NCBI RefSeq assembly: GCF_025244825.1
Contig: NZ_CP104263.1
Location: 3,162,001-3,226,000 of the forward strand
Reading direction: 5' to 3'
Origin: Arthrobacter jinronghuae
GTDB lineage: Bacteria; Actinomycetota; Actinomycetes; Actinomycetales; Micrococcaceae
Length of the DNA: 64,000 nucleotides
A program made the position numbers and the translations under genes. Shown one piece after another: positions 1-64,000 of this stretch (its first letter is position 1; the number at the start of each line of letters is the position of its first letter). The notes beneath the pieces were generated by a model. It saw nothing but the letters and a program-made list of their open reading frames with translations. It ran no database searches and was not told the DNA's origin.

Positions 1-509
1 ACGACGCCGGCATGATGGCGGACACCAAGGACACGCTCAAGGACAAGATCGGCTGGTTGGCGTACGTCGACGCCGGCATCCGGAACCTTCCCGGCAAGCC
101 CGTAAAGACGACAATCTCGATTGATGGCGGCAAGCCGATCCACCGCCGTCTCCGCAGCGTCATGGGCGGAAACTGCGGCAAGATCACCGGCGGCCTGGAG
201 ATCTTCCCCGGCGCCCGGCTCGACGACGGACTGCTGGACATCCTGACCCTGGCGCCCAAGGGCAAGCTGGGCTGGGTAGGCGTGGTAACCGGGCTGCTGC
301 GCCGCGGCAAGGGCAGCAGCACCGCGGTGGAGTACTACCAGTGCAAGCGCGCCGAGGTGTGGACGGAGTCCCCGCTGGACTTCGAAATGGACGGCGACCA
401 TCTGGGCAACGCCACCCATATCCTGTTCGAGATGGATGCCAACGCCCTGCGCATCCGGATGCCCCACGGCAAGAAGGACCCGGCGGTCCTCACCAACCCG
501 GTGCCGTAA
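1..509 (+). CDS. Diacylglycerol/lipid kinase family protein, C-terminal part (5' end outside window)
   Basis: The frame is open from the first bases of the window, so this is the 3' part of a longer gene. The visible part begins with a D-A-G-M stretch like the conserved 'GxDA' turn of DagK/YegS-type kinases. It continues with the C-terminal beta-sandwich half: G-G-L-E-I-F-P-G-A-R-L-D-D-G-L-L-D, then M-D-G-D near the end, where the family usually has 'xDGE'. Members phosphorylate diacylglycerol or related membrane lipids in phospholipid recycling. The N-terminal nucleotide-binding half cannot be seen, so the exact substrate is open. The gene ends at a hairpin shared with the convergent peptidase gene. 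Confidence 0.85.
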   Translation, partial: DAGMMADTKDTLKDKIGWLAYVDAGIRNLPGKPVKTTISIDGGKPIHRRLRSVMGGNCGKITGGLEIFPGARLDDGLLDILTLAPKGKLGWVGVVTGLLRRGKGSSTAVEYYQCKRAEVWTESPLDFEMDGDHLGNATHILFEMDANALRIRMPHGKKDPAVLTNPVP

Positions 510-513
510 CCCT

Positions 514-541
514 AACCGGGCCGTTTGAAACGGCCCGGTTT
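514..541. terminator. Bidirectional hairpin terminator
   Basis: AACCGGGCCGTTT is followed directly by its complement AAACGGCCCGGTT, giving a 13-bp GC-rich stem with A- and T-rich ends. It sits between the stop of the lipid kinase gene and the stop of the convergent M23 peptidase gene, so it can serve both strands. Confidence 0.85.
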
Positions 542-1442
542 AGAGCCAGCCCATCGGGTCTTCGTAGTTCCCGTGCCGCAGCACTTCGAAGTGCAGGTGC
601 GGGCCGGTGGAGTTGCCGGTGCTGCCGATTCCGCCCACTACTGCGCCGGCATCCACCGCCTGTCCCACACTCACGTCAATGCTGTTGAGGTGGTTGTAGG
701 TGGTCTGCAGGCCGTCGCCGTGGTCGACGACCACGCGCAGCCCGCCGCCGCCGGTGGTATGCCACCCGGCTTCGGTGACGGTGCCGCCGAGCATGGACTT
801 CACGGGAGTCCCGGTCACGGCGCCGAAGTCCGTTCCGGTGTGGAATTCCAGGGCGCCCGGGGCCATCGGGTTATCCCGGTAGCCGAACGGAGACGTGACC
901 ACCATGTCATCCACGGGCGGGACAGGCCCCGGGTCCGGTTCGGCAACCGGTTCCGGTTCCGGTTCCGGTTCCGGTTCCGGCTCGGGTGCCGGTTCCGCAG
1001 CGGGTTCCGCCGCGGGCGCCGCTTCGGCAGCCTCAGTGTCCGGTACCGGACCGCCGTCCGGGCCGTCCCCGCTCTGGACTGCGGGCTGCACCACAACCTG
1101 GCGGTCAATCCGCAGGTCCGGTTCAGCTGATTCAGCCGTACCGGTGACGAGCCCGCCGATAGCGACGGCAGCGGCAATGGACAGCGCGCCGGTCCGCCGG
1201 TTGGGGGCATCGTTCTCCTGGATCCATTTCCGAGTCTGTGCGCCCAGCCCCTTGGCGTAGGCCCCCAGTTCCTTTGCCCGGGCGCCCGCTTCCTTGGCCG
1301 CACGGCTGCTCAGGTCTTCAGTCCGGGTACGGAGCGTTCCGGCCTGGGTACGCAGGCCGGTACGCAGATGCTCGGTGCGGGCGCGCAGGCTTTCGGCGGT
1401 GTTCTTTGAATTTTCGGAGTCTAAAAAGTGCTCGGTCAACAA
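540..1442 (-). CDS. Membrane-anchored M23 family metallopeptidase
   Basis: A 300-residue protein predicted to cut peptidoglycan cross-links outside the membrane. Residues 1-80 are rich in R, E, A and L and look helical. Residues about 84-105 form one hydrophobic segment, so the enzyme is probably anchored with its catalytic part outside. An acidic Glu-Pro repeat linker spans roughly 135-165. The LytM/M23 domain fills the C-terminus, with zinc motifs H-T-G-T-D at 201-205 and H-L-H-F-E at 282-286. The fold starts at 'SPFGYR', typical of the family. Both metal motifs are intact, so activity is expected. It stands alone, with a long upstream region. Confidence 0.9.
   Translation of the reverse strand: MLTEHFLDSENSKNTAESLRARTEHLRTGLRTQAGTLRTRTEDLSSRAAKEAGARAKELGAYAKGLGAQTRKWIQENDAPNRRTGALSIAAAVAIGGLVTGTAESAEPDLRIDRQVVVQPAVQSGDGPDGGPVPDTEAAEAAPAAEPAAEPAPEPEPEPEPEPEPVAEPDPGPVPPVDDMVVTSPFGYRDNPMAPGALEFHTGTDFGAVTGTPVKSMLGGTVTEAGWHTTGGGGLRVVVDHGDGLQTTYNHLNSIDVSVGQAVDAGAVVGGIGSTGNSTGPHLHFEVLRHGNYEDPMGWL
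947..980. repeat. CCGGTT hexanucleotide microsatellite in the M23 linker
   Basis: Five full copies plus a partial copy of CCGGTT encode the Glu-Pro linker on the minus strand. Since the unit is 6 bp, copy-number change would alter linker length without shifting frame. Confidence 0.9.
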
Positions 1443-1748
1443 TCACCTCGGTGTGCGTTGGTCAAGGACTCTTCTGTGATCCGGACTTTTCTGCCGTCCG
1501 TGGCGTTCCGGTCCCGGGCAGCCTTCACCGGGTTCCCTGGAGCGCTGAAGCCGGACTGGAACGTATCTGCGGGACCATCCCGGTCCACCGCCTGGCAATC
1601 CGACCCGGTTTTAATTCTAGAAACCGGGCCCGCCGCGGTCCCCCTTTTGTGGCCAATCCCAATGCCGCTGGTGACCTATGTCCGGCACTCCCGTGTCAGA
1701 GGTCTCGCTACCACCGGGCCCACGGCCGAACCGGCTCAGGGCACGTGC
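1443..1748 (-). other. Long leader/promoter region of the M23 gene with stem-loops
   Basis: This 306-bp stretch has no gene. Reading towards the peptidase gene it holds a perfect 8-bp stem (CCCGGTTT at 1604-1611 with AAACCGGG at 1621-1628). Nearer the gene lies a G/C-rich part containing GGGAACCCGG (about 1530). Cell-wall hydrolase genes of Actinobacteria often have structured leaders such as c-di-AMP riboswitches, but I could not align the conserved core convincingly. I see no other feature here. Confidence 0.3.
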
Positions 1749-2816
1749 TCAGAGCACGCCCTTCCGCGCTTCCCCGAACAGGAGGTACCCCAGATAGAGG
1801 CTGCCCAGAGCCGCGGTGAAGATGCCTACGGGCAGGGCTGCGCCGACGTCGATCTGCTGGACGGTGAAGTCGGACAGCGTCAGTACCAGCGCCCCCACCA
1901 GCGCCGGTGCAACCACACCGGGTGCGGAAACCCCGAGCAGGCGCAGCGCGATCTGCGGGGCAACCAGGGCCACGAACGCTACGGGCCCGCACACGCTGAC
2001 GGCCGCGGCAGCCAGTACCACCGCCAGGAGGATGGCGACCGTACGGGTACGGACCACCCGGACGCCGAGCGCCTCGGCCATGTCATCGCCGAGGGACACC
2101 AGGTTCAGCTGCCGCTGCAGCGCTGCCGCGGCGGGCAGGACGAGGACCAGGGCCGCGGCGATCGTGGCCACGTGGGACCAGGACCGGGACGCGAGGGACC
2201 CGTTGAGGTAGAAGGCCAGCGTCTGCGCCTGCTGCTCCCCCACGGTCGTCATGGCCAGCGAGGTCAGGGCGGTTGCCACAGCGGAAATGCCGATGCCGGC
2301 CACAATCAGCTTCCCCGGCCGCGCGAACCCGCGGCCGGTGCTGAGCCAGACCAGTCCCACTGCGATGGCACCGCCCAGGATCGCGGCGACGGGCACGGGA
2401 AGGTAGCCCGGCCAAAGCGTGGTTGCGGCAGCTCCGGCAGCCGCACCGCTGGTCAGCCCAACCACCTCCGGGCTTCCCAGCGGGTTGCGGGTGACGGTCT
2501 GGAACAGGGATCCGGCCACGCCGAACGCGATACCGGCGCCCACGGCGGTCAGGAACCGCGGCCCGCGCAGCCGTTCGAGCACAAAGGAAGCGCTTCCCTG
2601 CGGCGGGGAGACGGCTAGTCCGAACAACTCGCGCCAGGTCAGCCCCAGCTCCCCGGCGGTCAGCGTGAATGCTCCCACCAGGATCAGTGCGATGGTCAGG
2701 AGCAGACAGATCAGGACACTGCGCCTGCGGTACTGGAAGCTCAGGCGCTTGCCAAGGCGGAAGGTGCGCGGCCCGGGCACGGTACGGTTCCCGGTCAGGG
2801 TACGGACGCCGCTCAT
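1749..2816 (-). CDS. FecCD-family iron-siderophore ABC permease (last gene of operon)
   Basis: A 355-residue integral membrane protein with the many hydrophobic helices of the BtuC/FecCD family. It carries the family signature F-Q-T-V-T-R-N-P-L-G-S-P near residue 110 and the coupling-helix region 'GPVAFVALVAPQIA'. It forms one half of a heterodimeric channel importing ferric siderophores. Its start overlaps the stop of the preceding permease by 4 bp (ATGA), which indicates translational coupling. It is the distal gene of the seven-gene operon that begins behind the iron box at 9277. No clear terminator follows; a short hairpin overlaps the stop codon. Confidence 0.92.
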   Translation of the reverse strand: MSGVRTLTGNRTVPGPRTFRLGKRLSFQYRRRSVLICLLLTIALILVGAFTLTAGELGLTWRELFGLAVSPPQGSASFVLERLRGPRFLTAVGAGIAFGVAGSLFQTVTRNPLGSPEVVGLTSGAAAGAAATTLWPGYLPVPVAAILGGAIAVGLVWLSTGRGFARPGKLIVAGIGISAVATALTSLAMTTVGEQQAQTLAFYLNGSLASRSWSHVATIAAALVLVLPAAAALQRQLNLVSLGDDMAEALGVRVVRTRTVAILLAVVLAAAAVSVCGPVAFVALVAPQIALRLLGVSAPGVVAPALVGALVLTLSDFTVQQIDVGAALPVGIFTAALGSLYLGYLLFGEARKGVL

Positions 2817-3928
2817 GCCACGGCCCGCATCCGGCGGACGGCCAGGATCAGCAGCGGTGCGCCCAGCAGTGCGGTGATCACGCCGGTAAGCATTTCCCCG
2901 GGCTGCGCCACAAGGCGGCCGGCGACGTCCGCAAACAGGAGCAGCGCGGGCCCGACGACGGCGCTCAGGACCAGCAGCCAGCGGTGGTCCGGGCCGGTAA
3001 AGCTACGCACGATATGCGGCACCGCCAGGCCGACAAAGCCGATGGGCCCGACGGCGGCGGTCGCCGAAGCGCACAGGAGCGCGGCGGCCAGTGCACCGGT
3101 GACCTTGGCGGTCTGCGGCCGCAGGCCGAGCGATGCCGCGGCTTCCTCGCCCAGGGCCAGGGCGTTCAGGGTCCGGCCGGTGGCGAGGGCGGCGATCAGT
3201 CCGACGAGGAAGAACGGCAGGACGTCATAGGCCTGCTCCATGGTCCGGCCGCTCAGGGACCCCACTGCCCAGAACCGGTACATGGCGAACACATCCGGCC
3301 GGGTCAGGGCAATGGCTTGGATGTAGGAGAGCAGCACCGCGGAGATCACGGTGCCGGCCAGGACCAACCGGACCGGCGTCGAACCGCGCCGGCCGGAGGC
3401 GAGGCCGTACACCACCAGCACGGTGAGCAGGGCGCCGGGCAGGGCCACCCAGACATTCGCGCTCGTGGCGCCGAGGCCGAAGAACGCCATGCCCGTCACC
3501 ATGGCGGCTGCGGCTCCCGCGTTGACGCCCAGGATGCCCGGATCCGCGAGCGGATTGCGGGTCAGGCCCTGCATGATTACCCCGGCCACGGCCAGGGCGG
3601 CGCCGGCCACGATCCCCAGGACGGTCCGCGGCATCCGGCTGGCCACCACGTCATCCGCGTACGTGCTGCCGGTGCCGGTGATTTCCGTCCACAGCGACGC
3701 CGCGACTTCCGCCGGGCTCAGCTGGTGGGCGCCGACGGCGAGGCTGGTGATGACGGCGAGGAACAGCAAGCCCAGCCCTGCGGCCAGCAGTGCCGTCCCG
3801 CGCCCGGCGCCCAGCAGCGGACGCCGAAGAGCGGCCGGTGCACCTGCACCGGCCGCTCCCGGGTTTCCGGCCTGCGCCGGAACCAAGACAGGCGTCGAAT
3901 TAGTCGACCTTGGCAACTGCTTCTTCAA
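2813..3928 (-). CDS. FecCD-family iron-siderophore ABC permease
   Basis: Second half of the distal permease pair, 371 residues from the first ATG. The family motif M-Q-G-L-T-R-N-P-L-A-D-P and a 'GPIGFVGLAVPHI' coupling region are present, with about nine or ten membrane helices after residue 45. The first ATG overlaps the end of the lipoprotein gene by 29 bp and gives a Pro/Ala-rich cytoplasmic leader, so a start slightly downstream is possible. It probably pairs with the 1749-2816 product. The pair has no ATPase of its own nearby and presumably uses the one at 6122-7033. Confidence 0.9.
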   Translation of the reverse strand: MKKQLPRSTNSTPVLVPAQAGNPGAAGAGAPAALRRPLLGAGRGTALLAAGLGLLFLAVITSLAVGAHQLSPAEVAASLWTEITGTGSTYADDVVASRMPRTVLGIVAGAALAVAGVIMQGLTRNPLADPGILGVNAGAAAAMVTGMAFFGLGATSANVWVALPGALLTVLVVYGLASGRRGSTPVRLVLAGTVISAVLLSYIQAIALTRPDVFAMYRFWAVGSLSGRTMEQAYDVLPFFLVGLIAALATGRTLNALALGEEAAASLGLRPQTAKVTGALAAALLCASATAAVGPIGFVGLAVPHIVRSFTGPDHRWLLVLSAVVGPALLLFADVAGRLVAQPGEMLTGVITALLGAPLLILAVRRMRAVA

Positions 3929-4928
3929 TCATCGGCTCGAACCGATCCAGGACCCACGGAACGCTCAGCGGCGTCAGGAAGCTGGAGGCCATGCCGACCT
4001 GGCGGTCCAGGCTGCGCACTACGGAGCCGCGTTCAACGGCGGGAATCTGTGCGAAAAGCCGCTGCTCTTCGGTGCGCTGCTGCTCGGCTTCGTCGTTGTA
4101 CCAGGTGAACAGCACGTCGACGTCGTTGAGCTTGCCGGCGTTCTCCAGCCCCAGGTCCGAGGTGAAGCTTCCCTCGCTCGAGGGAATGTCCTGCACCTCG
4201 GGGGCCACGGTCATGCCCAGCGCGGTGAGGATATCCACGCGTGCATCCCCTTCGTTGTAAAGCACCAGCGAACCGGGGGCGCCGCCGCCCCAGACGTAGG
4301 CGAAGGTCTTGCCGGCGAACTCGGGATGCTCGGCCGCGCTGTCCGCCAGCGACTGCCCGATGCCGTCAACCGCGTCCTGTGCCGCTTCCGGTTCGCCCAG
4401 GGCCTTGCCGATGAGTGAAATCTGGTCATCCCAGCTGATGTTCCATGCCTGCTCCGGGTAGGCCACGGTGGGAGCGAGATCGTTGAGGATGTCGAAGTCC
4501 TCCTGGGTGATGCCGGAGTTCGGGGCCAGGATCAGGTCCGGCTCCAAGGCGACAATGGCGTCAATGTCAATGTCCTGTCCCCCGGTGAAGGTGGCGGGGA
4601 AATCGTCGCCGCGTTCCTCGATGGCTTCGCTGACCCACGGGTAGTTGCCGTGGTCGTCGTTGCCCCAGGTGACTTCTTCCACGCCCACCGGCGTGGTGCC
4701 CAGCGCGACGGCGGTGTCCGCGGAGCCCCAGCCGATGGTGACCACGCGTTCGGGCTTTTCCTCAATCACGGCCTGCCCCAGGGCGGAGTCGATGGTGACC
4801 GGAAAGTGCTCCGACCCTGCGGTGCTTGACCCGGCCTCCGGGCTGTCCCCCGCGTCTGCACCGCAGCCGCTCAGGGCCAGCAGGACCGCAGGGACCGCCA
4901 GCGCAGCGGCAATCGGAGTTCTTTTCAT
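3900..4928 (-). CDS. Iron-siderophore ABC transporter substrate-binding lipoprotein
   Basis: A 342-residue periplasmic-binding-type lipoprotein of the FecB/FhuD class. The chosen ATG has AGAGGA just upstream. It gives a clean lipoprotein signal ending L-S-G-C with Cys22 as the lipidated residue; a longer in-frame start at 4976 would bury this signal. The body shows typical features such as E-K-P-E-R-V-V-T-I-G-W-G and 'ALEPDLILAPNSG'. It captures ferric siderophore at the cell surface and delivers it to the FecCD channel. It lies between the siderophore-interacting protein gene and the distal permease pair. Confidence 0.92.
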   Translation of the reverse strand: MKRTPIAAALAVPAVLLALSGCGADAGDSPEAGSSTAGSEHFPVTIDSALGQAVIEEKPERVVTIGWGSADTAVALGTTPVGVEEVTWGNDDHGNYPWVSEAIEERGDDFPATFTGGQDIDIDAIVALEPDLILAPNSGITQEDFDILNDLAPTVAYPEQAWNISWDDQISLIGKALGEPEAAQDAVDGIGQSLADSAAEHPEFAGKTFAYVWGGGAPGSLVLYNEGDARVDILTALGMTVAPEVQDIPSSEGSFTSDLGLENAGKLNDVDVLFTWYNDEAEQQRTEEQRLFAQIPAVERGSVVRSLDRQVGMASSFLTPLSVPWVLDRFEPMIEEAVAKVD

Positions 4929-5000
4929 GGTTCTTCCTCTCAGGAGGACGGGCCCGCCGTGTGGCAGGCCCGTCAAACAAAAAATCGGGTGCGGGATTCG

Positions 5001-6125
5001 CTAGGAAAGCTCGGCGCGGCCCTTGCGCCAATAGCCCATAAAGGCCACCTGCTTGCGGTCGATCCCGACGTCGCGCACCAGGTAGCGGCGCAGGCCGCGC
5101 ACCACGGCGGCCTCGCCGGCAATCCAGGCGTAGAAGGGAAGGGCGCCGGACGGGGCGTGCGGGTTCCGCGAGGCTTCCACCACCGCAGGATCGAGCCGCT
5201 GCGGGGTTTCCCACAGGATGGCCTCGTCCACGTTGACTTCCTCGGGTTCCCGCAGGGTGGGGCTGGGACGGAACGGTTCGCCGTCGGCGGTCTCCACCGA
5301 GGCCCAGCCGGGCAGCGCCACGACCTGCCGCACCGCGGCGTCGAGCAGTTCCCCGTGCGGCCGGGAGCCGCGGGCCAGCCAGATCATCTGCACGCCGGAG
5401 TTGGTGCTGACCTCCTGGCGGTCACCGCTGGAAGGAATTTCCATCAGGGCGTGGCCGGTGACGTCTTCGGGCAGCGACTCCAGGATCGCGGTGATGGCCG
5501 GTACCGCCGTTTCATCACCGGCGAGCAGCACGTGCCGGGCCATGCCTGGACGCCATTCGATGCCTCCGTAGGACTCGGCCGTGACGCACTGGGCAACGTT
5601 CGGTCCGATGATGCAGACCCGGTCCCCGGGTTCTGCAGAGGCCGCCCAGCTGGAGGCCGGCCCGCCCTTGCCCTCCTCGTCGAAGTGCATCACGAAGTCG
5701 ACGTCGATCTCCGGTTCTGGTCCGGAGCAGCGGGCACCGCGGACGGTGTAGGTGCGCATGCAGCCGCGGGTGGCCGGATCCAGCTTCAGCCAGTCCTGGT
5801 ACCAGCCGGCGTCCAGCGTGGAGAGGTCCGGCAGCGGCAGGGAGGTGCCGGCTGCGTCGACGCAGGGCACAATCACCTTGATCCGCAGGTCGTGGGTCAG
5901 TCCCTGCACGCCGAAGTCGGCGAGGCAGGGACCGGCGAAGGTGACGCGCTGGAAGTTGGCGCCCACCCGGACAATCCGTTTGACCTCAACGTCGAAGGAC
6001 ATCACGGCCCCGGCGCTGCGGGCCCGGCGGCCCGTGCGCGCCGGGACGGCAGGGTCCGCCGGGGCGGCCGGGGCGGTTGCAGCGGACGCGGCAGTTGCCC
6101 CGTTGGCGGAGCGGACGTGCGTCAT
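5001..6125 (-). CDS. Siderophore-interacting protein (FAD-dependent ferric-siderophore reductase)
   Basis: A 374-residue protein of the SIP/ViuB family, which releases iron in the cytoplasm by reducing ferric siderophores with NAD(P)H via FAD. The FAD-binding R-T-Y-T-V-R motif lies near residue 125, followed by the SIP C-terminal domain with 'LLAGDETAVPAI'. The end, 'YWRKGRAE', is typical of the family. The first 40 residues are Ala/Pro-rich and probably disordered. The start overlaps the ATPase stop by 4 bp (ATGA) with GGAGG upstream, supporting this start. Its place inside the importer operon links uptake with iron release. Confidence 0.92.
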   Translation of the reverse strand: MTHVRSANGATAASAATAPAAPADPAVPARTGRRARSAGAVMSFDVEVKRIVRVGANFQRVTFAGPCLADFGVQGLTHDLRIKVIVPCVDAAGTSLPLPDLSTLDAGWYQDWLKLDPATRGCMRTYTVRGARCSGPEPEIDVDFVMHFDEEGKGGPASSWAASAEPGDRVCIIGPNVAQCVTAESYGGIEWRPGMARHVLLAGDETAVPAITAILESLPEDVTGHALMEIPSSGDRQEVSTNSGVQMIWLARGSRPHGELLDAAVRQVVALPGWASVETADGEPFRPSPTLREPEEVNVDEAILWETPQRLDPAVVEASRNPHAPSGALPFYAWIAGEAAVVRGLRRYLVRDVGIDRKQVAFMGYWRKGRAELS

Positions 6126-7033
6126 GATGCGGCCTCCATGGGCTCGTTGATGTCTGACCGGCGCTGGCCGTCCCCCGGGTTGGGCAGGTAGCCCTGTGGT
6201 TTTTCAGGTTCCGGTTCGGGTTCTGCCTCCGCTTCCGGAGCGGCGCTGTGGTGGCGTCCCAGCGGGACGACCATCGGCGTGCCGGACACCGGGTCCGGGA
6301 TCACGCGCGAGGCAAGCCCGAAAACGCTGCCCACCAGCTCCTCGGTTACGACGTCGGCCGGGGCGCCTTCTGCGGCAATCTTCCCGTCCTTCATCGCCAC
6401 CAGGTGGTCCGCGTAACGGGCTGCCAGGTTCAGGTCATGCAGCACGATGGCCACGGTGGTGCCGGCCCGCCGGTTGAGGTCGGTAATCAGGTCCAGGACC
6501 TCGATCTGGTGGGTGACATCCAGGAAGGTGGTGGGTTCGTCCAGCAGCAGGATGTCCGTTTCCTGTGCCAGGGCCATGGCAATCCAGACCCGCTGGCGCT
6601 GGCCGCCGGAGAGCTCGTCCACGCTGCGTCCGGCCAGGTCCACCGTGTCCGTGGCGGCAAGCGCCGCTGCCACCGCGTCGTCGTCGGCGGCTGTCCACTG
6701 CCGGAACCAGCCCTGGTGGGGGTAGCGGCCGCGGCCCACCAGGTCCGCCACCGTGATCCCCTCGGGTGCGGTGGGCGTCTGCGGAAGCAGTCCGAGCGTG
6801 CGCGCCACCTGCCGGCTGGGCACGGCGGAGATGTCCTTGCCGTTCAGGTAGACGGTGCCGGCGGTGGGCTTCAGCAGCCGGGCCAGTCCCCGCAGCAGCG
6901 TGGACTTCCCGCAGGCGTTGGCACCGACGATGATCGTGATTTTCCCGGCGGGGAGGGTGAGCGAAAGCGAGTCCACCACTTTGCGCTCGTCGTATCCGAG
7001 CTCCAGCTTTTCAGCGGAAAGCAGGTTCTCCAT
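6122..7033 (-). CDS. Iron-siderophore ABC transporter ATPase
   Basis: A 303-residue FepC/FecE-type ATPase. Walker A is G-A-N-A-C-G-K-S-T at 37-45, the signature is L-S-G-G-Q-R-Q-R-V near 140, and Walker B is I-L-L-L-D-E-P near 160, followed by the H-loop 'VLHDLNLAARY'. AAGGAGG precedes the ATG, and only one base separates it from the upstream permease stop. An extra Glu/Pro-rich tail of about 40 residues follows the nucleotide-binding domain. It is the only ATPase gene in an operon with four permease genes, so it probably serves both channel pairs. Confidence 0.93.
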   Translation of the reverse strand: MENLLSAEKLELGYDERKVVDSLSLTLPAGKITIIVGANACGKSTLLRGLARLLKPTAGTVYLNGKDISAVPSRQVARTLGLLPQTPTAPEGITVADLVGRGRYPHQGWFRQWTAADDDAVAAALAATDTVDLAGRSVDELSGGQRQRVWIAMALAQETDILLLDEPTTFLDVTHQIEVLDLITDLNRRAGTTVAIVLHDLNLAARYADHLVAMKDGKIAAEGAPADVVTEELVGSVFGLASRVIPDPVSGTPMVVPLGRHHSAAPEAEAEPEPEPEKPQGYLPNPGDGQRRSDINEPMEAAS

Positions 7034-7034
7034 G

Positions 7035-8108
7035 TCAGCCTCCTTGGCCTACGCGGTTTGACGTGACCAGCAGCCACAGAAGAAAAGGTGCCCCGAGGGC
7101 GCCGGTCACCACACCCACGGGCAGGGTGGCTCCGGGGATGAGGTTGGCGCCGACGAAGTCCGCGGCCAGGACAATGCAGGCACCGACCAGTCCGGCGGTG
7201 AGCAGCGTGCCTTCCCCGCCCATCAGCCGGCGGGCGATGGGGCCGGAGAGGAACGCGATGAAGGCCACCGGGCCCGCTGCCGCGGTGGCGACGGCGGCCA
7301 GGCCGACGCCGACGATGATCAGGGCCAGCCGCGCTGTTTCGACGCGGATGCCGAGGCCGGCAGCGGCGTCGTCACCGAGTTCCAGTCCGCGCAGGCTGCG
7401 GGCAAGCACGGCCGCGGCGGGAAGCAGCACCAGCAGGAAGGCGGCCAGCACCGCTGCACGGTCCCAGCTGCTGTTGTTCAGGGAACCGTTGAGCCACACG
7501 AGCGCTTCGGAGGCGGTGCGGATGTCCGTCCGGGTCAGCAGGAAACTCACCAGTGCCTGCATTACGGCGGCGAAGCCGATGCCCACCAGCACCAGCCGGT
7601 AACCGGCGGCACCGCCGCGGCGGGAAAGCAGGTAGATGGCCATGGCCACCACCAGCGCTCCTACCAGCGCGACGACGGACACCGTGGTCCCGGCGGCGCC
7701 GAACAGCACGATTGCACACACCGCGCTGGCACTGGCCCCGTAGCTGATGCCGATGATGTCCGGGCTGGCCAGGGGGTTGCGCAGCAGCGTCTGGAATACC
7801 GCCCCGGCGATCCCGAACCCCACGCCGATCAAAGTGCCGATGACGGCCCGGGGAAGCTTGCTCTCCATCAGGATGTAGCTTGCGCCGGGGATTTGCTCGC
7901 CGAACAGGATCCGGAAGAAATCCGGGATGGTGAAGGTATAGGTGCCCAGCAGGACGTAGACCGCGAACAGCACGAACACCGAGGCGGCCAGCAGCGACGG
8001 GACGAGGACCCGGCGTCGTCGTCCCTGCCGCCGGGCGGCCCGGACCGCTTCTGCCGCACCGGCGGGCGCGGCGCGGGGTCCGCGGGGAGTTTCCACGGCG
8101 GTGCTCAC
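7035..8108 (-). CDS. FecCD-family iron-siderophore ABC permease
   Basis: A 357-residue FecCD permease with motif F-Q-T-L-L-R-N-P-L-A-S-P and coupling region 'GPVAFIAFLSGPIA'. A basic cytoplasmic leader (about 35 residues, R-rich) precedes the first helix. It starts within the stop of the upstream permease (ATGA overlap) and ends one base before the ATPase start, so it forms a tight unit with both. With the 8105-9244 product it makes the proximal channel pair. Confidence 0.92.
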   Translation of the reverse strand: MSTAVETPRGPRAAPAGAAEAVRAARRQGRRRRVLVPSLLAASVFVLFAVYVLLGTYTFTIPDFFRILFGEQIPGASYILMESKLPRAVIGTLIGVGFGIAGAVFQTLLRNPLASPDIIGISYGASASAVCAIVLFGAAGTTVSVVALVGALVVAMAIYLLSRRGGAAGYRLVLVGIGFAAVMQALVSFLLTRTDIRTASEALVWLNGSLNNSSWDRAAVLAAFLLVLLPAAAVLARSLRGLELGDDAAAGLGIRVETARLALIIVGVGLAAVATAAAGPVAFIAFLSGPIARRLMGGEGTLLTAGLVGACIVLAADFVGANLIPGATLPVGVVTGALGAPFLLWLLVTSNRVGQGG

Positions 8109-9244
8109 AGCTCGGCCAGCTTCCGCCGCCGCACGAGCCAGATGAAGACCGGCGCGCCGATCACGGCGGTAGTGACCCCCACGGGGATTTCCCCCGGGGG
8201 CAGCAGGACCCGGCCCACCACGTCGGCGGTGACCAGCAGTGCAGGGGCGAGAAGCATGGAGAAGGGCAGGATCCAGCGGTAATCCGGGCCGGTGAAACTA
8301 CGCACCACGTGCGGGATGACCAGGCCGATGAACGCGATGGGTCCGGCCGCGGCGGTGGCCGCGCCGCACAGCAGCACTACGCCGAGGGCGGTGATCCCCC
8401 GCGTGAGTCCGACGCGCTGGCCGAGCCCGCGGGCAACGTCGTCGCCCAGGCTCAGGCCGTTCAGGGCCCGCCCGGCGAAGACGGAGATCAGGGCGCCGGC
8501 CGCCAGGAACGGCAGCACCGCCGCAATGGTGTCCCAGTCGCGGCCGGACACGCTGCCCACTTGCCAGAACCGGAAGGTGTCCAGGGTCTGCTGGCTGGAG
8601 ACCAGCACGGCGCTGAGCAGGGACATCAGCCCGGCGCTGAGCGCGGCGCCGGCCAGGGCCAGCTTGACCGGCGTGGCGCCTTCCCGGCCGAGGCTCGCCA
8701 CCAGATAAACGACGACGGCGGCTCCGGCAGCACCGGCCAAGGCAAACCAGATGTAACCGTTGAGGTTGGTGATGCCGAAGATGTAGATGCCCACCACCAC
8801 CGCAAACGCAGCACCGGCGTTGACGCCCAGGATGCCGGGGTCTGCCAGCGGATTGCGGGCTACGCCCTGCATGGCCGCACCGGCCAGGCCGAGGGCGGCG
8901 CCGGTGACCAGACCCAAAACCGTGCGCGGGACGCGGGAGTGGACCACGGCGTGGTCTCCGTTGGCCGGATCGAAGGCAGTAAAGGCATCCCAGACAGTGC
9001 CGGGGGCAACCGGCCGGGCACCGATGGCGACGGACGCGGCGCATGCCACGGCAAGGAACGCAAGGGTCAGGAGAAGCAGGCCGGCACGTCGTCCGGATCC
9101 GCGGTTTCCAGCGGTATCCGGGCCGGAAACGACAGGTTCAGTGCCGGGACCGGCAGCCTTGCCCGCGGAGGAATCCGCTTCGGTGAGGTGCACGCGGGAG
9201 CCGCGCTGGCGGGGAACGCCTGACGGGCGTGCGGCAACGCTCAC
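8105..9244 (-). CDS. FecCD-family iron-siderophore ABC permease (first gene of operon)
   Basis: A 379-residue FecCD permease and the promoter-proximal gene of the siderophore operon. It starts at GTG with GGGAGG seven bases upstream. About 50 hydrophilic residues precede the first membrane helix. The motif M-Q-G-V-A-R-N-P-L-A-D-P and the coupling region 'GPIAFIGLVIPHV' are present. The iron box at 9277-9295 lies 33-51 bp upstream, so the whole operon should be repressed when iron is plentiful. Confidence 0.93.
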   Translation of the reverse strand: MSVAARPSGVPRQRGSRVHLTEADSSAGKAAGPGTEPVVSGPDTAGNRGSGRRAGLLLLTLAFLAVACAASVAIGARPVAPGTVWDAFTAFDPANGDHAVVHSRVPRTVLGLVTGAALGLAGAAMQGVARNPLADPGILGVNAGAAFAVVVGIYIFGITNLNGYIWFALAGAAGAAVVVYLVASLGREGATPVKLALAGAALSAGLMSLLSAVLVSSQQTLDTFRFWQVGSVSGRDWDTIAAVLPFLAAGALISVFAGRALNGLSLGDDVARGLGQRVGLTRGITALGVVLLCGAATAAAGPIAFIGLVIPHVVRSFTGPDYRWILPFSMLLAPALLVTADVVGRVLLPPGEIPVGVTTAVIGAPVFIWLVRRRKLAEL

Positions 9245-9276
9245 GTAGGCACCTCCCTAGGGCAACGGGCAATTTC

Positions 9277-9295
9277 TTAAGTAAGGCTAGCCTAT
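9277..9295. promoter_or_regulatory. DtxR/IdeR-type iron box upstream of the siderophore operon
   Basis: TTAAGTAAGGCTAGCCTAT closely matches the actinobacterial iron-box consensus TTAGGTTAGGCTAACCTAA, including the central AGGCTAGCCT palindrome. It lies just upstream of the first permease gene. The regulator gene itself is not in this window. Confidence 0.85.
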
Positions 9296-9348
9296 GGTTA
9301 CTGCCTTTAAGAAACGTTTATGTTGCGTATTAGGACGGCTGCCGCAGG

Positions 9349-10407
9349 TTACCTCTCGGCACCGTGTCCCGGGGCAACCCGTTCCGATTCGCGCACCGGC
9401 CCAGGTGCGGTTCCGTCGCCGAAGGGGCGGCCTCCCAGCCCCTCGCGGCCGTGCTCCGAAAGCCAGTTGGACAGGTCCGGGCCCTTGGGCACAATCCCGG
9501 TGGGATTAATGTCCTCGTGGACTATGTAGTAGTGCGCCTTGATCTGCTCGAAGTCCACGGTGTCCCCGAAGCCGGGCGTCTGGAACAGGTCGCGGGCGTA
9601 CCCCCACAGGGCGGGCATCTCGGTCAGCTTGTTCCGGTTGCACTTGAAGTGCCCGTGATAGACGGGATCGAAGCGCACCAGGGTGGTGAACAGCCGGACG
9701 TCCGCCTCGGTGATGGTGTCCCCCACCAGGTAGCGCTGCCTCGAGAGCCGGTCCTCCAGCCAGTCCATCGCGGCCCACAGCCGGTCATAGGCCGCGTTGT
9801 AGGCTTCCTGCGAGCCGGCGAACCCGCACCGGTACACCCCGTTGTTCACCTCGGTGAAGATCCGTTTGTTGACCTGTTCCATTTCCGCCAGATGTTCGGC
9901 GGGCAGCAGGTCCGGGGCGCCCTCGCGGTGGAACTCCTTCCACTCCGTGGAGAAGTCCAAGGTGATCTGCGGGAAGTTGTTGGTCACCACGGCACCGGTG
10001 GGCACGTCCACGATCGCCGGGACGGTAATCCCGCGCTGATAGCCGGGGACCCGCCGGAAGAAGGCTTCCTGCAGCCGTTCGATGCCCAGCACCGGGTCCC
10101 GGCCGTCCGGATCCAGGTCGAAGGTCCAGCTGCGCGCGTCATGGGTGGGCCCGGGCAGGCCCAGCGAGATGGCGTCCTCCAGGCCCAGCAGCCGCCGGAC
10201 AATGATGGTCCGGTTGGCCCACGGACAGGCACGGGCTGCGACCAGCCGGTAGCGCCCGGCCTCCACGGGATAGCCGTCCCGGCCGTCCCTGGTGATTCGG
10301 GTTTCGATGTAGTTCGTGTCCCGCGTGTATTCGGTGCCGCCGGTGACATAGGCGCCTTTGGTGCTGTGCGCGGAGCTGTCCGCCGGGGCTGATCCCTGAG
10401 GTGTCAT
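9349..10407 (-). CDS. Glutathionyl-hydroquinone reductase-like GST family protein
   Basis: A 352-residue member of the YqjG/ECM4/PcpF group of omega-like GSTs. These enzymes reduce glutathionyl-hydroquinones using a catalytic Cys. The motif A-C-P-W-A-N-R places that Cys at residue 61, and the C-terminal all-helical domain is recognisable ('LVGDTITEADVRLFTTLVRFD'). The reading frame runs much further upstream, but that part is the antisense of the epimerase gene. The homologous protein begins at ATG 10407, where GGAGGG lies very close to the start. Actinobacteria make mycothiol rather than glutathione, so the native thiol is uncertain. Confidence 0.88.
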   Translation of the reverse strand: MTPQGSAPADSSAHSTKGAYVTGGTEYTRDTNYIETRITRDGRDGYPVEAGRYRLVAARACPWANRTIIVRRLLGLEDAISLGLPGPTHDARSWTFDLDPDGRDPVLGIERLQEAFFRRVPGYQRGITVPAIVDVPTGAVVTNNFPQITLDFSTEWKEFHREGAPDLLPAEHLAEMEQVNKRIFTEVNNGVYRCGFAGSQEAYNAAYDRLWAAMDWLEDRLSRQRYLVGDTITEADVRLFTTLVRFDPVYHGHFKCNRNKLTEMPALWGYARDLFQTPGFGDTVDFEQIKAHYYIVHEDINPTGIVPKGPDLSNWLSEHGREGLGGRPFGDGTAPGPVRESERVAPGHGAER

Positions 10408-10536
10408 GCCCTCCAGACTAACGCGTTCCGCCCTCCCGCAGGCGGTCTGCCGATGCGCCTGGGGGCTGCCGGAAAACGGGTGCGGCGGTAGAGTCGAGTG
10501 CAGTGCCGGGAGCAGTGCAACGGAAGGATCTGGACC

Positions 10537-11583
10537 ATGCGAGTAGCGGTTATCGGAGCAACCGGAAACGTTGGAACGGCTATCCTGCGCCGGCTTGCCG
10601 CGGCCCGCAGCGAACGCGGTGGCCTGGAGGTGGTGGGGATTGCCCGCCGGATTCCGGATACCTCGCTGCCTCCGTACAACGACGTCGAGTGGCACAGCAT
10701 CGACCTCGGCGACGCCGCCAACGTGGACAAGTTGACCGAGGCGCTGCGCGGGTCCGATGCGGTCATCCACCTTGCCTGGCTGATCCAGCCCAACCGCGAC
10801 GAAGCCGAGCTGCACCGGGTCAACGTCAAGGGCACGGAGAATGCGCTGGCCGCGGCGGCCGCCGCGGGGGTCCGGCAGTTTGTCTGCGCCTCCTCGGTGG
10901 GTGCGTACAGCCCGGCTCCGAAAGACCGGCTGACGGATGAATCCTGGCCGGCGCGCGGCATCGCCAGCTCGCACTACAGCAGGCACAAGGGCGAGCAGGA
11001 AGCGCTCCTGGACCGGTTCGAACTGGAGTACCCGGAGATCGCCGTGGCCCGGCTGCGGCAGGGGCTGGTCTTCTCCTCCGACGCCGGAAGCGAGATCGGC
11101 GTCTACTTTGTGGGCCGGGTGATCCCCAAGTTCATCCTCAACAAGCTCCGCTTGCCGTTGATCCCGCTGCCCAGCGAGTTTGTTTTCCAGGCGGTCCACG
11201 CCGATGACATGGCCGACGCCTACTGGCGCGTGGTGGACCAGCGGGCGGAGGGTGCCTTCAACATTGCCGCCGATCCAGTCATCACGCCCGAGCTCCTGGC
11301 CGGGGTGCTGGGCGCCAAGCGGGTCCTGAACGTGCCCGTGAAAGTGGTGCGCGCCGTCGTCGGCCTGACCTGGGCGGCGCACCTGCAGGCCTCGGATCCG
11401 GGCTGGATCGACTTGGCCGCCGGTGTGCCGGTAATGGACACCACCCGGGCACGTGAAGAGCTGGGCTGGCAGCCGCGGAGAACCTCGCTGGAGTCCCTGA
11501 AGTTCGTGCTGGACGGGATGAGCACCGGCGACGGGGTGGCCGGCTCTCCGCTGCTGGCACCCCGCAGCCAGGTGCGCCCCTAG
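10537..11583 (+). CDS. NAD-dependent epimerase/dehydratase family protein
   Basis: A 348-residue extended short-chain dehydrogenase. The nucleotide motif G-A-T-G-N-V-G sits at residues 7-13, and the active-site Y-S-R-H-K follows 'SSVGAYSP' in the usual Ser-Tyr-Lys arrangement. The ATG at 10537 has GGAAGGA at 10522-10528; an ATG 39 bases earlier lacks a ribosome site and adds residues outside the family. The substrate cannot be read from the sequence. It is divergent from the GST-like gene and ends seven bases before the convergent flavoprotein gene. Confidence 0.85.
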   Translation: MRVAVIGATGNVGTAILRRLAAARSERGGLEVVGIARRIPDTSLPPYNDVEWHSIDLGDAANVDKLTEALRGSDAVIHLAWLIQPNRDEAELHRVNVKGTENALAAAAAAGVRQFVCASSVGAYSPAPKDRLTDESWPARGIASSHYSRHKGEQEALLDRFELEYPEIAVARLRQGLVFSSDAGSEIGVYFVGRVIPKFILNKLRLPLIPLPSEFVFQAVHADDMADAYWRVVDQRAEGAFNIAADPVITPELLAGVLGAKRVLNVPVKVVRAVVGLTWAAHLQASDPGWIDLAAGVPVMDTTRAREELGWQPRRTSLESLKFVLDGMSTGDGVAGSPLLAPRSQVRP

Positions 11584-11590
11584 CCGGTAT

Positions 11591-12568
11591 CTAGACCGCT
11601 GCGCGCAGGTCCGCTGCTTCGACCATGCCTGCTGCCGGGCGTGCGGCGGCCACCGCCAGCCCGAGGTCCTCTTCGAGCAGCTTGGCATTGACCACCACTG
11701 CCAGCCGGTACGCGTCTCCGGCGGCGGCGACCACCTGGGCGGAGGGATCGGTGGCATTGCCCACGGCCCAGATCCGTTCCTGGCTGGTCCGCCCCAGCTC
11801 GTTGGTGACAATGCAGCCGTCGTCATCCGTTTCGAGATGCTCGGTCAGCCCGGCGTCCATCTCGGCTGCGGGCTCCAGGAACAGCGCTTCGCAGGGAACT
11901 GTTTGGCCGTCGGCCAGCACCAGGGCCGCCAAGGCATCGTTCTCGACGCTCAGCTCCACCACCGTGCCGTCCACCACCCGGACACCCATGGCAGCCAGGC
12001 CGGAGGCATCCTCTTCGCTGAGGGAAATGTCCCCGTGCAGCACCAGCACCACGTCCTCGGAGAAGCTGCGGACCAGCTGGGCCTGCTGGATGGAGGTTTC
12101 CCCGGTTCCCAGCACGGCCAGCTTTTTGTCCACCGTTTCGTAGCCGTGGCAGTAGGGGCACTGCAGCACGTCCCGGCCCCACCGGGAGCGCAGGCCTTCG
12201 ATGTCCGGCAGGACGTCCCGCAGTCCGGTGGCCAGGATCAGCTGCCGGCCGCGGAACTCGCCGCCGTCGCCGGTCCTGACCGCACCGGAGGCGTCCACGG
12301 AGGCCACCGTGGCCTCCGCCAGTTCCACGCCGTAGCCGCGGACCTCGGCGCGGGCGAGCTCAAGCAGTTCGGCGGGCGGCATGCCGTCACGTGTGGGGAA
12401 ACCATGAACATGGCCGGCAGGAGCGTTGCGCGGGGAGCCGGCGTCGAGCACCACCACCCGGCGGCGGGCCCGCCCCAGGACCAGCGCAGCGGTCAGTCCG
12501 GCTATGCCGCCGCCCACAATAACAACGTCGTACTCGGGAGCAGAAGGGGAAGATTCAGAACTGGTCAT
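11591..12568 (-). CDS. Thioredoxin-reductase-like FAD-dependent oxidoreductase
   Basis: A 325-residue two-dinucleotide-domain flavoprotein. The FAD-binding G-G-G-I-A-G-L lies near residue 18 and a redox C-P-Y-C near 137, where true thioredoxin reductases usually have CATC/CAVC. The NAD(P) motif is G-T-G-E-T-S rather than the usual GGGxSA. The C-terminal FAD segment 'IWAVGNATDPSAQVVAAAGD' is clear. It belongs to the broad NAD(P)/FAD oxidoreductase group often annotated as TrxB-like, and its partner is unknown. No strong ribosome site precedes the ATG, so the mRNA may be leaderless. Confidence 0.82.
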   Translation of the reverse strand: MTSSESSPSAPEYDVVIVGGGIAGLTAALVLGRARRRVVVLDAGSPRNAPAGHVHGFPTRDGMPPAELLELARAEVRGYGVELAEATVASVDASGAVRTGDGGEFRGRQLILATGLRDVLPDIEGLRSRWGRDVLQCPYCHGYETVDKKLAVLGTGETSIQQAQLVRSFSEDVVLVLHGDISLSEEDASGLAAMGVRVVDGTVVELSVENDALAALVLADGQTVPCEALFLEPAAEMDAGLTEHLETDDDGCIVTNELGRTSQERIWAVGNATDPSAQVVAAAGDAYRLAVVVNAKLLEEDLGLAVAAARPAAGMVEAADLRAAV

Positions 12569-12633
12569 AGCTAATTTTTACAGGATGGCAGGGGAATCAT
12601 CAGCATTCTTACTATCTTGCATAGACTTTCCCT

Positions 12634-14013
12634 ATGGAAGAAACGACGCAGGAAAAGCCTGCCTCCAAACTCAAGCAGGGCATCACCGGCCCCATGCTGT
12701 ATCTGTTCATCCTCGGCGACGTACTTGGTGCGGGTATCTATGCCCTGGTGGGCGAAGTTTCGGGTGAAGTAGGCGGTGCCATCTGGGTGCCGCTGCTGGT
12801 CGCCCTGGTCCTCGCACTGCTGACCGCCGCCTCCTATGCCGAACTCGTCACAAAGTACCCGAAGGCCGGCGGCGCAGCGGTGTTCGCCCAGCGCGCCTTC
12901 AAGGTTCCGGCCATTTCGTTCCTGGTCGGTTTCGCCATGCTCGCCGCCGGCGTGACCAGTGCCGCCGGACTGGCATTGGCATTCACCGGTGACTATCTGA
13001 GCCCGTTCCTCGACGTACCCTCCGTTCCCGCAGCCATCGTGTTCCTGCTGCTGGTGGCGCTGCTGAACGCCCGCGGCATTTCGGAATCGGTGCGCAGCAA
13101 CGTGGTTATGACCGTTATCGAGCTCTCCGGGCTGGTCCTGGTGATTGTGCTGGTTGGCCTGATGCTGGGCCAGGGCGAGGGGTACCCCGAGCAGATCACC
13201 GAATTCCCGGTAGGCGTGAATCCCGGCACCGCCGTCCTTGGCGCGTCCGTCATTGCGTACTACTCCTTCGTGGGCTTCGAGGTTTCGGCCAACGTTGCCG
13301 AAGAGGTCCGCGACGTCCGCCGGGTGTACCCGAAGGCCATTTTCGGAGCCATGCTCACCGCCGGTCTCGTCTACGTCCTGATTGGCTTGGCTGCCTCGAT
13401 TGCGTTGCCCACCGCGGACCTGACGGGATCCTCCGGCCCGCTGCTCGACGTCGTCAGCGCCACCGGATTCGGCGTACCGGACTGGCTCTTCAGCCTGGTG
13501 GCCCTGGTCGCCGTGGCCAACGGCGCCCTGCTGACCATGATCATGTCCTCGCGGCTGACCTTCGGCATGTCCGAGCAGGGGCTGCTTCCCGCCGTTTTCG
13601 GCCGGGTGCTGCCCAACCGGAGGACCCCGTGGGTGGCCATCATCGCCACCACCGCCGTCGCCATGATCCTGACCATGACCGGCGGGCTGGCGTCACTGGC
13701 CGAGACCGTGGTCCTGCTGCTGCTCTTCGTCTTCCTGAGCACCAACGTCGCAGTGATTGTGCTGCGCAAGGACAAGGTGGAGGAAAAGCATTTCAAGGCC
13801 CCGATTGTGGTGCCATACCTCGCCATTGCCTCCTGCCTGCTGCTGCTGACCCAGCAGGACGGCACCGTGTGGCTGCGGGCGGGTGCCCTGATGCTGATCG
13901 GGCTGCTGTTGTTCGGAGCCCGGTTCCTGGCCAAGGGCAAGAACCTCGGCGCCAAGGGCCGCCGCGGTGCGGGCAAGTCGATGGAAAGCCCGGTGGAATC
14001 GAAAGAGCAGTAG
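12634..14013 (+). CDS. APC superfamily amino acid permease
   Basis: A 459-residue transporter with about 12 hydrophobic helices. It has the APC opening motif around 'GDVLGAGIYALVGEV' and the later 'YYSFVGFEVSANVAEEVRDVRR' region, which contains the conserved Glu of the family. The substrate is probably an amino acid or amine but cannot be specified. The ATG lacks a Shine-Dalgarno site and a TAGACT hexamer ends six bases upstream (12622-12627), so a leaderless transcript is plausible. A strong terminator follows. Confidence 0.88.
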   Translation: MEETTQEKPASKLKQGITGPMLYLFILGDVLGAGIYALVGEVSGEVGGAIWVPLLVALVLALLTAASYAELVTKYPKAGGAAVFAQRAFKVPAISFLVGFAMLAAGVTSAAGLALAFTGDYLSPFLDVPSVPAAIVFLLLVALLNARGISESVRSNVVMTVIELSGLVLVIVLVGLMLGQGEGYPEQITEFPVGVNPGTAVLGASVIAYYSFVGFEVSANVAEEVRDVRRVYPKAIFGAMLTAGLVYVLIGLAASIALPTADLTGSSGPLLDVVSATGFGVPDWLFSLVALVAVANGALLTMIMSSRLTFGMSEQGLLPAVFGRVLPNRRTPWVAIIATTAVAMILTMTGGLASLAETVVLLLLFVFLSTNVAVIVLRKDKVEEKHFKAPIVVPYLAIASCLLLLTQQDGTVWLRAGALMLIGLLLFGARFLAKGKNLGAKGRRGAGKSMESPVESKEQ

Positions 14014-14024
14014 TTCCGGCACGC

Positions 14025-14063
14025 AAAAACCGCCCCGGACCAGCTGGTCCGGGGCGGTTTTTT
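14025..14063. terminator. Strong bidirectional terminator
   Basis: AAAAACCGCCCCGGACC pairs with GGTCCGGGGCGGTTTTT around a short AGCT loop, with A and T runs on both sides. It separates the convergent permease and YihY genes. Confidence 0.95.
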
Positions 14064-14094
14064 GAGTTTGCGCGGCTTTACAGTGCGCTAAGGC

Positions 14095-15168
14095 TTACTC
14101 GTGCAGGTCGTCGTCGTAGTCCTTGCCGGCATGCTGCTGGCGCAGCTTCCGGCCCTCGGCGATGTCCTTCTCTTCCTGTTCCTGGCGCTTCTCCGTCTGA
14201 CGGGTATCGCGCGGGGGAAGCTGCACGGATTCCTCGGCCTGGATGCCGGCCTGCAGTTCGCGGCCGCGTTCCACCTCGGCGTCGAACTCCGCGCCGAAGA
14301 GCAGGGACACATTGGCCAGCCAGATCCACAGCAGTAGGACGATGACGCCGCCGATGGCGCCGTAGGTGGCGTTGTAGTTGCCGAAGTTGGCGACGTAGAA
14401 GCTGAAGCCAAGGGTCACGATCGCCAGGATCACGAGCGCAATCAGCGAGCCCATGCTCATCCAGCGGAACTTGGGCTGCTTGACGTTCGGGGTGGCGTAG
14501 TAGAGGACTGCGATGATCAGCACCGCGAAGATCACCATGACCGGCCACTTGGCGATGTTCCAGACGGTTACCGCTTCGCTGCCCAGACCGATGACATTGC
14601 CGATCGCTTCGGCGATCGGGCCGGAAATCACCAGCATCAGCATCAGTGCGGCGGCCATCAGGACCAGGACCAGGGTCACAAGCAGCTGCGTGGGAAGCAG
14701 TTTCCAGGCGGGCCGGCCTTCCTCGACTTCGTAAATGCGGTTCAGGGAACGGCCAAACGCCTTCACGAAGCCGGAGGCGGACCAGAGGGCACCCAGGATA
14801 CCGATAATGAGCGTGAGGCCGGCAGCGCTGGAAGAGGTCAGCTGGGCAATCGGCCCTTCCACTACGTTGACTGCTTCACCGGGAGCGAACTGCCGCACGA
14901 GGTCCAGCAGGGCCTCGGTGGTGCTTTCGGCCTGGCCCACCAGGCCGAGAATGGAGACCAGCGCCAGCAGGGCCGGGAAGATCGCCAGGACGGTGTAGTA
15001 GGTCAGTGCCGCTGCAAGGTCGGTGCACTGGTCCTTGGAAAACTCGCGGACTGTCTTCTTGAGGATGTACTTCCAACTGGGCTTGGAAACCTCGGTGGGT
15101 TTATCGGGCTTGCTGGCATCGTCCGGACTGGGTGCGGTCTCGGCTTTGCTGTTGGTGTCCTGTGCCAC
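14095..15168 (-). CDS. YihY/virulence factor BrkB family membrane protein
   Basis: A 357-residue polytopic membrane protein. After a Ser/Pro/Lys-rich leader of about 30 residues come six hydrophobic helices. Family landmarks include 'DLAAALTYYTVLAIFPALLALVS', 'SGFVKAFGRSLNRIYEV' and 'YYATPNVKQPKFRW'. The last 60 residues are charged and cytoplasmic. The family was once called RNase BN by error; its real function is not established. The GTG start has GGAGG eight bases upstream. Confidence 0.9.
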   Translation of the reverse strand: MAQDTNSKAETAPSPDDASKPDKPTEVSKPSWKYILKKTVREFSKDQCTDLAAALTYYTVLAIFPALLALVSILGLVGQAESTTEALLDLVRQFAPGEAVNVVEGPIAQLTSSSAAGLTLIIGILGALWSASGFVKAFGRSLNRIYEVEEGRPAWKLLPTQLLVTLVLVLMAAALMLMLVISGPIAEAIGNVIGLGSEAVTVWNIAKWPVMVIFAVLIIAVLYYATPNVKQPKFRWMSMGSLIALVILAIVTLGFSFYVANFGNYNATYGAIGGVIVLLLWIWLANVSLLFGAEFDAEVERGRELQAGIQAEESVQLPPRDTRQTEKRQEQEEKDIAEGRKLRQQHAGKDYDDDLHE

Positions 15169-15212
15169 TGCGGCCTCCTGCTGGAATGGATGTTCTGACC
15201 CCCATCGTATTA

Positions 15213-15226
15213 GTAAGCGTTCTTAC
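15213..15226. promoter_or_regulatory. Short inverted repeat upstream of the YihY gene
   Basis: GTAAG-CGTT-CTTAC lies 45-58 bp upstream of the YihY start, in the right place for a repressor site. The arms are only 5 bp, so the call is weak. Confidence 0.3.
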
Positions 15227-15231
15227 CAACA

Positions 15232-15261
15232 AAGGGATCCCGCTCCGCTCCCGGATCCCTT
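15232..15261 (-). terminator. Terminator downstream of the PRC-barrel gene
   Basis: AAGGGATCC at 15232-15240 pairs with GGATCCCTT at 15253-15261. On the minus strand it is followed by TTTGTT, as expected for the end of the 15287-15598 transcript. Confidence 0.7.
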
Positions 15262-15286
15262 GGACGTCAGCGGAACCCGGCGGAGC

Positions 15287-15598
15287 TCAGCGGAGCCGGT
15301 AATAATCCATCAGGACGGACTCTTCTGCGGGGCTCAGCGGATTCTCCGGGTTCGCCCCGGGCGAGTGGGACACCTGCTCCCTGGAGTAGTTCACGAAAAT
15401 GTCCTGCCCGTCGCGGCGGGCACCGGTGAGCGGAACGTAGTGTTCCTCGGTTTCGAACAGGCCCAGGTCAACCGTGATCCAGACAGGCTCGGCGGTGGCG
15501 CGGTCCAGATGCACTTCGCCCACCAGCCCCAGCCGCTCGCCGTCCTTGGCCCAGACGCTGGAGCCCTGGATTTCGTGGAGCGTAAATGCATCCGCCAT
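15287..15598 (-). CDS. PRC-barrel domain protein
   Basis: A 103-residue soluble protein that is essentially one PRC-barrel: 'IQGSSVWAKDGERLGLVGEVHLD' followed by 'EPVWITVDLGLF' and a conserved final strand. PRC-barrel proteins of this size are common in Actinobacteria, often stress-linked, and bind partners that are not defined here. AAAGGGA precedes the ATG. The gene is monocistronic, between the YihY and mechanosensitive-channel genes. Confidence 0.8.
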   Translation of the reverse strand: MADAFTLHEIQGSSVWAKDGERLGLVGEVHLDRATAEPVWITVDLGLFETEEHYVPLTGARRDGQDIFVNYSREQVSHSPGANPENPLSPAEESVLMDYYRLR

Positions 15599-15709
15599 TG
15601 TCTCGTCCCTTTCGCCGGCCCGGCCGAACTGCCGGGGTTCTTATTGCCGCCCGGCGCGCGGCCCGCTGTCAACACCTGCGGGCGTACCGCCCGGCGGGAG
15701 GCGGGGAAG

Positions 15710-16945
15710 TCAGCGCCGTTCGTCGTCGACGGCGTTTCCCTCCCGTTCGGCAAAGACCTCTTCACCGGGGCCGGAGAAGTTCACCCGGCGCTCCACGGCA
15801 TCGATGCTTCCGGTGAAAAGCTGCGAGTCGCTGGTGTCCTCGTTGCGGGGAACCGACGCGGCGCGCGGGCCGCTGTGCACGGCGGCGCCGGCGGGACGGA
15901 CTTCTTCCCACCGCTGGCGCGGCAGTGCCTCCGGATGCCATTCCTGCAGATAGGCGACCATGCTTTCGCGGATGAGGCAGCGCAGGTCGAACAGGGTTCC
16001 GCTGTCCGCTGCGCTGACCAGGATGCGGATCCGCACCATGCCCTTCACGGCGTCCGTCACCTGCAGCACGCTGGTGCGCTGGTCCCACAGGTCGGTGTCC
16101 GCGAGGATTTCCTTCAGCAGGGTGCGCAGGTCCCCCACCGGTACACGCCAGTCCAGGTCCAGTTCCACCGTGCCCAGGATGTCCGACTGGCGGCGGGTCC
16201 AGTTCTGGAACGGCGTGGTGGTGAAGTAGGTGGAGGGCAGGATCAGGCGCCGGTCGTCCCAGATGTGGAGCACCACGTAGGTCATGGTGATTTCCTCGAT
16301 GGTGCCCCACTCGCCTTCCACCACGACGACGTCGTCCACCCGGATCGCGTCGGTGAAGGCCAGCTGCATCCCGGCGAAAACATTGGTCAGCGTCCCCTGC
16401 ACGGCGAGGCCGGCCACAATGGAGAGCACGCCGGCGGAGGCGAGGATGCCGGCACCCAGTGCGCGCACTTCGGGAATGGTCAGCAGCACGCAGGCAACGG
16501 CCAGCATAATCAGCACTGCGATGCCAACCCGCCTGCCCAGGATCACCTGCGTCTTCAACCGCCGCAGCCTGCGGTTGTCCCGGGTGTCCGTGCTGTACTT
16601 CGTGAGGATCATGGCCTCGATCACCAGCAGCAGGACCACTGCCAGCCACGCCACGGCACCGATCAGCCCCAGCACCAGCACGTAGTCCACCGCCGGCAGC
16701 CACAAGGTGCCGGCTGCGGTGGCTCCGAGGGCAATCCGCGCGCCGATCAGCGAGAGCCCCAGCCGCAGCGGGTTGCGGGCCTTCACGGTGATCTCCCGGA
16801 TGCCCGGCGTCTTCCGGAAGGCCCGATGGACCACCTCCCGCAGGATCCGGGCCAGGATCAGGGCGACACCCACTGCCACCAACACGGCAAAGAGCGGTTT
16901 GAAACTGACAGCAAGCGAGAGCAGGTCTTCCATGGAATCGATCAT
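15710..16945 (-). CDS. MscS-type mechanosensitive ion channel protein
   Basis: A protein of about 411 residues with four N-terminal membrane helices and the MscS pore-lining helix plus beta domain. The pore-lining helix is the Gly/Ala-rich 'GILASAGVLSIVAGLAVQG', followed by 'TNVFAGMQLAFTDAIRVDD', typical of MscS relatives. It should release solutes on osmotic downshock. The start is uncertain: the longest frame begins with TTG at 16972, and ATG codons lie at 16945 and 16933, none with a good ribosome site. The last 60 residues are hydrophilic and not conserved. Confidence 0.87.
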   Translation of the reverse strand: MIDSMEDLLSLAVSFKPLFAVLVAVGVALILARILREVVHRAFRKTPGIREITVKARNPLRLGLSLIGARIALGATAAGTLWLPAVDYVLVLGLIGAVAWLAVVLLLVIEAMILTKYSTDTRDNRRLRRLKTQVILGRRVGIAVLIMLAVACVLLTIPEVRALGAGILASAGVLSIVAGLAVQGTLTNVFAGMQLAFTDAIRVDDVVVVEGEWGTIEEITMTYVVLHIWDDRRLILPSTYFTTTPFQNWTRRQSDILGTVELDLDWRVPVGDLRTLLKEILADTDLWDQRTSVLQVTDAVKGMVRIRILVSAADSGTLFDLRCLIRESMVAYLQEWHPEALPRQRWEEVRPAGAAVHSGPRAASVPRNEDTSDSQLFTGSIDAVERRVNFSGPGEEVFAEREGNAVDDERR

Positions 16946-17020
16946 TGCAAACAGCCGTGGGTGGCTGTCCAATCAGGTCCCGCGGCGGGCCGGGCGGATT
17001 ATGCCTGCCGGGCGGTTAAA

Positions 17021-17056
17021 CAGCGGACACCCCGGAGGATTCCGGGGTGTCCGCTG
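17021..17056 (-). terminator. Hairpin terminator of the second siderophore-binding protein gene
   Basis: CAGCGGACACCCCGG (17021-17035) pairs perfectly with CCGGGGTGTCCGCTG (17042-17056). It lies 33 bp past the stop of the lipoprotein gene. The T-run on the minus strand is short. Confidence 0.75.
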
Positions 17057-17088
17057 TACCTTCTTGGAGAAGGCAGCTGTAACGGGTC

Positions 17089-18138
17089 CTACTTCGAGTC
17101 GTCGGCTGCCGTCGCGGCGTCGGCGATCATCGGCACCACGTTGTCCAGCGCATAGGGGATGCTGAGCACGTTGATAGCCGAGGTGGAGAAGACGCGCGTC
17201 GGGTCGGCGTCGGCCACGAGGCCGCCGTTCTTGACCGCGGGGATCTGCCCCAGCAGCGGATCGGAGGCAATGCTGTCCGCAACCTCGTCGCTGGCTACCC
17301 AGCTGACAAAGATGTCGGAATCCAGCTGGTTGAGGTTTTCATCCGACCAGGGGATGTAGAACTCGTCGCCCTTGGTGTTCTCCGCGACCACCGGCGCCAT
17401 AGTGAGGCCCAGGGATTCCATGAACTTGGGCCGGTTGTCCAGGGCGGTGTAGACGGAATTCTCCGCGCCCGGGGCGAGGTTGCCGTAGATGAAGGACTTG
17501 CCCTCGAGCTGCGGGTATTCGTCCGCCTTGTCGGTGATGGCCTGCTCGGTGTCCGCCACGAGCTGCTCGGCTTCGTCGCTCTTGCCGAGGGCTTCGCCGA
17601 TCATGGTGGCGGTGTCCTGCCAGGAGGTGCCCCACGCGGTTTCGGGGTAGGCGACCACGGGAGCGATCTTGCTCAGCTTGTCGTAGTCTTCCTGGGACAG
17701 GCCGGAGTACGCGGCGAGGATGACGTCGGGGTCGGTGGCGGCGACGTCGTCGAAGGCAATGCCGTCAGCCTCGGAGTACTGTACCGGAGCGTTTTCGGAC
17801 CCGATGGGAGCGTCCAGGTCTTCGAGTGCCTCGTCAATCCACGGGGTGGTGCCCTGGTCATTGCCGCCGAATTCGATCAGCGGCATCCCCACGGGAACCA
17901 CGTCCAGTGCCAGTGCGGTTTCTGCGTTGGCCCAGGCCACCGCGGCTACCCGCTCGGGAACGCCTTCGATGGTGGTCTCACCGAAGGCATGCTTAATGGT
18001 TACGGGGAACTGGTCTTCCGCAGCCGCAGCGCTGCCGGAGGATTCATTTTCCCCCGCAGCACCGGTGGAGCAGGCGGAAAGGGACAGAACGGCGACGGCG
18101 GCCGCAGCGGCGACGCGGCGCATCCGGGTCAGGGCCAT
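17089..18138 (-). CDS. Iron-siderophore ABC transporter substrate-binding lipoprotein (second, orphan)
   Basis: A 349-residue FecB/FhuD-type lipoprotein. The signal peptide ends L-S-A-C with Cys23 lipidated, and AAGGAG precedes the ATG. The body has 'GVPERVAAVAWANAETALALDVVPVG' and 'ATDPDVILAAYSGLSQEDYDKL', close in layout to the 3900-4928 protein but clearly different in sequence. No permease or ATPase gene is next to it, so it probably feeds the importer encoded at 1749-9244. An iron box lies 58-76 bp upstream and a hairpin terminator follows, so it is an independent iron-regulated gene. Confidence 0.92.
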   Translation of the reverse strand: MALTRMRRVAAAAAVAVLSLSACSTGAAGENESSGSAAAAEDQFPVTIKHAFGETTIEGVPERVAAVAWANAETALALDVVPVGMPLIEFGGNDQGTTPWIDEALEDLDAPIGSENAPVQYSEADGIAFDDVAATDPDVILAAYSGLSQEDYDKLSKIAPVVAYPETAWGTSWQDTATMIGEALGKSDEAEQLVADTEQAITDKADEYPQLEGKSFIYGNLAPGAENSVYTALDNRPKFMESLGLTMAPVVAENTKGDEFYIPWSDENLNQLDSDIFVSWVASDEVADSIASDPLLGQIPAVKNGGLVADADPTRVFSTSAINVLSIPYALDNVVPMIADAATAADDSK

Positions 18139-18195
18139 GTTGGGCTCCTTGGATCACTCAAACGGACGGAACGGACCCGGCGGTCGCGGATCCAA

Positions 18196-18214
18196 AAGTA
18201 AGGTTAGCCTAGGT
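18196..18214. promoter_or_regulatory. DtxR/IdeR-type iron box upstream of the second lipoprotein gene
   Basis: AAGTAAGGTTAGCCTAGGT matches the iron-box consensus in the AGGTTAGCCTA core. Its core is very close to that of the box at 9277, supporting co-regulation of the two loci by iron. Confidence 0.85.
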
Positions 18215-18297
18215 TTTCCCCAATTACGCAACGCTAATCTTTCGTAATCCATCCGGCGCACTGTAATTGCCCCTCCGACCCCGTCTGCGCGCCTGTT

Positions 18298-19539
18298 TTA
18301 CGGCTTCGCGCGGGCCAGCCGGCGCAGGTCGACGGCCGGATCCTGCAGCAGCACCGGGTCGAGGATGCGGCCGGATTCAATGAGCTTCCGGGCTGCCCGG
18401 ACAGCGGTTCCGCCGTCGACGGCGGCCGCCCCCGCCAGCGCCCCGTTCAGGTCCAGGCGGAACACCATAAAACCGGAACCGGGCTCGCCGCGGAGCACGG
18501 TCTGCCCGGGAACGGCCATGCTGCCGGCCACTTCCAGGTGCACGCCGTAGCGGTCGGACCAGAACCAGTCCGCCGTGCCGGCGGGAGGTTCGGCGCCGAG
18601 CATCCCGGCGGCGGCCGCTTCACCGGTGCGGCGGGCTGCGTCCCAGTGTTCGAACCGCCGGCCGGGCGCACCGTCGGGGCCTAGTCGCCGGGAGGAATCA
18701 CCGGCGGCGAAAATGCGCGGATGAGAGGTGCGGCCGGATGCATCCACCAGCAGGCCGGCGTCCACGGCGAGTCCTGCGGCTTCGGCGAGCGCCGTTTCGG
18801 GCTCGCTGCCCGCGGCCACCAGGACGGCGGTTCCGGACAGCCTGCTGCCGTCCGCCAGTTCCACCCGCAGGACGTTCCCGTCCGAGGTGATCCCTGCCGC
18901 CGCACCCCGCCCGTATTCGGTCCCGTGCGCAGCGTGGAGGCTCTGCAGATAGCCGGCCATTGCGGGGCCCACGGCCTGCGCGAACGGAAGCTCGGCGGGA
19001 TCCACCAGAGTGACGCCGGCTCCCAGTCCGCGGGCAGTACCCGCCACCTCGGCGCCGACCAGTCCCGCGCCGAGGATCACCAGATGTGCGCCGGAAGCCA
19101 GGTGCCCCTGCAGGGCCAGGGCATCGTCGGCGCTGCGCAGGGTGAAGACTCCGGGCAGGTCCATTCCGGGCAGCGGCAGCCGGCGTGCGCGGGCACCGGT
19201 GGCGAGCAGGACGACGTCGGCGGCGAGGTCCCTGCCCGAGGCCAGCGCAAGGACGGGCGCCTCGGTGCCGTTGCCGGCGTCGAGCTTGTCCACGGTGTCG
19301 GCGAGCACCGTAATACCGTTGTCTTCGTACCACTGTTCCGGGGCAAGCTGCAGGCGGAGCCGGTCCAGACTCCCGGCGAGGAACGCCTTGCTCAGCGGCG
19401 GCCGGTCGTAGGGCAGCCCCGCAGGGTCCACCAGGGTCAGGGCGCCGGCATAGCCGCGCCGACGGAGCTCACGGACGGCACTGAAGCCGGCGACTCCGCC
19501 GCCCACCACAGCAATGGACGCGGGGGCTGCGAGGACCAT
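18298..19539 (-). CDS. Ferredoxin-reductase-type FAD/NAD oxidoreductase
   Basis: A 413-residue flavoprotein of the ring-dioxygenase/ferredoxin reductase type. The FAD motif G-G-G-V-A-G-F is near residue 11, the NAD motif G-A-G-L-V-G-A-E-V near 145, and the second FAD segment 'IFAAGDSSRR' near 290. The start ATG shares one base with the stop of the Rieske gene (TGATG), which fixes it; a longer frame to 19575 is not needed. Coupling to the Rieske ferredoxin suggests the pair passes electrons from NAD(P)H to an oxygenase encoded elsewhere. No oxygenase subunit is adjacent. Confidence 0.85.
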   Translation of the reverse strand: MVLAAPASIAVVGGGVAGFSAVRELRRRGYAGALTLVDPAGLPYDRPPLSKAFLAGSLDRLRLQLAPEQWYEDNGITVLADTVDKLDAGNGTEAPVLALASGRDLAADVVLLATGARARRLPLPGMDLPGVFTLRSADDALALQGHLASGAHLVILGAGLVGAEVAGTARGLGAGVTLVDPAELPFAQAVGPAMAGYLQSLHAAHGTEYGRGAAAGITSDGNVLRVELADGSRLSGTAVLVAAGSEPETALAEAAGLAVDAGLLVDASGRTSHPRIFAAGDSSRRLGPDGAPGRRFEHWDAARRTGEAAAAGMLGAEPPAGTADWFWSDRYGVHLEVAGSMAVPGQTVLRGEPGSGFMVFRLDLNGALAGAAAVDGGTAVRAARKLIESGRILDPVLLQDPAVDLRRLARAKP

Positions 19540-19883
19540 CAAGCGTTGAGCGGGCTCTCGTTCGGGTACAGCCACACCGCACCGTCGCGCACGTCAACGC
19601 GGTGCGCCTTGGTGTTGATGAGGGCGGGCAGGCACAAAGCTTCCCCGGTGCGGAGGCAGAACCGCGCGGAGTGGATGGGGCATTCCACCTCGTCCCCTTC
19701 GATCCACCCGTCGGCAAGGGAGGCATCCTCGTGCGTGCAGGTGTCATTCAGGGCATAGAAGTTTCCATTGTCGCTGTGGAATACAGCTATATCGTCCGAG
19801 GTGCCCGCCGTTTCGGCATCCACCGTCAGGGCCTCGCCCTCGTCTATCTCGTCAACATCGGCAACGCGGATACCCTCGCTCAT
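19539..19883 (-). CDS. Rieske [2Fe-2S] ferredoxin
   Basis: A 114-residue small Rieske protein. The cluster ligands are Cys49-x-His51 and Cys68-x-x-His71, in the order expected for ferredoxin components of ring-hydroxylating dioxygenases or NirD-like proteins. The ATG at 19883 has GGAAGG upstream; an earlier in-frame start at 19910 adds residues outside the domain. It is translationally coupled to the flavin reductase gene downstream. The terminal oxygenase is not in this window. Confidence 0.9.
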   Translation of the reverse strand: MSEGIRVADVDEIDEGEALTVDAETAGTSDDIAVFHSDNGNFYALNDTCTHEDASLADGWIEGDEVECPIHSARFCLRTGEALCLPALINTKAHRVDVRDGAVWLYPNESPLNA

Positions 19884-19936
19884 GCCTTCCTTCCCCGGCG
19901 CCCAGGCCAATAACGTGCTGCTCTTAGGTCAACACG

Positions 19937-20440
19937 TTACCCCGGCAGCGGGGGCTCGGAGGCCGCGCTCAACGGGTTCCCGTCCTGCTGCGCAGCGGCC
20001 AGCGGCGTACCGGAGGGCCGCTGCTGCTTGCCGTGCTCCAGACCGCGGATGAGCGTGATCAACTCCGAGCGCAGCTCCGGGCCGATCCCGGCCGTGGAAT
20101 TGTCCTGCTCCAGGTTTTCGGCGTCGGCCAGCAGCTTCTGCCCGCGCTCGGAGATGGCCATCCACCGTCCGGAGCGGCCTACGGTCTCGGCCGATACTTC
20201 TTCCACGAGACCCTGCGCCGCCATGCTCACCAACGCCGTACCCAGGGTCTGCGCGGTGACACGCAGGCGCCTGGCCAGTTCCGCGCGCCGCATCGGCCCC
20301 TCGGCCAGGAGCACCCGCAGCACTGTCACGCGCTCCTGGGTGAGCCCCACGGTGCGGAGCTTGTTATCTACTTCTCGTCTTACCAGTCTTGCAGCCGTTG
20401 AGAGCAGCCGCACGGGTTCCCAGTCCCCCTCGTTCTGCAT
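19937..20440 (-). CDS. MarR family transcriptional regulator
   Basis: A 167-residue winged-helix regulator. The domain runs from 'RLLSTAARLVRREVDNKL' through the recognition helix region 'VTAQTLGTALVSMAAQGLV' to the wing 'GRSGRWMAISERG'. The ATG at 20440 is preceded by GGGAAGCAGGAAG; an ATG 24 bases earlier has no ribosome site. The C-terminal 40 residues are Pro/Gln/Ala-rich and look disordered. It lies upstream of, and in line with, the Rieske/reductase pair, which is a candidate target. Confidence 0.82.
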   Translation of the reverse strand: MQNEGDWEPVRLLSTAARLVRREVDNKLRTVGLTQERVTVLRVLLAEGPMRRAELARRLRVTAQTLGTALVSMAAQGLVEEVSAETVGRSGRWMAISERGQKLLADAENLEQDNSTAGIGPELRSELITLIRGLEHGKQQRPSGTPLAAAQQDGNPLSAASEPPLPG

Positions 20441-20548
20441 CTTCCTGCTTCCCTGATACGTCATTGGTAGGCGGTTCTGCTCCGCTGAAACAATCAGTGT
20501 GCTTACTATTTCAACGGCAAAGAGGGGGTACTTGTCAAGCCGGTGAAG

Positions 20549-21178
20549 TTAGCGGGCAGCCCACTCGCGGAACGCCCGGACGGAATCACCCCCGCCTTCA
20601 ATGCTCACATTGGCCGCCGCGCGCCTTCCCATGGCGTGCAGGGCGAGATCCACCACATCTCCGGAAATCAGCACGGACGGGGTGCCGCCCTTGACCCGGC
20701 GCCGGCCGGAACCGGGCGCCGCCAGTTCCACACCCACCGGGCTGCTGCGGTAGCCCAGCCGGGCCATGAGGCCCAACTGCTTCCACAGGGCCTGCTGCTG
20801 TCCTGCGGGAAGTTCCCGCGGCGCTGCCATTGATTCCCCGCGGCGGATGTCCTCATGGTGGATGACGTATTCCACCAGGTTCGCCGCATCCAGCCGGAAC
20901 GGTGAAAAACGGGCCGGTCCGGCGGCGAACCGGTCCACCAATGACGCATAGCCTTCGGGGGTGCCCGCGGCGGCAGCCCAGACGCCCAGCTGCTTTTCCT
21001 GGCCCGGCTTGGGCCGGCGCACCGCATCGGCGGCGATCTTCCAGGGCGCCTGCTCACGGAGCACCAGATGGGCCAGCAGCCGGCGCACATCCCACCCCTC
21101 GCACAACGTCGGCGCCAGCGGATCCGCCTCCCGCAGCGTCCGGACCAATTCCGCGCGTTCCGTTTCCACCCATGCCAT
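20549..21178 (-). CDS. TIGR03085 family protein (mycothiol/DinB-type metal-binding fold)
   Basis: A 209-residue protein with the N-terminal helix bundle of the mycothiol-dependent maleylpyruvate isomerase/DinB superfamily: 'ERAELVRTLREADPLAPTLCEGWDVRRLLAHLVLRE', with the conserved C-x-G-W-x-V-x-x-L-x-x-H pattern. The second histidine motif 'EYVIHHEDIRRGE' is present. Members are found almost only in Actinobacteria; their exact reactions are unknown, though some relatives use mycothiol. AAGGAG precedes the ATG. It stands alone. Confidence 0.83.
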   Translation of the reverse strand: MAWVETERAELVRTLREADPLAPTLCEGWDVRRLLAHLVLREQAPWKIAADAVRRPKPGQEKQLGVWAAAAGTPEGYASLVDRFAAGPARFSPFRLDAANLVEYVIHHEDIRRGESMAAPRELPAGQQQALWKQLGLMARLGYRSSPVGVELAAPGSGRRRVKGGTPSVLISGDVVDLALHAMGRRAAANVSIEGGGDSVRAFREWAAR

Positions 21179-21378
21179 GTCGATCTCCTTTATGTTGAAC
21201 GCCGCCGGGTTTCTCCCTCATCCGGGAGCTTTCCTCCGACTTTGCGGCCTGCGGCCAACATTAGCCACCGCACGCCCTTTACCCCTACCTACTGACGCGT
21301 AGCATGGTCCCCACAGTGGGCTGCGAGGCCGGACACGGTGCCGGATCCACGGTGCAGCCATGACGGAGGAGAAATCCC

Positions 21379-23352
21379 ATGAGCACCACTGATACTTCCC
21401 AAGATGCCAGCCGCAACCGAAGTGCCCGCAGAATCAAAGAGCGCGTGGTCACTGAACAAGACGCCCGCAACGCCACCGAAGCAGCACGCGACACCGGAGA
21501 ATCCCGCCCGAGTTTCGCCAAGGGGATCTACCTCGGCAACTACAACCTGGATCTGGTCGGCTCCCTGCCGCCGGCGGACCTCGACGAAGAGGCCCGGGCC
21601 CAGCTGTTCCTGGAAGCCTTGACCGAGTACTGCCGGACCATGGACGGCCTGGCGATTGAACGCACCGGACTGATTCCGGACGAGAACCTGCGCGGACTCG
21701 CGGACCTGGGGGTGTTCGGCATCAAGATTCCCCGGCACTACGGCGGGCTCGGACTGTCCCTGCTGAACTACGGACGTGCCTTGATGGTCCTGGGCAGCGT
21801 GCACCCCAGCCTCGGGGCGCTGGTCTCGGCCCACCAGTCCATCGGCGTGCCGGAGCCGGTGAAGGTCTTCGGGACCGAGGAACAGAAGGAAGAGTACCTG
21901 CCGCGCTGCGCCGCCGGGGCGGTGACCGCCTTCCTGCTCACCGAGCCCGACGTCGGGTCCGACCCCGCGCGGCTGCGCACCACTGCCATCCCCTCCGAAG
22001 ACGGCAGCGAATACGTGATTGACGGCGTCAAGCTGTGGACCACCAACGGCGTGATTGCCGAGCTGGTGGTAGTCATGGCCGCCGTTCCGCCGCACGGCAA
22101 CTCAAAGGGCGGCATCAGCGCGTTCGTGGTGGAAATGTCCTCCCCCGGCATCACGGTGGAGAACCGCAACAACTTCATGGGCCTGCGCGGCATCGAGAAC
22201 GGGGTCACGCGCTTCACCAATGTCCGCGTTCCGGCGGCCAACCGGCTGGGCCGCGAAGGCCAGGGCCTGAAGATTGCCCTGACCACGCTGAACACCGGCC
22301 GCCTCTCCATTCCGGCCATGTGCGCGGCCTCGGGGAAATGGTCGCTGAAGATTGCCCGCGGCTGGTCCGGCGCCCGGGAACAGTGGGGCCGGCCAATCGG
22401 CCGGCACGAGGCTGTGGCCAAGAAGCTGGCCTACATTGCGGCCACCAGCTTCGCGCTGGAGGCGGTCTTCGAACTCTCCGCCCAGCTGGCCGACGCCGGC
22501 ACCAAGGACATCCGCATCGAGGCGGCGCTGGCGAAGCTCTGGGCCAGTGAAATGGCGTACAACGTGGCCGACGAGCTGGTGCAGGTGCGCGGCGGGCGCG
22601 GTTTCGAGACCGCTGATTCCCTCGCCGCCCGCGGCGAGCGCGCGGTCCCGGCGGAACAGCAGCTGCGGGACCTGCGCATCAACCGGGTGTTCGAGGGATC
22701 CACCGAGATCATGCACCTGTTCATTGCGCGGGAAGCCGTGGATGCGCACCTTTCCGCGGCCGGGGACCTGGCGGTGGCGGACGCCCCGGTGGGCGCCAAG
22801 GCACGGGCGGCACTGAAGGCCAGCGGCTTTTACGGCAAGTGGCTGCCGACGCTCGCCACCGGCAAGGGCAACGTCCCCACGTCCTACAGCGAGTTCGGCC
22901 TGCTGGCCCGGCACCTGCGCTACGCCGAGCGGGCGTCCCGCCGGCTGGCCCGCTCCACCTTCCTCGGCATGGCCCGCTGGCAGGCCGGACTGGAGCATCA
23001 TCAGGTCTTCCTGGGGCGGATTGTGGACATCGGTGCGGAAATCTTCGCGATCTCGGCCTCGTGCGTCCGTGCCCTGAACATTCGGCGTGAGGATCCGGCG
23101 GAGGGCGCGGCCGCGTTCGAACTTGCGGACGCTTTCAGCCGGCAGTCCCGGGTGCGGATCGAGTCCCTGTTCGACGGCCTGTGGCACAACTCCGACGACG
23201 CCGACCGGCAGCTGTCCAAGGGCATCCTGGCCGGGCGGTACACCTGGCAGGAGAAAGGCGTGCTGGATGCGTCGGAGGGCACGGGCCCGTGGATTTCGGA
23301 GACGGCCCGCGGCGGCGAACCGAAGGAGAACCTGCACCGCCGGTACCGGTGA
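21379..23352 (+). CDS. Acyl-CoA dehydrogenase, long two-domain type
   Basis: A 657-residue acyl-CoA dehydrogenase. Residues about 85-470 hold the standard fold: 'FLLTEPDVGSDPARL' for substrate and FAD binding, 'LWTTNG', and 'RVFEGSTEIMHLF', whose Glu is the expected catalytic base. The extra C-terminal domain of about 190 residues recalls VLCAD/ACAD9-type enzymes. A hydrophilic 50-residue leader precedes the fold. GGAGGAG lies just before the ATG. It should oxidise long or modified acyl-CoA at C2-C3. Its stop is only 3 bp from that of the convergent TetR gene. Confidence 0.9.
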   Translation: MSTTDTSQDASRNRSARRIKERVVTEQDARNATEAARDTGESRPSFAKGIYLGNYNLDLVGSLPPADLDEEARAQLFLEALTEYCRTMDGLAIERTGLIPDENLRGLADLGVFGIKIPRHYGGLGLSLLNYGRALMVLGSVHPSLGALVSAHQSIGVPEPVKVFGTEEQKEEYLPRCAAGAVTAFLLTEPDVGSDPARLRTTAIPSEDGSEYVIDGVKLWTTNGVIAELVVVMAAVPPHGNSKGGISAFVVEMSSPGITVENRNNFMGLRGIENGVTRFTNVRVPAANRLGREGQGLKIALTTLNTGRLSIPAMCAASGKWSLKIARGWSGAREQWGRPIGRHEAVAKKLAYIAATSFALEAVFELSAQLADAGTKDIRIEAALAKLWASEMAYNVADELVQVRGGRGFETADSLAARGERAVPAEQQLRDLRINRVFEGSTEIMHLFIAREAVDAHLSAAGDLAVADAPVGAKARAALKASGFYGKWLPTLATGKGNVPTSYSEFGLLARHLRYAERASRRLARSTFLGMARWQAGLEHHQVFLGRIVDIGAEIFAISASCVRALNIRREDPAEGAAAFELADAFSRQSRVRIESLFDGLWHNSDDADRQLSKGILAGRYTWQEKGVLDASEGTGPWISETARGGEPKENLHRRYR

Positions 23353-23355
23353 GCC

Positions 23356-23967
23356 CTAGGACGCTCCCACCGCGCCGCGGCAGATCTGCACATAGCGCAC
23401 CGCCAGTTCCTCCGGGCTGAGCGGACCTCCGGCGCGGTACCACTGGGACACTCCGGTGCACATGGTGGTGACCGCCCGGCTGGCGTCCTTCGGATACCCG
23501 GTGGCGAAGCGGCCGCTGCTGACCGCTGCCGACACCACGTCATCGAGGAGTTTCTGCTGCCGGTCCCGGGCCGCTATGTGCCCGTCGCGGGCCGGCCCCT
23601 CCAGGCTGCGGATCTCGCTGGCCGCGATGAATGCGTGTTCCCAGCGGTAGGCATGGACCAGGACAAGGCATTCGATCAGGAGGGCAAACCGGTCTTCGAC
23701 GTCCTCGCCCGCCTCCGCGAGGGCGGCGGTGCTCCGTACGTAGAGATCCGCCATCGCGGATTCGGCTATTCCCACCAGCAGCGCCTGCTTGGACGGATAG
23801 TGGTGGTAGAGCCCCGGCACCGACAAGCCGGCCCGGGTGGCCACGGTGCGGATGCTGGTTCCGTGGTAGCCGTGCTCCACGAAGCAGTCCAGGGCATTAC
23901 GCAGCAGCGGGGGCAGGGCGGGCACGGAAAAGTCCCGCCAGTCGGGCTGCGTACGGACTGCGGTCAT
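23356..23967 (-). CDS. TetR/AcrR family transcriptional regulator
   Basis: A 203-residue regulator. The N-terminal helix-turn-helix reads 'FVEHGYHGTSIRTVATRAGLSVPGLYHHYPSKQALL', a textbook TetR DNA-binding domain, followed by a helical ligand-binding domain. The frame is open to 24891, but that part is antisense to the SDR gene; ATG 23967 begins the domain. It is divergent from the SDR/ACAD/kinase operon and faces a 20-bp operator-like palindrome, so it probably represses that operon and perhaps itself, with an acyl-CoA as likely inducer. Confidence 0.9.
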   Translation of the reverse strand: MTAVRTQPDWRDFSVPALPPLLRNALDCFVEHGYHGTSIRTVATRAGLSVPGLYHHYPSKQALLVGIAESAMADLYVRSTAALAEAGEDVEDRFALLIECLVLVHAYRWEHAFIAASEIRSLEGPARDGHIAARDRQQKLLDDVVSAAVSSGRFATGYPKDASRAVTTMCTGVSQWYRAGGPLSPEELAVRYVQICRGAVGAS

Positions 23968-24004
23968 GGCGTCCCCTCGATGGTCGAATACCCGGATGTG
24001 ATCC

Positions 24005-24058
24005 TTGACACTTTCCGGGGCCTGCACCAGACTAACCATACCGAGCGGTCGCTCGGTA
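24005..24058 (+). promoter_or_regulatory. Promoter and TetR operator of the SDR/ACAD/kinase operon
   Basis: A perfect -35 box TTGACA lies at 24005-24010. A palindrome TACCGAGCG-GT-CGCTCGGTA follows at 24039-24058, with 9-bp arms perfectly complementary around a 2-bp spacer. It overlaps the expected transcription start region. Sites of this shape are typical of TetR proteins that control acyl-CoA metabolism in Actinobacteria, and the TetR gene is divergent from this site. Confidence 0.75.
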
Positions 24059-24087
24059 GTGGATGGAAACGGAAGTTGGCGGAGCAC

Positions 24088-24876
24088 ATGACCGAACCGG
24101 AGAAGTCTGCGGGCAGGCCCCGCCTCGAGGGCAGGACCGCCATTGTCACCGGGGCCAGCCGCGGCATCGGCCTGGCCATTGCCCGCCGCCTGGTGGCCGA
24201 GGGGGCGAAGGTCTGCATCACTGCCCGCAACATCGGTCCGTTGAAGGAAGCCGCTGCAGAGTTCCCGGAAGGCAGCGTCCTGGCGATAGCCGGCAAGTCC
24301 GATGACCCGGACCACCGCACGGAGGTGCTGGACACCGTCGCCCAGACCTGGGGCCGGCTGGACATCCTCGTCAACAACGCCGGCGTGAACCCGGTGTACG
24401 GGCCCCTGAGCGAGCTGGACCCGGAGGCCGCCCGCCGGATCCTGGACGTCAACGTGCTGGGCACCCTCGCCTGGGTTTCGGCCGTGTGTGCGCACGAGGC
24501 ACTGGATTTCCTGGGCCGCGGCGGATCGGTGCTGAACCTCTCCTCGGTCTCGGCGCAGACCCCGGCCGCCGGCATCGGCTTCTATGGCATCAGCAAGGCC
24601 GCCGTGGAGCAGCTCACCCGCACCCTCGCCGTCGAGCTGGCCCCCACCGTGCGCGTGAACGCACTCGCGCCCGCCGTCGTCAAGACGCAGTTTGCGCGCG
24701 CCCTGTATGAGGGCCGCGAAGAAAAGGTCAGCTCCACCTACCCGCTGAAGCGGCTCGGCACCCCGGAGGACGTGGCCGGTGCGGCCGCCTTCCTGGCTTC
24801 CGACGACGCCGCCTGGGTCACCGGGCAGATCATCAACCTCGACGGCGGCCTGCTCGTGGCCGGCGGCGCGGCCTGA
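24088..24876 (+). CDS. SDR family oxidoreductase
   Basis: A 262-residue classical short-chain dehydrogenase. The cofactor motif T-G-A-S-R-G-I-G is at 21-28, the structural 'NNAGVN' near 92, and the catalytic Ser and Y-G-I-S-K follow in the usual order. The C-terminal 'WVTGQIINLDGGLLV' is typical. The ATG at 24088 has GGAG seven bases upstream; the open frame before it is antisense to the TetR gene. It is the first gene of an operon with an acyl-CoA dehydrogenase and a kinase-fold gene, so a hydroxy/oxo-acyl substrate is likely. Confidence 0.88.
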   Translation: MTEPEKSAGRPRLEGRTAIVTGASRGIGLAIARRLVAEGAKVCITARNIGPLKEAAAEFPEGSVLAIAGKSDDPDHRTEVLDTVAQTWGRLDILVNNAGVNPVYGPLSELDPEAARRILDVNVLGTLAWVSAVCAHEALDFLGRGGSVLNLSSVSAQTPAAGIGFYGISKAAVEQLTRTLAVELAPTVRVNALAPAVVKTQFARALYEGREEKVSSTYPLKRLGTPEDVAGAAAFLASDDAAWVTGQIINLDGGLLVAGGAA

Positions 24877-24907
24877 CCGCTCCCACCGCACCCCCTAAGG
24901 ACCCCTC

Positions 24908-26167
24908 ATGAGCACTGTTTCCCTGCCTCCGGAAATCGAAGACCTCCGCCTGCGCACCCGCGAGTTCATCCGTGGCACCGTGATGCCCGCAGAACCGCGG
25001 CCGGGCGCCGTCGTTCCGGAGGCACTGCTGGAGGAACTGCGCGCCGCCGCCAAGGCCGCCGGGGTCTTCGCCCCGCATGCACCGCGCGAATACGGCGGGC
25101 AGGGGGTGCCGCTGGCGTACTGGTCCCCCATCTTCCAGGAGGCCGGTTATTCGCTGATCGGCCCCTCCGCGCTGAACTGCATGGCCCCGGATGAAGGGAA
25201 CATGCACATGCTGCACCTGATCGGCAGCGAGGAGCAGAAGCGCCGCTACCTCGCCCCGCTGGTCTCCGGCAAGGCCCGCTCCTGCTTCGGCATGACCGAG
25301 CCGCACCCGGGTGCGGGTTCGGACCCCGCCGCCCTGCGCAGCAGCGCCGCGAAGGTGGACGGCGGCTGGCTGATCAACGGGGAAAAGCGCTTCACCAGCG
25401 GCGCCAACAATGCCACGTTCTGCATTGCCATGGTGCGCACCGACGCGGTGGACGGTGCGCCCGCCGGGGCCACCATGCTCTTGGTGGACATGGACACTAC
25501 CGGCGTGCGGATCGGCGAGCAGCTGCACACCATGGACCGGGCAATCGGCGGCGGGCATCCGCACGTGCACTTCGAGGATGTGTTTGTGCCGGACGCCGCC
25601 GTGCTCGGCGCACCCGGCGAGGGCTTCCGCTACGCGCAGGTCCGGCTTGGTCCGGCCCGGCTGACCCACTGCATGCGCTGGCTCGGCCTGGCCCGGCGCT
25701 CCCTGGACATCGCGCTGGACCGCACCAACCGGCGCGAGATCTTCGGCTCGGTGATGAACGAACTCGGCCTGGCCCAGGAAATGATCGCGCAGTCCGTCAT
25801 CGATATTGAAACCTCCGATGCCATCATCACCAAGACCGCCGCCCTGCTGGAAACCGATGCCAAGGCCGGCTCGGCGCTGTCCTCGGTGGCCAAGGCCCAC
25901 ACCTCGGAGGCGGTGTACCGGGTGATCGACCGGAGCCTGCAGCTGTGCGGCGGCGACGGCGTCACCGACCGGCTGCCGCTGGCCTCCTACCTCAACGAGG
26001 TCCGCGCCTTCCGCATCTATGACGGCTCCAACGAAACGCATAAATGGGCCATAGCCCGCCGCGCTTCCGCCGGCCGCCGCCGGGAAGCGGAGCGCGGCGC
26101 TCCGGATCTTGCCGATGTGTCCCGCCCGGCGTCCGACGCCGGAACCCCCGCCGAAGCGAAAGCCTGA
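24908..26167 (+). CDS. Acyl-CoA dehydrogenase, ACAD10/11-like
   Basis: A 419-residue protein with the ACAD fold: 'CFGMTEPHPGAGSDPAALRS', 'NGEKRFTSGANNATF' and 'LQLCGGDGVTDRLPLASYLNEVRAFRIYDGSNETHKW'. Where ordinary dehydrogenases have Y-E-G-x-x-E with a catalytic Glu, this one has I-Y-D-G-S-N-E, as in ACAD10/11-type enzymes. Its next gene is an APH-type kinase homologous to the N-terminal domain of ACAD10/11. This arrangement suggests a role with phosphorylated 4-hydroxyacyl-CoA rather than simple desaturation. It starts 31 bp after the SDR stop. Confidence 0.85.
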   Translation: MSTVSLPPEIEDLRLRTREFIRGTVMPAEPRPGAVVPEALLEELRAAAKAAGVFAPHAPREYGGQGVPLAYWSPIFQEAGYSLIGPSALNCMAPDEGNMHMLHLIGSEEQKRRYLAPLVSGKARSCFGMTEPHPGAGSDPAALRSSAAKVDGGWLINGEKRFTSGANNATFCIAMVRTDAVDGAPAGATMLLVDMDTTGVRIGEQLHTMDRAIGGGHPHVHFEDVFVPDAAVLGAPGEGFRYAQVRLGPARLTHCMRWLGLARRSLDIALDRTNRREIFGSVMNELGLAQEMIAQSVIDIETSDAIITKTAALLETDAKAGSALSSVAKAHTSEAVYRVIDRSLQLCGGDGVTDRLPLASYLNEVRAFRIYDGSNETHKWAIARRASAGRRREAERGAPDLADVSRPASDAGTPAEAKA

Positions 26168-26172
26168 ACCCC

Positions 26173-27270
26173 ATGCACACCACTGCCGACGGCACCGAAG
26201 TTGTAGCCACCCGTTCCGAGGCCGAGGCACTGGCCTCCCCTCCGCTGCTGATCCTGGATGAGGTCACCGCGTTCTTCGACGCGCACGGGCTGGGTTCGGG
26301 GCCACTGTCCTGGGCGCAGATCGGGGACGGGCAGTCCAACATCACCTACCGGATCCGGCGCGGACACGACGACTTTGTGCTGCGCCGCGGCCCGCGCCCG
26401 CCGCTGCCCCGCTCCACCCATGACATGGTCCGCGAGGCCCGGATCCAGCAGCTGCTGCGCGTGCAGGGTGTGCCGGTGCCGGAAATCCTGGCGGTGTGCG
26501 AAGACGAGTCGGTGCTCGGGGTGCCGTTCTACGTGATGGGTTTCCTTGACGGGCTGGTCATCACCAACACCATCCCGCCCGTGCTGTCCTCAATGGAGGA
26601 ACGCCGGGCCACCAGCGCCGCCGTCGTCGACGCCCTGGTCCGCATCCACTCCGTGGATGTCAGCAACGGGGACCTGGCCTCCTTCGGCAAGCCGGAGGGG
26701 TACCTGCAGCGCCAGGTGGCCAGGTTCTCCGGGCTGTGGGAGGTCAACACCATGCGCAACCTTCCCGAGGTGGCCCGGATCGGCAGCTGGCTGGCGGACA
26801 ACGTGCCGGACAGCCAGGCCGCCTCGGTGCTGCACGGGGATTACCGGCCCGGGAACCTGATGTTCGCCCCGCAGTCCCCCGCCCGGGTGATTGCCGTCCT
26901 GGACTGGGAAATGTCCGCCATCGGCGACCCGCTGGCGGATCTGGGCTACCTCACCGCCACCTACTCCGAACCCGGCAGCGTCGCTACGCCGCTGGAGCTG
27001 ACCGGAGTGACCCGCAACCCGGGCTATTACTCCCGGGAGGAAGTCATTGAGGCGTACCGGCAGCGGATGGACCTGGATCTGGAAGCGCTGCCCTGGTACC
27101 AGACCCTGGCCCTGTGGAAGGCATCCATTTTCTGCGAGGCCATCTACACCCGCTGGCTCAAGGGCGAGCGCCCCAATGACCGGGTGTTCGCCCCGTCGCT
27201 GGAGGCCGGCGTGCCGCAGCTGCTGCGGGCCGCCGCCGGGTTCGCCGGACTGGCAGCGGCACCGCTGTAG
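26173..27270 (+). CDS. APH-type phosphotransferase family protein (ACAD10/11 kinase-domain-like)
   Basis: A 365-residue aminoglycoside-phosphotransferase/choline-kinase-fold protein. The catalytic loop is H-G-D-Y-R-P-G-N near 220 and the metal motif is D-W-E-M-S near 242, followed by 'GDPLADLGYL', the exact layout of the kinase domain of ACAD10/11. The N-terminal glycine-rich segment 'GDGQSNITYRIRRG' is also typical. It is not an antibiotic-resistance gene by context: it starts five bases after the acyl-CoA dehydrogenase stop. Phosphorylation of 4-hydroxyacyl-CoA, as by LvaA in Pseudomonas, is the best guess. The ATG at 26173 begins the conserved part. Confidence 0.83.
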   Translation: MHTTADGTEVVATRSEAEALASPPLLILDEVTAFFDAHGLGSGPLSWAQIGDGQSNITYRIRRGHDDFVLRRGPRPPLPRSTHDMVREARIQQLLRVQGVPVPEILAVCEDESVLGVPFYVMGFLDGLVITNTIPPVLSSMEERRATSAAVVDALVRIHSVDVSNGDLASFGKPEGYLQRQVARFSGLWEVNTMRNLPEVARIGSWLADNVPDSQAASVLHGDYRPGNLMFAPQSPARVIAVLDWEMSAIGDPLADLGYLTATYSEPGSVATPLELTGVTRNPGYYSREEVIEAYRQRMDLDLEALPWYQTLALWKASIFCEAIYTRWLKGERPNDRVFAPSLEAGVPQLLRAAAGFAGLAAAPL

Positions 27271-27279
27271 CTTCCGGCG

Positions 27280-28317
27280 TTACGGCACGACGACGGCGCG
27301 GCCGAGGAGCTGGTTGTTCTTCAGCTTTTCGTAGGCCGCCGGCGCTTCGTCCAGGCTGAACACCTCGGTATGCACGTTGATGCCTTCGCCCCGCGCGAGG
27401 TCCAGCACCTCGAACAGCTCCGACCGGGAGCCCCAGTACGGGGCACGGATGGAGGTTTCCCACGCCGCGGTGGCGCCCAGCCCCACCGGCAGGGTGCCGG
27501 CGCCTACGCCCACCAGCACCTGGTCGCCCTGTGATCCCACCATCGCCTGGCCCAGGTCCAGCGTGGCCTGGTTGGTCACGAAGTCGAAGACGGCGTCCAC
27601 GCCCCGCCCGCCGGTCAGGTCCCGGACCATATCCACCGCGCCGGGCTCGGACGGGAAGGTGTAGTGCGCGCCGACATCGGTGGCGAGGTTCAGTTTCGCC
27701 TCGTCAATGTCCAGCGCCACCACGGTGGCCGCGGTCATGGCCCGCAGGATCTGCACGGCCACGTGCCCCAGCCCGCCCACGCCGATGACGACGGCGGTCG
27801 CACCGGAGGGCAGCTTCTCCAGCGAGCCTTTGATCGCGTGGTACGGGGTGAGCCCGGCATCGGTCAGGGACACGTTCTGCACCGGATCCAGGTCCCCGAG
27901 CGGGAGCAGATGCCGGGGGCTGTCCACAATCAGGTATTCGGCCATGGCCCCCGGCGCACCGAGCCCGGGCGGAACAATGCCGAATTTCGCGGCGTTGCGG
28001 CAGTAGTTTTCCCGCCCGCTGGAACACTCATAGCAAAGCCCGCAGCCCCACGGCCCGTAGACGGCCATGGACGCGCCCTCCTCGATGTACTGCACGCCGT
28101 CGCCCACCCGGTCCACCACGCCGGCACCCTCGTGCCCCAAGGTCAGGGGCAGGCCGTAGATGTACTCCTCCTCGGGGAGGCTCATGATGAATTCGTCGGA
28201 GTGGCAGACCCCGGCGGCGGTCACCTTCAGCCGGACCTGCCCGGGGCCGGGCTCGGGGGTATCGATCTCCACCACTTCGGGCGGCTGGCCGATGGCGCGG
28301 TATTGAAGGGCCTTCAT
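27280..28317 (-). CDS. Zinc-dependent alcohol dehydrogenase (MDR family)
   Basis: A 345-residue medium-chain dehydrogenase. The catalytic-zinc residues lie in 'GVCHSDE' and 'GHEGAGVV'. The structural zinc site is C-G-L-C-Y-E-C...C with all four cysteines. The cofactor motif G-V-G-G-L-G-H is near 173. The start ATG 28317 begins the standard 'MKALQY' N-terminus; the frame is open further upstream without homology. Its stop faces that of the kinase gene across 9 bp, so it is a separate transcript. The alcohol substrate is unknown. Confidence 0.9.
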   Translation of the reverse strand: MKALQYRAIGQPPEVVEIDTPEPGPGQVRLKVTAAGVCHSDEFIMSLPEEEYIYGLPLTLGHEGAGVVDRVGDGVQYIEEGASMAVYGPWGCGLCYECSSGRENYCRNAAKFGIVPPGLGAPGAMAEYLIVDSPRHLLPLGDLDPVQNVSLTDAGLTPYHAIKGSLEKLPSGATAVVIGVGGLGHVAVQILRAMTAATVVALDIDEAKLNLATDVGAHYTFPSEPGAVDMVRDLTGGRGVDAVFDFVTNQATLDLGQAMVGSQGDQVLVGVGAGTLPVGLGATAAWETSIRAPYWGSRSELFEVLDLARGEGINVHTEVFSLDEAPAAYEKLKNNQLLGRAVVVP

Positions 28318-28435
28318 GGCATACTCCTGCTCTCCGCACCGTTCCGCGACGGCACGATGGTTGGATTTGCACGTTAATCGTTGCACCCGCGTCCCCGGTT
28401 CCACAGCCCTTCCGGCAGCAGGTAGCGTGTGGGCC

Positions 28436-28948
28436 ATGAAGAATCTTCCTCTGTCCCTCGCGCTCGCCGCTTCCGTGGGGGCGTTCACCCTGTCTCGGCC
28501 GGCGGACTGGTCCCCGGGCCTGCGCCGCGCCTACGTTCTTGGTTCCGGCGCAGCCGCGGGTGCCGTCGTCGTTCTGGCACTCCGAAAAGGCCGCCGGAAA
28601 GGGAGGGAACTGGCTGCCGCCGGGACCGTTGACCTCGTCACCCCGTTCACGGCAGGGGCCGGGGGCGATTCCGCAACCGTGCCTTCCTACGTTGCCGCGC
28701 CCACGGCCGGGTCCCGGACGCGGATGCCGGAAATTGCGCTGACGGGTATGGCTGCACTGATGGGGGCAACCGTCAGCGGGATCACGGCACTGACCCTGGT
28801 GCTGGATGAGGCTGTCGAAACGTGGCTGGTTCGGCGCGGGGTGGCCCGTCCCCGTCGCGTCATGGCAATGGCAGCGGCGCTCTATTCCCTGGTCATTGAC
28901 CGGGTGATGGATTCGCAGGACGCCAAGGATTCGAAGCCCAGTCAGTAG
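28436..28948 (+). CDS. Hypothetical membrane protein
   Basis: A 170-residue protein I do not recognise. It has a hydrophobic N-terminus (about residues 5-20), a second hydrophobic stretch near 35-47 followed by a basic cluster K-G-R-R-K-G-R, and one or two more around 100-125. The C-terminal tail is charged. The ATG at 28436 starts the hydrophobic segment; the ribosome site is weak. The last 7 bp overlap the end of the convergent gene. Confidence 0.6.
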   Translation: MKNLPLSLALAASVGAFTLSRPADWSPGLRRAYVLGSGAAAGAVVVLALRKGRRKGRELAAAGTVDLVTPFTAGAGGDSATVPSYVAAPTAGSRTRMPEIALTGMAALMGATVSGITALTLVLDEAVETWLVRRGVARPRRVMAMAAALYSLVIDRVMDSQDAKDSKPSQ

Positions 28949-29364
28949 AGCCGCCGTACCGCTTCCGCGATGACCGGATAGGCCCCCGTCACATAGGCCG
29001 GGCCGTCGAAGTGGGGTATGCCTCCCACCTCATCGATCATTTCGTTCAGCCGCCGCCACAGGGCTTCATCGGAAGCGATCCCTGCGGGCCGGGCCAGGAA
29101 CCAGACGTATCCCCGCGGAACAGGCGGAATGCCGACCAGCGCCAGGTAGTCGTTGGTCATTTGGTAAACCCGTTCCTCGTCCTCGGGGGCGAACAGCTCC
29201 TGAGTCGGCAGGGTTTCATACAGTGTGCCGGGCCGGCGGTAGGCGTATTGCGCCCGCGCCGCCCATCCCATCATGAGGAACCAGCCCGTCAACGGCAGCT
29301 GGGTATAGGCGTCCGGCTCGGCTGCCGGCGGCAGGATCCGAACCTCATTCCAGCTGCCGGGCAT
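28942..29364 (-). CDS. Hypothetical protein in operon with the OFA-type transporter
   Basis: A 140-residue soluble protein without a motif I can name. It is rich in aromatic residues, with W, Y and P spread throughout, and has no signal peptide or membrane helix. AAAGGAGAGG precedes the ATG. It starts 33 bp after the small MFS-partner gene, so the transporter, the partner and this gene probably form one transcript. Confidence 0.65.
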   Translation of the reverse strand: MPGSWNEVRILPPAAEPDAYTQLPLTGWFLMMGWAARAQYAYRRPGTLYETLPTQELFAPEDEERVYQMTNDYLALVGIPPVPRGYVWFLARPAGIASDEALWRRLNEMIDEVGGIPHFDGPAYVTGAYPVIAEAVRRLY

Positions 29365-29397
29365 GTCCTCTCCTTTACCCTGGTCCCCGGGCGATGC

Positions 29398-29499
29398 TCA
29401 GCCGAAGAGCGCCGCGGCCCGGGTCAGGGTCTGGAATACCCCGTAGGCCAGGGGGATCCCCACCAGCAGCCAGCTCACCGTCAACTTTGCCTTGGTCAT
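29398..29499 (-). CDS. MFS transporter small subunit (33 residues)
   Basis: A very short gene encoding MTKAKLTVSWLLVGIPLAYG and 13 further residues ending in LFG: a single membrane helix with a short basic N-terminus. Its ATG shares one base with the stop of the OFA-type transporter (TGATG), and GGAGAA lies upstream. A family of such miniature proteins accompanies OFA/oxalate-formate-type MFS genes and is annotated as a transporter small subunit. A role in stabilising or modulating the transporter is inferred from that constant pairing. Confidence 0.8.
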   Translation of the reverse strand: MTKAKLTVSWLLVGIPLAYGVFQTLTRAAALFG

Positions 29500-30905
29500 C
29501 AGCGTTCTCCGTCCTGGGTAGCGGCCTGCGCCGGGTCCGCCTGCGCGGGCTTCTGCGGTTCGTGATAGCGGGACGCCACCGGCGTCACCAGCAGATTGGC
29601 GATGAAGCCCACCACCAGCAGTCCCACCATGGTCAGCAAGGCGGGATAGTACGCGGCCGCCGTGAGCTCCCCGGGGGTGCCCTGCGCGTCCAGGAAGGAG
29701 TTGACGATCAGCGGACCGGCAATGCCCGCAGCAGACCAGGCCGTGAGGAGCCGGCCGTGGATGGCACCGACCTGGAAGGTGCCGAAGAGGTCACGCAGGT
29801 AGGCGGGAACGGTGGCAAACCCGCCGCCGTAAAAGGACAGGATCACGAACGCCAGGGCCACATAGAGGATGGTGGACGTGTCTCCGAAGAAGGACAACAG
29901 GACGTACATGACGGCGCCGGCACCGAGGTAGAGCATGTAGATGCGCTTGCGTCCGATCACGTCCGAGGTGGCCGACCAGACAAAGCGCCCGCCCATGTTG
30001 CCGATCGAAAGCAGGCCGACGAATCCGCCGGCGACGGCGGCTGTCACCAGCGAGGCGCCGTCGGGCTGGCGGAAGAAGTCCTGGATCATGGGCGCTGCCT
30101 GTTCCAGGATGCCGATGCCTGCGGTGACGTTGCAGAAGAGCACAATCCAGACGAGCCAGAACTGCCGGGTTTTGATGGCGTTGGCGGCGGAGACGTGATT
30201 GGTGGTGACCAGGGACTTGGAGGCAACGGTGGAGGGGTCGAAGCCCTCGGGCTTCCAGTCCGCCGCCGGCACCCGGATGCTCCAGGCGCCGTAGAGCATG
30301 TACACCAGGTAGAGAGCGCCCAGGGTGAGGAACAGCTTGCCCACGGCGTCGCCGCTGGCCACCCAGCCTGGCGTGCCGGATTCAGGGTCGAAGAACGTCA
30401 GCAGGGCCGAGGAGAGCGGACTGGCGATCAGCGCGCCGCCGCCGAAGCCCATGATGGCCATGCCCGTGGCGAGGCCGGGCCGGTCGGGGAACCATTTGAT
30501 CAGGGTGGAGACCGGGGAAATGTAGCCGATGCCCAGGCCGATGCCGCCGATGAAGCCGTAGCCCAGGTACAGCAGCCAGAGCTGCCCGGTGAAGATGCCC
30601 ACGGCTCCGATCAGGAAGCCGCTCACCCAGAATATGGCGGAAACGAACATGGCCTTGCGGGGCCCGTTGGCATCCACCCAAGTGCCCATTACGGCGGCGG
30701 ACAGTCCAAGCATCACGATGGCGATGGAGAAGATGATGCCGATCTGGGTGAGGCTCGCGCCGAAGTATTCCACGAGCGCCGTCTTATAGACGCTGGTGGC
30801 GTAGACCTGTCCGATGCACAGGTGCACGGCCAGCGCAGCCGGCGGGATCAGCCACCGGTTGAATCCGGGTGGGGCGATGGTTCGGTCGCGGTCCAGCCAG
30901 CTCAT
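29499..30905 (-). CDS. OFA family MFS transporter (oxalate/formate antiporter-like)
   Basis: A 468-residue transporter with 12 predicted helices. Helix 1 reads 'RWLIPPAALAVHLCIGQVYATSVYK', a hallmark of the OFA family, and the 2-3 loop has 'GTWVDANGPRKAMF'. Members exchange or take up small monocarboxylates or dicarboxylates. The substrate here is open. AAGGGAG precedes the ATG. It is coupled to the 33-residue partner gene and is divergent from the heptad-repeat gene. Confidence 0.88.
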   Translation of the reverse strand: MSWLDRDRTIAPPGFNRWLIPPAALAVHLCIGQVYATSVYKTALVEYFGASLTQIGIIFSIAIVMLGLSAAVMGTWVDANGPRKAMFVSAIFWVSGFLIGAVGIFTGQLWLLYLGYGFIGGIGLGIGYISPVSTLIKWFPDRPGLATGMAIMGFGGGALIASPLSSALLTFFDPESGTPGWVASGDAVGKLFLTLGALYLVYMLYGAWSIRVPAADWKPEGFDPSTVASKSLVTTNHVSAANAIKTRQFWLVWIVLFCNVTAGIGILEQAAPMIQDFFRQPDGASLVTAAVAGGFVGLLSIGNMGGRFVWSATSDVIGRKRIYMLYLGAGAVMYVLLSFFGDTSTILYVALAFVILSFYGGGFATVPAYLRDLFGTFQVGAIHGRLLTAWSAAGIAGPLIVNSFLDAQGTPGELTAAAYYPALLTMVGLLVVGFIANLLVTPVASRYHEPQKPAQADPAQAATQDGER

Positions 30906-31062
30906 ACGGACTCCCTTGGTCTAAGGCCGATCCTGTCTGCACCCAACGATGCCCGGTGTGAGCTGGGTTACGCAGCTTCGACACGCTGGTTCCCTTTAGC
31001 GCAGCAAAACATACCGCGCAACCTACTCGTCGGTAACTAATTTGGAAAAAGCCTTGCTTTGT

Positions 31063-31074
31063 TACCCGCGGGTA
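31063..31074. promoter_or_regulatory. Palindrome in the divergent region between the OFA transporter and heptad-repeat genes
   Basis: TACCCGCGGGTA is a perfect 12-bp palindrome almost exactly midway in the 324-bp region between the two divergent starts. The rest of this region holds no gene; it has AT-rich stretches near 31040-31060 and a TTGACC at 31104-31109 that could be a -35 box for the plus-strand gene. A shared regulator site is possible but untested. Confidence 0.35.
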
Positions 31075-31229
31075 GCTTAGATGTAACAGACATCACACTG
31101 GTCTTGACCGATTACGTCTCAACGTAGCGACGGACCCGGTCACCTTGCATCCGCGGAGGCTGCGCCCACAGGCGTGCTGCTCGCCGCTTAGTCAGTCTCG
31201 AATCGTAAGAAGCAGAAGAAGGATATTCA

Positions 31230-32864
31230 ATGACGAGTTCCACGTCCGGGCGCGCCTCCAGCCGCCCCCATACACTTTTAACCGTACTTTTGGCGTTGTT
31301 CCTGGTCCTCCTCCTCGCCTTCTTCGTCCTCTTTACGGGCAAGGTTGCCAGCGGCGCAACGGAGCTGAGCGATGGCGCCGAGCGCGCCTCCACCGGCGCA
31401 GGAGACCTGGAAGCCGGCGCAGAGAAGGCACAGACCGGTGCCAAGGACCTCGCAGCGGGCACCGAAAAGGTTGACGCGGGCGCCAACACCCTGGCAAAGG
31501 GAATCGGCTCCGCCAAAGCGGGCGTCACCACCCTCAAGGAAGGCGCCACCACGCTGGATGAAGGAGCCGTCAAGCTTCTCACCGGCGCCGAGGCTGCCAA
31601 TGAAGGTGCCAACAAGCTGGCCGCCGGTGCCACCAACGCCCGTACGGGTGCGGGCACGCTGGCTGCCGGTGCGAGCAGCGCTTCGCAGGGCGCCAGCACG
31701 CTGGCTGCCGGTGCGACGACGGCCCGTGAGGGCTCAGACAAGCTGACCACCGGTTCGAACGAGCTGTACACGAAGATGGCTCCCTTGGCTGAGGGGGCAC
31801 CTGCACTGGCTGCCGGTGCGCAGTCGGTCGCCGACGGCATCGGCCAGCTTGCTCCGGGGACAACTGCTCTTTCCGGTGGCGTCCAGAAGGTATATGACGG
31901 CATCAACACGGTACAGCCCGGCCAGCCCGCAAGTCTGGCGGCCCAGATCCAGGCCGACATGGAAAAAGCAGGCAGTACCTACCACCCCGCTGGCAACTCC
32001 TATGGCGCTATGGAGCTGCGCGAATCTGCCAAAGAGCTTGATAAAGCAGCTATGATCCTCCCGCAGTTCGCGGGGGCCGGAGACCGGCTACGCGTTGCCG
32101 CAGCCAAGCTTGAGGGCTTGGAACGGGCCATCGTCAGCATCGACTACGGGTTGAAGGGTATTGATCCTGTGACCGGCGCTGAGTTTACTGGTCTTGTGGA
32201 AGGCTCCCAGCTCGTCGCTGGTGGCGTCGCCAAGCTCAACGATCCCGCTGCGGCTCCCACCCTCGCCGCCAAAGCCGGCGAAGCTGCCGCAGGAATTGAA
32301 CTGCTCTACACAGGTGCCGGAACGCTTTCCGCAGGTGCCGCCGAGCTGAACACCGGCCTGAAGACCCTTGAGACCGGCGCGTACACCCTGGCAGAAGGCA
32401 ACGGCAAGCTCGCCACCGGTGCAGGAACCCTGGCCACCGGCCTGGACACCCTGGAAACCGGCGCTTACACGCTGGCCGACGGCAACTACAAGATCTACGA
32501 CGGCACCATCAGCCTCTCCGACGGCACCAGCCGCCTGGTCACCGGCACCGAGACCCTGGACGAGGGCGTTGTGAAGCTCGACGACGGCGGCAAGACGCTG
32601 ACCGCCGGCACGAGCGACCTGAAGGAAGGCGCTGAGAAGCTGGCCGACGGCAACACCGAACTGGCCGAAGGCAGCAAGACCCTGGCCGACGGCAACGGCA
32701 AGATCTCCGAAGGTGCAGACACCATGCGGGCCAGCACCACGGCGCTGACCCCCGGCGAAATCTTCACCTCCCCGAAGATCCTGGCCGTACTGATCCCGCT
32801 GCTCCTGCTGCTGATTCCGATCGGCATGCTGATCGCCGGCACCCGCCGCGGCACCCAGCTCTAG
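31230..32864 (+). CDS. Heptad-repeat (YhgE/Pip-like) membrane-anchored protein
   Basis: A 544-residue protein with one N-terminal membrane helix (about 16-37), a very long Ala/Gly-rich repeat region, and one C-terminal helix (about 515-535) followed by a basic end. The repeat follows a seven-residue rule such as L-x-x-G-A-x-x, as in the x-L-x-x-G repeats of YhgE/Pip-type proteins. It is interrupted once (about 230-345) by a less regular domain containing 'LPQFAGAGDRLRVAA'. The catalogued YhgE/Pip membrane domain is absent. Both ends in the membrane and the repeat outside would give a loop or rod on the cell surface. AGAAGGA precedes the ATG. Confidence 0.75.
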   Translation: MTSSTSGRASSRPHTLLTVLLALFLVLLLAFFVLFTGKVASGATELSDGAERASTGAGDLEAGAEKAQTGAKDLAAGTEKVDAGANTLAKGIGSAKAGVTTLKEGATTLDEGAVKLLTGAEAANEGANKLAAGATNARTGAGTLAAGASSASQGASTLAAGATTAREGSDKLTTGSNELYTKMAPLAEGAPALAAGAQSVADGIGQLAPGTTALSGGVQKVYDGINTVQPGQPASLAAQIQADMEKAGSTYHPAGNSYGAMELRESAKELDKAAMILPQFAGAGDRLRVAAAKLEGLERAIVSIDYGLKGIDPVTGAEFTGLVEGSQLVAGGVAKLNDPAAAPTLAAKAGEAAAGIELLYTGAGTLSAGAAELNTGLKTLETGAYTLAEGNGKLATGAGTLATGLDTLETGAYTLADGNYKIYDGTISLSDGTSRLVTGTETLDEGVVKLDDGGKTLTAGTSDLKEGAEKLADGNTELAEGSKTLADGNGKISEGADTMRASTTALTPGEIFTSPKILAVLIPLLLLLIPIGMLIAGTRRGTQL

Positions 32865-32914
32865 GGTCCGGACAGCACACGGTTAGACAGCACCGCATCA
32901 CCTCGCATCACTGA

Positions 32915-32954
32915 GAAAAGGGCAGGTACCGCAGCCGCGGCACCTGCCCTTTTC
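32915..32954. terminator. Bidirectional hairpin terminator
   Basis: GAAAAGGGCAGGT pairs with ACCTGCCCTTTTC, and an inner CCGC/GCGG stem extends it past one mismatch. A and T runs flank both sides. It separates the heptad-repeat gene and the IclR gene. Confidence 0.9.
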
Positions 32955-32983
32955 CGTGTCCGGGAAGGCTCCCGGGGAATGTC

Positions 32984-33739
32984 CTAGCGGTTCAGCTCGG
33001 CGGAGATCCGTTCCACGGCTTCGCGCAGCAGCGGCACCGCACGGTCCGCGAAGGCTTCATCCACGCGCGAGACCGGCCCCGAGACGGAAACCGCCGACGG
33101 CGTGGGTGCGTTGGGAACGGCCATGGCGAAGCAGCGCACCCCGAGTTCCTGTTCCTGCTCGTCCACGGAGTAGCCGCGTTCCCGGATGCCATCCAGATCA
33201 GCCAGGAGCGCATCGACGCTGCCCAGGCTGTGCCCGGTGGGGGTGGGCATTCCCGCCCTGCCCACGATGCTGCGGACCTGTTCCTCCGGCAGCTGCGCCA
33301 GGATCGCCTTGCCGACGCCGGTGTCGTGCGTATGCACCCGGCGGCCGACTTCCGTGAACATCCGCATGGAATGCCGCGAGGGAACCTGGGCAACGTAGAC
33401 CACCATGTCGGCGTCGAGCACTGCCATATTGGAGGTCTCCCCCAGATCATCCGCAAGGCCCTTCAGCTGCGGCATGGCCAGCGCGCCGAGCTGCAGGTTG
33501 GCGCCTTCCCCGAGCCGGATCAGCTTCGGCCCGAGGGCGTAACGCCGGTTGGGCAGCTGCCGGGCGTAGCCCCGGCCCACGAGGGTGCGCAGCAGCCGGT
33601 GGATGGTGGGCAGGGGCAGGGAGGTGGAGGCGGCAAGTTCGCTCAGCGTCACAGCCCCGCCGGCGTCGGCAATCAGCTCCAGCAGCTCAAAGACCCGTTC
33701 CACCGACTGCACGCCGGATCCGGCGGCCCGTTCAGCCAT
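32984..33739 (-). CDS. IclR family transcriptional regulator
   Basis: A 251-residue IclR-type regulator. The winged helix-turn-helix occupies residues 10-75 ('SVERVFELLELIADAGGAVTLSELAASTSLPLPTIHRLLRTLVGRGYA'). The effector-binding domain includes 'HTHDTGVGKAILAQLPEEQV' and 'GYSVDEQEQELGVRCFAMAVPN', with the conserved E-Q-E and C residues. GGGAGGGG precedes the ATG. The targets are not evident: the downstream neighbour is a convergent gene and the upstream neighbour is a DHFR-like gene on the same strand. Confidence 0.92.
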   Translation of the reverse strand: MAERAAGSGVQSVERVFELLELIADAGGAVTLSELAASTSLPLPTIHRLLRTLVGRGYARQLPNRRYALGPKLIRLGEGANLQLGALAMPQLKGLADDLGETSNMAVLDADMVVYVAQVPSRHSMRMFTEVGRRVHTHDTGVGKAILAQLPEEQVRSIVGRAGMPTPTGHSLGSVDALLADLDGIRERGYSVDEQEQELGVRCFAMAVPNAPTPSAVSVSGPVSRVDEAFADRAVPLLREAVERISAELNR

Positions 33740-33819
33740 GATTGCCCCTCCCCACGAATTGCCCCCACTTTATCGCAGAGCGGAAACTTTCTTCCTTATC
33801 CAGCACCGCGGAAAAGGCA

Positions 33820-34449
33820 TCAAACGGAGATCCCGGGTCCGCTTCCGGAACCGGTTTCGGCCGGCAGCCCGGCTGGGTGCAGCGTCACGCAGACAGCGCC
33901 GGACCGCGTGGTCTGCGGCTGCGAGACGCTGTAGGAGGCCGTCTCGCGGATGTCTTCGAAGAGCCGCTTGCCCTGGGCCACCACCACCGGGAAAATCAGC
34001 AGCCGGTACGCGTCCACCAGCCCGGCCGCAGCCAGCGCCTGGACCAGCTGATAACTGCCGTGCACCTGGAGTTCGCCGCTGCGCCGGGACTTCAGCCGTT
34101 CCACGCTGGAGATCAGCTCCCCTTCGAGCAGGAGCGTGTTGTGCCAGGGCACCGGCGGCATTGTCGCGGAGACCAGATACTTCGGCAGGCTGTTCAAGGC
34201 TGTGGCAATGACGTCCCCGGGTTGGTTCGCGGCCTCCCAGTAGGGCTGCATCATGTCGTACGTGTTGCGCCCCAGCAGCAGTGCATCGGCCATGCCGTAC
34301 CACTCGGAGACAATCTGCTCCAGGTCAGGGTCAGCAAGCGGCGTCAGCCACCCGCCGCCGGTGAACCCGCCGGACGGGTCTTCCTCCCTGCTGCCCGGGG
34401 CCTGCATCACGCCGTTCAACGTCAGAAAAGTGTTGACCGTCAGCTTCAC
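33820..34449 (-). CDS. Dihydrofolate reductase/RibD C-terminal domain family protein
   Basis: A 209-residue protein of the RibD-C/DHFR-like fold. The N-terminal 'KLTVNTFLTLNGVMQAPG' and the segment 'LLLGRNTYDMMQPYW' are hallmarks, as is 'VHGSYQLVQALAAAGLVDAYRLLIFPVVVAQGKRLF'. It is not the essential folate enzyme; these paralogues reduce unknown substrates with NADPH. The start is GTG with AGGAAC upstream. The last 25 residues extend beyond the usual end. Confidence 0.85.
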   Translation of the reverse strand: MKLTVNTFLTLNGVMQAPGSREEDPSGGFTGGGWLTPLADPDLEQIVSEWYGMADALLLGRNTYDMMQPYWEAANQPGDVIATALNSLPKYLVSATMPPVPWHNTLLLEGELISSVERLKSRRSGELQVHGSYQLVQALAAAGLVDAYRLLIFPVVVAQGKRLFEDIRETASYSVSQPQTTRSGAVCVTLHPAGLPAETGSGSGPGISV

Positions 34450-34543
34450 CGAGCACCCCGTTCCTAGGTCCCCCTGCTTCTAGGTTCGGCCCGGCATCCG
34501 GGGGTGTCAACGGTTCCGGACAACGCCCGGGCGGCAGCTCCGC

Positions 34544-35092
34544 TTAGGCCCAGGTGTGCGGAGCGGGGCGGCGGGTGCTCGGCAGGGCGACGGCGGCACG
34601 CCACTCGCTGATCCACTCCGGCAGTTCCAGGTCCGACGGCGGAACGGCGCCCACGGCCTCGAAGATCTCCTCGTTGCTCACCGGTCCGTTCTTGGATACC
34701 AGGCGGGTGCAGATGACGGCGCTGGCGTAGATCTCTCCGTCCGCCACCATGCGCTGCTCGATGTAGATGGCCCGCTCATCGAACCCGATGACCCGGGTTT
34801 CAATGCTGTACTGCTGGTGCAGCTGCAGGGATTTGCGGAAGCTGATGGTTTCGTTGTTCGCCACCGGGCTCCAGCCGCGCTTCTTCATGATGTCCCAGAC
34901 GCCGCTGCGGACCAGCAGGTCAAAGCGGCCCAGGTCCATCAGCGAGAAGTACATGCCGTTGTTCAGGTGCATCGCAAAGTCGATGTCCGTGACCAGGACC
35001 TTCATGGGTACCGAGGAGGTCTCGAAGAAGCCCAGCTTGGGCCGGCGTCGGGCGCGGAACAGGGTCAGGATGGTGCGCAGAATGAGGTGCAT
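34544..35092 (-). CDS. Hotdog-fold acyl-CoA thioesterase family protein
   Basis: A 182-residue thioesterase-like protein of the YbgC/4-hydroxybenzoyl-CoA-type superfamily. The core 'TDIDFAMHLNNGMYFSLMDLGRFDLL' carries the D-x-x-x-H-x-N-N-x-x-Y pattern seen across that fold, with the Asp near residue 36. It is similar to eukaryotic THEM6/THEM-like proteins. It probably hydrolyses an acyl-CoA in the cytoplasm. It is not in an evident operon. Confidence 0.82.
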   Translation of the reverse strand: MHLILRTILTLFRARRRPKLGFFETSSVPMKVLVTDIDFAMHLNNGMYFSLMDLGRFDLLVRSGVWDIMKKRGWSPVANNETISFRKSLQLHQQYSIETRVIGFDERAIYIEQRMVADGEIYASAVICTRLVSKNGPVSNEEIFEAVGAVPPSDLELPEWISEWRAAVALPSTRRPAPHTWA

Positions 35093-35200
35093 GCCCGCTA
35101 TATTACCGCTCAGTAACTTAGTGTCGAGGTGCGCCGCGGAATTTTCTTTTCCCGCTCCGTTCCACGCGGACCGGATCCGGTGCCCGCACCGCCGCGCCCG

Positions 35201-36307
35201 TCAGCGCCACGGCTGGACCATGGCCTTCAGCGCCCCCGGTTCCTGGCCGGCGTCGAGCGCTTCCCGCACTTGGCCGAGCCCGAACTCATGGGTGACCAAA
35301 CCGTCCAGGTCCACCTTGCCCTCTGCGACCAGCGAGATGGCCGTCGGCCAGGTGTTGGCGTAGCGGAAGACGCCGGTGAGCCAGATTTCGCGGTTCTGGA
35401 TCACGCCGACCGGCAGTTCGACGTCCTCGGCGCCCATGCCCACCAACACGGCCCGGCCGCCGGGAGCCACCGCCCGGATGCCGGCGCGGACCGCGCTGGG
35501 AGCTCCGGAGGCGTCGATGAACGCATCCACTCCCAGCCCGTCCACCGGCTGGGAGGCATGCAGGGTGTGAGTGGCTCCGTGCGCGGCGGCGAAGTCCAGC
35601 CGGTCCTGCGCGATGTCACTGATGTACACGGCGCTGGCGCCGAAGGCGCGGGCCACCTGGGCAATGATCACGCCGATCGGTCCGGCACCGGCTACCAGCA
35701 CCCGCTGTCCGGGCCCGACGCCGGCCTTCCGGCAGGCCCAGATGCCTACCGAGAGCGGCTCCATCAGGGCGGCGGCCTCGTCCGAGACCGTGTCCGGAAC
35801 GGCGTGGGCGAAATCGGACTCGATCGCCACGTATTCGGCAAAGGCGCCGTCGACCGGCGGGGTGGCGTAGAAGGCCATGTCGGGACACAGGTTGTAGCGG
35901 CCCTGCTTGCACTGCTCGCAGCGGCGGCAGGGTTTCTGCGGCTCGATGGATACCCGCTGGCCGATCCGGGCCGGATCCACGGAGGCGCCGACGGCGGCAA
36001 TGGTCCCGGACGCTTCGTGCCCCAGGACCAGCGGCTCCTCCACGACAAACTGCCCGATCCGCCCGTGCCGGAAATAATGCACGTCGCTGCCGCAGACGCC
36101 GACGGCGGCCACCCGGACCAGCACCTCGTTCGGTTCCAGCTGCGGAAGCGGGCGTTCGTCGACGGACAGCTGGTTGGGGACGGCCTCGTCCGCGGCGCCG
36201 TCGGCATTTCCGCCGGGGGTGGCCGGGACGCGCAGGACCGAGACGCGCATGCTGTCCGGAAGCTCCGGCGTCGGGGTCTCGGCGGCGGCGCTGGTGGAAA
36301 GTGACAT
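35201..36307 (-). CDS. Zinc-dependent polyol/sorbitol-type dehydrogenase (MDR family)
   Basis: A 368-residue medium-chain dehydrogenase. 'GVCGSDVHYFRHGRIG' with the following 'GHEASG' gives the catalytic zinc ligands and is typical of sorbitol/xylitol dehydrogenases. The structural zinc site 'CRRCEQCKQGRYNLC' has all four Cys, and 'GAGPIGVIIAQVARAFGA' binds NAD. The ATG at 36307 has GAGGAA upstream, and a start at 36340 is less likely. The first 45 residues are an Ala/Pro-rich extension. It is a single gene. Confidence 0.88.
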   Translation of the reverse strand: MSLSTSAAAETPTPELPDSMRVSVLRVPATPGGNADGAADEAVPNQLSVDERPLPQLEPNEVLVRVAAVGVCGSDVHYFRHGRIGQFVVEEPLVLGHEASGTIAAVGASVDPARIGQRVSIEPQKPCRRCEQCKQGRYNLCPDMAFYATPPVDGAFAEYVAIESDFAHAVPDTVSDEAAALMEPLSVGIWACRKAGVGPGQRVLVAGAGPIGVIIAQVARAFGASAVYISDIAQDRLDFAAAHGATHTLHASQPVDGLGVDAFIDASGAPSAVRAGIRAVAPGGRAVLVGMGAEDVELPVGVIQNREIWLTGVFRYANTWPTAISLVAEGKVDLDGLVTHEFGLGQVREALDAGQEPGALKAMVQPWR

Positions 36308-36449
36308 TAGGGTTCCTCTTCGTTGCGGGTCCGCGGGCATGGCGGCCCCGGCGTACTGAGGACTCTAGTCCGGTGCGGCACCCGGTGTCCTTAACCGCCG
36401 TCGGGCAAACCCCCTGTCCCGTTGCCACCGAGAGCGTTACCTTTTCAGC

Positions 36450-36746
36450 ATGCACACCCTCGTTGTTTTGTTCCGGCAGCCGCGGGACCCGGCTGCCTTC
36501 CGCCGGCACTACCGCAACGTGCACCTGCCGCTGGTGCGCAACATCCCCGGCCTCCGTGAGCTGCGGGCGTCCGAGGAGCTGAGGTCGGCGGAGGAGCAAC
36601 CGCCGTATTTCGCACTGTTCGAAGCCGATTTCGACGACGAATCGGCCATGCAGGAGTCCCTGACCACCGCCGAGGGGCAGGCCGCCAACGCCGACATCCC
36701 TCGGTTCGCGACCGGCGGGCTGACCGTGTTCACCTACCGGAACTAG
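36450..36746 (+). CDS. EthD family reductase-like protein
   Basis: A 98-residue dimeric alpha-beta-barrel protein. The opening 'VVLFRQPRDPAAFRRHYRNVHLPLVRNIPGL' is the EthD signature, with the His in Y-x-x-x-H-L-P-L. EthD was named from an ethyl-tert-butyl-ether degradation locus; the biochemical role of most members is unknown. It stands alone between the polyol dehydrogenase and the DUF6308-like gene. Confidence 0.85.
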   Translation: MHTLVVLFRQPRDPAAFRRHYRNVHLPLVRNIPGLRELRASEELRSAEEQPPYFALFEADFDDESAMQESLTTAEGQAANADIPRFATGGLTVFTYRN

Positions 36747-36769
36747 TGGCAGTTTCGGGGAGTTCCGGC

Positions 36770-37465
36770 TCAGTCGTCGTCGCCCGGCGCGGCCCGGAAA
36801 CCGCGCTGCTTGGCGTCCATCCACAGCACCACGTCCATGGCCCGCAGGGCTGACACCCGCACCGGCAGCGCAGCCCGGTCCTGGACTTCGTCCAGGAGGC
36901 GGACCAGTTCCCGGTCATTGGCGGTCAGCAGCGCATGCCATTCCTCCCACTGCGTGAGGGAGGTCCCCGCTCCGATGCTGCGGGCCACCATCGAGTCCCA
37001 GATCGGAATCAGTTTCGGCCGTTTGCGGGCCAGCAGCTTGCTGGTTTTCGTGGGGCCCATCTTCCACTGCCCGCCCCGGTAGCCGCGGAAAATCTCCCAG
37101 AGCAGCCACGCCGGGCTGTCCTTGCCGAGGACGTGGACGTATTCGACGCCGGTGACGTCCGCCAGCTCCAGACTCACCGGAATCAGTTCCAGCAGCTCGC
37201 CGATCTCCGGTGCCTTCGTCTCGAGCAGCCCCACCACCGCCGGTCCCTTGATTTCCTCGCCCAGCAGGGCCAGTGCAACCAGGTCATCGGCGGTGATCCG
37301 GTCGGCGGCTCCCGGGGAGTCTCCCCCGCCGGCCCAGGTGTCGAACCTCGCCCCGGTCCGCACATGCCCGGAGGTCAGTTTCTGCGTGTAGTAGCGGCGC
37401 AGCAGGCCGGCGGCGTCGTCAACGTGGCCGGCGTCGAGGATGGCTGGAAGGTCCACGGGGTCCAC
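36770..37465 (-). CDS. DUF6308-like protein at the end of the osmoprotectant operon
   Basis: A 231-residue soluble protein without a known function; the middle ('DRITADDLVALALLGEEI') and the later 'KLLARKRPKLIPIWDSMV' fit what I recall as DUF6308. No signal peptide or membrane helix is seen. It begins one base after the stop of the glycine-betaine-type binding protein, so it is co-transcribed and perhaps coupled, although nothing in its sequence suggests a transport role. Confidence 0.65.
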   Translation of the reverse strand: MDPVDLPAILDAGHVDDAAGLLRRYYTQKLTSGHVRTGARFDTWAGGGDSPGAADRITADDLVALALLGEEIKGPAVVGLLETKAPEIGELLELIPVSLELADVTGVEYVHVLGKDSPAWLLWEIFRGYRGGQWKMGPTKTSKLLARKRPKLIPIWDSMVARSIGAGTSLTQWEEWHALLTANDRELVRLLDEVQDRAALPVRVSALRAMDVVLWMDAKQRGFRAAPGDDD

Positions 37466-37466
37466 C

Positions 37467-38468
37467 TCACTCGGGAGCGGTAATCAGGCCCTTCTCGACC
37501 ATCCAGTCGAAGGCGACGTCCGCGGGCTCCTGGCCGTTGACGTCTACGGCAAGGTTCATCTTGCGCAGTTCCTCGTCCGTTAGCAACGGGGACACCTGCG
37601 CAAAGATGTCCACCAGCTCCGGATATTCCTCCAGCGCCTCGGTGTTGAAGACGGGCGCCGCGTTGTAGGCGGGGAAGTAGGCCAGATCGTCCTCGAGCAC
37701 GGTCAGTCCCAGCGAATCGATCCGTCCGTCCGTGGCAAAGACCTCGCCGAAGTTGCACTCCCCGGCGTCGGTGGCCGAATACACGGCACCGGTGTCATAG
37801 ATGCCGATGTTGGCGTCCGGCACGCCGTTGGGTGCCCCGCGCGGCATACCGTACTTTTCCAGCAGCGGGTTCATGCCGTCCGGACGCGAGTTGAACTCGG
37901 CCTCAAGGCAGAACGTGCGCTCCTCCACCGGCAGGGTGGTGATGTCGGAGATGCTGGCCACGCCCAGCTCCTCGGCGGCCTCGCTGCGGATCGCCATGGC
38001 GTAGGTGTTGTTCAGCGGCGCCGGATCGCCCCAAGTGACACCGTTTGCCAGGTCCGCGTCATGCACGGCCTGCCATTGTTCCTGTTTGTCCGGGATGCCT
38101 TCGCTTTGGCCGAGGTAGGCGATCCATCCGGTGCCGGTGTATTCCCAGGTCATGCCGGCCTGCCCCGACAGGAGCAGCTCCCGCGCCGGCTGGCTGCCGG
38201 GCACGTTGGTCAGGTCGGTGACGTCGAAGCCGGCGACCTTGGTGGCCAGCACCGCGATCTTGCCCAGGATGAGCTGTTCGGTGAAGTTCTTGCTGGTGAT
38301 GGTGAGCTCCGCGTCGTCGGGCAGGCCCTCGACGGGCTGGATCAGCCCGGGGTCCGCGTCCGGCACGTACGAGGCGGCGGGCTGCAGTCCGCAGCCCGCC
38401 AGCAGCAGGCCGACGGCGGCAGCTCCTGCGGCAGCGAGGCGGACGCGTGCGTTTGGCTGCGTTTTCAT
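37467..38468 (-). CDS. Glycine betaine/osmoprotectant ABC transporter substrate-binding lipoprotein
   Basis: A 333-residue OpuAC/OsmF-type binding protein. The lipoprotein signal ends L-A-G-C with Cys26. The body shows 'LTITSKNFTEQLILGKIAVL' and 'LLSGQAGMTWEYTGTGWIAYL', which are diagnostic of the family. The ATG shares one base with the stop of the permease gene (TGATG); the much longer open frame is the permease antiframe. It binds quaternary amines outside the cell and delivers them to the two-permease channel. Confidence 0.92.
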   Translation of the reverse strand: MKTQPNARVRLAAAGAAAVGLLLAGCGLQPAASYVPDADPGLIQPVEGLPDDAELTITSKNFTEQLILGKIAVLATKVAGFDVTDLTNVPGSQPARELLLSGQAGMTWEYTGTGWIAYLGQSEGIPDKQEQWQAVHDADLANGVTWGDPAPLNNTYAMAIRSEAAEELGVASISDITTLPVEERTFCLEAEFNSRPDGMNPLLEKYGMPRGAPNGVPDANIGIYDTGAVYSATDAGECNFGEVFATDGRIDSLGLTVLEDDLAYFPAYNAAPVFNTEALEEYPELVDIFAQVSPLLTDEELRKMNLAVDVNGQEPADVAFDWMVEKGLITAPE

Positions 38469-39247
38469 CAGAGTCCCTTCGGCCGGGCGATGTGCTCGAC
38501 CAGCCGGCCGATCCAGTCGACCACCAGCGCCAGCAGCGCCACCAGCAGGGCTCCGGCCACCAGCACCGTGGTCAGGTTCAGGTTCACGCCGGTGGTGATG
38601 AGGATCCCCAGCCCGCCGCCGTTGACGAACGTGGCCAGCGTGGCGGTGCCCACCAGAAGCACCAGTGCGGTCCGGACCCCGGAGAGCATCACGGGCACCG
38701 CGAGGGGCAGTTCCAGCCGGAACAGCACCTGGGCGTTGCTCATGCCGACGCCGCGGCCGGCCTCCACGACGCGCGGGTCCACCTGCTGCAGGCCCACCAT
38801 CGTGTTCCGCATGACCGGCAGCAGGGCATAGACCACCAGCGCCCCGATGGCGGCCCGGAAACCGAAGCCGACCCAGAAGGCCAGCAGCACCAGCAGCCCG
38901 ATGGCCGGCGCCGCCTGGCCGATGTTGGCCACCGCCATGATCGGCCCGGTGACCCGGCGCATCCGTCCGCGGGTGAGCAGCACGCCCAGCGGGATGGCGA
39001 CCACCAGCACGATCACCGCGGACACCCCGGTGAGCAGGAGGTGCTGCACGGTGTAGTCCCACAGCGCCGCGGGATCCAGGGTGGTGCGCTCGGTGACGCT
39101 GAGCTCGGCAGTGGTCAGCCAGAGCATCAGGAGCCCGAAGGCCACCGCGATGCCGGCCAGCTGCAGCAGGAGAGGGCGCCAGGATGTCGGGCCGGCACCG
39201 GTTTCGGCTTCGGCCCGGGCCTGGGCGGCCGTGGGGACGGCGGTCAT
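38468..39247 (-). CDS. Osmoprotectant ABC transporter permease
   Basis: A 259-residue OpuCB/OpuCD-type permease with about six helices. Characteristic parts are 'VANIGQAAPAIGLLVLLAFWVGFG' and the cytoplasmic coupling loop 'EAGRGVGMSNAQVLFRLELPLAVPVMLSGVRTALVLLVGTATLATFV'. The start overlaps the ATPase stop by 4 bp (ATGA). A soluble leader of about 25 residues precedes helix 1. It forms a heterodimer with the 40520-41161 product. Confidence 0.92.
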   Translation of the reverse strand: MTAVPTAAQARAEAETGAGPTSWRPLLLQLAGIAVAFGLLMLWLTTAELSVTERTTLDPAALWDYTVQHLLLTGVSAVIVLVVAIPLGVLLTRGRMRRVTGPIMAVANIGQAAPAIGLLVLLAFWVGFGFRAAIGALVVYALLPVMRNTMVGLQQVDPRVVEAGRGVGMSNAQVLFRLELPLAVPVMLSGVRTALVLLVGTATLATFVNGGGLGILITTGVNLNLTTVLVAGALLVALLALVVDWIGRLVEHIARPKGL

Positions 39248-40530
39248 CGGGTGCCCTGGCCGGCGGCAGCACCGGCGTCGTCCTGCACTGCTGCCTGCCC
39301 GTCTGTCTCTGTGCCGCGTCGGATGCCGCCGCTGTTGAGGCCCACCGGTGCGCTGGAGGAGCCCTGCTGCGCGGCGTCGTTCGCTGCCGTGATCGCTTCC
39401 ATTACGGTCTGAACGGTGACCAGCCCGAGGAACCGGTCCCGCGGACCCGTCACCAGGGCGGCGCCGGTGCTGGAGACCAGCATGGTGTCCAGCGCGTCAT
39501 TGAGCGTGGACTGCTCGCTGATCACCGGAAGCTTGGGATCAACGGCGTCGGTATGCCGGTCCAGGCGGCTGAGCTGGCGGCGGGAGAGCCACTGGATGGG
39601 CCGCTCCCGTTCGTCCAGGACGACGGCGTTCTGCTCGCCCGCGCCCTGCAGCCGGGAGAGGGTGTCGCTGGCAAGGTCCCCGATGCCGGCCGTAATCGGC
39701 GAGGCCAGCTCCACCTCGTTCACACGGGTCAGCGTGAGCTGCTTCAGGCCGGCGCCGGAACCGATGAAGTTTTCCACAAACTCGTTGGCGGGGTTCGCCA
39801 GGATGCGTTCCGGGGAGTCATACTGCACCAGCTGCGCGCCCTCGTCGAAGATGGCGATCCAGTCCCCCAGCTTCACCGCTTCGTCGAAGTCATGGGTGAC
39901 GCAGACGATGGTCTTGTTCAGTTCGGACTGGATATGCAGCAGTTCGTCCTGCAGCCGCTGGCGGGTGATCGGGTCCACGGCACCGAACGGTTCATCCATA
40001 AGCAGCACGGGCGGATCGGCGGCCAGGGCACGGGCCACGCCCACGCGCTGCTGCTGCCCGCCGGACAGTTCCTTCGGGTAGCGGTCACGGTAGAGGGCCG
40101 GATCGAGGGAGACCAGTTCGAGCAGCTCGTCCACCCGGGACTGGATGCGGTCCTTGTCCCAGTTGAGCATCTTGGGGACGACGGCGATGTTCGCCGCCAC
40201 GGTCATGTGCGGGAAGAGCCCGCCGGCCTGGATGACGTAGCCGATCCCGCGGCGCAGCTGGTCGCCGTCGATCCCGGTGACATCTTCGCCGTCGAGGATG
40301 ATCCGCCCGCTGGAGGGCTCAATGAGCCGGTTGATCATTTTCAGCGTGGTGGTCTTGCCGCAGCCCGACGGGCCAACCAGCATCACGATGCTGCCCCGCG
40401 GGATTTCCATGGTCAGCCCGCCGACGGCCGGTTTGTCCTGTCCGGGGAAGCGCTTGGTGACGTCTTCGAGCAGGATGCCGGTGGCGGTGGCTTTATCGCC
40501 GGTGGTTGGGGTAAGAGTCTCAGACACGGA
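39244..40530 (-). CDS. Osmoprotectant ABC transporter ATPase with CBS domains
   Basis: A 428-residue OpuCA/ProV-type ATPase. Walker A is G-P-S-G-C-G-K-T-T, the signature L-S-G-G-Q-Q-Q-R-V, and Walker B V-L-L-M-D-E-P-F. The part after the nucleotide-binding domain (about 270-390) has two CBS-like modules, which in OpuA-type systems sense ionic strength or c-di-AMP. The GTG at 40530 has GAGG upstream; an earlier start at 40578 lies inside the permease gene. The end is Ala/Gly/Gln-rich. Confidence 0.92.
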   Translation of the reverse strand, partial: SVSETLTPTTGDKATATGILLEDVTKRFPGQDKPAVGGLTMEIPRGSIVMLVGPSGCGKTTTLKMINRLIEPSSGRIILDGEDVTGIDGDQLRRGIGYVIQAGGLFPHMTVAANIAVVPKMLNWDKDRIQSRVDELLELVSLDPALYRDRYPKELSGGQQQRVGVARALAADPPVLLMDEPFGAVDPITRQRLQDELLHIQSELNKTIVCVTHDFDEAVKLGDWIAIFDEGAQLVQYDSPERILANPANEFVENFIGSGAGLKQLTLTRVNEVELASPITAGIGDLASDTLSRLQGAGEQNAVVLDERERPIQWLSRRQLSRLDRHTDAVDPKLPVISEQSTLNDALDTMLVSSTGAALVTGPRDRFLGLVTVQTVMEAITAANDAAQQGSSSAPVGLNSGGIRRGTETDGQAAVQDDAGAAAGQGTR

Positions 40531-41161
40531 TACCTCGCGGGGTTGTGAGCCGGCCGAGGCCGACCAGGAGAAGGTCAAGGATCAGGGCCAGCAGGATGAC
40601 GCCGACGACGCCGACCACTACGGATTCGAGGGAGTTGGCACCGCCCAGGCGGGAGAGTCCGGTGAAGATGAAGCCGCCCAGTCCCGGGCCGAGGGCGTAG
40701 GCCGCGATGGCGGCAATACCCATAACCATCTGGGCGGACACCCGCACGCCGGCGAGGATGACCGGCCAGGCCAGCGGCAGTTCGATGCGCAGCAGTGTGC
40801 GCAGCCGGCTCATGCCGACGCCGCGGGCGGATTCCACGACGGTCGGGGAAATCCCGGCCAGACCCACCACCGCGTTGCGCAGGATGGGCAGGGTGGCATA
40901 GAACGCCACGACGATCACGGCCGGCACGGCGCCGAACCCGAAGGGTGCGATCAGCAGGCCGATCAGGGCGAAGGACGGCAGCGTGAGGCCTACCGCGGAG
41001 ACGCCGTTGGCCACTCCGCTGAGGGTCTTATTGCGGTAAACGAGGGCCGCAATGACCACGGCAATGACCGTGGCGAGGATCAGGCACTGGACAACTAGGC
41101 TGAAGTGCTGCCATCCGGCGAACAGGATCTGTTGATACCGGTCCGCCACGAATTCCCACAC
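40520..41161 (-). CDS. Osmoprotectant ABC transporter permease (first gene of operon)
   Basis: A 213-residue permease with five or six helices and the coupling loop 'ESARGVGMSRLRTLLRIELPLAWPVILAGVR', almost the same as in the partner permease. It starts at GTG with AGAGG upstream. It overlaps the ATPase gene by 11 bp. Gene order permease-ATPase-permease-binding protein is typical of actinobacterial OpuC-like importers. Expression should respond to salt, but no operator could be recognised in the long upstream region. Confidence 0.9.
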   Translation of the reverse strand: MWEFVADRYQQILFAGWQHFSLVVQCLILATVIAVVIAALVYRNKTLSGVANGVSAVGLTLPSFALIGLLIAPFGFGAVPAVIVVAFYATLPILRNAVVGLAGISPTVVESARGVGMSRLRTLLRIELPLAWPVILAGVRVSAQMVMGIAAIAAYALGPGLGGFIFTGLSRLGGANSLESVVVGVVGVILLALILDLLLVGLGRLTTPRGIRV

Positions 41162-41224
41162 ATCAAGACCTCTTCACTTTGGTTGCGTATGTTTCTTGTC
41201 GCCTGTTTCTTGTTGCCGCCCGGC

Positions 41225-41274
41225 GTTTGGTGTCCGTGTTTGGTCCGGGGTTGGTGTCCGGGTTGGTGTCCGGG
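41225..41274. repeat. Degenerate tandem repeat (TTGGTGTCCGGG-like)
   Basis: Four imperfect copies of a T-T-G-G-T-G-T-C-C-G-G-G unit of about 12 bp are seen, the last two nearly identical. Just before it, at about 41189-41217, TGTTTCTTGTCGCC and TGTTTCTTGTTGCC form another near-duplicate. Both lie directly upstream of the osmoprotectant operon. Confidence 0.7.
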
Positions 41275-41361
41275 CGAAAACTACCAAGCAACCTTACCGT
41301 TACCTGCTTCACAAAGCGCCCCGAGGAGCCCCAAACCCGGCTTAACGTGATGTTTTTGCAA

Positions 41362-41508
41362 CGGGCGGGGTGCGGCGGGCCGCGGGGTGACGGGTGGGCT
41401 TGGGGCGGGGCGGGCCGCGGGGTGAGCCGGGGGCGGGGTGGTGGGCTTTGGGCCGGGTGGGCCGGTGGGCTTGGGGACGGGGTGCGCCGGGTGGGCCGGG
41501 TGGGCTTG
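41362..41508 (+). repeat. G-rich simple-sequence tract with G-quadruplex potential
   Basis: About 150 bp of plus strand contains many runs of three to five G separated by short C/T spacers, such as GGGTGGGCTTGGGGCGGGG. It has no A-rich parts and no convincing coding content. Several units (GGGTGGGC, GGGCTTGGGG) recur. It lies in the 665-bp non-coding stretch between the osmoprotectant operon and the 41827-42279 gene. Confidence 0.8.
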
Positions 41509-41540
41509 ACGTTCTGCCGGGGCTTCAGCGGCCGGACGCA

Positions 41541-41759
41541 TTCATAGTGCCGTTGATGTCCTCTGGCCGGTCCAGAGGCAGCATCTACTGCACTATGAAC
41601 GTGCGGGCGGCGCCGGTTGTACAGATAACGGGGCTTACCGGCGTCGGATGTACAGATAACGGGGCTTACCCTCGTCGGTTGTACAGATAACGGGGCTTAG
41701 CGGCGCCGGTTGTACAGATAACGGGGTTATTCGGCCGGCATAGGCCCGTTATCTGTACA
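41541..41759 (+). repeat. Composite intergenic repeat, copy A (palindrome + four 31-bp tandem units + inverted unit)
   Basis: Part 1 is an imperfect palindrome: TTCATAGTGCCGTTGATG (41541-41558) against CATCTACTGCACTATGAA (41582-41599), 16 of 18 positions paired, with a nested 7-bp stem in the loop. Part 2 is four tandem copies of TGTACAGATAACGGGG starting at 41618, 41649, 41680 and 41711, a strict 31-bp period. Part 3 is an inverted copy, CCCGTTATCTGTACA, at 41745-41759, which can pair with the last direct copy as a 15-bp stem. A second version occurs at 43999-44189. No protein is encoded. Confidence 0.92.
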
Positions 41760-41826
41760 CCGGATTTTCGGAAACCGCCCCAGCCCCCTCCGCTACGAGG
41801 ATCACTGTGCAGCGGGCGACGTCCGG

Positions 41827-42279
41827 TCAGTGCCGGAAACCGAAACGCCCGTCGACAACGTCCGGCAGGGCAACCACACCCTGGCGGCCGGGCCGCGGAA
41901 GCCCTCGCTGCTTTCGCACCCTCGCAGCCCGGTATTCCCTTCGGGTCGCCGCAACAAGCCGGAAGGAACAACCGAGCATCACCGCCACGAGAATCAGCGC
42001 GGTCACTCTCAAGACCCAGTCGTCTGACGGGAAAAGGCCAACCCCGGCGAAAAAGAGAATGAACACCAAATACAGGATGAGGAGGAGCACCCCCACCACC
42101 CAGGAATTGGGGTGGTCCGACGGCGGAGCACCGTCCGGCCGGAACCCGAGTTCGTCCGGGGCGTAGCTGTGGAGATTGCCAAACTCCGTCCGATGAAGGA
42201 ATCGCTTCTCGCCCCGGGCCAGGAGCCTCCGGTGCTCTGCGAAGACTTCCTCGTCGGTGAGCATCCTGTTCAGTGTCAT
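41827..42279 (-). CDS. Hypothetical protein with two membrane helices
   Basis: A 150-residue protein without a family I can name. Residues 1-58 are soluble and acidic/basic mixed. Helices lie at about 61-82 and 88-110, followed by a basic cytoplasmic tail rich in Arg. GGGGGA lies close to the ATG. The composite repeat copy A begins 68 bp beyond its stop and could act as its terminator. Confidence 0.65.
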   Translation of the reverse strand: MTLNRMLTDEEVFAEHRRLLARGEKRFLHRTEFGNLHSYAPDELGFRPDGAPPSDHPNSWVVGVLLLILYLVFILFFAGVGLFPSDDWVLRVTALILVAVMLGCSFRLVAATRREYRAARVRKQRGLPRPGRQGVVALPDVVDGRFGFRH

Positions 42280-42352
42280 TCGTCCCCCATCATTGTCGGC
42301 GTTAAGTTATTCGGTCCGGACTTCCGCCGGCAAAGAAAACGGCCCGCCCAAA

Positions 42353-43795
42353 TCAGCCCTGCCGCACGCGGGACCGAAGACGGGCAAGGAGGTGCTCCTC
42401 GGCGTCGGGCCCCGCCTTGATGCCGGCCGGCACCCGGAAGAAGAAGACCAGACCGACCACCCACCATGCGGCGAACAGTACCCACGGCTCGACGCCCAAC
42501 GCCGCAGGCATGCCCGGCATGTAGAGGCTGAACAGAGCCAGGCCGAAGACGGCGGCGGCAATACCGATGGCGATGCCGCCGTTGCCGCGCCCGCCGATCC
42601 GCAGCGGACGGTCCATTGCCGGTTCGCGGCGGCGCAGGATGAGGAATGAAATCGCCACCAGGGTGTAGGCCAGCACGATGCTGGGCGCCCCGGAGTCCAC
42701 CAGCCAGCCGAGCATCTCCGCCCCGCCAAACGGAGCGAGGAAACTCAGTGCCCCGATGAACAGCAGGGCGTTGTGCGGGGTGTGATACTTCGGATGCAGG
42801 CGGCCGAACCAGGCCGGGAGCATGCCGGAACGGGCCAGGGAATACATCAGCCGGGAAGCGCCCATCAACAGGGAGTTCCACGAGGTGAGGATGCCTGCAA
42901 TGCCGCCGGCAATCAGGATCTTGGCCATGATGTCCGAGCCGAACATGGCTCCGACGGCGTCCGCCGTCGCAATGTCCGTCTGCGCCAGGTCTCCGGCGGA
43001 CATAGCCGACGAAGTGGTCAGCACCACCATGAGGTACCAGATGGTTGCCAGCACCACGGAGACAACCACGAGCTTGCCGATCTGCTTGGCGGGGATGTTC
43101 ACTTCCTCGGCGGACTGCGGAATCACGTCGAAGCCGATGAACAGGAAGGGCACCACCACCAGGACCGCGAAGAACCCGGTCATGCCGTTGTTGATCCACG
43201 GCTCCATGTTGGCCACGGACCCTCCGGCGAAGGACCCGGCGATCATCACCAGCCCGATGGCCAGCAGGAAAAGCACCACGAAGGTCTGCACCACGCCCGC
43301 TTCCTTCACGCCGCGGATGTTGATCCAGGTGATTACGACGGCGGCAACCGCACCTACCAGCGCCCAGGTCAGGTGCACGTCGAAGCCCGCCACGGTCCAC
43401 AGGTGAATCTGGCTGAGGTCCGGGAAGATGTACTGCACGGTGCGGGGCAGGGCCACGGCTTCGAATGCCACGATGGTCACATAGCCGCCGATGATGGCCC
43501 AGGATCCGATGAAGGAGGTCCGCGGACCCATAGCCCGCATGATGTAGTTGTGCTCGCCGCCGGCCTTGGGCATGGCCGCGCAGAGCTCGGCGTACGTCAG
43601 TCCGACCACCGCCATAATGACGCCGCCGGTCAGCATGGCCAGCACCGAGCCGAGGGTGCCGGCATTGATCAGCCAGTCGCCGGTGAGCACCACCCAGCCG
43701 AAACCGATCATTGCGCCGAAACCGAGCGCCAAAACGTCAATCCGGCCGAGGACTTTCTTGAGCGAGGGCTCGGTTTCGTGGAGCGAGGTTCCCAC
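42353..43795 (-). CDS. APC superfamily amino acid permease
   Basis: A 480-residue transporter with about 12 helices. The opening motif 'RIDVLALGFGAMIGFGWVVLTGDWL' and 'GFDVIPQSAEEVNIPAKQIGKLVV' (conserved acidic residues of helix 6/loop) are typical of APC permeases near the YhdG/EAT-like group. The GTG at 43795 has AAAGGGG upstream; the frame continues to 43891 without homology. The substrate is unknown, possibly an amino acid or ethanolamine-like amine. Composite repeat copy B lies just upstream. Confidence 0.87.
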   Translation of the reverse strand: MGTSLHETEPSLKKVLGRIDVLALGFGAMIGFGWVVLTGDWLINAGTLGSVLAMLTGGVIMAVVGLTYAELCAAMPKAGGEHNYIMRAMGPRTSFIGSWAIIGGYVTIVAFEAVALPRTVQYIFPDLSQIHLWTVAGFDVHLTWALVGAVAAVVITWINIRGVKEAGVVQTFVVLFLLAIGLVMIAGSFAGGSVANMEPWINNGMTGFFAVLVVVPFLFIGFDVIPQSAEEVNIPAKQIGKLVVVSVVLATIWYLMVVLTTSSAMSAGDLAQTDIATADAVGAMFGSDIMAKILIAGGIAGILTSWNSLLMGASRLMYSLARSGMLPAWFGRLHPKYHTPHNALLFIGALSFLAPFGGAEMLGWLVDSGAPSIVLAYTLVAISFLILRRREPAMDRPLRIGGRGNGGIAIGIAAAVFGLALFSLYMPGMPAALGVEPWVLFAAWWVVGLVFFFRVPAGIKAGPDAEEHLLARLRSRVRQG

Positions 43796-43998
43796 CCGGC
43801 ACCCCTTTCCATGTCGTGCCGCCTCAAGGGGGCAAGTGATGACGCAGCATGGGTGCGGAGAGTGGCTCCGGCTGCGTTGACGGAAGAACAACGCTAATGC
43901 AATTTGTGTTTGCGGTCACATCGGCACTTCACAAGGGTTTACGTTCTGTGCGAAGCCCCATTTGGGTGGGAAGTTCTGCGCGATTCACTGGCTCTGGC

Positions 43999-44189
43999 GC
44001 GTTCATAGTGCAGTAGATGCCCCCGGGCCAGCCGGGAGGCTGCATCAACTGCACTATGAACGTGCGGGCGGCGCCGGTTGTACAGATACCGGGGTTTCGC
44101 CGCGCCGGTTGTACAGATAACGGGGCTTCGCCGCGCCGGTTGTACAGATAACGGGGTTATTCCGGGGCGATAAGCCCGTTATCTGTACA
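43999..44189 (+). repeat. Composite intergenic repeat, copy B (palindrome + three 31-bp tandem units + inverted unit)
   Basis: This has the same architecture and orientation as copy A. The palindrome is GTTCATAGTGCAGTAGATGC (44001-44020) against GCATCAACTGCACTATGAAC (44042-44061), 19 of 20 paired. Tandem units start at 44079, 44110 and 44141, again at 31-bp spacing; the first reads TGTACAGATACCGGGG. The inverted unit CCCGTTATCTGTACA is at 44175-44189. From ACTGCACTATG to TACAGATA the two copies are identical over about 40 bp. The rest of the 43796-44244 gap holds no gene. Confidence 0.92.
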
Positions 44190-44244
44190 CCCCATGAGTT
44201 TCCGGGGCTAAGCCTCCACGTCGGTGACGCGGAGCAAGGCGCGG

Positions 44245-44844
44245 CTACTCTTCTCCAACGACCTCGACGATCACGTTCATGCCGTCATCCGGGTGGTAGT
44301 TCCAAAAGGTGGAGAACTCTCCCCACTGAGCAGTTTGCGTCCCGTCCAGGGCCCGGGTATTTCCTAACCTGCTGCCCACGCTGTCGGGCATATCGATGGC
44401 CGACAAAACGCAATGTATGTCCAGGAAATCGGCTCCATAGCCCAAGGTCTCTTCACCTTGACCGGACATGGTCAGGCTCTGTCCCTCGTCGCCAAGCTCT
44501 ATGCCTGTCTGGTCCGTGAGCTCGCAGAGCTCCACGGCGTCGAGCAGAGCGGTGGAATTCGAAGACCTATCAATCTGCGCAAGCAGGAGCCCCGCGCCCA
44601 GACCAACAACAAGTCCAGCACCGGCGAACAACGCGTAGTTCCGCCGCGACGGAGGCAACTGGACCGTAGGCGGGTACGGCGTCATACCGAACGGCAGTGC
44701 CGCGCGATTCTCCGGTCCGGTCCCGGACTGCGCGGGAGGAGCGGGAGGGGCCGGAGGCAGCGGCGGCATGGGTTTCATCCGCGCACTCTCCGTGCCACCG
44801 GCAGGGTTCTGCGGATGCGGATACGGTGCGTCATCCTGCGTCAT
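44245..44844 (-). CDS. Hypothetical membrane-anchored protein, Pro-rich N-terminus
   Basis: A 199-residue protein. The first 70 residues are Pro/Ala-rich and cytoplasmic, followed by a single helix (about 70-90, 'ALFAGAGLVVGLGAGLLLAQI') and an extracellular domain of about 105 residues with two Cys. The start ATG shares one base with the stop of the preceding gene (TAATG), so the two are translationally coupled and likely act together. No family recognised. Confidence 0.65.
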   Translation of the reverse strand: MTQDDAPYPHPQNPAGGTESARMKPMPPLPPAPPAPPAQSGTGPENRAALPFGMTPYPPTVQLPPSRRNYALFAGAGLVVGLGAGLLLAQIDRSSNSTALLDAVELCELTDQTGIELGDEGQSLTMSGQGEETLGYGADFLDIHCVLSAIDMPDSVGSRLGNTRALDGTQTAQWGEFSTFWNYHPDDGMNVIVEVVGEE

Positions 44845-45608
44845 TACTGCTTCTCCCACTTTCCGCATCGGCTGGATTTGAAGTCTTGGCCCTCGGACAG
44901 GGTGACAGTGGGCCTGCCTCCGCCGGGGAGATCGTTTTGCAGGATGTCGTCGCCGTTCGAACCGCTTCGGTAAATTCCCCAGTAGCAGCTGGAGCCGACG
45001 TCAGCCGCGGTTGTGTAGGTCCCCGGCGAAACGTTGGTGCCCACCGTCCAGGTCCCGTCGCTGATAGTGTCAGCTGCCTTCTGCTTCTCCGCGGCGGAGA
45101 CAGCAGATTCCCGCTTTTCCACATCGGCTTCGGCCTTTGCGGCAGCTTCTTCTCGCTCCCCTACCTTCATCTCCCGGGCGTACATGCCGCTGGAGAGCTT
45201 GTTGTAGTCCTCCTTCATGACGCTGTAGTCGTCCTGGGACTTCTCGAGCATCGACTGGCGCTGCGCCGATTCTTCCGAAAGCGCGATGTATTCCTCGCTC
45301 CGGGTCGGGTCGGTCAGGAAATGTCCACCTACAGCGCCGCCGGCAAGCAGTACGACGCCGGCAGCCGCCAGCCAGATCCGTGCGGCTTTGCGCTTCGCCG
45401 CCTGTCGGTCCGCCCGCGGTTCGTCCGCCGGGTTCGTGGCCTTGAGCCGGTCTCCTCGTGCTTTCCTACCCCGCAGGGACGCCGGGGTATCGGTTTCCGG
45501 GGCAGGCGGCGGAGGAGGTACTGAGCCGGCAGTCACCATCTCTGCGGTTTCTGGTTCTGCAACCGGCGGCTGCTCCGGGGTGGACTGACTGGGGTGCTGC
45601 TGCGACAT
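44844..45608 (-). CDS. Hypothetical membrane-anchored protein with coiled coil
   Basis: A 254-residue protein. Residues 1-75 are Pro/Glu-rich and disordered, a helix spans about 78-98, and 105-185 is a highly charged region predicted as coiled coil ('EREEAAAKAEADVEKRESAVSAAEKQ'). The last 65 residues form a small domain starting 'DGTWTVGTNVSPGTYTT' with two Cys, a type seen in many uncharacterised actinobacterial surface proteins. ATG 45608 was chosen because it starts the conserved-looking part; an earlier start at 45686 is possible. Confidence 0.65.
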   Translation of the reverse strand: MSQQHPSQSTPEQPPVAEPETAEMVTAGSVPPPPPAPETDTPASLRGRKARGDRLKATNPADEPRADRQAAKRKAARIWLAAAGVVLLAGGAVGGHFLTDPTRSEEYIALSEESAQRQSMLEKSQDDYSVMKEDYNKLSSGMYAREMKVGEREEAAAKAEADVEKRESAVSAAEKQKAADTISDGTWTVGTNVSPGTYTTAADVGSSCYWGIYRSGSNGDDILQNDLPGGGRPTVTLSEGQDFKSSRCGKWEKQ

Positions 45609-45811
45609 TCGTGGGTCTTTTCGCTGGTGCGGATCGAGGCGGGTGCGCACACCCGCTGCCGCACGCGCGACCGCTTTCGGATGCACGCCCCTATATACAT
45701 TCGGCAGCCGAGACCCATCCGTAAGGGGAAGGACATCTCACGGCATCGGCCAGGGGTGATCGCTCTGGACTCGCCGCCGCAGTTTCCGCAACGCTGAACA
45801 CCGGGAGACGA

Positions 45812-45850
45812 TTGTGTACTACTGAACTGGTACGTACAGTATAGTTCGGT
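45812..45850 (+). promoter_or_regulatory. Promoter with CGTACAGTA operator (island promoter 1)
   Basis: The -35 TTGTGT (45812-45817) and -10 TACAGT (45835-45840) are 17 bp apart. The -10 lies inside CGTACAGTAT, a variant of the palindrome CGTAC-A-GTACG found over two other promoters of the island. Outer arms GAACT and AGTTC flank it. It drives the monooxygenase/NTF2 gene pair. Confidence 0.65.
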
Positions 45851-45878
45851 TATCACGTCACCCACGAGAGGTATACCG

Positions 45879-47066
45879 ATGTCGACGACGACAACGACCG
45901 CCCCCACAGCAAGCGAGCTCATCGCCCGCGCGGAAAAGCTGGTCCCGCTATTACGGGAGCGCGCATCCGAGGCCGAGAACCTCCGACGGCAGCTCGATGA
46001 GACCATCGAGGATTTCAAATCCGCCGGGTTCTTCACAGCGATGGTGCCCGCCGAACACGGAGGCTCCGCACTCGGCCTCAGCGAGTTCGCCGACCTCGTC
46101 CGCGTCCTCTCGCGGGGCGATGCCTCTGCCGGCTGGATCGCCGCATTCCTCATCTCGCACTCGACCCTCCTCTATCGCTACGGCGCGGAAGCACAGGGCG
46201 AGTTCTTCGCGGAAAAACCGTACGGACTGACCGTCGCCGCTGCGGGCCCGCCCGGAGCCGCAACCCCTGTGGAGGGCGGATATAGCCTCTCCGGCACCTG
46301 GCGCTTCGGTTCGGGTGTTCTACACGCTGAGTGGGCCGCACTCAGTGCAATGTCCCCCGATGGCCCTCTCAGCGTTGTGGTACCCGTCAGTGAGACGGAG
46401 ATCGTCGACACCTGGCACGTCCCCGGAATGAAGGCGACGGGCTCCAACGACATCAAGGTAGAAGGACTCTTCGTTCCCCGCCACCGCACGGTTTCCTTCC
46501 CCACATACTCGTCCGAGCACAACGAGGGTGCGGCACTGACTGAATACCCGCTCATCGGCTACCCCATGAACCGCACGCTCAACCTCATCCATTCCGCTGT
46601 CGCGATCGGTACCGCAGACGCGGCCCTCGAGCTCTTCGCGGGCGGTCTCGGTAAGCGGGTCCGGATGCAGACGCAGCAGAAGCAGATCGACGAGCCGATC
46701 ACCCGCCAGACCTACGGCAAGGCATGGGACCTCGTACAGGTCGCGGGTCTCCAGCTACACGACGCACTTGCGCACACTGACCGGGTTTACGGCCGGCACT
46801 CAACCGGTCCCGCGTCGCTCGCAGACCGCGCCCGCATCAATCTGGGGCTGACCGGATCCGGGCAGAAAGCTTTCCAAGCCATCGACCTCGTGGTGCGGGC
46901 AGCCGGTGCCTCCATCTTCCGCACCGGCGACCCGCTGGAGCGGATCGTCCGCGATACACAGGTCATGCGCAATCACGCCGCAGTCGACTTCGAAACCATG
47001 GCGTCCGTCGCCGGCGGCGCGCTGCTCGGTGTTGGTATCGGCGACTACGCCGAGCCCATGTTCTAA
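45879..47066 (+). CDS. Acyl-CoA-dehydrogenase-like (group D) flavin-dependent monooxygenase
   Basis: A 395-residue protein with the ACAD fold used by reduced-flavin monooxygenases such as HpaB-C2, HsaA, DszC and NcnH. Markers are 'VRVLSRGDASAGWIAAFL', 'YSLSGTWRFGSGVLHAEW', 'GMKATGSNDIKVEGLFVP' and the end 'RDTQVMRNHAAVDFETMA'. It lacks the catalytic Glu motif of real acyl-CoA dehydrogenases. It would hydroxylate an aromatic or polyketide-like ring using FMNH2/FADH2 from a separate reductase. GAGAGG precedes the ATG. A same-length paralogue is encoded at 55451-56638. Confidence 0.85.
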   Translation: MSTTTTTAPTASELIARAEKLVPLLRERASEAENLRRQLDETIEDFKSAGFFTAMVPAEHGGSALGLSEFADLVRVLSRGDASAGWIAAFLISHSTLLYRYGAEAQGEFFAEKPYGLTVAAAGPPGAATPVEGGYSLSGTWRFGSGVLHAEWAALSAMSPDGPLSVVVPVSETEIVDTWHVPGMKATGSNDIKVEGLFVPRHRTVSFPTYSSEHNEGAALTEYPLIGYPMNRTLNLIHSAVAIGTADAALELFAGGLGKRVRMQTQQKQIDEPITRQTYGKAWDLVQVAGLQLHDALAHTDRVYGRHSTGPASLADRARINLGLTGSGQKAFQAIDLVVRAAGASIFRTGDPLERIVRDTQVMRNHAAVDFETMASVAGGALLGVGIGDYAEPMF

Positions 47067-47107
47067 GTCGACCCGACTGCCCTCCACCTACTGATAAGGA
47101 AGACCGC

Positions 47108-47761
47108 ATGACCGACATTGCTGCACTTGAACGCCGGATTTCCCGAACCGAGGCCTACATCGAAATCTCGAACATCATGGGAAGGATTGAGTTCCTCCAC
47201 TCCGCATACGCGAACGAACCGATTGTGCCGTACTTCAGCACACGGCCCGACACCGTGATCGAACTCCCGTTCGGCCGCTACACCGGTTCCGACGCCGCGC
47301 AGCGCTGCTTCGTCGGCGCGCTCGACGAGGGCCTCCCGCCCCGCGACCTCAGCGGTGAGTACGTCGAGCACCTCCTGTCCACACCCGTCATCGAGGTTGC
47401 CGATGACCTCGAAACGGCGAAGGCCGCGTGGATCACGCCGGGCGCCGAGGCTCACCACCTCGGTTGGGTCGAGGGCAATCCCCTCCACGGGTTCTGGTAC
47501 TGGGGCCGCTACCACCTGGTCTTCCGCAAGGAAGATGGTGCCTGGAAGATTTGGAAGTACCGGAACTCCCTCACGTTCGTTGCCGATTACTACAAGAGCT
47601 TCACGGACGGCAGCCTCCCCCGACCGCCAGCGCCGATCGGGAACGGTGGACCGGACAGTGCTCCACGATTCCAGGTCGAGTACACCCCGTCGTGGGATCC
47701 CAAGGAACTCGTGCACGCGCCTGAGCCCTACGCCACGTTCGTCGATGAGGACGAGTTCTAA
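47108..47761 (+). CDS. NTF2/SnoaL-like family protein
   Basis: A 217-residue SnoaL_4-type protein of the nuclear-transport-factor-2 cone fold. The core has 'ISNIMGRIEFLHSAY', 'VIELPFGRYTG', 'WITPGAEAHHLGWVEGNPLHGFWYWGRYHLVF' and 'KIWKYRNSLTFVADYYKS'. Such domains act as dehydratases, isomerases or hydrolase-like enzymes, or as partner subunits. It is co-transcribed with the monooxygenase (41-bp gap, AAGGAAG ribosome site), suggesting it acts on the hydroxylation product. A paralogue of equal length is encoded at 54756-55409, also next to a monooxygenase gene. Confidence 0.82.
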   Translation: MTDIAALERRISRTEAYIEISNIMGRIEFLHSAYANEPIVPYFSTRPDTVIELPFGRYTGSDAAQRCFVGALDEGLPPRDLSGEYVEHLLSTPVIEVADDLETAKAAWITPGAEAHHLGWVEGNPLHGFWYWGRYHLVFRKEDGAWKIWKYRNSLTFVADYYKSFTDGSLPRPPAPIGNGGPDSAPRFQVEYTPSWDPKELVHAPEPYATFVDEDEF

Positions 47762-47778
47762 GCACGCAGGAACACCGA

Positions 47779-47813
47779 AAAGCGGCCGGGTGAATAATTC
47801 ACCCGACCGCTTT
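47779..47813. terminator. Bidirectional hairpin terminator
   Basis: AAAGCGGCCGGGTGAA pairs with TTCACCCGACCGCTTT across a short TAA loop with one mismatch. It separates the convergent NTF2-like and thiolase genes. Confidence 0.9.
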
Positions 47814-47825
47814 CCGTTCTGCCGA

Positions 47826-49046
47826 TTAGTTGAGGCGTTCCAGCACGATTGCCATTCCCTGCCCGCCGCCGACGCACAGCGTGGCCATGCCAAGCGTCTT
47901 GTCCTCGGTCGACAGGCCGTTGATCAGCGTGCCGATGAGGCGGGTGCCGGTCGCACCGAAGGGATGTCCAATGGCGATCGCCCCGCCGTGCGTGTTGAGC
48001 TGGCGGTCCATGTCGATCCCGAGCTCCCTCGCAGAAGCAACGACCTGGACGGCGAATGCCTCGTTGATCTCAATCAGGTCGAGGTCGGCGATGGTCAGGC
48101 CGGCCCGACGCAGCGCCCGCCGCGACGATTCCACGGGTCCGAGCCCCATGATCTCCGGCGACAGACCTGAGACAGCGGTCGAGACGATGCGTGCCAGTGG
48201 CTGCAGACCGTGCGCCTTCGCATACCGTCCGGAGACGACCACTGCGGCGGATGCACCGTCATTGAGCGGGCAGGCATTGCCTGCCGTGACCGTTCCGACG
48301 GGCGAGAACACGGGCTTCAGCTCGGCCAGCACCTCCGCCGTGGTCCCCGGACGAAGCGAGTCATCCTGGTCGAAGATTGACCCGTCCGGCCGCACCACGG
48401 GCACGATCTCCCGCGCCAGGTAGCCGCTGGCCTGCGCTTCCCCTGCCAGGCGCTGCGAGCGCGCAGCGAAGGCGTCCTGATCGGCCCGGCTGACTCCGGT
48501 CAGCCGCGCCACATACTCAGCCGTGTGACCCATTTGGATATAGGCGTCGGGCATAGCGCCGTCGGTGCGCGGGTCGTGCCACGACGCCCCCGACAGCATC
48601 GCCTGCGCGGTGCGTTCGGCCGCTGCGTCGAACGCGGCATTGCCCGCCCCGGCCGGAGGGGCCGCGTGCGATGTCGACTCGGTACCTCCGACGAGGAACG
48701 CGTCCCCTTCGCCGGCCTTAATGGCGTGGAACGCCATCCGGGTGGTTTGGATCGAGGACGCGCAGAAGCGGTTCACAGTCGTGCCCGGCAGCGTGTCGTA
48801 ACCGAGCAGCGTCGCCACGACCCGGGCCATATTGAAACCCTGTTCCCCGTCGGGGGCCGCCGTGCCGAGCATCAGGTCATCGACGTCGTCGATGGACAAT
48901 CCTGGTACACGGTCGATGACGCCGGCGAAGACCTGGCGGGCGAGTTCGTCGCCGCGCACGTCGGCGAGTCCGCCCTTGCGGGCACGGCCGATGGCGGTAC
49001 GGGCAATGGAGACAATGACGGCGTCGTTGTCGGTGAGGATGGTCAT
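47826..49046 (-). CDS. Acetyl-CoA C-acyltransferase (thiolase)
   Basis: A 406-residue thiolase. The nucleophile Cys95 is in N-R-F-C-A-S-S, the histidine is in G-H-P-F-G-A-T-G near 362, and the second Cys is in 'TLCVGGGQGMA'. All catalytic residues are present. It would split acetoacetyl-CoA or another 3-oxoacyl-CoA into acetyl-CoA. The start overlaps the hydroxylase stop (ATGA), so it is the last gene of the ring-cleavage operon. Together with the AACS-like ligase it can convert acetoacetate into two acetyl-CoA. Confidence 0.93.
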   Translation of the reverse strand: MTILTDNDAVIVSIARTAIGRARKGGLADVRGDELARQVFAGVIDRVPGLSIDDVDDLMLGTAAPDGEQGFNMARVVATLLGYDTLPGTTVNRFCASSIQTTRMAFHAIKAGEGDAFLVGGTESTSHAAPPAGAGNAAFDAAAERTAQAMLSGASWHDPRTDGAMPDAYIQMGHTAEYVARLTGVSRADQDAFAARSQRLAGEAQASGYLAREIVPVVRPDGSIFDQDDSLRPGTTAEVLAELKPVFSPVGTVTAGNACPLNDGASAAVVVSGRYAKAHGLQPLARIVSTAVSGLSPEIMGLGPVESSRRALRRAGLTIADLDLIEINEAFAVQVVASARELGIDMDRQLNTHGGAIAIGHPFGATGTRLIGTLINGLSTEDKTLGMATLCVGGGQGMAIVLERLN

Positions 49047-50620
49047 GCGGACTCCCGTAGGTGGGTTGGTTCAAGGGCGGCCATGAGGTTTACGGCGTCG
49101 TCAACGGTCTTTGCAGAGGCGAACCCGTGGAAGTCGGGACGGTAGACGACGGCCACGGCCGTATCGAAGACCTCCCCGTATCGGCCATCGACGTCGCTGC
49201 CGCTGTGCCGGTTGCGGGCCGCGGTGTCGGCGGGCATGACCTCGATGACCTTGCACGGGAATCCGGCGGGTTTGGCCGCACGGATACGCTCCGCATCGTC
49301 CTCACTCACCACGCGCCCGTCGACGAAGGCCACGAACTCTCCCCAGGTAATCCGGTCCGCGGCCGTCTCGCTGCCGTCGAGGCCACGCAACCGTCCCTGC
49401 ACGCCGATTCGGCCGGCGACCGGATCGGACCCGGGCGCACCGCCGGGGAAGAAGCCCGGACCGAGGATCTCCGGGGGCATGGGAGGAAGTGCATTCCAGG
49501 GGAACGGCCCGGCACTGAGGAAGTGGGTGTCGCGCGCCTCGACCTTGGCGGGGTCGGTCTCGCAGATCATCCGGCCGAGTTCGAGCGACATCATCAGCGC
49601 ATGCTGAACGTGCGCACCCCGCTCGCTCCCATAGGTGTCGAGCAGACTGAGCGGTGCGAGCCCGCTCAGCACGTGGTCAATCTTCCACACGAGGTTCGCG
49701 ACATCTCGGACCCCCGACACCATGCCCCGCCCGAAGAAGGGCGGCATCTGGTGCGCGGCGTCGCCGGCGACGAACACGCGCCCGCGGCTCCATTCGGTGA
49801 CGCACCGCGCGTTGAACGTGTACATCGCCAGGCGCTCGAGGTCCGCCTTCTCGGGAGTGACCTCCCAGGGAGCGACAAGTTCCCAGGCGTTCTCCGTGCT
49901 GGCGAATGCCGCAGCGTCCTCCCCGGGCATCAGCATGAATTCGAAGCGGCGCCGGCCAGGACCACCGGAGACGACAGACGTCGGACGCAGTGGGTCGCAG
50001 ATCTGGCCGTTCTCGGGCGTCCATTCACGCTCGGCCATCTGGAGATCCATCACCAGCCAGTCCGAACTGAAGTCCAGATCCGTCATTGCCAGCCCGGCGA
50101 GTTCCCGCACAGCTGAGTTGGCACCGTCGCATCCCACGAGGAATTTGGCACGGACCGTGGCCCCGCCGGCAGGGCCGTGGATGAACGCCGATACCCCCTC
50201 GGCATCCTGGTCAAACCCGGTAAGAGCGGTCCCCCAGCGAATCTCGAGCCCTTCGGCCATCTCCTGGTGCCGCCGCAGCGCGGCTTCGAGGTCGGGCTGG
50301 GCGAACATCGTGGACTCCGGCCAGCCCTGCGGCCCGTCGAGGGGTGCGGGGAAGGTCAGCAGGAGCTTCCGATCGGCAGTCAGCCAGTCGTAGCTCAGGG
50401 CAGGCTCGCTGAATGTGGCCTGCTCCTCCGCATCCAGGCCTACTCCGGCTAGGAATCGGTTGACATCCGGGTCGTAATGGACGGCCCGCGGCAGAGAATA
50501 CGGCTCGCGGTGCTGCTCAACGGCCAGCACCCGGTACCCGCGCTGTGCAAGGTAGAGCGAGGTCAGTTGCCCAACCACGCCCTGCCCCACAACAAGCACA
50601 TCGACATCGTTGTCGCTCAT
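49043..50620 (-). CDS. FAD-dependent aromatic hydroxylase (PheA/MhpA-like)
   Basis: A 525-residue class A flavoprotein monooxygenase. The GxGxxG motif G-Q-G-V-V-G lies at 12-17, the D-G motif 'GCDGANSAVREL' near 165, and G-D-A-A-H-Q-M-P-P near 285. The C-terminal thioredoxin-like extension of phenol-hydroxylase-type enzymes is recognisable. It uses NAD(P)H directly and hydroxylates a phenolic ring, for example to give a catechol. ATGA overlap with the preceding ligase gene shows translational coupling. Substrate unknown. Confidence 0.88.
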   Translation of the reverse strand: MSDNDVDVLVVGQGVVGQLTSLYLAQRGYRVLAVEQHREPYSLPRAVHYDPDVNRFLAGVGLDAEEQATFSEPALSYDWLTADRKLLLTFPAPLDGPQGWPESTMFAQPDLEAALRRHQEMAEGLEIRWGTALTGFDQDAEGVSAFIHGPAGGATVRAKFLVGCDGANSAVRELAGLAMTDLDFSSDWLVMDLQMAEREWTPENGQICDPLRPTSVVSGGPGRRRFEFMLMPGEDAAAFASTENAWELVAPWEVTPEKADLERLAMYTFNARCVTEWSRGRVFVAGDAAHQMPPFFGRGMVSGVRDVANLVWKIDHVLSGLAPLSLLDTYGSERGAHVQHALMMSLELGRMICETDPAKVEARDTHFLSAGPFPWNALPPMPPEILGPGFFPGGAPGSDPVAGRIGVQGRLRGLDGSETAADRITWGEFVAFVDGRVVSEDDAERIRAAKPAGFPCKVIEVMPADTAARNRHSGSDVDGRYGEVFDTAVAVVYRPDFHGFASAKTVDDAVNLMAALEPTHLRESA

Positions 50621-52572
50621 TTGGCTTCGATTCCATTCTGTTCGTTGAATACTCGGGCCCGCTGGACGAACCAGTCGACCGTGCCTGGGTTCTGCAGCGA
50701 TCCGCGGTTGACCGCCTTGGCCTGGTCATACCCCAGGAACACCTTCTTCAAGGGCACCTCGATCCGCTTACCGGAGTACGTGACGGGAATGCCCGGCGCT
50801 GCCTCGATCGCGTCCGGAACGTGCCGCGCCGTCGCTCGGGAACGGATCGCGGTCCGGATCCGCGCGGCCAGGTCGTCGCTGAGTTCGACGCCGTCGGCCA
50901 GTTCGACGAACAGCGGCATCCAGTACCGTCCGCCCGGCATTTCGATCCCCAGAACGACGCCGTTACGCACTTCATCCAGGGTCTGCAGTGCGGCGTAGAT
51001 CTCCGCGCTGCCGAGCCGCACGCCGTCGCGGTTGAGCGTCGCGTCGGATCTTCCGTGCACCACCACGCCTCCGCGCGGGGTGCGGCTGATCCAGTCGCCG
51101 TGCGTCCAGACGGACGGGTCGGCTTCGAAGTACGCCGCATGGTACTTGGCGCCATCCTCATCGCCCCAGAAGCGGACCGGCATTGACGGCATCGGCCCGG
51201 TCAGCACGAGCTCGCCCACTTCGTCGTCCGCCGCCTCCCGGCCGTCCTCCGCTCGGACCTGGACGGGAGTTCCGAGCGTTGGTCCCTGCAGTTCACCGAG
51301 GTGCACGCGCTGCCACGGGTTGCCTCCGATGAAACCGCTGCAGATATCGGTGCCGCCGGAATCACTCGACAGGTGGACATCGGCCTTGACCGCGGCGTGG
51401 ACCCAGCGCCAGGTCGAGGGGGCGAGAACCGATCCCGTTGACATGATCGTGTTCAGGCACGAGAGGTCGTAACGGTCTCCCGGGCGCAGACCGGACTTCT
51501 CCACGAGGGCGAGATATGCGGCCCCGGTGGCGAGCATCGTCGCCTGCGTCTCAGCGACGAGTGCGAACTGGCGGTCGGCGTCCGGCCACACGGACGCACC
51601 GGGGAAGGTAACCACTGATGCCCCCACGCTGAGCGTGTTCGGAAGAGTGTTCCACACCATCCAGGAGGTGTTCGCTGCGGTGAAGTAGCGGTCACCCGGA
51701 CCGAGGTCGAACTGCAGCCCGATTCCCTTGGCGGATTCGAGCAGCATTCCGCCGTGTCCGTGCACGATTCCCTTCGGCGTGCCGGTGGTTCCGGAGGAGA
51801 AGAGGACCCACAAGGGGTGGTCGAACGGGAGGCGCCGGTAGTCCGCGGGTGCAGGCGGCAAGGCATCGAGGTCGTCGAGGTACACGATGTCGGTCACCGT
51901 GGGCAGCGCGGAGCCGACCGAGTCCACCAGCGGCCGGGAGTCGACCGCGCGGCCCTTGAACGTGTAGCCGGAGAAACCCAGGAGCACGCGGGGCTCGAGC
52001 GGCGCCAGCCTGTCGACGATGGCAGGTTTGGCAAAGTCGGGCGAGCACACCGACCAGATCGCGCCGAGGGATGCGGCCGCGAGCATCGCAGCGATCGCCT
52101 CGGGGATGTTCGGAAAGACGCCCGCGACGACGTCGCCCTGCTCGACGCCGAGGCCGCGGAGGCGGGCGGCGAGGGCCGCAACACGATCACGGAGACCGGG
52201 CCAGGTCCACTCGATGCGCCCGTCCTCGGACAGTCCGACGATCGCCACCTCGTCCGGCCGGGTATCCGCATGCCGCAGGACGTTCTCGGCATAGTTCAGC
52301 CGCGCCTCCGGGTACCAGACCGCACCGGGCATGCGGCGCTCCGAAAGGGCAGGTCCCACCAGCCCGTCGCCTATCAGGCCCGCATGCTCACGTACGAGAT
52401 CCCAGAATGCCCCGGGCTCCTCGACCGACCACCGCCAGAAGGCAGGGTAGTCGTCGAGGAGCACCCCGTGGCGTTCGAGGGCGAGCTCACGGAGGGCCCA
52501 CATCTGGGTGTTCCGGATGCTCTCCTCGGTGGGCGCCCAGGTGACTTCGGGCGCCCCGGACGTCTCGGTCAC
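50617..52572 (-). CDS. Acetoacetyl-CoA synthetase-like acyl-CoA ligase
   Basis: A 651-residue AMP-forming ligase of the acetoacetate-CoA ligase type. The P-loop motif is 'LFSSGTTGTPKGIVHGHGG', the A5-like motif 'SDSGGTDICSGFIGGNP', and the A8 region 'HGRSDATLNRDGVRLGSAEIY'. The catalytic Lys region 'SGKRIEVPLKK' is near the end. The N-terminal 'WYPEARLNYAENVLR' is diagnostic for AACS. It starts at GTG overlapping the FAH-family gene by 4 bp. In this operon it would activate acetoacetate or a related keto acid released after ring cleavage. Confidence 0.88.
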   Translation of the reverse strand: MTETSGAPEVTWAPTEESIRNTQMWALRELALERHGVLLDDYPAFWRWSVEEPGAFWDLVREHAGLIGDGLVGPALSERRMPGAVWYPEARLNYAENVLRHADTRPDEVAIVGLSEDGRIEWTWPGLRDRVAALAARLRGLGVEQGDVVAGVFPNIPEAIAAMLAAASLGAIWSVCSPDFAKPAIVDRLAPLEPRVLLGFSGYTFKGRAVDSRPLVDSVGSALPTVTDIVYLDDLDALPPAPADYRRLPFDHPLWVLFSSGTTGTPKGIVHGHGGMLLESAKGIGLQFDLGPGDRYFTAANTSWMVWNTLPNTLSVGASVVTFPGASVWPDADRQFALVAETQATMLATGAAYLALVEKSGLRPGDRYDLSCLNTIMSTGSVLAPSTWRWVHAAVKADVHLSSDSGGTDICSGFIGGNPWQRVHLGELQGPTLGTPVQVRAEDGREAADDEVGELVLTGPMPSMPVRFWGDEDGAKYHAAYFEADPSVWTHGDWISRTPRGGVVVHGRSDATLNRDGVRLGSAEIYAALQTLDEVRNGVVLGIEMPGGRYWMPLFVELADGVELSDDLAARIRTAIRSRATARHVPDAIEAAPGIPVTYSGKRIEVPLKKVFLGYDQAKAVNRGSLQNPGTVDWFVQRARVFNEQNGIEAK

Positions 52573-53420
52573 GATGCCGCGGTGAACTCGTTCGTAAACG
52601 AGCCGAAGCCGTCGAGGGTGCTGGTGAGGCGATAGCCCGGCCGCATCAGTATCCCGCGCGAGAGGCCCACACCCGCGGGCGTGCCTGTGAAGATGATGTC
52701 ACCGGGCAGCAGCGTCACGATCTGCGAGAGCCTGTGGATACTCTCGTCAATCGGGAAGAACAGCTGATCCGTGTCGCCGTCCTGAAGAGTGATCGTCTCT
52801 TCGCCCGGGCGCTCGAGCACCGCGTGGAACGAGATGGAGTCCCGGTTCGGGAATTCGTCCGGTGTGACCACGTACGGTCCGAACGGTCCGAAATTCGGGA
52901 ACGACTTGCCCATCGAGAACTGCGGTACGGGGGGACGGCGCTGCACAGTGCGCTCCGAATAATCCTGTCCGACGGCGATGCCGGCCACATGTTGCCAGGC
53001 ATCGGCCTTCTCGATCCGGCGGCCTTCCTTACCGATAACCACGACAATCTCGGTTTCGTAATCGACGTCGTCGCTTGGCAGTTCGACCTGTGCGTTGGGC
53101 GCTGCGAGGCTGGAGCGGAACTTCGTGAAGACGATCAGGTCATCGGGTGCCGGGATGTTGGCCTCGGCGGCGTGGTCCTTGTAGTTCACGCCGATGGCGA
53201 GCACCTGCGGAGGCCTCGGGACCGGGATGCCGAGATCGGTCGGCTCGAAGGGCATAGCCGCCGGCAGGGCGGCCGCGGCCGCCCAGGCGGCGAAGTCACT
53301 CCAGCGCTCGTAGACATCCATCGGGTCAGGCCCGAAAGCGCCGTCGGAGGCTTTGGCGATGTCGACTGCTCCCCCCTCGGTCACGAGGGAGGCACGGCCA
53401 TTCAGGTTGGCTATACGCAT
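52569..53420 (-). CDS. Fumarylacetoacetate hydrolase (FAH) family protein
   Basis: A 283-residue FAH-superfamily protein. The metal-binding E-x-E segment 'DYETEIVVVIGKEG' lies near residue 125, followed by the 'GKSFPNFGPFGPYVV' loop and the C-terminal 'LLPGDIIFTGTPAGVG', which is nearly invariant in the family. Members hydrolyse C-C bonds in acylpyruvates or fumarylacetoacetate, or decarboxylate and isomerise ring-fission products. GGAGG precedes the ATG. It lies three bases after the extradiol dioxygenase stop. Confidence 0.9.
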   Translation of the reverse strand: MRIANLNGRASLVTEGGAVDIAKASDGAFGPDPMDVYERWSDFAAWAAAAALPAAMPFEPTDLGIPVPRPPQVLAIGVNYKDHAAEANIPAPDDLIVFTKFRSSLAAPNAQVELPSDDVDYETEIVVVIGKEGRRIEKADAWQHVAGIAVGQDYSERTVQRRPPVPQFSMGKSFPNFGPFGPYVVTPDEFPNRDSISFHAVLERPGEETITLQDGDTDQLFFPIDESIHRLSQIVTLLPGDIIFTGTPAGVGLSRGILMRPGYRLTSTLDGFGSFTNEFTAAS

Positions 53421-53423
53421 GTG

Positions 53424-54113
53424 TCAGGCCTCCGCTGCGAGCGGGAAGGGAACTCCGCGCAGGAGCTCGGGGTTCGCCGCGATCTTCTCTGCCCAACGGT
53501 CGGGGAACGACGGGTTGGGAACCTCGACGGCGGGACGGAACTCACCGGCATAAGCCCGGCGGTGAATCTCCTCGTGATCCATCCCCGCCTCGCGTGCGGC
53601 AACCAGCTTGTCCGGGTCGAACTGCGGTCCGAGCTGGTCCTCCGCGAACTCGCGTGATGCCCACATCCACTCGCTCGACTTGCCCCAGTCATGGAAGTTG
53701 TCCACCTGGATCTCGATGCCGTTCCCGTCCGGGTCGGTGTAGTACATGGACATCGTCATGCCATGGTCCATGTTGAAGGCGGGCAGGATGTCCTGGTCCC
53801 GCAGGCGGACGTAGTTGTCCAGCCACGAGTCGAAGTCGGGGTATTCGAACGCCGTGTGGTGGATCCCGGCCGAGTGGGGTTTGTCCACCGGCGGGACCGT
53901 GCCGGGGATGCGGAGAAGTGCGATGCGGTGGTTCGCCTCATCGTTAACCAGCCAGGCGGCGTTCTCCGAGTAGAAGATCGGCTGCAGGCCGCAAACGGCC
54001 TCGTAGAATTTCACCATGGGGTCGATCTCCATGGTCATGAAGGTCGCGTGGTGGAGTTTGGGGGCGCGGATAGGGCGCGGTTTCGGCGTGGTGGCATAGA
54101 CGGACTGGGACAT
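53424..54113 (-). CDS. VOC-family type I extradiol dioxygenase-like protein
   Basis: A 229-residue vicinal-oxygen-chelate protein. The metal triad is intact: His22 in L-H-H-A, His86 in I-H-H-T-A-F and Glu134 in G-N-G-I-E-I. This is the 2-His-1-Glu set of iron-dependent catechol-type extradiol dioxygenases. A C-terminal tail of about 75 residues follows the domain. It would cleave the ring of a catecholic intermediate. ATGs lie at 54116 and 54113; GAAGGA spacing favours the second. It is followed three bases later by the FAH-family gene. Confidence 0.85.
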   Translation of the reverse strand: MSQSVYATTPKPRPIRAPKLHHATFMTMEIDPMVKFYEAVCGLQPIFYSENAAWLVNDEANHRIALLRIPGTVPPVDKPHSAGIHHTAFEYPDFDSWLDNYVRLRDQDILPAFNMDHGMTMSMYYTDPDGNGIEIQVDNFHDWGKSSEWMWASREFAEDQLGPQFDPDKLVAAREAGMDHEEIHRRAYAGEFRPAVEVPNPSFPDRWAEKIAANPELLRGVPFPLAAEA

Positions 54114-54190
54114 CATTGTTCCTTCACTCGGCGGCTGCGCTGCAGCCGATTCATTGCTGTACTTGCGGCTCGGTTTTGTAAGGAGGGCCC

Positions 54191-54691
54191 TCAGGCCGCC
54201 GGCTCCACGGGGGTGAAGTGACCGAACCGGCGGTGCTGATAAACGAGGCCGGCGACATCGAAGCTGTCCGCAGCACCGACGAGACCCGTCACGATCGTGT
54301 GATCGCCCGCCCGCACCAGGTCCACGACCTGACACGCTGCCCACGACGCGATGCCGGCAATACGCGGCAATCCCTGATCCATCACCCAATCCACGCCGGC
54401 GAACCGGTCGAGCCCACGCCTTGCGAAGGTCGAGGCGATCCCCGCCTGGTCGAAGGCGAGGACGTTGAGACCGAACCGCCCGGACCGCGTGATCAACTCG
54501 AGCAGGTCTGAGTCGTGTTGAAGCGACACGAGGACCATCGGTGGATCCAGGGACAACGATGCGAACGCACTGACCGTTGTCCCATGCGGGACACCGAGAG
54601 TGGTCGTCACGATGGAGACGGGCGTGGCGACGGCTCCCATGGCTGCCCGGAATGCCTGCGGATCAACGGAAACTTCTGTATGCGTATCCAC
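54191..54691 (-). CDS. Flavin reductase family protein
   Basis: A 166-residue HpaC/NtaB-type flavin reductase: 'FRAAMGAVATPVSIVTTTLGVPHGTTVSAFASLSLDPPMVLVSL' is the diagnostic FMN-binding core, and 'GRFGLNVL' follows. It reduces FMN or FAD with NAD(P)H and hands it to the group D monooxygenases. The GTG at 54691 has a perfect GAGGAGG five bases upstream, whereas an in-frame ATG at 54715 sits in the promoter without a ribosome site. It has its own promoter in the gap after the NTF2-like gene. Confidence 0.9.
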   Translation of the reverse strand: MDTHTEVSVDPQAFRAAMGAVATPVSIVTTTLGVPHGTTVSAFASLSLDPPMVLVSLQHDSDLLELITRSGRFGLNVLAFDQAGIASTFARRGLDRFAGVDWVMDQGLPRIAGIASWAACQVVDLVRAGDHTIVTGLVGAADSFDVAGLVYQHRRFGHFTPVEPAA

Positions 54692-54712
54692 CGGTACCTC
54701 CTCATTGAGATT

Positions 54713-54750
54713 CATAGTCGTACTGTACGGTGTAGTGCAGATAAGCGCAA
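54713..54750 (-). promoter_or_regulatory. Promoter with CGTACAGTACG operator (island promoter 2)
   Basis: On the minus strand, -35 TTGCGC (54750-54745) and -10 TACAGT (54727-54722) are 17 bp apart. The -10 is centred in the perfect palindrome CGTAC-A-GTACG. It drives the flavin reductase and, downstream, the dioxygenase-FAH-ligase-hydroxylase-thiolase genes. Confidence 0.7.
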
Positions 54751-54755
54751 TGGGT

Positions 54756-55409
54756 TTATTCCGGCGGCGCGGGGAACGTGTCGTACGGCTCCGGGGCGAG
54801 CGGGAGCTCACGGGGGTCCCAGACCGGCGAGTAGGGCACCTGCCCGCGGGGCGGAGCATCTGGTCCGTTCTCGTCGTAGGGCGGCAGAGGCGGGATCAGC
54901 TGCGCAGCGGCATCCGTGAAGCTGGCGCTGTAGTCCGTGATGAAGGTGGCCGAGAGCCGGAAGTGCCAGAGCCGCCAGGCATCGTCTTCACGGACGAAAT
55001 CCGCCGAGTACCGTCCCCAGTACCAAAGCGCCCGAAGCGGGTTGCCTTCAACCCAGCCGAGGTGATGCGCCTCGGCGCCCGGTGAGATCCATGCCGCCGA
55101 AGCGGTGCGCCCGTCCTGGGCAACTTCCACCACCGGAGTCGTGAGCAGGTGCTCAACGTACTCACCGGTCAGATCGCGCGAGGGCGCCTTCATCGGGGGC
55201 GGCGCCCACGCTCTCCGGGCGGCGTCCGGCCCGGTGAACGTACCGAACGGCATCTCCACAACCAGGTCCTCCCGGTCCGCGAACAGCGGTGGAATCAGGT
55301 CATCCCGATAGGCCGAGTGGTAGAACGCATAGCGCCCCATGAGGTTTTCGATTTCATGAACAGCTTCGAGGCGCTCCAGTCGGCGGGTAATATCTGCGAG
55401 TTCGGACAT
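54756..55409 (-). CDS. NTF2/SnoaL-like family protein (paralogue of 47108-47761)
   Basis: A 217-residue protein of exactly the same length and layout as the one at 47108-47761: 'IENLMGRYAFYHSAY', 'WISPGAEAHHLGWVEGNPLRALWYWGRYSADF' and 'EPYDTFPAPPE' at the end. The conserved His pair in 'EAHHLGW' suggests catalytic use. AAAGGG precedes the ATG. It follows the paralogous monooxygenase gene by 41 bp, so the pairing of the two gene types is conserved between the copies. Confidence 0.82.
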   Translation of the reverse strand: MSELADITRRLERLEAVHEIENLMGRYAFYHSAYRDDLIPPLFADREDLVVEMPFGTFTGPDAARRAWAPPPMKAPSRDLTGEYVEHLLTTPVVEVAQDGRTASAAWISPGAEAHHLGWVEGNPLRALWYWGRYSADFVREDDAWRLWHFRLSATFITDYSASFTDAAAQLIPPLPPYDENGPDAPPRGQVPYSPVWDPRELPLAPEPYDTFPAPPE

Positions 55410-55450
55410 GATGCCCTTTCGTAACGGAGGGGATGGAGGGGCGACGTCGA

Positions 55451-56638
55451 TTAAAAGAGGGGCTCGGGGAAGTCGCCGAGATCCTGCCCGAGGAGGACAC
55501 CGCCGGCAACAGCGCTCATGGTCATGAAATCTGCGGACGCATGATTGCGGATGACCTGCACATCCCTGCAGATGCGCTCCAGCGGGTCACCCGTGCGGAA
55601 GATAGAGGCCCCCGACGAGCGCACCACCAGGTCCACTGCAGCAAATGCCTTGGTGCCCGCCCCGGTGAGACCCAGGTTGATCACGGCGCGGTTCTCAAGG
55701 CTTGCCTCCTGCGAGCGCTCAGGCCCGTAGATGGCGGCCGTCATTTCGAGTGCGTCCCTCATCTGCAGCTCCGCGACGTGCAGCAGGTCCCACGCGTGGG
55801 CGTATGCCGATCGCACCAGCGGCTCATCCACGATTCGCTGCCCGGTCTGCATGCGGACACGCTTACCGGCATTTCCACGGAACAGCTCCAGGGCCGCATC
55901 CGCGGTGCCGAGCGCAACTGCAGCCTGGATGACAGGCAGAATGCGGTTGACGGGGTACGCAGCGAGCGGGTAACCGGGGTGTAGCGCAGCAGCCCGTTCC
56001 GAGTCAGCGGAGAACAACGCGAACTCAATCGTTCGGTGCGCGGGAACGAAGACGTCCTTTGCCTCTACATCGTTGCTCCCGGTGCCCTTCATACCGGGGA
56101 CCTGCCACGTGTCGATCACCGTCACGTCCTCGATGGGCACCGCCACCGAGAGCGGCCCGGTTGGAGAAACGGCGCTGACCATCACCCATTGGGCGTGCAT
56201 CACAGCGGAGGCGAAGCGCCAGCGACCGCTGACCAGGTAGCCGCCCTCGGTCGTCACCGCCGTTCCGGGAGGGGTGGCCGCCGCCGCTGCCAGCGCGTAC
56301 GTGCCGCCCTGGAAGAAGTCGGCCTGCGCCTGTGCCCCATAACGAGCGAGCAGGAGATTGTGGGCCATGAGGAACGCGCCGACCCACCCGGCTGACGCGT
56401 CGCCCCGGGACAGGGTCCGGACGATGTCCACGTACTCGATGAGGTCGATCTGGGAGCCGCCCAGCGTGGCTGGGAGCATCGCGCTGAATAGGCCTGCCCT
56501 TTCGAAGTCGGAGATCGTTTCGTCCGGGAGGCGGCGAAGCTCCTCGGTCTCGGCCGCACGCTCCCTCAGCAGGGGCACCAGTGCTTCGGCATTCGACAGG
56601 AGTTCGGCAGGGAGGGGGGCGGTAAGCAGAGGGGACAT
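55451..56638 (-). CDS. Acyl-CoA-dehydrogenase-like flavin-dependent monooxygenase (paralogue of 45879-47066)
   Basis: A 395-residue group D monooxygenase, the same length as its paralogue and, by eye, about half identical. Shared stretches include 'LSRGDASAGW', 'VPGMKGTGSND', 'GKRVRMQT' and 'GASIFRTGDPLERI'. It should use reduced flavin from the reductase encoded downstream. The divergence from its paralogue suggests a different substrate or step rather than a recent copy. Confidence 0.85.
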   Translation of the reverse strand: MSPLLTAPLPAELLSNAEALVPLLRERAAETEELRRLPDETISDFERAGLFSAMLPATLGGSQIDLIEYVDIVRTLSRGDASAGWVGAFLMAHNLLLARYGAQAQADFFQGGTYALAAAAATPPGTAVTTEGGYLVSGRWRFASAVMHAQWVMVSAVSPTGPLSVAVPIEDVTVIDTWQVPGMKGTGSNDVEAKDVFVPAHRTIEFALFSADSERAAALHPGYPLAAYPVNRILPVIQAAVALGTADAALELFRGNAGKRVRMQTGQRIVDEPLVRSAYAHAWDLLHVAELQMRDALEMTAAIYGPERSQEASLENRAVINLGLTGAGTKAFAAVDLVVRSSGASIFRTGDPLERICRDVQVIRNHASADFMTMSAVAGGVLLGQDLGDFPEPLF

Positions 56639-56751
56639 AACGGGGAACCTTTTCTTGGTGATGGGACGTGGGTGATGGAGAGAGTGGTGAGATGGCTGTT
56701 CGCGTCACGGATGCCGGCGGGTGTCCGCCAGCGGGGTGACGTATCGGGGAC

Positions 56752-58272
56752 TCAGTCAGTAGGTCGGGGCTCGACCAGCGTTTCCTCGTCATGAACGGCA
56801 GGTCCCGTCCACGGGGCGGGGAACTTCGGCAGAAGGGCGGCGCACGCTACCGCGATGACGCCCAGCACAACGAGTACGAGCATCGGCGCGGCGTAGCTTC
56901 CCGTAGCTGCCTGAAGCGCACTGAAGAGGTACGGGGACGCCGCAAGTGCAACACCCGTAACCGCGAGCGTCATGCCTTGGAGCGCTGCGAAGGACTTCAT
57001 CCCGAAATACTTGGCGATCAGCGCCGGACCCAGGGCCGACTCCACGCCCGCGATGATGCCGAGCAGTCCCATAGAGAGATAGACGAGCACCAGGGAACCA
57101 CCGTTACCGAGTGCGAGCAGGAGACCCAGCGGTGCGCCGAGGAGAAGCAGCGCCACGACCCACGGGCGGCGTGTGCGGTCAAGAGTGGTACCCCCGGCAA
57201 GCAGTCCAATGATTGACGTGCTGGCGAGTACCGAAAGCGAGACCGAGACGGCGGCGGGATTGACACCGGACTGACCGAAGAAATCCACTGCGTTCTGACG
57301 CATCGCGATAGGCCCGGTCCCAGCGAGGACGAGGAAGAGGATGAGTAGAATCCACGGTCGTGTCAAAATCGCCTTCCGGAACGGCACCCCCGGAAGAGAA
57401 GCGTCGACTGCCTTGGGCAGAGGAACGTGCGCAGTGACCTTGGGCTCGGAGATGAGCCAGAGCACGGTGGGGATTCCGATGACGGCGACCGCGATGGCGG
57501 TGGCGAGGTAGGTGCCGTCCCAGCCAAGGCCCGCGAAGACCCCGGCGTCGACGCTAGGCATAGGCGCACCGCCCGCGTCACCAGGCGGAACCAGACCGCC
57601 GCTTCCGGAGTCTGCGGGGGGCTCGGCTCCCGCCGGCGCCTCGCCTGCCGGGGGCACCCCGCCTGTCTGGGGCGCGGCGTTCCCATTAATAAGCCACTGG
57701 AACAGAGGAGATGAGATCGCTGCGATCACGCCGGACGTCACGCCGACGAGGCCGAAACCAATACCACGATGCGCCGGGAACCACCCGGAGATGACTTTGA
57801 ACACCACCCCCAGGCTCGCGCTGAAGCCACAGATTGCTGTGAGGGTAAGAAGCACACCGAGCAGCCATGTGGTGGTGCCGGCGACCGGAACCAAGGCCAT
57901 AAAAACCGCATAGAGAATGATGGACGGCAAAGCGACCGTCCGGGCGCCGTGGCGGTCGACCCAGCGTCCGAGGAAGGGAAGGAACAATGGTCCGACGAGC
58001 AGCGGAATGCTGACGAACAGAAGTATCCCGTCCTGCGGCCGTGTACCTGTGCTCATCGCGTAGGCCGGAACAATAAAGGGGGTCATCGCAGCCAGGGCTG
58101 CAGGACTCACGGCGACCAGCAGAAGACTGCCGATCAGCGCCGCCTTGGCCCGACCCGGGGCCTTCAGGAAGTCGACGGCGTATTGTTTGAAGCTGATTTT
58201 CGCTGCGTCGTCGAGCAGGGGCACGGGCTGCGGAACGCTCGACGCCGGCACAACTGGATGATCTTTCTGCAT
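56752..58272 (-). CDS. MFS transporter with a long disordered central loop
   Basis: A 506-residue transporter with about 12 helices. It resembles the oxalate/formate and monocarboxylate-type MFS proteins: 'FLPFLGRWVDRHGARTVALPS' in the 2-3 loop and 'GIIAGVESALGPALIAKYFGMKSFAALQG' in the second half. The central cytoplasmic or outer loop (about residues 208-260) is extended and Pro/Gly/Ala-rich with acidic residues. AAGGAG precedes the ATG. Its place in the island makes it the likely importer of the starting compound. Confidence 0.87.
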   Translation of the reverse strand: MQKDHPVVPASSVPQPVPLLDDAAKISFKQYAVDFLKAPGRAKAALIGSLLLVAVSPAALAAMTPFIVPAYAMSTGTRPQDGILLFVSIPLLVGPLFLPFLGRWVDRHGARTVALPSIILYAVFMALVPVAGTTTWLLGVLLTLTAICGFSASLGVVFKVISGWFPAHRGIGFGLVGVTSGVIAAISSPLFQWLINGNAAPQTGGVPPAGEAPAGAEPPADSGSGGLVPPGDAGGAPMPSVDAGVFAGLGWDGTYLATAIAVAVIGIPTVLWLISEPKVTAHVPLPKAVDASLPGVPFRKAILTRPWILLILFLVLAGTGPIAMRQNAVDFFGQSGVNPAAVSVSLSVLASTSIIGLLAGGTTLDRTRRPWVVALLLLGAPLGLLLALGNGGSLVLVYLSMGLLGIIAGVESALGPALIAKYFGMKSFAALQGMTLAVTGVALAASPYLFSALQAATGSYAAPMLVLVVLGVIAVACAALLPKFPAPWTGPAVHDEETLVEPRPTD

Positions 58273-58364
58273 CGGGACTCCTTGTGGTCGGTTGTCGCCG
58301 GCGTCGACCTTGACGCCTGCGCTTTCACCTGCTGGGGCACGAGGGCGAACCCCCGGGACACGAC

Positions 58365-59735
58365 TTAGGGGCGCGGGGGTGCTGCCGGAGGACGCCCGCC
58401 CTTGGGTGCAGTGACGGGCGAACTTATCGCCGCCATCATCGGAAAAGGTGCAAGACCGAACATCGCCCGGCCATTGATCTCAGCCATCGGATCGATCCGG
58501 AACGCCCCATGCGTGGCCAGGACGTGGATGTCCCGGACCGCGCGCTGGATCGGGTTGGAGAGGGAAACCGCCGACGATCCCAGAGCGAGGAGGAGCCCGT
58601 CCACTGTGTGGAGGCACTGGTGGATCAGGTGGACGAGATCCATCGTGATTTCGGGTTCTTCAGACGGGAGATAGTCCTCACCTGTGAGCGCCCGCCGATC
58701 CGCCTCGTCCATGTGCCGGGCGAGAACGGCGTCCGCCGCGTTGATGGCCGCACGCGCTTTGCCGGCGACCATCTGGATCGAGGCCATTTCCGACATAGTC
58801 GGGTAGGGCAGATTGAACGGCGGACGCTTCGCGGCCTGCGCCAGGAACGAGTCCAGTGCCCCCTGTGCGATCCCGATGGCCAAGGCGGCGAACGCGCCGC
58901 TGCTGCCGATCATCATCCCGAACGCTCCGTGCTTGAAGCCCAACCCCGAGTAGGCGCCGCGAAGTGAATCGCTCAAACGCGGAAGGTCAGCGGTGTGGAC
59001 GACGCGGTAGTCGGGGACGAAGATCTCCTCATCCGCCCGGATGCTGTTCGAGTTCGTTGCCTGAAGCCCCATAACATGCCAGTCGTCGACGATCGTGTAC
59101 TGGTCCCTGGACAGGACACCCATTGCGCGTCGCCGCTCGCCGCTTGCCGGGTCGTCATACTCGAAACCAACGGAGCCCCAGGCAGCGTGCTTGCTGCCGC
59201 TGCCGAACGACCACTTGCCCTTCACCTGGTAGCCGCCGGCCACCTTGCGGCCGTCGCCGACCTTCGGTGCGAAGACGGTCGCACCGAACACGAGCGGACC
59301 GACCCATTCGTCCATTCCCGCAAGTACTTCGTCGCGGAGCTTCGCATCGAATCCAAGGATGTTCCGGGTTGCGCTCGAGACGATTACCAGCCAGGCGGCT
59401 GCCGCATCGCCCAGGCCGAGTGTCCGCACGACCTCCGCAGTGTCGCGGGCCCCGAGTGCGTAGCCGCCCAACTCTGTGGGGATCGTGATTTTGAAGGCAC
59501 CGACCCGATTCACCGCCTCCAGGGTGGCAGGAGTCAGTGCGCCGAGCGCTTCCCCCTCGGCGGCCTGTTGGCGCAGCAACGGGAGGAGCTGGACAATCTC
59601 GTCCCGCATTCGGCGACCCTCATCACTCAGGTACGGCGACTCGGGGAACTTCGCCCTGGTGGTGGAAGGCCCGTCCGGCAGGATCGGCTCTCCGTTGGGG
59701 ATACCTGCCGGCGGCATTGTGCGTGATGTTGTCAT
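58365..59735 (-). CDS. Acyl-CoA-dehydrogenase-like flavin-dependent monooxygenase (second subtype)
   Basis: A 456-residue group D monooxygenase with a longer N-terminus than the 395-residue type. Markers are 'GGYALGARDTAEVVRTLGLGDAAAAWLVIV', 'YQVKGKWSFGSGSKHAAWGSVG' and 'WHVMGLQATNSNSIRADEEIFVPDYR'. The Pro-rich C-terminus is unusual. The ATG at 59735 follows a weak ribosome site; the longer frame upstream is the antiframe of the reductase gene region. Its closest relative in the window is the product of 62657-63988. Confidence 0.83.
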   Translation of the reverse strand: MTTSRTMPPAGIPNGEPILPDGPSTTRAKFPESPYLSDEGRRMRDEIVQLLPLLRQQAAEGEALGALTPATLEAVNRVGAFKITIPTELGGYALGARDTAEVVRTLGLGDAAAAWLVIVSSATRNILGFDAKLRDEVLAGMDEWVGPLVFGATVFAPKVGDGRKVAGGYQVKGKWSFGSGSKHAAWGSVGFEYDDPASGERRRAMGVLSRDQYTIVDDWHVMGLQATNSNSIRADEEIFVPDYRVVHTADLPRLSDSLRGAYSGLGFKHGAFGMMIGSSGAFAALAIGIAQGALDSFLAQAAKRPPFNLPYPTMSEMASIQMVAGKARAAINAADAVLARHMDEADRRALTGEDYLPSEEPEITMDLVHLIHQCLHTVDGLLLALGSSAVSLSNPIQRAVRDIHVLATHGAFRIDPMAEINGRAMFGLAPFPMMAAISSPVTAPKGGRPPAAPPRP

Positions 59736-59770
59736 CGAGGGATCCAATCTCTTCTTTGAGGCTTCCGTGA

Positions 59771-60382
59771 TCAGGGGCGGGGTGCGACCGGACCCGACGG
59801 CAGCGTCGGGGGCGGCGGGCCTTCGGCACGGAGCGGCCCCAGCGCATGCGTCCACCGCAGCAGTTCCGTCAGCATCGGTGCGACGGCACCCTGGGCGGAA
59901 GGCGGCGGCACGAAGTCGCCTTCCTCAAAGTTCTGCATAACAAGCGGCAGTACGACGCCGTCCGGCAGCGGCATCATGCGAACCGTCGTGACGATCTGTT
60001 TCATGACCTGTACTGCGCGGAGACCTCCCGCGATGCCGCCGTAGCTGACGAAGGCGACGGGAGCATACGTCCACTCGCGCCCGAGGTAGTCGAAGGCATT
60101 CAGCAGGGCGGCCGACGGCCCGTAGTTGTACTCCGGTGAAACGAAGATGAACGCGTCCGCTTCCCTGATTTTCGCGGCCCACCGCTGCGTGTGCCCATGC
60201 TCGTAGCGTCCCAGGACAGGGTGGTGGCGTTCGTCGAGGACGGGCAGTTCATACTCCGCGATGTCGACGAGCTCTACCTCGAATCTCCCATCCGCCACCG
60301 CTCGCTCGAAGGCCCACTTGGCTATGGGTCCGGCGAGGCGGCCGGGGCGAGTGCTGCCGACAATGATCTGCAGTTTGGGCAT
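59771..60382 (-). CDS. NADPH-dependent FMN reductase (flavodoxin-like)
   Basis: A 203-residue flavodoxin-fold reductase. The FMN phosphate loop is 'GSTRPGRLAGPIA', and 'FVSPEYNYGPSAALLNAFDYLGREW' and 'YGGIAGGLRAVQ' are standard for the family. It is a second, unrelated type of flavin reductase in the island and could supply reduced FMN to the neighbouring monooxygenase. The start is only two bases after the preceding NTF2-like stop, and the gene is followed by the monooxygenase gene, so the three form one unit. The last 20 residues are Pro-rich. Confidence 0.9.
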   Translation of the reverse strand: MPKLQIIVGSTRPGRLAGPIAKWAFERAVADGRFEVELVDIAEYELPVLDERHHPVLGRYEHGHTQRWAAKIREADAFIFVSPEYNYGPSAALLNAFDYLGREWTYAPVAFVSYGGIAGGLRAVQVMKQIVTTVRMMPLPDGVVLPLVMQNFEEGDFVPPPSAQGAVAPMLTELLRWTHALGPLRAEGPPPPTLPSGPVAPRP

Positions 60383-60384
60383 CG

Positions 60385-60906
60385 TCAGTCCCCCAGCGGA
60401 TCCTGGCCGGGGACCGCTTTGCGGAAAGTGCTCCAATGCTCGGCAAGCTTGCCGTTGTGCACCCGAAAAACGGTGAGGATGTTCCAGTCGTAGGAGGCCT
60501 CCGGAATGACGGGATCGGGGACGACTTTTCGCATCATGAGGCAGGCAACCTCGCCATCGAGGATGACGCCCACCACCGGCGGCGGGATCTCACCAACGAC
60601 CGGCACATGCCGGAAGTGTTCAATGAGCTTCTCGAGGCCGTTACCGGCCGCGTTCGGGTCGTGCTGGACGTAGTCTTCCGCGGCGTATCTGGTCATGACC
60701 TCGACGACCTGTTCCTGCACCTTGTCGTCGCGGACAATACGGGCCATGTCTGCTTCGAAGTCGATAAGCAGGCGCTTGACCGCGGTGCGTTCCGGCGAAG
60801 AATCGGCAGCGACCGCTGCCTTGAACTCCTCATTGTCGAGCCAGTTCTGATAAATCGCGGGATCACTGATCTCTGCGATTCCATTGATGACGGTAAATCC
60901 AGCCAT
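60385..60906 (-). CDS. SnoaL-like/NTF2 family protein
   Basis: A 173-residue NTF2-fold protein, a different subtype from the 217-residue pair. 'YAAEDYVQHDPNAAGNGLEKLIEHFRHV' with its Y-x-Q-H-(N/D)-P signature is typical of SnoaL-like polyketide cyclases. The C-terminal 'DILTVFRVHNGKLAEHWSTF' segment (here with N-I-L-T) is also typical. The ATG at 60906 has AGAGGA upstream; an alternative GTG lies at 60954, right next to a palindrome that is better read as an operator. It is the first gene of a unit with the FMN reductase and a monooxygenase. Confidence 0.83.
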   Translation of the reverse strand: MAGFTVINGIAEISDPAIYQNWLDNEEFKAAVAADSSPERTAVKRLLIDFEADMARIVRDDKVQEQVVEVMTRYAAEDYVQHDPNAAGNGLEKLIEHFRHVPVVGEIPPPVVGVILDGEVACLMMRKVVPDPVIPEASYDWNILTVFRVHNGKLAEHWSTFRKAVPGQDPLGD

Positions 60907-60957
60907 GGTGCGGATCCTCTCTGCAGCTGTCGGCGTCGCGTCAGGGGCAGACACCGC

Positions 60958-60979
60958 ATCGAAACGCCATCGTTTCGAT
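60958..60979. promoter_or_regulatory. Operator-like 22-bp palindrome upstream of the SnoaL/FMN reductase/monooxygenase unit
   Basis: ATCGAAACG-CCAT-CGTTTCGAT has two perfectly complementary 9-bp arms around a 4-bp spacer. It lies 52 bp upstream of the ATG at 60906. The shape fits a TetR dimer site, and a TetR gene ends about 200 bp away. The remaining part of the 60907-61177 gap holds no gene. Confidence 0.7.
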
Positions 60980-61177
60980 CAGCTCGAGGGTCACGCTACT
61001 GCCACGCCACAGGGAGCGCAACCCCCGTCACGTTCGCAGCCTGCTCCCGGCGCAGGAGATGAGTGGGTTGGCCGGTCGGCTCCGGCTGGTTTTGCCGCCG
61101 ACGACCCGTTTTCGGGAGGGGTTGCCGCCGGAGCGATGTGGAGGGCATGGGCGACGTCGGGGCGAGAGCGTGAAGTG

Positions 61178-61774
61178 TCAGCGGTGCGAGAGCACCGGGA
61201 TCAGAATCGTGTCGACGAAGCCTGCCAAATACTCGCGGTCCGGAAATGTCCCCTCCGCCAGATGTTTGGCGAGCGGCATGGATAAGAACGCGTGATGGCA
61301 GTACCGCCGAACGGTCGCATCGACGGAGATCTCCCGACGCTCGACGGCGCGGTCGATGGCGCGGTCGAGCGGGGAACCCGCAGGAGCCGAGATCTGCTCA
61401 CGCATCGTCTCCGCGAGTGCCTCATCGCGCATCGACGCGTGGGCGAGGGCCGCGAGGAGCGTCATTTCGGACTCAGCCACATGGGCGATCTGCTCCATGA
61501 CGGCGAGTAGATCGCCGCGTAACGTGCCGGTATCCACATCGACCGGCTCCTCCAGTTGGGAGTGTGAACGGAGGGCGGCCATCACCAGGCCCGGCTTGCC
61601 GTGCCACTGGCGATAGATCGTCGCCGTGCTGCATTTGGAGCGTTTCGCCACGGCGGGCATGGCTAGACCTTCATAACCGACCTCCTCGAGGAGGCCAAGG
61701 GTCTCGGCGAGGATCTCCGCCTCACGGTGCGGTGAGAGTCGGCTGTGCCGAGGCCGTTCAGCGGGATCACTCAC
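61178..61774 (-). CDS. TetR/AcrR family transcriptional regulator
   Basis: A 198-residue regulator with an N-terminal helix-turn-helix 'LLEEVGYEGLAMPAVAKRSKCSTATIYRQWHGKPGL' and a C-terminal domain like TetR_C_ of the 'LAALAHASMRDEAL' type. The GTG at 61774 has GAGAGG eight bases upstream; an ATG at 61831 lies inside the preceding TetR gene. It is co-oriented with that gene (25-bp gap) and lies just upstream of the palindrome-bearing promoter at 60958, its likely target. Confidence 0.87.
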   Translation of the reverse strand: MSDPAERPRHSRLSPHREAEILAETLGLLEEVGYEGLAMPAVAKRSKCSTATIYRQWHGKPGLVMAALRSHSQLEEPVDVDTGTLRGDLLAVMEQIAHVAESEMTLLAALAHASMRDEALAETMREQISAPAGSPLDRAIDRAVERREISVDATVRRYCHHAFLSMPLAKHLAEGTFPDREYLAGFVDTILIPVLSHR

Positions 61775-61799
61775 CGTCACAACCTCTCTCCCGTCATTC

Positions 61800-62498
61800 T
61801 TAGCCCAGCGCCGGGCCCCACGGGTAGTCATAGCCGGGTTTCAGCACCAAGTCCTGCTCCCCCGCAATCGGACGCAGCCCGCGCAGGAAGACACGCACAA
61901 TGTATTCGACATGGGCTTCGAGCAGCTCGTCGGAGACGTCGAAGTCTGAGATCAGTGCATCGAACTCGATGCCGGACACCGTCATCCGCAGGAGCATTGA
62001 GGCGTGCGCCTCCGGCCGATCAACTTCGAAGTTGTGCTCGGAGCCATAGTCAACGAGCAGCTGCGCGATGATGCTGATGATGTCCGAGACGTCAGGCATC
62101 GGTATGGTGTTGAACGCAGCCTGGATCTCACGGCGCCGGTTGTGCTCAGCGATCATCACGCGGAAGTACGCGATTGCCTGTGCGCCAGTGCCGGCCCTAG
62201 TCGCCGCGACCAGGGCGCCAACCAGCCGATCCTCAGCGGACCCCTCGCCTGATCCGTCGCGCTGCCGAAGCTCGCGCAACCGCTGCCCGAGCTCCATGCT
62301 TCCATGCTGCAGAACAGCTTTGAAGAGCTCGAGCTTGTCCGCGAAGTGCGCGTAGACCGTCGTCTTGGACACTCCTGCCTGAGCGGCCACCGCGTCCATG
62401 GATGTGCCGTCATACCCGTTGAGCAGCAACAGTTCAACGGCTGCATCGAGCACCGCGTCGCGCTTGCTGCGCCCACCGCTTCGTTTGGCCCGTGGCAT
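61800..62498 (-). CDS. TetR/AcrR family transcriptional regulator
   Basis: A 232-residue regulator. The DNA-binding domain reads 'LLLLNGYDGTSMDAVAAQAGVSKTTVYAHFADKLELFKAV', followed by a TetR_C_14-like domain. It is divergent from the 62657 monooxygenase gene, whose promoter carries the CGTACAGTAC site. This makes it the best candidate to bind the palindrome shared by three island promoters. A related half site (CCGACCAGTACGG, about 62575-62588) sits between the two genes and may serve autoregulation. Confidence 0.88.
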   Translation of the reverse strand: MPRAKRSGGRSKRDAVLDAAVELLLLNGYDGTSMDAVAAQAGVSKTTVYAHFADKLELFKAVLQHGSMELGQRLRELRQRDGSGEGSAEDRLVGALVAATRAGTGAQAIAYFRVMIAEHNRRREIQAAFNTIPMPDVSDIISIIAQLLVDYGSEHNFEVDRPEAHASMLLRMTVSGIEFDALISDFDVSDELLEAHVEYIVRVFLRGLRPIAGEQDLVLKPGYDYPWGPALG

Positions 62499-62599
62499 TC
62501 GGCTCTCCTCTGTATACGCTCCGACTCAACCCGCACACCTGCGGGTTGCCGCTCATCGCCATCCTATGCTCTGGACCGACCAGTACGGAAAGACATGCA

Positions 62600-62632
62600 T
62601 GGACAACTTGCGCACTGATCCGTACAGTACAC
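62600..62632 (+). promoter_or_regulatory. Promoter with CGTACAGTAC operator (island promoter 3)
   Basis: The -35 TGGACA (62600-62605) and -10 TACAGT (62623-62628) are 17 bp apart. The -10 lies inside CCGTACAGTACAC, nearly identical to the site at promoter 2. It drives the last monooxygenase gene and is divergent from the TetR gene. Confidence 0.7.
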
Positions 62633-62656
62633 CCCAGCCATACAGACGGAGATGAC

Positions 62657-63988
62657 ATGACTGACACGATTCCCCAGCCACCTGACGAGCTGACTCCGGG
62701 CCTCCCCCCGGGGCCTCCCCCTGAGCGGTCAACCCCTCTGGATGCACCGGCATCCAGGTACCTCAGCGCGGAGGGGAAGCGGCTCGCAGCCGGAGTGCGC
62801 ACCCTCCAGAACCGCATTCGGGAGCTCGCCCCCGAGGCCGAGCGCCGCGGCCGACTCAGCCCGGAGATTGTCGAGGCCTTCACCGAGCTTGGCCTCTACC
62901 GCGCCTGTGCCCCCATCGAGTACGGCGGCTCCGCTCTGGGTGCCCGCGACATCGCTGAGATTGCGCGGGCACTGGGACGAGGCGACGCCGCGGCAAACTG
63001 GACCTTCTTCGTCGGCACCAGCCTCCGTATGGTCAGCACCTTCCCCAAGCCCTTGGTAGACGAACTCTACAGCCGGCAGCAGGGCCATATCGGCCCGCTG
63101 GCCGCCGGGGGTTCGACGTTCGCTGCCGTGACGGGCAAGGCGGTCAGAGTGGAAGGGGGATGGAACGTTGAGGGTAAGTGGACCTACGTATCGGGAAATC
63201 ACGACGCCGCCTGGCTTTTCGGCGGTGCCGCATGGACGGACGGAAACCGCAGCGGCCATGCATTATTCATGATGGACCCAGCCGACATCGAACCGGTTGA
63301 TGACTGGCACGTGGCCGGCATGATGGCGTCCGACTCCAACTCCATCACCACAACCAAGCCGATGTTCGTGCCCGACCACCGCTTCATCGATATGTCAGAG
63401 CTCCCGATGCACCTGGACAGTGCAGCGGAACGGTTCGCCGGTCTTGCCTACCAGGCGAAGACACGGGCATCCATGATGACCGCAACGGTATTGAACATGG
63501 CCGCCCTGGTCGGCATGGCCGAGGGCGCCCTGGAGGTGTTCCAGGAGCTCGCGCAAAAACGGAAGCCGTTCAGCCCGCCCTACGACACGATTGCCGAAAT
63601 GGCATCGAGCCAGGTCGCAGCCGGTAAGGCAAAGGCGCTTCTCGGCGTTGCGGGCGCGACCGTGCTCCAGTATGCGGACGAGATCGACCATCTCGCGGTT
63701 CGCGGCGAAGACTACACCGGCGACGAGGAAGCGCAGGGCTGCACCGACCTCGCCTTCGCCGGCCAGCTGGCGAAGGACGCGATCGACCTCCTCCTGCGCA
63801 TCCTGGGGTCGTCAGGCATGGCACTGTCCAACCCCCTCCAGCGTTACTCGCGCGACTCGGGCGTCATACTCTCCCACGGTGCAATGCGTCTCGAATCCCT
63901 TGCGGAGATCAGTGGCCGCCGGCTCCTCGGACAGCCCCCGTTCAAGATGTTCGCCGGTGGACTGCAGGACAAGGGTGCGCAGAAGTAA
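62657..63988 (+). CDS. Acyl-CoA-dehydrogenase-like flavin-dependent monooxygenase (second subtype)
   Basis: A 443-residue group D monooxygenase. 'EYGGSALGARDIAEIARALGRGDAAANWTFFVG', 'WNVEGKWTYVSGNHDAAWLFGG' and 'WHVAGMMASDSNSITTTKPMFVPDHR' align with the product of 58365-59735. A Pro-rich leader of about 30 residues precedes the fold. GGAG lies six bases before the ATG; the open frame upstream crosses the promoter and is not coding. It may be the first step of the pathway, being controlled directly by the divergent regulator. Confidence 0.85.
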   Translation: MTDTIPQPPDELTPGLPPGPPPERSTPLDAPASRYLSAEGKRLAAGVRTLQNRIRELAPEAERRGRLSPEIVEAFTELGLYRACAPIEYGGSALGARDIAEIARALGRGDAAANWTFFVGTSLRMVSTFPKPLVDELYSRQQGHIGPLAAGGSTFAAVTGKAVRVEGGWNVEGKWTYVSGNHDAAWLFGGAAWTDGNRSGHALFMMDPADIEPVDDWHVAGMMASDSNSITTTKPMFVPDHRFIDMSELPMHLDSAAERFAGLAYQAKTRASMMTATVLNMAALVGMAEGALEVFQELAQKRKPFSPPYDTIAEMASSQVAAGKAKALLGVAGATVLQYADEIDHLAVRGEDYTGDEEAQGCTDLAFAGQLAKDAIDLLLRILGSSGMALSNPLQRYSRDSGVILSHGAMRLESLAEISGRRLLGQPPFKMFAGGLQDKGAQK

Positions 63989-64000
63989 CCGGCACGGTAA

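Follow-up and report, generated by a model that had tools for sequence, protein, structure and literature searches.

The usual explanation for REP-like palindromes is a RAYT transposase. REP and REPIN sequences are, in the available text of PMC3116915, PMC3733652 and PMC2817692, short extragenic palindromes in which an inverted pair forms a hairpin, and they occur in tandem clusters. The BOX element of Streptococcus pneumoniae is built as boxA-boxB(n)-boxC and becomes more variable with more boxB; the accessible part of its source also describes clustering with other repeats, alternative end modules in S. suis and flanks that lack clear evidence of insertion (PMC3049150). RUP elements (PMC3049150) and enterobacterial RU elements (PMC2759123) are presented, in the available portions of those papers, as small, palindromic, intergenic and presumably moved in trans.

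We analyzed the window, a stretch of 64,000 nucleotides at positions 3,162,001-3,226,000 of the single-contig, 3.64-Mb genome of Arthrobacter jinronghuae. It contains two composite intergenic repeats, copies A and B, in which a palindrome (module P) precedes a run of direct units (module U) closed by one inverted unit. This P - U(n) - inverted U order resembles BOX in that distinct end modules surround a tandem module of variable number, and longer arrays are more variable in both. The likeness is one of architecture, and BOX belongs to another phylum; a further difference is that each tandem unit here equals an arm of the closing hairpin, leaving n direct units opposite a single inverted one. 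As in REP/REPIN, an inverted pair forming a hairpin is the repeated unit, but here half-hairpins make up the arrays, copies number in the tens (26 in this genome, 33 and 36 in two genomes of the genus g10) compared with usually more than 100 per genome, and the GTAG/CGTC tag is not conserved: among 22 hairpins of the own genome, GTAG stands at the foot of 6 (4 from locus L040 and 2 from L049) and CGTC in 1. With MITE, RUP and RU elements these repeats share small size, palindromy, intergenic location and presumed movement in trans; they may differ in that the arm pairs compared revealed no parent insertion sequence with matching ends, and the filled and empty sites compared no clear target duplication. 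We file them under the small dispersed palindromic repeats, as a variant apparently not described before. It is fairly probable that copies A and B are composites belonging to a non-coding intergenic repeat, dispersed and non-autonomous, that is built like BOX, bears REP-like hairpins, is moved in trans and is mainly tolerated.

Architecture of copies A and B

Copy A opens with P, a 59-bp imperfect palindrome (41541..41599, + strand; arms 41541-41558 and 41582-41599; fold -35.2 kcal/mol). After an 18-bp link come four direct U units (41618..41726, +), each of the form TGTACAGATAACGGGG, at an exact 31-bp period (starts 41618, 41649, 41680 and 41711). The last of these and the inverted unit at 41744-41759, with arm starts 33 bp apart, make up the U hairpin (41711..41759, +; -37.5 kcal/mol). 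Copy B has the same layout, with a 59-bp P (44002..44060, +; arms 44002-44019 and 44043-44060; -46.1 kcal/mol), the 18-bp link, three direct units at period 31 (44079..44156, +; starts 44079, with one mismatch, 44110 and 44141) and a U hairpin (44141..44189, +; -32.2 kcal/mol) whose inverted unit, 44174-44189, again starts 33 bp past the last direct one; all four energies are those of the native sequences alone. The longest exact match between the copies is 41 bp and spans the palindrome-array junction. At up to three mismatches, the U 16-mer occurs 9 times in the window, against a mean of 0.16 and a maximum of 2 in 100 shuffles. This layout confirms the original prediction, which had described twin composites of four and three units, about 40 bp of identity across the junction and a hairpin formed by the last direct and the inverted unit.

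To the left of A lies an ABC-transporter permease gene (BPD_transp_1; 40520..41161, - strand) with its 5' end towards A, and between A and B is an amino-acid permease gene (42353..43816, -; start codon unsettled, longest ORF to 43891). The latter is missing between A and B in the relative G014, which keeps both composites. Two further ORFs, both without a Pfam match, face the copies with their 3' ends: 41827..42279 (-) faces A, and 44245..44868 (-), which scored under the codon-score cut and is plausible as a gene, faces B. The inverted units had been said to face the 3' ends of minus-strand genes; the distances to 41827 and 44245 (68 and 56 bp) stand as given. As a rule for the family the arrangement fails, since loci L041 and L050 are oppositely oriented.

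Dispersal of the hairpins and their genomic context

The U 16-mer, at up to two mismatches, has 29 + 29 (58) matches in the own genome, compared with 0 for a reversed-pattern control. R1, a U-hairpin covariance model built from 22 aligned own copies, found 26 U-type hairpins at 15 intergenic loci, together with one weak match on one strand. In the elementary hairpin each arm is 16 bp long and the second starts 33 bp after the first; this spacing was recovered by script in 23 own hairpins, with 34 bp in one (only 32-34 bp were sought). Direct repeats outside the window have a period of 41 bp, sometimes 42; the 31-bp period occurs in this genome only behind P, and spacings of 38 and 49 bp correspond to back-to-back units of opposite direction. 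Five of the 15 loci fall within 100 kb (3,155-3,254 kb).

Among 59 relatives, R1 matched 24 at E<=1e-3. Of these, 21 belong to the genus, which contributed 28 genomes, and the other three are G034, G036 and G040. We rejected the G040 match (L074) as a true member; it is missing the core and is probably a chance hairpin. Larger scans, run with stricter filters under which weak matches are lost, gave matches in 23 of 197 family genomes, in 8 of 32 genera (E<=1e-6), and in 3 of 297 genomes sampled from the order, all of the own family (E<=1e-7). The exact hairpin pattern was present in Arthrobacter sp. ATA002, sp. zg-Y844, A. zhaoxinii zg-Y108 and sp. zg-Y238, a search from which records very near the window may be omitted. 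The repeats are thus dispersed beyond the pair A and B, as the original prediction had supposed, and confinement to those two sites did not hold. Viral contigs did not contain the exact hairpin pattern, and phage and plasmid records held no match to copy A; we therefore rejected carriage by phages, plasmids or viruses. A known structured RNA was rejected likewise, as Rfam 15 gave 0 matches in the window at the gathering threshold (two microRNA models matched at relaxed E, far below threshold).

The open-licence literature searched gave no earlier account. We found no printed occurrence of the 15-mer TGTACAGATAACGGG; at least one of six 11- to 13-mers occurred in 18 papers, none of those listed bearing a title on dispersed bacterial repeats; and open-licence literature yielded no named repeat family for Arthrobacter, also when searched at the level of the phylum. 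In its available text, the RepRanger paper (PMC12306157) counts inverted repeats in A. livingstonensis, and the accessible part of PMC2267715 names no Arthrobacter. Copies A and B apparently belong to an undescribed family of short hairpin-forming intergenic repeats, in line with the status first proposed for them.

A possibly related type of palindrome, AGTTTTTGTACAG.., occurs in genus g10. Its arm pattern, AGTTTTTGTACAGMTAAYGCC, matched 143 arms in two genomes at up to three mismatches, and 138 of them were paired at exactly 40 bp; the paired palindromes numbered 36 in G195 and 33 in G111.

We next consider where the hairpins lie, using a simple codon-score gene caller that misses some genes. 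The 15 own loci are intergenic save for one ORF start that overlaps L048, and they lie between convergent (5), tandem (9) or, at L051 only, divergent genes. Elsewhere in the genus and family, 27 best-hit loci, out of 37 collected outside g10, comprised 16 tandem, 5 convergent and 2 divergent sites; of the remaining four, 2 fell within predicted ORFs and 2 lay at an edge. Sixteen of 18 g10 hairpins examined were intergenic (7 convergent, 9 tandem, 0 divergent); the 18 are not independent, as the flanks suggest orthology for at least two pairs, L238/L239 and L242/L257.

These positions bear on the possibility that the hairpins are selected RNA 3'-end structures, acting in one or both directions as transcription stops or as stabilizers of mRNA 3' ends. 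A gene 3' end flanks 14 of the 15 own loci, at 14 to 789 bp, but random orientation would give about three in four, which makes this weak evidence; in g10, 14 of the 16 intergenic hairpins start no more than 15 bp from a predicted stop codon. Across the 22 aligned copies, 84.5% of cells in the 23-pair U stem are paired (shuffle mean 81.6), and two-sided changes keep 9 of the 23 base pairs (shuffle mean 6.0; 12 of 500 shuffles as high), both measures far exceeding those of slid versions of the alignment; in the TGAGCAG variant, CTAC and GTAG pair within the stem. Such covariation alone does not prove selection, because both arms copy one unit and template switching can correct palindromes: palindrome-templated repair can also keep arms matched. 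Unlike intrinsic terminators, the A and B hairpins have no T-run after them on either strand, and the three terminator-like sites in 41150-44300 (loops of 3-8 only) all lie outside the elements. L042 and L043 do have a canonical T-tailed stem, but it sits upstream of the element and is present also in relatives without the hairpin, and hairpins are lost or halved in relatives. We regard a selected role at RNA 3' ends as unlikely.

Composites, array growth and turnover

P is a second dispersed family, usually 59 bp long. We collected 28 distinct P palindromes, several of them mutually orthologous, from the loci compared; their arms are 36-45 bp apart, and exactly 41 in 23. In 15 of the 28, P is trailed at a distance of 17-20 bp by a U unit of the same orientation, and 12 of these have a second unit 31 bp further on. 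The other 13 have no U in register, and 10 of them have no U unit within 150 bp. Composites of P and U occur at the A and B places, at the L046 place in G059 and G015, and in G009 at approximately 1.41 and 1.64 Mb, sites distant by coordinates from its A/B place (3.06 Mb). The fixed register of P and U thus recurs at several places. Behind one P, in G020 (L194), the units are of the 41-bp kind. At the A/B place of relatives, further hairpin modules, S and T, could be recognized by eye before P. As a counterpoint to the preferred reading of a repeat moved in trans, extra arms at one place could stem from recombination among existing copies.

The spacers between units record how the arrays arose. 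For the 41/42-bp units of the own loci, 38 spacer pairs from the same locus are 0.79 identical, and 262 pairs from different loci 0.49; the few 31-bp units give 0.83 (4 pairs) and 0.74 (6 pairs), respectively. Unlike the unrelated spacers of CRISPR arrays, those of a single locus are near-copies (0.79). Because spacers are alike within a locus and unlike between loci, the arrays grew in place: tandem direct half-units build up beside the hairpin by local duplication. Arrays of n direct units plus one inverted unit are a record of this local growth.

All 15 loci are common to G059, a strain of the same species, at approximately 93-99% identity. This counts against the preferred reading of a mobile repeat, as neither strain has gained or lost any of the 15 relative to the other and no recent transposition is seen. 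The arrays themselves differ at 9 of the 15, by unit number at eight (L040, L041, L043, L044, L046, L047, L049 and B) and by spacer order at A, where unit number is the same and the spacers show replaced units. Unit number is unchanged at six other loci, four of which are single hairpins (L045, L048, L051 and L149); none of these four (0/4) differs. The arrays thus provide variable-number markers able to tell apart two strains of the same species. Beside L046, G059 carries in addition a P-U composite missing in the own genome; we rejected it as a clean insertion, since the stretch is a replacement.

Comparison between species showed turnover of the hairpins themselves. Thirteen loci were looked up by flank pieces in G014, G015, G008 and G027; 12 were located in all four and L149 in G008 only. 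The orthologous stretches then compared were those of 12 loci in G014, G015 and G008, together with L149 from G008 and three loci from G027. By a lenient test (up to four mismatches per arm; L149, A and B outside the 12), a U hairpin stands at the orthologous place at 12 of 12 loci in G059, 7 of 12 in G014, 3 of 12 in G015 and 5 of 12 in G008. The clearest case is L040, where two convergent genes of the own genome are separated by a 718-bp array, with an array in G059 too; in G014, G015, G008 and G027 it is missing, and the flanking genes nearly adjoin. Six of the 12 loci (L041, L043, L044, L046, L047 and L050) contain a P palindrome between the flanks in G015; three of these, L041, L043 and L047, have no U unit there, where the own genome has U. 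The own L050 also bears a P. L051 is down to one arm in G014 and G027, and L048 is reduced to a stub of half an arm in G014 and G015; these partial arms indicate loss as well as gain, a further counterpoint to the preferred reading. This comparison of remnants leaves out L045, for which the G014 alignment fell on a wrong stretch. Hairpins are therefore dispersed between genes, their presence changes between species at orthologous places, and copies also decay. The original prediction had proposed just such a comparison of orthologous regions with and without the element.

Turnover of this kind weighs against an alternative in which each array is a set of binding sites for a DNA-binding protein, with its units on one face of the helix. 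The 31- and 41-bp periods differ by about one helical turn, and different loci share the core motif but not the spacers, as such an array would predict. A period of 42 bp occurs too, however, and simple tandem duplication also gives a constant period; strains vary in their unit number, relatives lack whole arrays, and 14 of 15 places adjoin a gene 3' end with only one between divergent genes. We find a binding array quite improbable.

Proposed mobilization and possible kinship with other hairpins

A mobile or self-expanding element akin to REP/REPIN or MITEs, as originally suggested, is supported by what we found: further loci in the own genome and in relatives, recurring composites, presence and absence across species, and growth in place. 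Mobility is inferred here from presence and absence across species, and would proceed as follows. An enzyme encoded by the host or by an IS, and presumably other than a Y1/RAYT transposase, would act in trans on hairpin-bearing, perhaps single-stranded, DNA and copy or insert it at other sites. Arrays could then expand and contract via replication slippage or unequal exchange, and any direct unit might pair with the single inverted unit, which would aid changes in array length. The elements would mainly be tolerated rather than required.

The suggestion of a linked RAYT/IS200-type gene was not borne out. By family model, Y1_Tnp (PF01797; RAYT, IS200/IS605) was found in 0 of 28 genomes of the genus, a difference from REP/REPIN systems, and in 2 of the 59 relatives overall, neither of which has R1 matches. 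It was present in 8 of 197 family genomes and in none of the 23 that are R1-positive, where chance overlap would be about one; this indicates that RAYT is not needed, and falls short of indicating that it is avoided. These searches covered the Y1_Tnp class, in genome samples to which G059 did not belong. We rejected a RAYT/IS200 partner, as Y1_Tnp is missing from the repeat-bearing genomes searched. That the Y1_Tnp searches identified no mobilizing enzyme is a counterpoint to the preferred reading. A hairpin family that turns over between species without a RAYT gene makes the spread of such repeats testable in a fresh system.

Another source of mobility could be a classical DDE insertion sequence, of which the repeats would be MITE remnants with palindrome arms that are fused terminal inverted repeats. 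Size, palindromy, intergenic location and the lack of coding sequence all fit this origin. Against it, 138 of 143 g10 arms are paired at exactly 40 bp, which leaves no observed pair that encloses a longer element, and P arms of the own genome lie in palindromes, save one damaged copy and two singles with three mismatches; the comparison covers these two sets, and lone P arms occur in other genomes (e.g., G026). No clean target-site duplication was resolved between filled and empty sites, which also counts against the preferred reading, and in the best case, L040, the only possible duplication is a GC-rich CCCGG on both sides. We consider descent from a DDE element very improbable.

The modules may be related to one another more widely. 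A weight matrix of g10 arms was compared with the other modules, and the number of shuffles out of 4000 that scored as high was 8 for S, 27 for U, 95 for the TGAGCAG form, 328 for P and 3757 for T. A single superfamily of all modules was rejected, as neither P (328/4000) nor T (3757/4000) is significant and the kinship of P is not established. We tentatively raise the possibility that a single hairpin family, ranging across the Micrococcaceae and having the core GTRCAGNTRAYG, includes U, S, the g10 palindromes and perhaps P as branches, and that a non-RAYT enzyme spreads it. If so, the REP way of life would have been reached a second time, independently, by arrays that grow by half-hairpins. 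The core may resemble Xer/dif half-sites. One locus in genus g46, L231, fits both the U model and the P pattern, a hint of kinship between the two.

Sequences accompanying the palindrome

Immediately upstream of copy A, the composite of palindrome P and hairpin units U, lies a G-rich, partly repetitive stretch (window 41360-41530); the same place in some relatives is also G-rich, but its sequence differs. Module T is an intergenic tandem repeat of ~92 bp (L050:2465-2960; positions 3,253,964-3,254,459 of the A. jinronghuae genome) and arms GTCCCAC/GTGGGAC, and stretches resembling it precede P in several relatives as well. Repeat S (CTTCTGTACAGCTGATGCTG), found at L129:1530-1800 in the relative G008 and also at loci L120, L124, and L125, appears by eye to share the build of U, with several direct arms followed by a single inverted arm.

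Genomic positions of the repeats

Five of the 15 U-hairpin loci in the A. jinronghuae genome fall within 100 kb (3,155-3,254 kb), and the matches listed for the relatives G013 and G008 are likewise concentrated in one region. Palindromes of the second genus, g10 (genomes G111 and G195, loci L238-L257), often start no more than a few bases from a stop codon, in some cases from those of both convergent genes simultaneously.

A segment between terminator hairpins

A ~4-kb segment of the A. jinronghuae genome (L045:1671-5675; 1,738,870-1,742,874) is missing from G059, a second strain of the species. One copy of a terminator hairpin (ACCCCGGTCTTCGGACCGGGGTGTTTTCTTTTG) flanks it at each end, and the segment looks as if it had been exchanged between these two copies.
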